A DNA stretch of 10,317 bases. Source: an uncultured Pseudomonas sp. GTDB taxonomy: Bacteria > Pseudomonadota > Gammaproteobacteria > Pseudomonadales > Pseudomonadaceae. The notes below the pieces were generated by a model that worked only from the letters and a program-made list of their open reading frames with translations, was not told the DNA's origin and made no database searches. The DNA lies in NCBI RefSeq assembly GCF_946885885.1, contig NZ_CAMPHN010000152.1, positions 1 through 10,317 of the forward strand, read 5' to 3'. The first letter of the stretch is position 1; each line of letters starts with the position of its first letter. This document shows positions 1 through 10,317 of this stretch, piece after piece. The translations under genes and the position numbers were made by a program.

Positions 1-54
1 TTAAAATCCCTCGGGGGTAACCCCGTGCCGGTTCGATTCCGGCTTCGGGCACCA
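1..54 (+). tRNA. tRNA-Leu (anticodon UAA), 3' part only
   Basis: The window opens inside the anticodon loop. Bases 2-4 read TAA as the anticodon and 7-11 are the 3' side of the anticodon stem. A long class II variable arm follows, with GGGG at 14-17 pairing with CCCC at 21-24. The T arm is complete: GCCGG (27-31), the loop TTCGATT (32-38) and CCGGC (39-43). The acceptor strand TTCGGGC (44-50), discriminator A51 and encoded CCA (52-54) finish the gene. The extended variable arm restricts it to Leu, Ser or Tyr, and the TAA anticodon makes it leucine. The 5' half (acceptor strand, D arm and start of the anticodon arm) lies outside the window. Confidence 0.95.
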
Positions 55-63
55 TTGACATGA

Positions 64-91
64 TTTCAGATGTTCCCTAATGAACCTGAAA
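64..91 (+). other. Bulged hairpin just 3' of the tRNA
   Basis: TTTCAG (64-69) pairs with CTGAAA (86-91), and GTTC (72-75) pairs with GAAC (82-85). The two-base bulge AT (70-71) and a six-base loop (76-81) complete a 10-bp stem. It starts ten bases after the CCA end and sits before the terminator. It could be part of the tRNA 3' trailer that affects processing, or a dyad of another origin. No T-run follows it, so it is not the terminator. Its function is unknown. Confidence 0.4.
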
Positions 92-97
92 CCCACT

Positions 98-125
98 AAA
101 ACCGGCACTCTCAGCCGGTTTTTTT
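98..125 (+). terminator. Rho-independent terminator of the tRNA transcript
   Basis: AAAACCGGC (98-106) and GCCGGTTTT (114-122) form a strong 9-bp stem around the 7-base loop ACTCTCA. The stem runs directly into a T-tract ending at 125. It lies 44 bases downstream of the tRNA CCA and in the same orientation, so it most likely ends the tRNA-Leu transcript. This separates the tRNA from the operon that starts at 391. Confidence 0.85.
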
Positions 126-202
126 GTGCGTGGTGATCGGTTGAATTCGGTGACTTTAGCGGGCGCTCAGTTCAAAAGAGGGTGGCGCCTGTCCTAGTCG
201 TA

Positions 203-225
203 CTAAGTCAGCGGCGCTGACCTAG
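203..225. promoter_or_regulatory. Near-perfect dyad upstream of the five-gene operon (possible operator)
   Basis: GTCAGCG (207-213) and CGCTGAC (215-221) are perfect inverted arms around a single central G. Beyond one mismatched pair (206/222), CTA (203-205) and TAG (223-225) extend the symmetry to 23 bases. Its size and short centre fit a dimeric regulator site better than a terminator, and no T-run follows. It lies about 165 bases before the start codon of the SWIM gene. No -35/-10 pair convincing enough to report was seen nearby, so the role as an operator is inference. Confidence 0.3.
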
Positions 226-253
226 CGCGCGGAGATGTCGCGGCAGTGCTCGA

Positions 254-276
254 GGCAGACTTAAGCATGGTCTGCC
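254..276 (+). other. Hairpin in the leader region before the operon
   Basis: GGCAGAC (254-260) pairs perfectly with GTCTGCC (270-276) across a 9-base loop. Only a short TTT follows (280-282), so it would be a weak terminator at best. It may be a leader structure or a second regulator site. A separate 12-bp palindrome, CTTGGCGCCAAG, lies at 312-323. Nothing else in 126-390 was recognised. Confidence 0.3.
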
Positions 277-390
277 GCATTTGCCTAATTGTCTAAGAGC
301 GATTGCACAGTCTTGGCGCCAAGGGCTTTCTTCGGCACGGGCTTGTGTCATCATCCGCGTCCTTATCGAACGGATTCCAATAAGCATCCC

Positions 391-1749
391 ATGCAGTTTT
401 CCCGTGAACTCATTCTTCAGCAGGCGCCCGATGACTCGTCCGCCAAGGCTGCCCAGGGCCTGCTCAATATCGCCAAATGGCAAACTCTCGGGGCCAACGA
501 ACGGGCTCTGTGGGGCGAGTGCAAGGGCAGCGGCAGCAATCCGTACCAGGTGCAGATTGACCTGAGCGCCCTGGCTTTCAAATGCAGTTGCCCAAGCCGT
601 AAATTCCCTTGCAAGCACGGTCTGGCGCTGGCGTTGATACGTGCCGAACAGAGCGCGGCGTTCACCAGCTCCGAGCTACCGACCTGGGTTGGCGAGTGGC
701 TGGAGGGGCGTCAGCAACGCACCGAGAAGCAGGAGCAGAAGAAGGCCACGGCCCCAGTGCGCAAGAGCGCGGATGACACTGCTGTGCCGGCCAAACGTCT
801 GCAGCGCATGGCAGCCGGGCTGGATGAGCTGGAGCGTTGGCTGCAGGATCAGGTCGCTCAAGGCCTGGCCGGGCTGATCGGCAACGAGGGCGCATTGGAG
901 CAACTGGCCGCGCGTATGGTTGATGCACAGCTGCCAGGCGTGGCGTATCGCCTGCGCCAGCTCGGCGGTGTTCCCGGCAGTGGTGTGATCGATGGGGTGG
1001 ATTGGCCCCTGCGGCTGCTGGGCGCCTTTGGCCGTTTGCAGTTGATGATCGATGGTTTTCGCCGATTCGACAGCCTTCCGCCCGCGGAGCGCGCCGATCT
1101 GTCCCAGGCCCTAGGCGTGCCGCTGAGCAAGGACGACGTACTGAGTCAGGGCGAAGCCTGTCGCGATGAGTGGCATGTGCTGGGGCAGTACGTTGAGGAG
1201 GAGGATCGCTTGTGGCTGCGGCGTGTCTGGCTCCGTGGCCTGAACAGCGGCCGCATGGCGCTGTTGCAGGACTACGCTCACGGCTCGCGACGTTTCGAGC
1301 AGGGCTTTCTCGGCGACTCGGTGATTGCCGCCGACCTGGCCTTCTACCCCGGCGCCCATCCGTTGCGAGCGATACTTGCCGGCGCGCCGACGTTGCTCCA
1401 GCGTGCCGTAGAAACCCCGCCTGCGCCTGCGCGTCTGGCGCTCGATAAATTGTCCGCCGCGTTGGCGGCGAATCCCTGGCAGACGCCGCGACCGATGTGT
1501 GTCGACGATGGCGTGCCCGAGCGGGATCCGCACAGCGGCTGGGTGTTGCGTATTCCCGGGTTGGCTATCGATGGCGCCGTGCCGCTGCGCCTGGACGAGC
1601 GCGATGGCTGGAACCTCTGTGCCCTCGCGGGCGGTCAGCCGCTGCGCCTGTTCGGCGAATGGCAGCAGGGGGTCGAGGGTTGCTACCTGCGGCCCTTAGC
1701 CGTCTGGCTGGATCAGACACTGGTCTGGTCGCCACAGGAGAGCGCTTAA
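391..1749 (+). CDS. SWIM zinc finger family protein
   Basis: This encodes a 452-residue cytoplasmic protein. The SWIM zinc finger sits near the N-terminus as C65-x-C67-x6-C74-x-H76, inside the run KCSCPSRKFPCKH. SWIM domains are known to bind DNA or proteins through zinc, and the specific target here is unknown. The segment before the finger (LWGECKGSGSNPYQV, residues 40-54) is also typical of this bacterial family. A charged, Lys/Gln-rich linker at about 108-125 separates it from a long C-terminal region without a motif I recognise. I chose the ATG at 391 because family similarity begins there. The frame stays open back to a TTG at 289, but those 34 extra residues are not SWIM-like. No clear Shine-Dalgarno precedes 391, so the start is less certain than the family. 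It is the first gene of the operon, and its stop overlaps the next start by one base (TAATG). It appears to correspond to E. coli yehQ, judged from memory. Confidence 0.9.
   Translation: MQFSRELILQQAPDDSSAKAAQGLLNIAKWQTLGANERALWGECKGSGSNPYQVQIDLSALAFKCSCPSRKFPCKHGLALALIRAEQSAAFTSSELPTWVGEWLEGRQQRTEKQEQKKATAPVRKSADDTAVPAKRLQRMAAGLDELERWLQDQVAQGLAGLIGNEGALEQLAARMVDAQLPGVAYRLRQLGGVPGSGVIDGVDWPLRLLGAFGRLQLMIDGFRRFDSLPPAERADLSQALGVPLSKDDVLSQGEACRDEWHVLGQYVEEEDRLWLRRVWLRGLNSGRMALLQDYAHGSRRFEQGFLGDSVIAADLAFYPGAHPLRAILAGAPTLLQRAVETPPAPARLALDKLSAALAANPWQTPRPMCVDDGVPERDPHSGWVLRIPGLAIDGAVPLRLDERDGWNLCALAGGQPLRLFGEWQQGVEGCYLRPLAVWLDQTLVWSPQESA
1736..1740 (+). promoter_or_regulatory. Ribosome binding site for the DUF5691 gene
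   Basis: AGGAG lies eight bases before the ATG at 1749, inside the last codons of the SWIM gene. It fixes the start at 1749 rather than at the upstream in-frame candidates back to 1497. Together with the TAATG overlap it points to translational coupling. Confidence 0.75.
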
Positions 1750-3362
1750 TGAGCTTGCTCGAACCCCTCGCGGTCACCGCGCTGCTCGGTACCCGTAAAC
1801 AGAAGCCTGCAACGCTGGCGGTCGAAGGCAGTATCGGCACTTTGCTCGATGCCATCGCAGGTTCGTCGGTAACCGATGAAGCCATCCTTCTGCGCACGGC
1901 GGCGGTGCTCGACATCTGCCAGCAGGCCGGTTGGGTCGCTGCCGACGCTGGTATGACGGCTACGCCCTCAGCCCCCATGGATTCGCTGGCGCTACCACCG
2001 ACGGCGGCTGTGCCGCTGCTGACTCAGGTATTCGCCGAAGGATATGAACGCCTCGGCCAGTTGACCCTGCTCCAGCTGGCCCGCCGTCAGCTGCGCCTGC
2101 CGCCCAGCCTGCTGGCCGATCTGCTGGACAAGGCGCGGCGTGATAGCGCCCTGCGCAGTCTGCTCGCGCCGGTACTGGGCGAGCGGGGGCGCTGGCTGGC
2201 CGAGCGCAATCCGGCCTGGCAGGTGCAGGCCATCGACCGTACGGTGGCGCCCGATGAAGAGGCGTGGGACTTCGGCAATCTCGATCAGCGCGTAGCCTAC
2301 TTGAGTGCGCTTCGCGCGCGCGATCCGGCTGCGGCCCGCGATCGTCTGGCGGCCGCGCTGAAGGAACTGGATGCCCGAGAGCGCGCAGCGCTGGCGCGTG
2401 CGCTTGCCACGGGCCTGACGATGGATGACGAAGCGCTGCTGGAGAGGCTCCGGGGGGATCGCAGCAAGGAGGTGCGGCGCGCGGCTGTCGAACTGCTCGC
2501 ACTGTTGCCCACTTCGAGCTATGTGCGGCGGATGGCGGAGCGTCTGGCGCAGTGCCTGACCTTCCCTCAGCCCGAGGCCGAGTCCGGCGGCTTGAAGGGA
2601 CTGTTCAAGCGTGTCGCCAAGGTCATTTCAACTGAGCCGGTGCTGCACATCGAACCGCCGGAGAGCTTCTTCTCCGGCGGCAAGGACGATCAGCTGGAGG
2701 AAGCCGTTCCCGCTGGCGAAGGGCTTGGCCAGCGCGCCTGGTGGCTGTATCAACTGGTGGCCGTCTCACCGTTGCAATGGTGGTGCGAGCACAGCGCCTT
2801 GGCCCCCAGAAAACTGGTGGCTGGGGCCGCTCTTACTGATTGGGATGAGGCTATGGTACGCGGCTGGTACCAGGCCACGCTGCGTGAGGAGGATGCCACA
2901 TGGGCGGCGGCCCTGCTTGATCGTCTGTCGCCCAAGGGCACGCATTTGTCGCGCAGTTTTCTCGACAGCCAACCACTGATTGCTCTGTTGCCACTGACCG
3001 AGCGCGAACGACACTGGCTGCACATCGCCGCGAACGGCGTCGAACGCGGTGCGCTGAGCCTGTCCGAGCTGCTTGATCAGATCGTCACTGCTGTACCTGT
3101 CGAGGCGCAGCCGAGCGCCGATTTCTGCCGCCAGTTGCTGCCTCATCTACGCAACTGGATAAGTCAGCCCCGTTCCGCCCACGACTACAACCTGCGCCAG
3201 GCTATGCGCGCCTTCGCCACGCTTCTGCCCTTGGAGACCTTCGCCGAGGCTCGCCGGGGCTGGCCCGATGGCGAGGCCTTGAGCCGTCATCAGTGCGATG
3301 CCCTCGACGATTGGCGACACACCCTGACCCTGCGCGAAAACCTCCAGCAACTTCTCGATTGA
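1749..3362 (+). CDS. DUF5691 domain-containing helical protein
   Basis: This encodes a 537-residue protein with no signal peptide and no membrane segment. It is assigned to DUF5691 by its opening (LLEPLAVTALLGTRKQ), its overall length and its place between a SWIM gene and a MoxR gene. The sequence is rich in Leu, Ala and Arg and reads as consecutive amphipathic helices. One unit, near residues 235-255 (RSKEVRRAAVELLALLP), looks like a HEAT repeat, so a helical-repeat scaffold is a reasonable inference. A Gly/Lys-containing stretch near 278-290 (GGLKGLFKRVAKV) and the following acidic segment probably form a flexible break before the Trp-rich C-terminal half. No catalytic motif was seen. It overlaps the SWIM stop by one base and ends 13 bases before the ATPase gene, so it likely belongs to the same complex or pathway. 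The family has no established biochemical function that I know of. Confidence 0.82.
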   Translation: MSLLEPLAVTALLGTRKQKPATLAVEGSIGTLLDAIAGSSVTDEAILLRTAAVLDICQQAGWVAADAGMTATPSAPMDSLALPPTAAVPLLTQVFAEGYERLGQLTLLQLARRQLRLPPSLLADLLDKARRDSALRSLLAPVLGERGRWLAERNPAWQVQAIDRTVAPDEEAWDFGNLDQRVAYLSALRARDPAAARDRLAAALKELDARERAALARALATGLTMDDEALLERLRGDRSKEVRRAAVELLALLPTSSYVRRMAERLAQCLTFPQPEAESGGLKGLFKRVAKVISTEPVLHIEPPESFFSGGKDDQLEEAVPAGEGLGQRAWWLYQLVAVSPLQWWCEHSALAPRKLVAGAALTDWDEAMVRGWYQATLREEDATWAAALLDRLSPKGTHLSRSFLDSQPLIALLPLTERERHWLHIAANGVERGALSLSELLDQIVTAVPVEAQPSADFCRQLLPHLRNWISQPRSAHDYNLRQAMRAFATLLPLETFAEARRGWPDGEALSRHQCDALDDWRHTLTLRENLQQLLD

Positions 3363-3375
3363 AACGGACGTAATC

Positions 3376-4461
3376 ATGGAAACCAGCCCGGTACTGCGCC
3401 AACACGCCGAACAGCAATTCGCCGAAGAACTCGAGCAACTGCGCAAGCAGGACAGCCGCCAGCGACCGACCAACTGGGAGCTGTCGCCCTGGGCGGCGGT
3501 AACTTACCTGCTCGGTGGCAAGCTGGACAACGGTTTCGAGGTCAGCGCCAAGTACATCGGCAACCGCCGCCTGATCGAAACCGCCGTCGCCACTCTGGTC
3601 ACCGACCGCGCGCTGCTCCTGTACGGTGTGCCTGGTACCGCCAAATCCTGGGTGTCCGAACACCTGGCTGCAGCTATCAGCGGCGACTCCACGCTCATCG
3701 TTCAGGGCACTGCCGGTACCAGCGAAGAGCAGATGCGCTATGGCTGGAACTACGCGCAGTTGCTGGCCAAGGGGCCGTCCCGCGAGGCGTTGGTCGAAAG
3801 CCCGCTGGTGCGCGCGATGGAGCGCGGCAAGACGGCGCGCATCGAGGAATTGACGCGTATACCCGCCGATGTGCAGGACACGCTGATCACCATGCTGTCG
3901 GAGAAATCCCTGCCCATTCCCGAGCTGGGTAGCGAGGTCCAGGCGGTGCGCGGTTTCAATGTCATCGCCACGGCCAACAACCGCGACAAGGGTGTCAACG
4001 AGCTGTCCTCGGCGCTCAAGCGACGCTTCAATACCGTGGTGCTGCCGGTGCCTTCCAGCGAGGCGGAGGAAGTCGCGATCGTCAACAAGCGCGTGGCGGA
4101 AATGGGCCGGGCGTTGGAGCTGCCCGCTGAGCCACCGGCCCTGGCCGAAGTGCGGCGCGTGGTGCAGATCTTCCGTGAGCTGCGCAACGGCCTGACCGAG
4201 GACGGCAAAACCAAGCTCAAGTCGCCCAGCGGCACCTTGTCTACCGCCGAGGCGATTTCCGTGATCAACAGTGGCATGGCCCTGGCCGCCCACTTTGGCG
4301 ACGGTATGCTGCACGCCAACGACGTAGCGGCGAGTCTGGTCGGCACGGTGATCAAGGATCCGGTGCAGGATGCTGTGGTCTGGCGCGAGTATCTGGAGAC
4401 CGTGGTAAAGGAGCGTAGCGACTGGAAAGACCTCTATCGCGCCTGCCGCGATATCGAGTGA
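3376..4461 (+). CDS. MoxR-type AAA+ ATPase
   Basis: This encodes a 361-residue cytoplasmic AAA+ ATPase of the MoxR branch, thought to remodel or load partner proteins using ATP. Walker A is GVPGTAKS at residues 84-91. The Walker B position reads ARIEELTRIP (154-163), with E157-E158 where most MoxR proteins carry an acidic D-E pair after hydrophobic residues. Sensor 1 is in VIATANNRD (196-204). Arg-finger candidates lie in LKRRF (214-218), and a C-terminal lid covers about 250-361. The usual Arg of sensor 2 is not obvious: the matching segment reads SGTLSTAEA (285-293). Length fits E. coli YehL, about 360 residues from memory. ATG 3376 follows a weak GGA (3366-3368). The gene lies 13 bases after the DUF5691 gene and 7 bases before the DUF5682 gene. 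The VWA partner expected for a MoxR protein is encoded two genes downstream. Confidence 0.93.
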   Translation: METSPVLRQHAEQQFAEELEQLRKQDSRQRPTNWELSPWAAVTYLLGGKLDNGFEVSAKYIGNRRLIETAVATLVTDRALLLYGVPGTAKSWVSEHLAAAISGDSTLIVQGTAGTSEEQMRYGWNYAQLLAKGPSREALVESPLVRAMERGKTARIEELTRIPADVQDTLITMLSEKSLPIPELGSEVQAVRGFNVIATANNRDKGVNELSSALKRRFNTVVLPVPSSEAEEVAIVNKRVAEMGRALELPAEPPALAEVRRVVQIFRELRNGLTEDGKTKLKSPSGTLSTAEAISVINSGMALAAHFGDGMLHANDVAASLVGTVIKDPVQDAVVWREYLETVVKERSDWKDLYRACRDIE

Positions 4462-4468
4462 TCGAGCC

Positions 4469-6754
4469 ATGTCCGACGCCATCCACCTGTTCGGTATTCG
4501 CCACCATGGCCCCGGCTGCGCGCGCAGCCTGCTGCAGGCCTTGCAGGCGCTGCAACCCGATTGCCTGCTGATCGAGGGGCCGCCGGACGCCGAGGCGCTA
4601 TTGCCGTTCGTGCTGCATGAGCAACTGCAGCCGCCGGTGGCCCTGCTGGTGCATGCCGAGGGCGATTCCCGACAGGCCAGCTTCTATCCATTCGCCGAGT
4701 TCTCTCCAGAGTGGCAGGCGTTGCGCTATGCCCGGGAGCAGGGCATCGAAATCCGCTTTATCGATCTGCCGGCGTGCCATCAGTTCGCCTTGGAGAAGGC
4801 CTGGAGCGAAGAGCAGCAGGAGTCAGCCGATGACGAGACGGTCGGGCTGGCGGAGCAGGCCGAAAGCGAGCCAGAGCTGAGCCACGATCCGCTTGGCTGG
4901 TTGGGGCGCGCCGCCGGTTACGCGGACGGCGAGGCCTGGTGGAACCACATGGTCGAGGAGCGGTGCGACGGCGAGCAGCTCTTCGCCGCCATTGCCGAGG
5001 CGATGCAGGCGCTGCGCGAGCAGGCGCCGGTCGAGCGCTCGCCGCATCGTGCAAGGCGGGAGGCTTTGCGCGAAGCGCATATGCGCAAATGCCTGCGCCA
5101 GGCCCTGAAGGATGACTACCAGCGTATCGCCGTGGTCTGTGGGGCCTGGCACGTACCGGCGCTGGCCTGCCTGCCGGCTGCCAAGGTCGATAACGATCTG
5201 CTCAAAGGGCTGCCGAAGATCAAGGTGGCGGCGACCTGGGCACCCTGGACCTACCGCAACCTGAGCAGTGCCAGCGGTTACGGCGCGGGCATCGACGCGC
5301 CGGCCTGGTATGCGCATCTGTGGCGCAGCCCAGACCCCGCGCAGCGTGCTGTCACCTGGCTGTCGCGGGCCGCGAGGTTGTTCCGTGAAGAGGGCCTGGA
5401 CTGCTCGTCGGCCCATATCATCGAGGCGACTCGTCTGGCCGAGAGCCTGTCGGCCTTGCGCGAGCGTCCCGCCGCCGGCCTGGACGAGCTCTGCGAAGCG
5501 CTGCAGACCACGGTGTGCATGGGCGATGCCACTCCCATGCGGCTGATTCGCGACCGTCTGATCGTCGGTGATCGCCTGGGCACTGTGCCGGCCGACGTGC
5601 CGGCCGTGCCGCTGCAGCGCGATCTTGAACAACAACAGAAGAGTCTGCGTATGAAGCCGCAGGCGGCGCAAAAGACCCTCGACCTGGATCTGCGTGAGCC
5701 GGGTGATCTAGCCCGCAGCCACCTGCTACATCGCCTGAGCCTGCTCGGCATCCGCTGGGGGGAGCAGACCCGCAGTGTGGTGTCGGCCAAGGGCACCTTC
5801 CATGAAATCTGGTCGCTGCAATGGCAGCCTGAACTGGCTGTGGCGGTAATCGAGGCCAGTCAGTGGGGATGCATCGTCGAAGACGCCGCCAGCGCCTGCG
5901 CGGTGGACAGGGCTCAGGCGGCCGAGTCGCTGCCCGTGCTCTCGGAACTGGTCGACCAGGCGTTGCTGGCCCATCTGCCGCAGGCGGTGGCGCCCGTCAC
6001 CCGAGCGCTGGAAGACCTCGCGTCGGTAGCCACCGACGTCGCCCAGTTGCTCGATGCTGTGCCAGCGCTGACCCGCATCGCTCGCTATGGCAACGTGCGC
6101 CAGACCGATAGCAGCATGGTGCTGCACCTGCTCGATGGCCTGATCGCCCGTGCGGCCATCGGCCTCTCGGCGGCCTGTGCGGCGTTGGGCGACGACGCTG
6201 CTGGCGCCATGCGCGAGCGCATTGGCAAGGCAGATGCCGCCATTCGCCTGCTCGACGATCCGGCGCGCAGCCAGGACTGGCAGCAGGCACTCGCTCGGCT
6301 GGCAGTTTTCGGTGCCAGTCATGGCCTGCTCTGTGGGCAGGCAGCGCGCCTGCTGTTCGATGCCGGTGTCGATGATGTCGATGCCTGTGCGGTGCGTATG
6401 AACCTGGCCTTGTCGCGCGGCGTGGAGCCTGCAGTCGCGGCCGCCTGGCTTGAGGGCTTCCTTGACCAGAGCGCGCTGATCCTGATGCACGATCCGCGCT
6501 TGTGGGCGATGGTTGACGGCTGGCTCGCAGCGCTGAGCGACGATCACTTCGAACGTATCGTGGCGTTGCTGCGCCGCACTTTCAGCACCTTTTCCGCAGC
6601 CGAACGTCGCGAGCTGGGGGAGCGCGCTCGTCGGCCGGCGACCGCGGCGGTATCCGAGCGGCTGGAGGCTCGATGGGATACGCCGCGAGCGGCTCTTCCT
6701 GTGCCACTGCTCAGCCGGCTGCTGGGCCTGACTAACGATGGAGCGTCCTCTTGA
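4469..6754 (+). CDS. DUF5682 family protein with TraB/Tiki/ChaN-like N-terminal domain
   Basis: This encodes a 761-residue protein without signal peptide or membrane segment. The N-terminal 230 or so residues carry motifs spaced as in the TraB/Tiki/ChaN/EreA superfamily. These are FGIRHHGPG (8-16, with H12 and H13), a strand ending in LLIEGPPD (33-40, E36), FIDLP (97-101, D99), a helix REAHMRKCL (201-209) and a closing VVCGAWHVPAL (222-232, H228). In that superfamily the two Gly-x-x-His motifs and the acidic residues form a putative metal-binding hydrolase site. A low-complexity acidic insert lies at about 114-138. The rest (about 260-761) is Ala/Leu-rich and helical, with no motif I can name. 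Length matches E. coli YehM, about 760 residues from memory. It starts 7 bases after the ATPase gene without a strong ribosome site and overlaps the VWA start by four bases. Hydrolase activity is inference; the family is officially of unknown function. Confidence 0.88.
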   Translation: MSDAIHLFGIRHHGPGCARSLLQALQALQPDCLLIEGPPDAEALLPFVLHEQLQPPVALLVHAEGDSRQASFYPFAEFSPEWQALRYAREQGIEIRFIDLPACHQFALEKAWSEEQQESADDETVGLAEQAESEPELSHDPLGWLGRAAGYADGEAWWNHMVEERCDGEQLFAAIAEAMQALREQAPVERSPHRARREALREAHMRKCLRQALKDDYQRIAVVCGAWHVPALACLPAAKVDNDLLKGLPKIKVAATWAPWTYRNLSSASGYGAGIDAPAWYAHLWRSPDPAQRAVTWLSRAARLFREEGLDCSSAHIIEATRLAESLSALRERPAAGLDELCEALQTTVCMGDATPMRLIRDRLIVGDRLGTVPADVPAVPLQRDLEQQQKSLRMKPQAAQKTLDLDLREPGDLARSHLLHRLSLLGIRWGEQTRSVVSAKGTFHEIWSLQWQPELAVAVIEASQWGCIVEDAASACAVDRAQAAESLPVLSELVDQALLAHLPQAVAPVTRALEDLASVATDVAQLLDAVPALTRIARYGNVRQTDSSMVLHLLDGLIARAAIGLSAACAALGDDAAGAMRERIGKADAAIRLLDDPARSQDWQQALARLAVFGASHGLLCGQAARLLFDAGVDDVDACAVRMNLALSRGVEPAVAAAWLEGFLDQSALILMHDPRLWAMVDGWLAALSDDHFERIVALLRRTFSTFSAAERRELGERARRPATAAVSERLEARWDTPRAALPVPLLSRLLGLTNDGASS
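6740..6743 (+). promoter_or_regulatory. Ribosome binding site supporting a TTG start
   Basis: GGAG at 6740-6743 lies seven bases before TTG 6751, inside the end of the DUF5682 gene. There is no ATG in frame near this point; the ATG at 6763 is in another frame. The site and the TTGA overlap together support TTG as the true start of the VWA gene. Confidence 0.65.
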
Positions 6755-7950
6755 GCGACAACCATGACTATCAGTTGGACGAAGCGCAGCGCGGCCGTCT
6801 CCGGCGCTGGCGTTTAGTGCTCGGCGAAGCGGCGGCGCAAAGCCTGGGCGACTGCGGCCTGGATCGAACCCAGCAGGATATCGATGCTGCCCTGACCGCG
6901 CTCTATGATCCCGACGGGCCTGGTGGCCTTCGCCGTGGAGGCAGCGGCAAATCCTCGCCGAAGGTCGCGCGCTGGCTTGGCGACATTCGCAAATACTTCC
7001 CCAGCCAGGTCGTTCAGGTGATGCAGAAGGACGCCCTGGAACGCCTGAACCTCAAGAGCATGTTGCTGCAGCCTGAGATGCTCGAATCGGTTCAGCCGGA
7101 CGTGCATCTGGTGGCGTCGCTGGTTTCCCTGTCTGGCGTCATTCCTGCGGAAACCAAGGACACCGCCCGCCAGGTGGTGCGCAAGGTAGTCGACGAATTG
7201 ATTAGGCGACTGGAGGAGCCAATGCGCAGCGCTGTGAGCGGGGCGCTCAATCGGGCAGTACGCAACAACCGCCCGCGGCATTCCGAGATCGATTGGAGCC
7301 GCACCATCCGCGCCAACCTGCGCCACTGGCAGGAAGAGTACAGAACCATAGTGCCGCAGACCCTGATCGGCTATGGTCGCAAGGCGCAACGCAGCCAGCG
7401 CGACATCATTCTGTGCATCGACCAGAGCGGCTCGATGGCCGCCTCGGTGGTCTATTCGAGCATCTTCGGCGCGGTCATGGCCTCGCTGCCTGCGGTGAAG
7501 ACTCACCTGGTGGTCTTCGATACCGCAGTGGTGGACATGACCGAAGAGTTGGAGGACCCGGTAGATCTGCTGTTCGGTGTGCAATTGGGTGGCGGCACCG
7601 ATATCAACCGCGCAGTCGGCTACTGCCAGAGCCTGATCCGCGAGCCGCGCAACACCATCATGGTGCTGATCTCCGACCTCTACGAAGGCGGCGTGGAGAA
7701 AAACCTGCTACAGCGTGCCGCCGAGCTGGTGGCGTCGGGTGTGCAGCTGATTACCCTGCTGGCGCTCAGTGATGAGGGGCGACCGTTCTACGATGCCGAG
7801 TTGGCCGCCAAGCTGGCCGCGCTGGGTGTGCCGTCCTTCGCCTGCAGCCCCGACCAGTTCCCCGACCTGATGGCCGCCGCGATTAGCAAGGAAGACATCG
7901 GCCTTTGGGCCGCAAAGAAGGGCATCGCGACTGCGCGCGCCAAGGGCTAA
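6751..7950 (+). CDS. VWA domain-containing protein with complete MIDAS
   Basis: This encodes a 399-residue cytoplasmic protein. The C-terminal half is a von Willebrand factor A domain from about residue 217. Its metal-ion-dependent adhesion site is complete: D224-Q-S226-G-S228, T283 in GGGTDI, and D309 in LISDLYEGG. This predicts Mg2+ or similar metal-dependent partner binding. The N-terminal half (1-210) is helical and Arg-rich with a Gly-rich loop (57-66) and has no motif I recognise. VWA proteins of this type are known partners of MoxR ATPases, and the MoxR gene is in the same operon. The TTG start at 6751 overlaps the DUF5682 stop (TTGA) and has GGAG seven bases upstream. Size and content match E. 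coli YehP from memory. It is the last gene of the operon and is followed by a hairpin with a T-run. Confidence 0.93.
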   Translation: MSDNHDYQLDEAQRGRLRRWRLVLGEAAAQSLGDCGLDRTQQDIDAALTALYDPDGPGGLRRGGSGKSSPKVARWLGDIRKYFPSQVVQVMQKDALERLNLKSMLLQPEMLESVQPDVHLVASLVSLSGVIPAETKDTARQVVRKVVDELIRRLEEPMRSAVSGALNRAVRNNRPRHSEIDWSRTIRANLRHWQEEYRTIVPQTLIGYGRKAQRSQRDIILCIDQSGSMAASVVYSSIFGAVMASLPAVKTHLVVFDTAVVDMTEELEDPVDLLFGVQLGGGTDINRAVGYCQSLIREPRNTIMVLISDLYEGGVEKNLLQRAAELVASGVQLITLLALSDEGRPFYDAELAAKLAALGVPSFACSPDQFPDLMAAAISKEDIGLWAAKKGIATARAKG

Positions 7951-7961
7951 TAGCGTCCCGC

Positions 7962-8004
7962 GCCAAAATCGGCTGTCAATAAAGTAAGCGCTGATTTGGC
8001 TTTT
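7962..8004 (+). terminator. Probable rho-independent terminator of the five-gene operon
   Basis: GCCAAA (7962-7967) pairs with TTTGGC (7995-8000). After a single bulged A (7968), TCGGC (7969-7973) pairs with GCTGA (7990-7994), including one G-U pair. TTTT (8001-8004) follows the stem. It begins 12 bases after the VWA stop. The loop of 16 bases is longer than usual, so efficiency may be moderate. It does not have the T-run needed to serve the convergent minus-strand gene. Confidence 0.55.
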
Positions 8005-8055
8005 GGAGTCGGGGGGGATTTATTTGAGCAAAGCCAACAGTTGCTGGTGAGGCTG

Positions 8056-8451
8056 CTATTGGCAGCTTCGGTTGCCCGCCGCAACCATCTCATCAATGAT
8101 CCTGTGGATCGTGCTTTGCAGCTGCTTATCTTCCAGCATGGTTTCCGCGACTTTCTTGGCCACGCGTTCGAAATTCGTGTGCTCCAGAATGCTTTCGCCG
8201 AACTCCCAACGCAGTATTTCCTGGATCGTAATGATCGGCGCTGTTTCCTGAAAGTTGCCTGGGCCTTGCTTGAGCTTGGTCAGGCGATCCTGCAAGCGGG
8301 CGCGCAATACGGCTGGGGAGCGTTGCCCCTTTTGTGTTCTATCCGATGTGGCTTCTTTTGCGTGTTGCGCCGAACTCGAATGAACCCGCTCTTTCGGTTT
8401 ACTTAACGAGGCAAGAACACGAGAAAGCCGAGCGGGATCGATCTGTGGCAT
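8056..8451 (-). CDS. Hypothetical protein, 131 residues, lower-GC orphan
   Basis: The protein starts MPQIDPARLSRVLASL, has a polar, charged linker at about 18-45, then an amphipathic helix (RLQDRLTKLKQ, 52-62). A compact C-terminal helical region follows, with the notable string IQEILRWEFGESIL (near 75-88). I do not recognise the family. The minus strand is preferred over the overlapping plus-strand frame 7996-8406 for two reasons: GAGG lies eight bases before the ATG, and the composition reads as a soluble helical protein. GC and codon use are visibly lower than in the operon next door, which suggests separate acquisition. The ATG directly abuts the stop of the broken frame upstream, so the two were probably once one operon. 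It converges on the VWA gene. No function can be given. Confidence 0.65.
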   Translation of the reverse strand: MPQIDPARLSRVLASLSKPKERVHSSSAQHAKEATSDRTQKGQRSPAVLRARLQDRLTKLKQGPGNFQETAPIITIQEILRWEFGESILEHTNFERVAKKVAETMLEDKQLQSTIHRIIDEMVAAGNRSCQ

Positions 8452-8692
8452 TTAAGGCGCCTCGAGTGTTTCGCGATAGGCGCCCAGGAAAACAGGGGTG
8501 GCTGGCGCGCGCATGCTCCTGCGGCGCCTGATGGTATAGATATTTTGTAAACACCCTCTAGGGGACTGCAGCAGTTCGATATCGCTCTTCAGCGAGGCCC
8601 AAGGCCTTGCAGCGCTGCAGGTTGCCCAGACGCAACCCATGCAGCACCTGGGGCAGCATGGCTTGGTTGAGCAGGCTGAAGCCCAGGCTCAT
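8452..8692 (-). pseudogene. Frameshifted remnant of a small gene, DUF2857-like N-terminus
   Basis: A minus-strand ATG at 8692 is preceded by a strong GGGGGA six bases away. It opens a 44-residue frame (stop at 8558) that reads MSLGFSLLNQAMLPQVLHGL, then RLGNLQRCKALGLAEE. The pattern LNQ-x-(M/V)-L-x-QVL-x-x-LR-x-GNL-x-RC-x-ALG resembles the N-terminus of DUF2857 (STY4526-type) proteins known from integrative conjugative elements. This match is from memory. Soon after, similarity appears to continue in another frame, read from about 8605 as KSDIELLQSP. That frame runs to a TAA at 8452-8454, just before the next gene's ATG, ending FLGAYRETLEAP. A single-base shift near 8595-8606 would join the two. 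Even joined, the product is about 80 residues, roughly half the length I expect for DUF2857, so an internal deletion is also likely. Loss of function is inferred. Confidence 0.45.
8460..8463 (-). promoter_or_regulatory. Ribosome binding site for the 131-residue gene
   Basis: CCTC on the plus strand reads GAGG on the minus strand, eight bases upstream of the ATG at 8451-8449. It supports both the strand choice and the start. Confidence 0.5.
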
Positions 8693-8754
8693 GATTCATC
8701 CCCCGGTATGCCTTCGGCAGATATCAGATCGATAAGCCGGCGAGCCCTGCGGAT

Positions 8755-8861
8755 GCGCGGAAAATCTCGCCATGCGGTGTTGTAGGACTTGGCAAGGGAA
8801 CAACCATTACCTGCGTCCTACGCCTGGCGGAGAACCGCCCGGCCATGGCGAGATTTTGCGC
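8755..8861. repeat. Compound inverted repeat, MITE/REP-like element candidate
   Basis: AAAATCTCGCCATG (8761-8774) is a perfect 14-base inverted match to 8844-8857. GCGC flanks it on both outer sides (8755-8758 and 8858-8861), offset by a two-base bulge. Inside, GTAGGAC (8782-8788) pairs with GTCCTAC (8815-8821), and GGCGG (8826-8830) pairs with CCGCC (8835-8839) over the loop AGAA. The whole unit is about 107 bases, carries no gene, and sits between the broken gene and the carboxypeptidase gene. The size and nested symmetry resemble small non-autonomous elements. A role as a 3' structure for the carboxypeptidase transcript is the alternative. Nothing further was recognised in the rest of 8693-8894. 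Confidence 0.5.
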
Positions 8862-8894
8862 AGCATGCGGCTTGCGCTGAAACGGCAACAGACC

Positions 8895-10317
8895 CTAGCG
8901 AATATCCACCGTGTAGTCTTCCACCTCGCCATAGTTGAAGGTGCCGCATGGCGTTGGGGCCGTGCTGTAGCGCATCGCCACGCGCATCCGGGTTTTGCCT
9001 GGCGCGGTGCCCGCTGGAATCGCCAGGTTACCGGTCACCATGCTGGAGAGGGCGCGGCCGGAGCTGAACACTTCTTCGCCGCTGTCGAAGGTGCCGTTAC
9101 GGTTCAGATCGATCCAGACTTTCCAGTACTCGTTGTACGCGCGTCCGGAGAACTGCGGCGTCAGGCTCAGGCTGTTGGCGCCACGCGCCAGGGGAACGGT
9201 ATCGCCGGTGAAATCGGAGTATCGGCTCGAACCCGATGCTTTGGCGAAACTACCCACCGCGACCCGGCCGATCCATTCTTCGCTGGCATTACCGCTGCCC
9301 GCTGCGCAATAGCTCAGCGGCGGTTCACCACCGTCTTCGCCTATCACCAGGAATGCCGCCGTCACCGCGCCCCAGGTGCCCGAGGTATCGCGGCTGCGCA
9401 CATAGACCATGTGCTTGCCCAGCGCTAAATCGCCCGTATAGACGGTGCCGGTCAACGCCTCGGTCTTGCCGTTGAAACTGCCATCCTGCGCTTGCAAGGG
9501 GATAGCGCTGGCGCCGGCTTCCCAGGGGGCTTTGTCGATGTAGTACTCGGCCGCGGCGATGTTCTGTGTCGCCTCGGTGCCGCCGCTGTTATTGAAGCGG
9601 GTATCGGTTGCGCTGGCGCTCAAGGTCACCACCGTGCCGGCGGGAACCCCCGTGCCGGATGCGCTGCCGCTCAGGCTGACCGCGGTGATATCCGGGCCGC
9701 CGGGGGTGATATAGGGCGTGCGCACCACCTTGGCGGCATAAATCAGCGCCGGCAGGTTGCCCGGTTTGATGGTGTTCTCGTAGGTCGTGCAGTTCTGGAA
9801 GAACTGGGTACCCAACTCGAAGGTGTAAGCCGCTACACCGAGTTCGCCGTAGCTGATGCCGTCGCTGGTGCCGTCGGTGGGATACAGGCCGATCGACTGC
9901 TGCGGCGCATAGCCGTTGAAGAAGGCGAACTTACGCCCGAGGGTTTGCAAGGCGGGACCGTTGGGTGCCGGCTGGCTGGTATCGCCCCAGGGCCAGAGCA
10001 CCAGTTGGCTGTAGCTGTGGATATCCAGATGGATACCGCTGGTGTCGCTCGGTGCCGGGTCGTTCCTGCCGGTGCCGCGGCGATCCGGCCAGAGAGCGCG
10101 TAAGTAACCTTCCAGCGCCTGGATCTCCGGCTCGGAGCCGGCGCTGGGGCCGCGGTAAGTCTCGTTGCACTGGCTGCCGCTGGAACCCTGGCCATTGGTG
10201 CTGTTCCAGCCGAAGGTGAAGTTGCGGTTGAGGTCGGCGCCGCGGCTGTTGCTGTTGGCGCTGCAGTAGTTCTGGTTGGCGTTCTTGCGCCACGACAGCC
10301 CGGATTCGGCTTTTTTG
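8895..10317 (-). CDS. M14 zinc carboxypeptidase with C-terminal GEVED domain, 5' end outside window
   Basis: The frame is open from the right edge (first full codon 10316-10314) to TAG at 8897-8895, giving 473 residues. Family M14 enzymes remove C-terminal residues with a zinc ion. Seen here are the substrate-binding ADLNRNF (27-33), the third zinc ligand H100 in LDIHSYS, and LYPTDGTSDG with the specificity Tyr (near 145). The catalytic Glu is E167 in YTFELG. The HxxE zinc motif and any signal peptide must lie beyond the window. After the catalytic domain (to about 198) comes an Ig-like segment (about 205-326). A GEVED domain follows (about 335-473), with an Asp/Asn-rich loop DLNRNGTFD (403-411) that may bind calcium and the name-giving GEVED at 463-467. 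Such architecture is typical of secreted peptidases. The ATG/GTG-type start at 10001 is internal, because the catalytic domain continues upstream of it. Confidence 0.9.
   Translation of the reverse strand, partial: KKAESGLSWRKNANQNYCSANSNSRGADLNRNFTFGWNSTNGQGSSGSQCNETYRGPSAGSEPEIQALEGYLRALWPDRRGTGRNDPAPSDTSGIHLDIHSYSQLVLWPWGDTSQPAPNGPALQTLGRKFAFFNGYAPQQSIGLYPTDGTSDGISYGELGVAAYTFELGTQFFQNCTTYENTIKPGNLPALIYAAKVVRTPYITPGGPDITAVSLSGSASGTGVPAGTVVTLSASATDTRFNNSGGTEATQNIAAAEYYIDKAPWEAGASAIPLQAQDGSFNGKTEALTGTVYTGDLALGKHMVYVRSRDTSGTWGAVTAAFLVIGEDGGEPPLSYCAAGSGNASEEWIGRVAVGSFAKASGSSRYSDFTGDTVPLARGANSLSLTPQFSGRAYNEYWKVWIDLNRNGTFDSGEEVFSSGRALSSMVTGNLAIPAGTAPGKTRMRVAMRYSTAPTPCGTFNYGEVEDYTVDIR

Follow-up and report, generated by a model that had tools for sequence, protein, structure and literature searches.

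Pairs of a MoxR AAA+ ATPase and a VWA protein occur widely, and most of them have no clear role according to PMC3893208. For NorQ-NorD, a VWA protein placed within the MoxR ring, with its MIDAS on the client, has been proposed (PMC9976466). In E. coli K-12, yehL, yehM, yehP and yehQ encode AAA_5, DUF5682 (E 2.4e-98), VWA_CoxE and SWIM proteins, respectively. The window analysed here is a 10,317 nt stretch of an uncultured Pseudomonas sp. (GCF_946885885.1, contig NZ_CAMPHN010000152.1, positions 1 to 10,317, forward strand). Like yehLMPQ, it has clustered genes for MoxR, DUF5682, VWA and SWIM proteins. Open reading frames and Pfam matches gave the order SWIM, DUF5691, MoxR, DUF5682 and VWA_CoxE, all on the + strand:

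391..1749, + strand: SWIM zinc-finger protein, 452 aa (Pfam SWIM, E 5.9e-6)
1749..3362, + strand: DUF5691 protein, 537 aa (PF18944, E 4.6e-119)
3376..4461, + strand: MoxR AAA+ ATPase of the putative YehL type, 361 aa (AAA_5, E 3.1e-38)
4469..6754, + strand: DUF5682 protein, 761 aa (PF18934, E 1.7e-265)
6751..7950, + strand: VWA_CoxE protein, 399 aa, TTG start (PF05762, E 9.7e-52)

The SWIM-DUF5691-MoxR-DUF5682-VWA operon is real. Its intergenic gaps of -1, 13, 7 and -4 bases, taken from ORF coordinates and the sequence, reproduce those of the original prediction, which had described five collinear genes without an internal terminator. The TTG start of the VWA_CoxE gene and the DUF5682 stop share 4 bases. 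A coarse consensus scan likewise revealed no + strand terminator-like site within the operon, the single match inside it lying on the - strand.

The arrangement differs from yehLMPQ in several respects. The SWIM gene is last in the E. coli cluster and its product is longer (614 aa), whereas in the window it is first and encodes 452 aa. The DUF5682 match is far weaker in yehM than in the window protein. The yehLMPQ cluster lacks DUF5691 and has a DUF4132 gene, yehI, upstream, and yeh-type operons generally carry DUF4132 where the window type has DUF5691; the order MoxR-DUF5682-VWA-SWIM with DUF4132 nearby and no DUF5691 is not that of the window. Of 5426 E. coli genomes, 5284 had yehM matches and 30 had the window-type five-gene operon; consequently, the two types are separate systems. 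The window operon is a sister type of yehLMPQ. The kinship proposed earlier was thus borne out, but DUF5691 is not a simple extra gene, since yeh-type clusters have DUF4132 instead. As K-12 carries the sister cluster, the long-standing orphan yehLMPQ can now be put to a direct test as one hydrolase machine in a laboratory strain.

Conservation of the five genes as a unit, beyond chance, is well supported. Among the 80 best relatives, 64 loci kept all five genes in the same order on one strand, with SWIM as the first gene; this count, the SWIM motif counts and the comparison of yeh-type/DUF4132 loci and L133 used a SWIM profile that included a fused protein. Thirteen of the remaining 16 loci were incomplete by one gene or more; five lay at contig ends, leaving eight without that explanation. 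In censuses drawn by taxon (52 loci), which have one locus in common with the 80-locus set, MoxR was located within 2 kb of DUF5682 in 47/52 loci, VWA was within 2 kb or fused in 48/52, and SWIM was found in 39/52 using a profile cleaned of the fused protein. Computation thereby shows MoxR, DUF5682 and VWA to be the most constant core of the unit. These counts agree with the predicted single functional unit around a MoxR-VWA core. Scattering of homologues, named earlier as evidence against such a unit, was confined to a minority of loci, and six cyanobacteria with scattered genes still encode MoxR and VWA (6/6) and DUF5691 (5/6).

Within 229 genomes of one class, DUF5691 exceeded the cut-off in exactly the four genomes with window-type DUF5682, and sub-cut-off matches occurred in four others. 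The naive P value of this co-occurrence was 9e-9 with the seed genome included and 5e-7 when it was left out, both uncorrected for kinship. Named records carrying the system belong to Pseudomonadota, Planctomycetota, Cyanobacteriota, Bacteroidota, Deinococcota and Actinomycetota. No neighbour family was common to more than 6 of the 80 loci, a set that includes spurious antisense ORFs. Single relatives carry an inserted DNA methylase (L007), NADAR (L055) or sub-cut-off kinase-like protein (L002), none of which was seen to recur in other relatives. The literature searched yielded no paper on DUF5682 or DUF5691, and the SWIM term appeared in none of the matches listed when a SWIM zinc finger was sought together with MoxR or an operon.

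The MoxR and VWA genes are close neighbours, and both products retain their characteristic motifs in alignments of 126 sequences each:

3625..3648, + strand: Walker A of MoxR, GVPGTAKS (G, P, G, T and K in 125/125 sequences with letters there)
3844..3849, + strand: Walker B acidic pair Glu-Glu of MoxR, in RIEELTR (E-E in 125/125 sequences with letters there)
7420..7434, + strand: MIDAS DxSxS of the VWA protein, DQSGS (124/124 sequences with letters there)

The usual Walker B acidic pair is Asp-Glu. The MIDAS of the VWA_CoxE domain is intact, its further residues Thr283 and Asp309 being present in 118/125 and 124/124 sequences. PDB sequence matches of MoxR were midasin and NorQ; the same search with the VWA protein returned no match. 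Assignment of MoxR to the YehL subfamily, a name taken from PMC3893208, is putative and based on synteny with yehL.

The DUF5682 protein, whose structure model has a mean pLDDT of 89.3, can be divided as follows:

4469..5338, + strand: N-terminal TIKI/TraB-fold domain, about residues 1-290
4493..4504, + strand: first GxxH motif, G9 to H12 (H12 in 71/71 rows)
4574..4576, + strand: Glu36, opposite the conserved Glu of TraB in the profile alignment (71/71 rows)
5069..5074, + strand: Arg201-Glu202, opposite the Arg-Asp in the ERD stretch of TraB in the profile alignment (71/71 and 70/71 rows)
5141..5152, + strand: second GxxH motif, GAWH, G225 to H228 (both residues in 71/71 rows)
5339..6643, + strand: C-terminal domain, mostly helical, about residues 291-725

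The N-terminal domain has the TIKI-type core fold, and its top structural matches are TraB chains. In hhalign, DUF5682 matched a combined TraB/PrgY profile with a probability of 93.7 (P 2e-7) and PrgY alone with 65.5, compared to 1.4 for GumN only, 0.6 for Ere, 0.3 for ChaN and 0.1-0.6 for non-relative controls; within the TIKI superfamily, the match is to the PrgY/TraB branch. Ere and ChaN were also missing from the Foldseek and VIA matches listed, where absence is uninformative, and a PDB sequence search gave a single match (E 0.52). The TIKI active-site set is described as 2His/2Glu (PMC6254334). DUF5682 has both His and the second Glu, with H12, E36 and H228, as well as Arg201, invariant in 71/71 rows; position 9 is Gly in 53 of the 71 rows, Pro in 17 and Ala in 1. 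In place of the first Glu (ExH) stands xxRH; TraB rows in the hhalign alignment read GTAH, GSVH or GTMH, so the TraB branch likewise lacks this Glu. Identification of the N-terminal part as a TIKI/TraB domain is new here and well supported, and it specifies what had been described as enzyme-like. From its residue pattern, DUF5682 is a putative hydrolase.

The original prediction also cast DUF5682 as an independent player, which does not fit four relatives (L130, L163, L169 and L171) in which it is fused to the VWA protein. These single polypeptides were counted in favor of a docked hydrolase. They also bear on another explanation, in which DUF5682 is itself the client, matured by MoxR-VWA through metal insertion or conformational activation as in NorQ-NorD and CoxD-CoxE, and then acts elsewhere. 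Known MoxR-VWA pairs do work in maturation or assembly (PMC7159879, PMC9976466), some TIKI enzymes are metal-dependent (PMC6254334), and the active-site-like residues are fully kept. However, fusion of a maturation factor to its own client would be unusual, it is not evident what SWIM and HEAT partners would do in metal insertion, and no family in the flanks is common to more than 6 of the 80 loci; we consider this explanation doubtful, though worth keeping in view.

The remaining two proteins probably form a pair, because they are fused in two relatives (L074 and L133) and adjacent in most of the 80 loci. The SWIM motif, read from the sequence, is the following:

583..618, + strand: CxCx6CxH (89/92 SWIM-A and 19/19 SWIM-B matches)

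The SWIM-A matches without it are L016, L056 and L066. The DUF5691 model is an all-alpha HEAT/ARM-like solenoid (mean pLDDT 90.7), and its structural matches are mostly helical-repeat proteins. A DUF5691-SWIM profile match with a probability of 100 was discarded as an artefact, because the SWIM profile contained a fused protein. Homology of DUF5691 and DUF4132 was also unsupported, their profiles sharing 36 columns (P 0.03). The exchangeable partners DUF5691 and DUF4132 point to where the client may be sought.

These partners could alternatively serve in stress or DNA-damage quality control, SWIM and DUF4132/DUF5691 binding nucleic acid or damaged complexes that MoxR-VWA-DUF5682 then dismantles. 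SWIM is a zinc finger, yeh-type clusters include DUF4132 genes, and DdrO depletion in Deinococcus radiodurans raises a DUF4132 gene (PMC8533742). That gene, however, is at most a putative neighbour of a MoxR-DUF5682-VWA cluster, the stretch common to the DUF5691 and DUF4132 profiles is short and weak, and neighbour families recur in 6 of the 80 loci at most; we regard such a role as quite improbable.

An anti-phage or conflict system akin to the MoxR-vWA ternary systems, in which DUF5682 would be the effector and SWIM-HEAT would do the sensing, is suggested by the MoxR-vWA cores of predicted conflict systems (PMC7159879), by iSTAND conflict systems that fuse vWA to peptidase effectors (PMC12839542), and by a patchy distribution (6/229, 13/197, 27/246 and 10/194 genomes over the cut-off, and few E. 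coli genomes with the operon). In contrast, yehM is more core-gene-like. PADLOC (E 0.001) gave no match for DUF5691, MoxR, DUF5682 or VWA, and the SWIM protein matched one candidate model over residues 8-105 only. In a small test whose family counts repeat names, PADLOC names were not clearly more frequent in the flanks of 18 loci than in matched controls. The case for a defence role is weak, and we regard it as unlikely.

Phage carriage was rejected, as no relative was found in viral contigs with window-protein patterns that reach close relatives only; the sole phage record is an unverified faecal scaffold. The window starts with the 3' end of a tRNA (1-54). Integration at this tRNA was rejected: no second copy of its last 25 bases appeared in the window when up to 3 mismatches were allowed.

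We give an even chance to the reading that the five products form one ATP-driven protein machine, in which MoxR acts via VWA on a docked TIKI-type hydrolase while the SWIM and HEAT proteins present the client; client, catalysis and direction of action are what we infer. By analogy with the NorQ-NorD proposal, a MoxR hexamer would be plugged by the VWA domain, whose MIDAS site would grip an acidic patch on a client recruited by SWIM and the HEAT-like DUF5691. ATP hydrolysis would bare a bond in the client, most likely peptide or ester, for the docked TIKI-type domain to cut. DUF4132 would take the DUF5691 role in yeh-type relatives. More tentatively, and with confidence short of even, we suggest that the unit is an ATP-driven hydrolase machine in a class of its own: the MoxR ring would act via a VWA protein carrying or docking a TIKI/TraB-type hydrolase, and the client would be chosen by a SWIM-plus-HEAT adaptor in which DUF5691 and DUF4132 are interchangeable. 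If true, bacteria would have an AAA+ protease-like system that belongs to none of the Clp, Lon, FtsH and HslUV kinds.

Among known systems, NorQ-NorD, CoxD-CoxE and RavA-ViaA resemble the window in that a MoxR ATPase has a MIDAS VWA protein as close neighbour; the enzyme or complex that is their client stands apart from the pair (PMC7159879, PMC9976466), whereas the window has a TIKI-fold protein and SWIM-HEAT proteins within the unit and a Glu-Glu Walker B pair. The ternary conflict systems (VMAP, iSTAND, beta-propeller) described in PMC7159879 likewise combine MoxR, vWA and a third constant protein. By Pfam, this third component is DUF5682 in the window and not VMAP, iSTAND, FtsH or beta-propeller; the bpMoxR model scored 23.7 bits, below its cut-off of 27, and the terms SWIM, TIKI, TraB and YehL do not occur in the main text of PMC7159879. 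With the TIKI/TraB/PrgY superfamily, DUF5682 shares the fold and the His, Glu, Arg and GxxH pattern; it departs from it in the helical domain of ~430 residues after the fold and in its tie to MoxR-VWA. The unit comes with an enzyme-like partner of its own, whose fold can be recognised and whose residues can be tested.

The five genes were recovered at their predicted positions by ORF calling and in the sequence itself, with the predicted gaps of −1, 13, 7 and −4 bases. Pfam identified them, in order, as SWIM, DUF5691, AAA_5 (the MoxR ATPase), DUF5682 and VWA_CoxE. The VWA gene starts with TTG, in a four-base overlap with the DUF5682 stop. A coarse terminator scan gave no + strand site within the operon. 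The window contains the following features:

1–54, + strand, tRNA gene, 3′ end only, seen in the sequence; the rest of the tRNA falls beyond the window edge
about 98–125, + strand, hairpin with a T run, 3′ of the tRNA end
391–1749, + strand, SWIM
1749–3362, + strand, DUF5691
3376–4461, + strand, MoxR (AAA_5)
4469–6754, + strand, DUF5682
6751–7950, + strand, VWA_CoxE
8056–8451, − strand, 131-residue ORF with no match in Pfam or NCBIfam
8895–10,316, − strand, M14 zinc carboxypeptidase carrying a GEVED domain at its C terminus (Pfam), truncated by the window end

ARAGORN detected no whole tRNA in the window. About 265 bases separate the tRNA-side hairpin from the operon start.

The DUF5682 protein search scored at least 7992 candidates, every one a relative; the best 80 of at least 543 confirmed relatives, taken from genome contigs, formed the first set of loci (L-numbers). 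With DUF5682 as the anchor, 64 of the 80 loci carried five separate genes in the window order on one strand. All five profiles were matched in 67 of these best 80, including L074, where SWIM and DUF5691 form a single protein (a fusion also found in L133), and L016 and L080, truncated by contig ends. At least one gene was missing in 13 loci, at contig ends in five (L030, L058, L066, L069 and L078) and without that explanation in eight (L027, L035, L047, L049, L050, L059, L061 and L063). Beyond the five genes, no family was common to more than 6 of the 80 loci. Insertions within the operon were each seen in a single relative: a C-5 cytosine methylase (L007, 6832–7782), a NADAR protein (L055, 7704–8150) and a kinase-like protein below cut-off (L002, 6747–7544).

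Because these 80 loci had been picked as best matches, genomes were also drawn by taxon, each draw containing its own seed genome. DUF5682 exceeded the cut-off in 6/229 genomes from the class of G002, 13/197 from the order of G001, 27/246 from the phylum of G008 and 10/194 from the phylum of G004, taken as Gammaproteobacteria, Enterobacterales, Planctomycetota and Cyanobacteriota, respectively. In the class draw, DUF5691 was over cut-off in 4/229 genomes, exactly those with DUF5682 at E 1e-250 or better; the remaining two DUF5682 genomes were of the weaker yeh type, and DUF5691 fell below cut-off in four further genomes.

The draws yielded 52 census loci, excluding seed loci, the G525 and G627 fragments and sub-cut-off matches; L152 among them and L030 among the 80 come from the same genome. 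In 47 of the 52, MoxR was no more than 2 kb from DUF5682 or overlapped an ORF that had been called too long. Contigs ended upstream in L152 (883 bases) and L163 (209 bases), which had no nearby MoxR, and DUF5682 stood alone, with neither MoxR nor VWA nearby, in L181, L183 and L184. In 48, VWA was fused to DUF5682 or no more than 2 kb away, the exceptions being these three lone genes and L185, which is cut. SWIM was found in 39, in L170 by motif only.

A partner search covered ten genomes, six of them cyanobacteria in which the retrieved region contained DUF5682 but none of its partners (G799, G683, G747, G875 with L027, G876 with L047 and G877 with L063). All six encode MoxR and VWA relatives elsewhere (identity 61–78% and 46–68%), and all except G876 encode DUF5691. 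The four genes of G747 lie at 0.73, 2.31, 3.09 and 3.88 Mb on a single contig; G683 and G747, with like scores, may be one case, and in G875 DUF5682 is close to a contig end. The other four genomes all had MoxR and VWA, with DUF5691 over cut-off in two. We regard it as almost certain that the five genes constitute one functional unit.

Several arrangements were distinguished, that of the window being type A. Type B has the order MoxR-DUF5682-VWA-SWIM plus DUF4132; a DUF4132 profile assigned 13 of the 52 loci in the census to it. In E. coli K-12 it comprises yehL, yehM, yehP and yehQ, with yehI and yehK upstream; in Agrobacterium, DUF4132 sits between DUF5682 and VWA, and Iodobacter provides a further example. 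The original prediction likened the operon to yehLMPQ with an added DUF5691 gene: the likeness holds for the four-gene cluster, but DUF5691 is not a mere extra, type B carrying DUF4132 in its place. At least two consecutive DUF4132 ORFs occur in the yeh-type clusters L129, L140, L141, L142, L144 and L146. In some relatives, a 590–682-residue protein without a DUF5691 match takes the DUF5691 place; HEAT repeats were over cut-off in one of four such proteins scanned (L165), and in L170 HEAT repeats are fused with a SWIM motif whose Pfam match is below cut-off.

The five-gene operon was present in 30 of 5426 E. coli genomes, flanked in SMS-3-5 by gltD on one side and by a segment that ends in nanQ on the other; yehM was matched in 5284, in 5166 of them across at least 80%. 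In strain HNSQ2209 (match H40), an IS5 family transposase splits yehM into two pieces. Types A and B are not alternatives, because G280 (types A and B) and G008 (type A and a SWIM-B locus in which DUF4132 was not detected) each hold two loci. The very divergent DUF5682-like protein of L186 (G855), which scores 95 bits against the family model and is preceded by VWA and MoxR (VWA-MoxR-DUF5682), perhaps represents a further type.

Among the five proteins, SWIM alone matched a PADLOC model, over residues 8–105 only. Flanks of 18 loci (103 proteins) matched 15 models (10 distinct names) at E 1e-10, no model in more than two proteins, and a matched control set, also of 103 proteins and drawn from those contigs, matched 40 (7 distinct names among 25 listed); these counts are rough because many models repeat one name. 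There was no clear PADLOC excess in flanking versus control proteins, and flanking genes were ordinary among the 25 of 129 families listed. A scan that reaches only close relatives found none on viral contigs. Matches occurred in 36 of 72,556 plasmid records, at least 7 of the 30 listed exceeding 2 Mb. L132 (MT835988.1), filed as a bacteriophage in a record marked unverified, has MoxR-DUF5682-VWA in the vicinity of a DUF5717 gene; the DNA may be bacterial.

DUF5682 and DUF5691 were not named in the open-access literature searched. The YehL subfamily is named without function in the open-access passages that mention it; subscription reviews of MoxR subfamilies may cover the yeh neighbourhood.

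DUF5682 very probably has a TIKI/TraB fold. The operon would encode an ATP-driven hydrolase machine with an adaptor formed by SWIM and its HEAT-like partner, a proposal to which we give an even chance. For NorQ-NorD, the VWA domain is modelled at the centre of the MoxR ring, with the MIDAS metal site proposed to bind an acidic patch of the client (PMC9976466). The main rival reading makes DUF5682 itself the client, undergoing maturation. Bearing on the hydrolase machine is type C, in which DUF5682 and VWA parts are joined in a single polypeptide 1131 to 1273 residues long, with a SWIM gene downstream (three census loci, L163, L169 and L171, together with L130 on a Streptomyces plasmid; L171 has a DUF4132 protein upstream). 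Its TIKI domain lies N-terminal to VWA, the same side as the NorD domain that is proposed to confer specificity.
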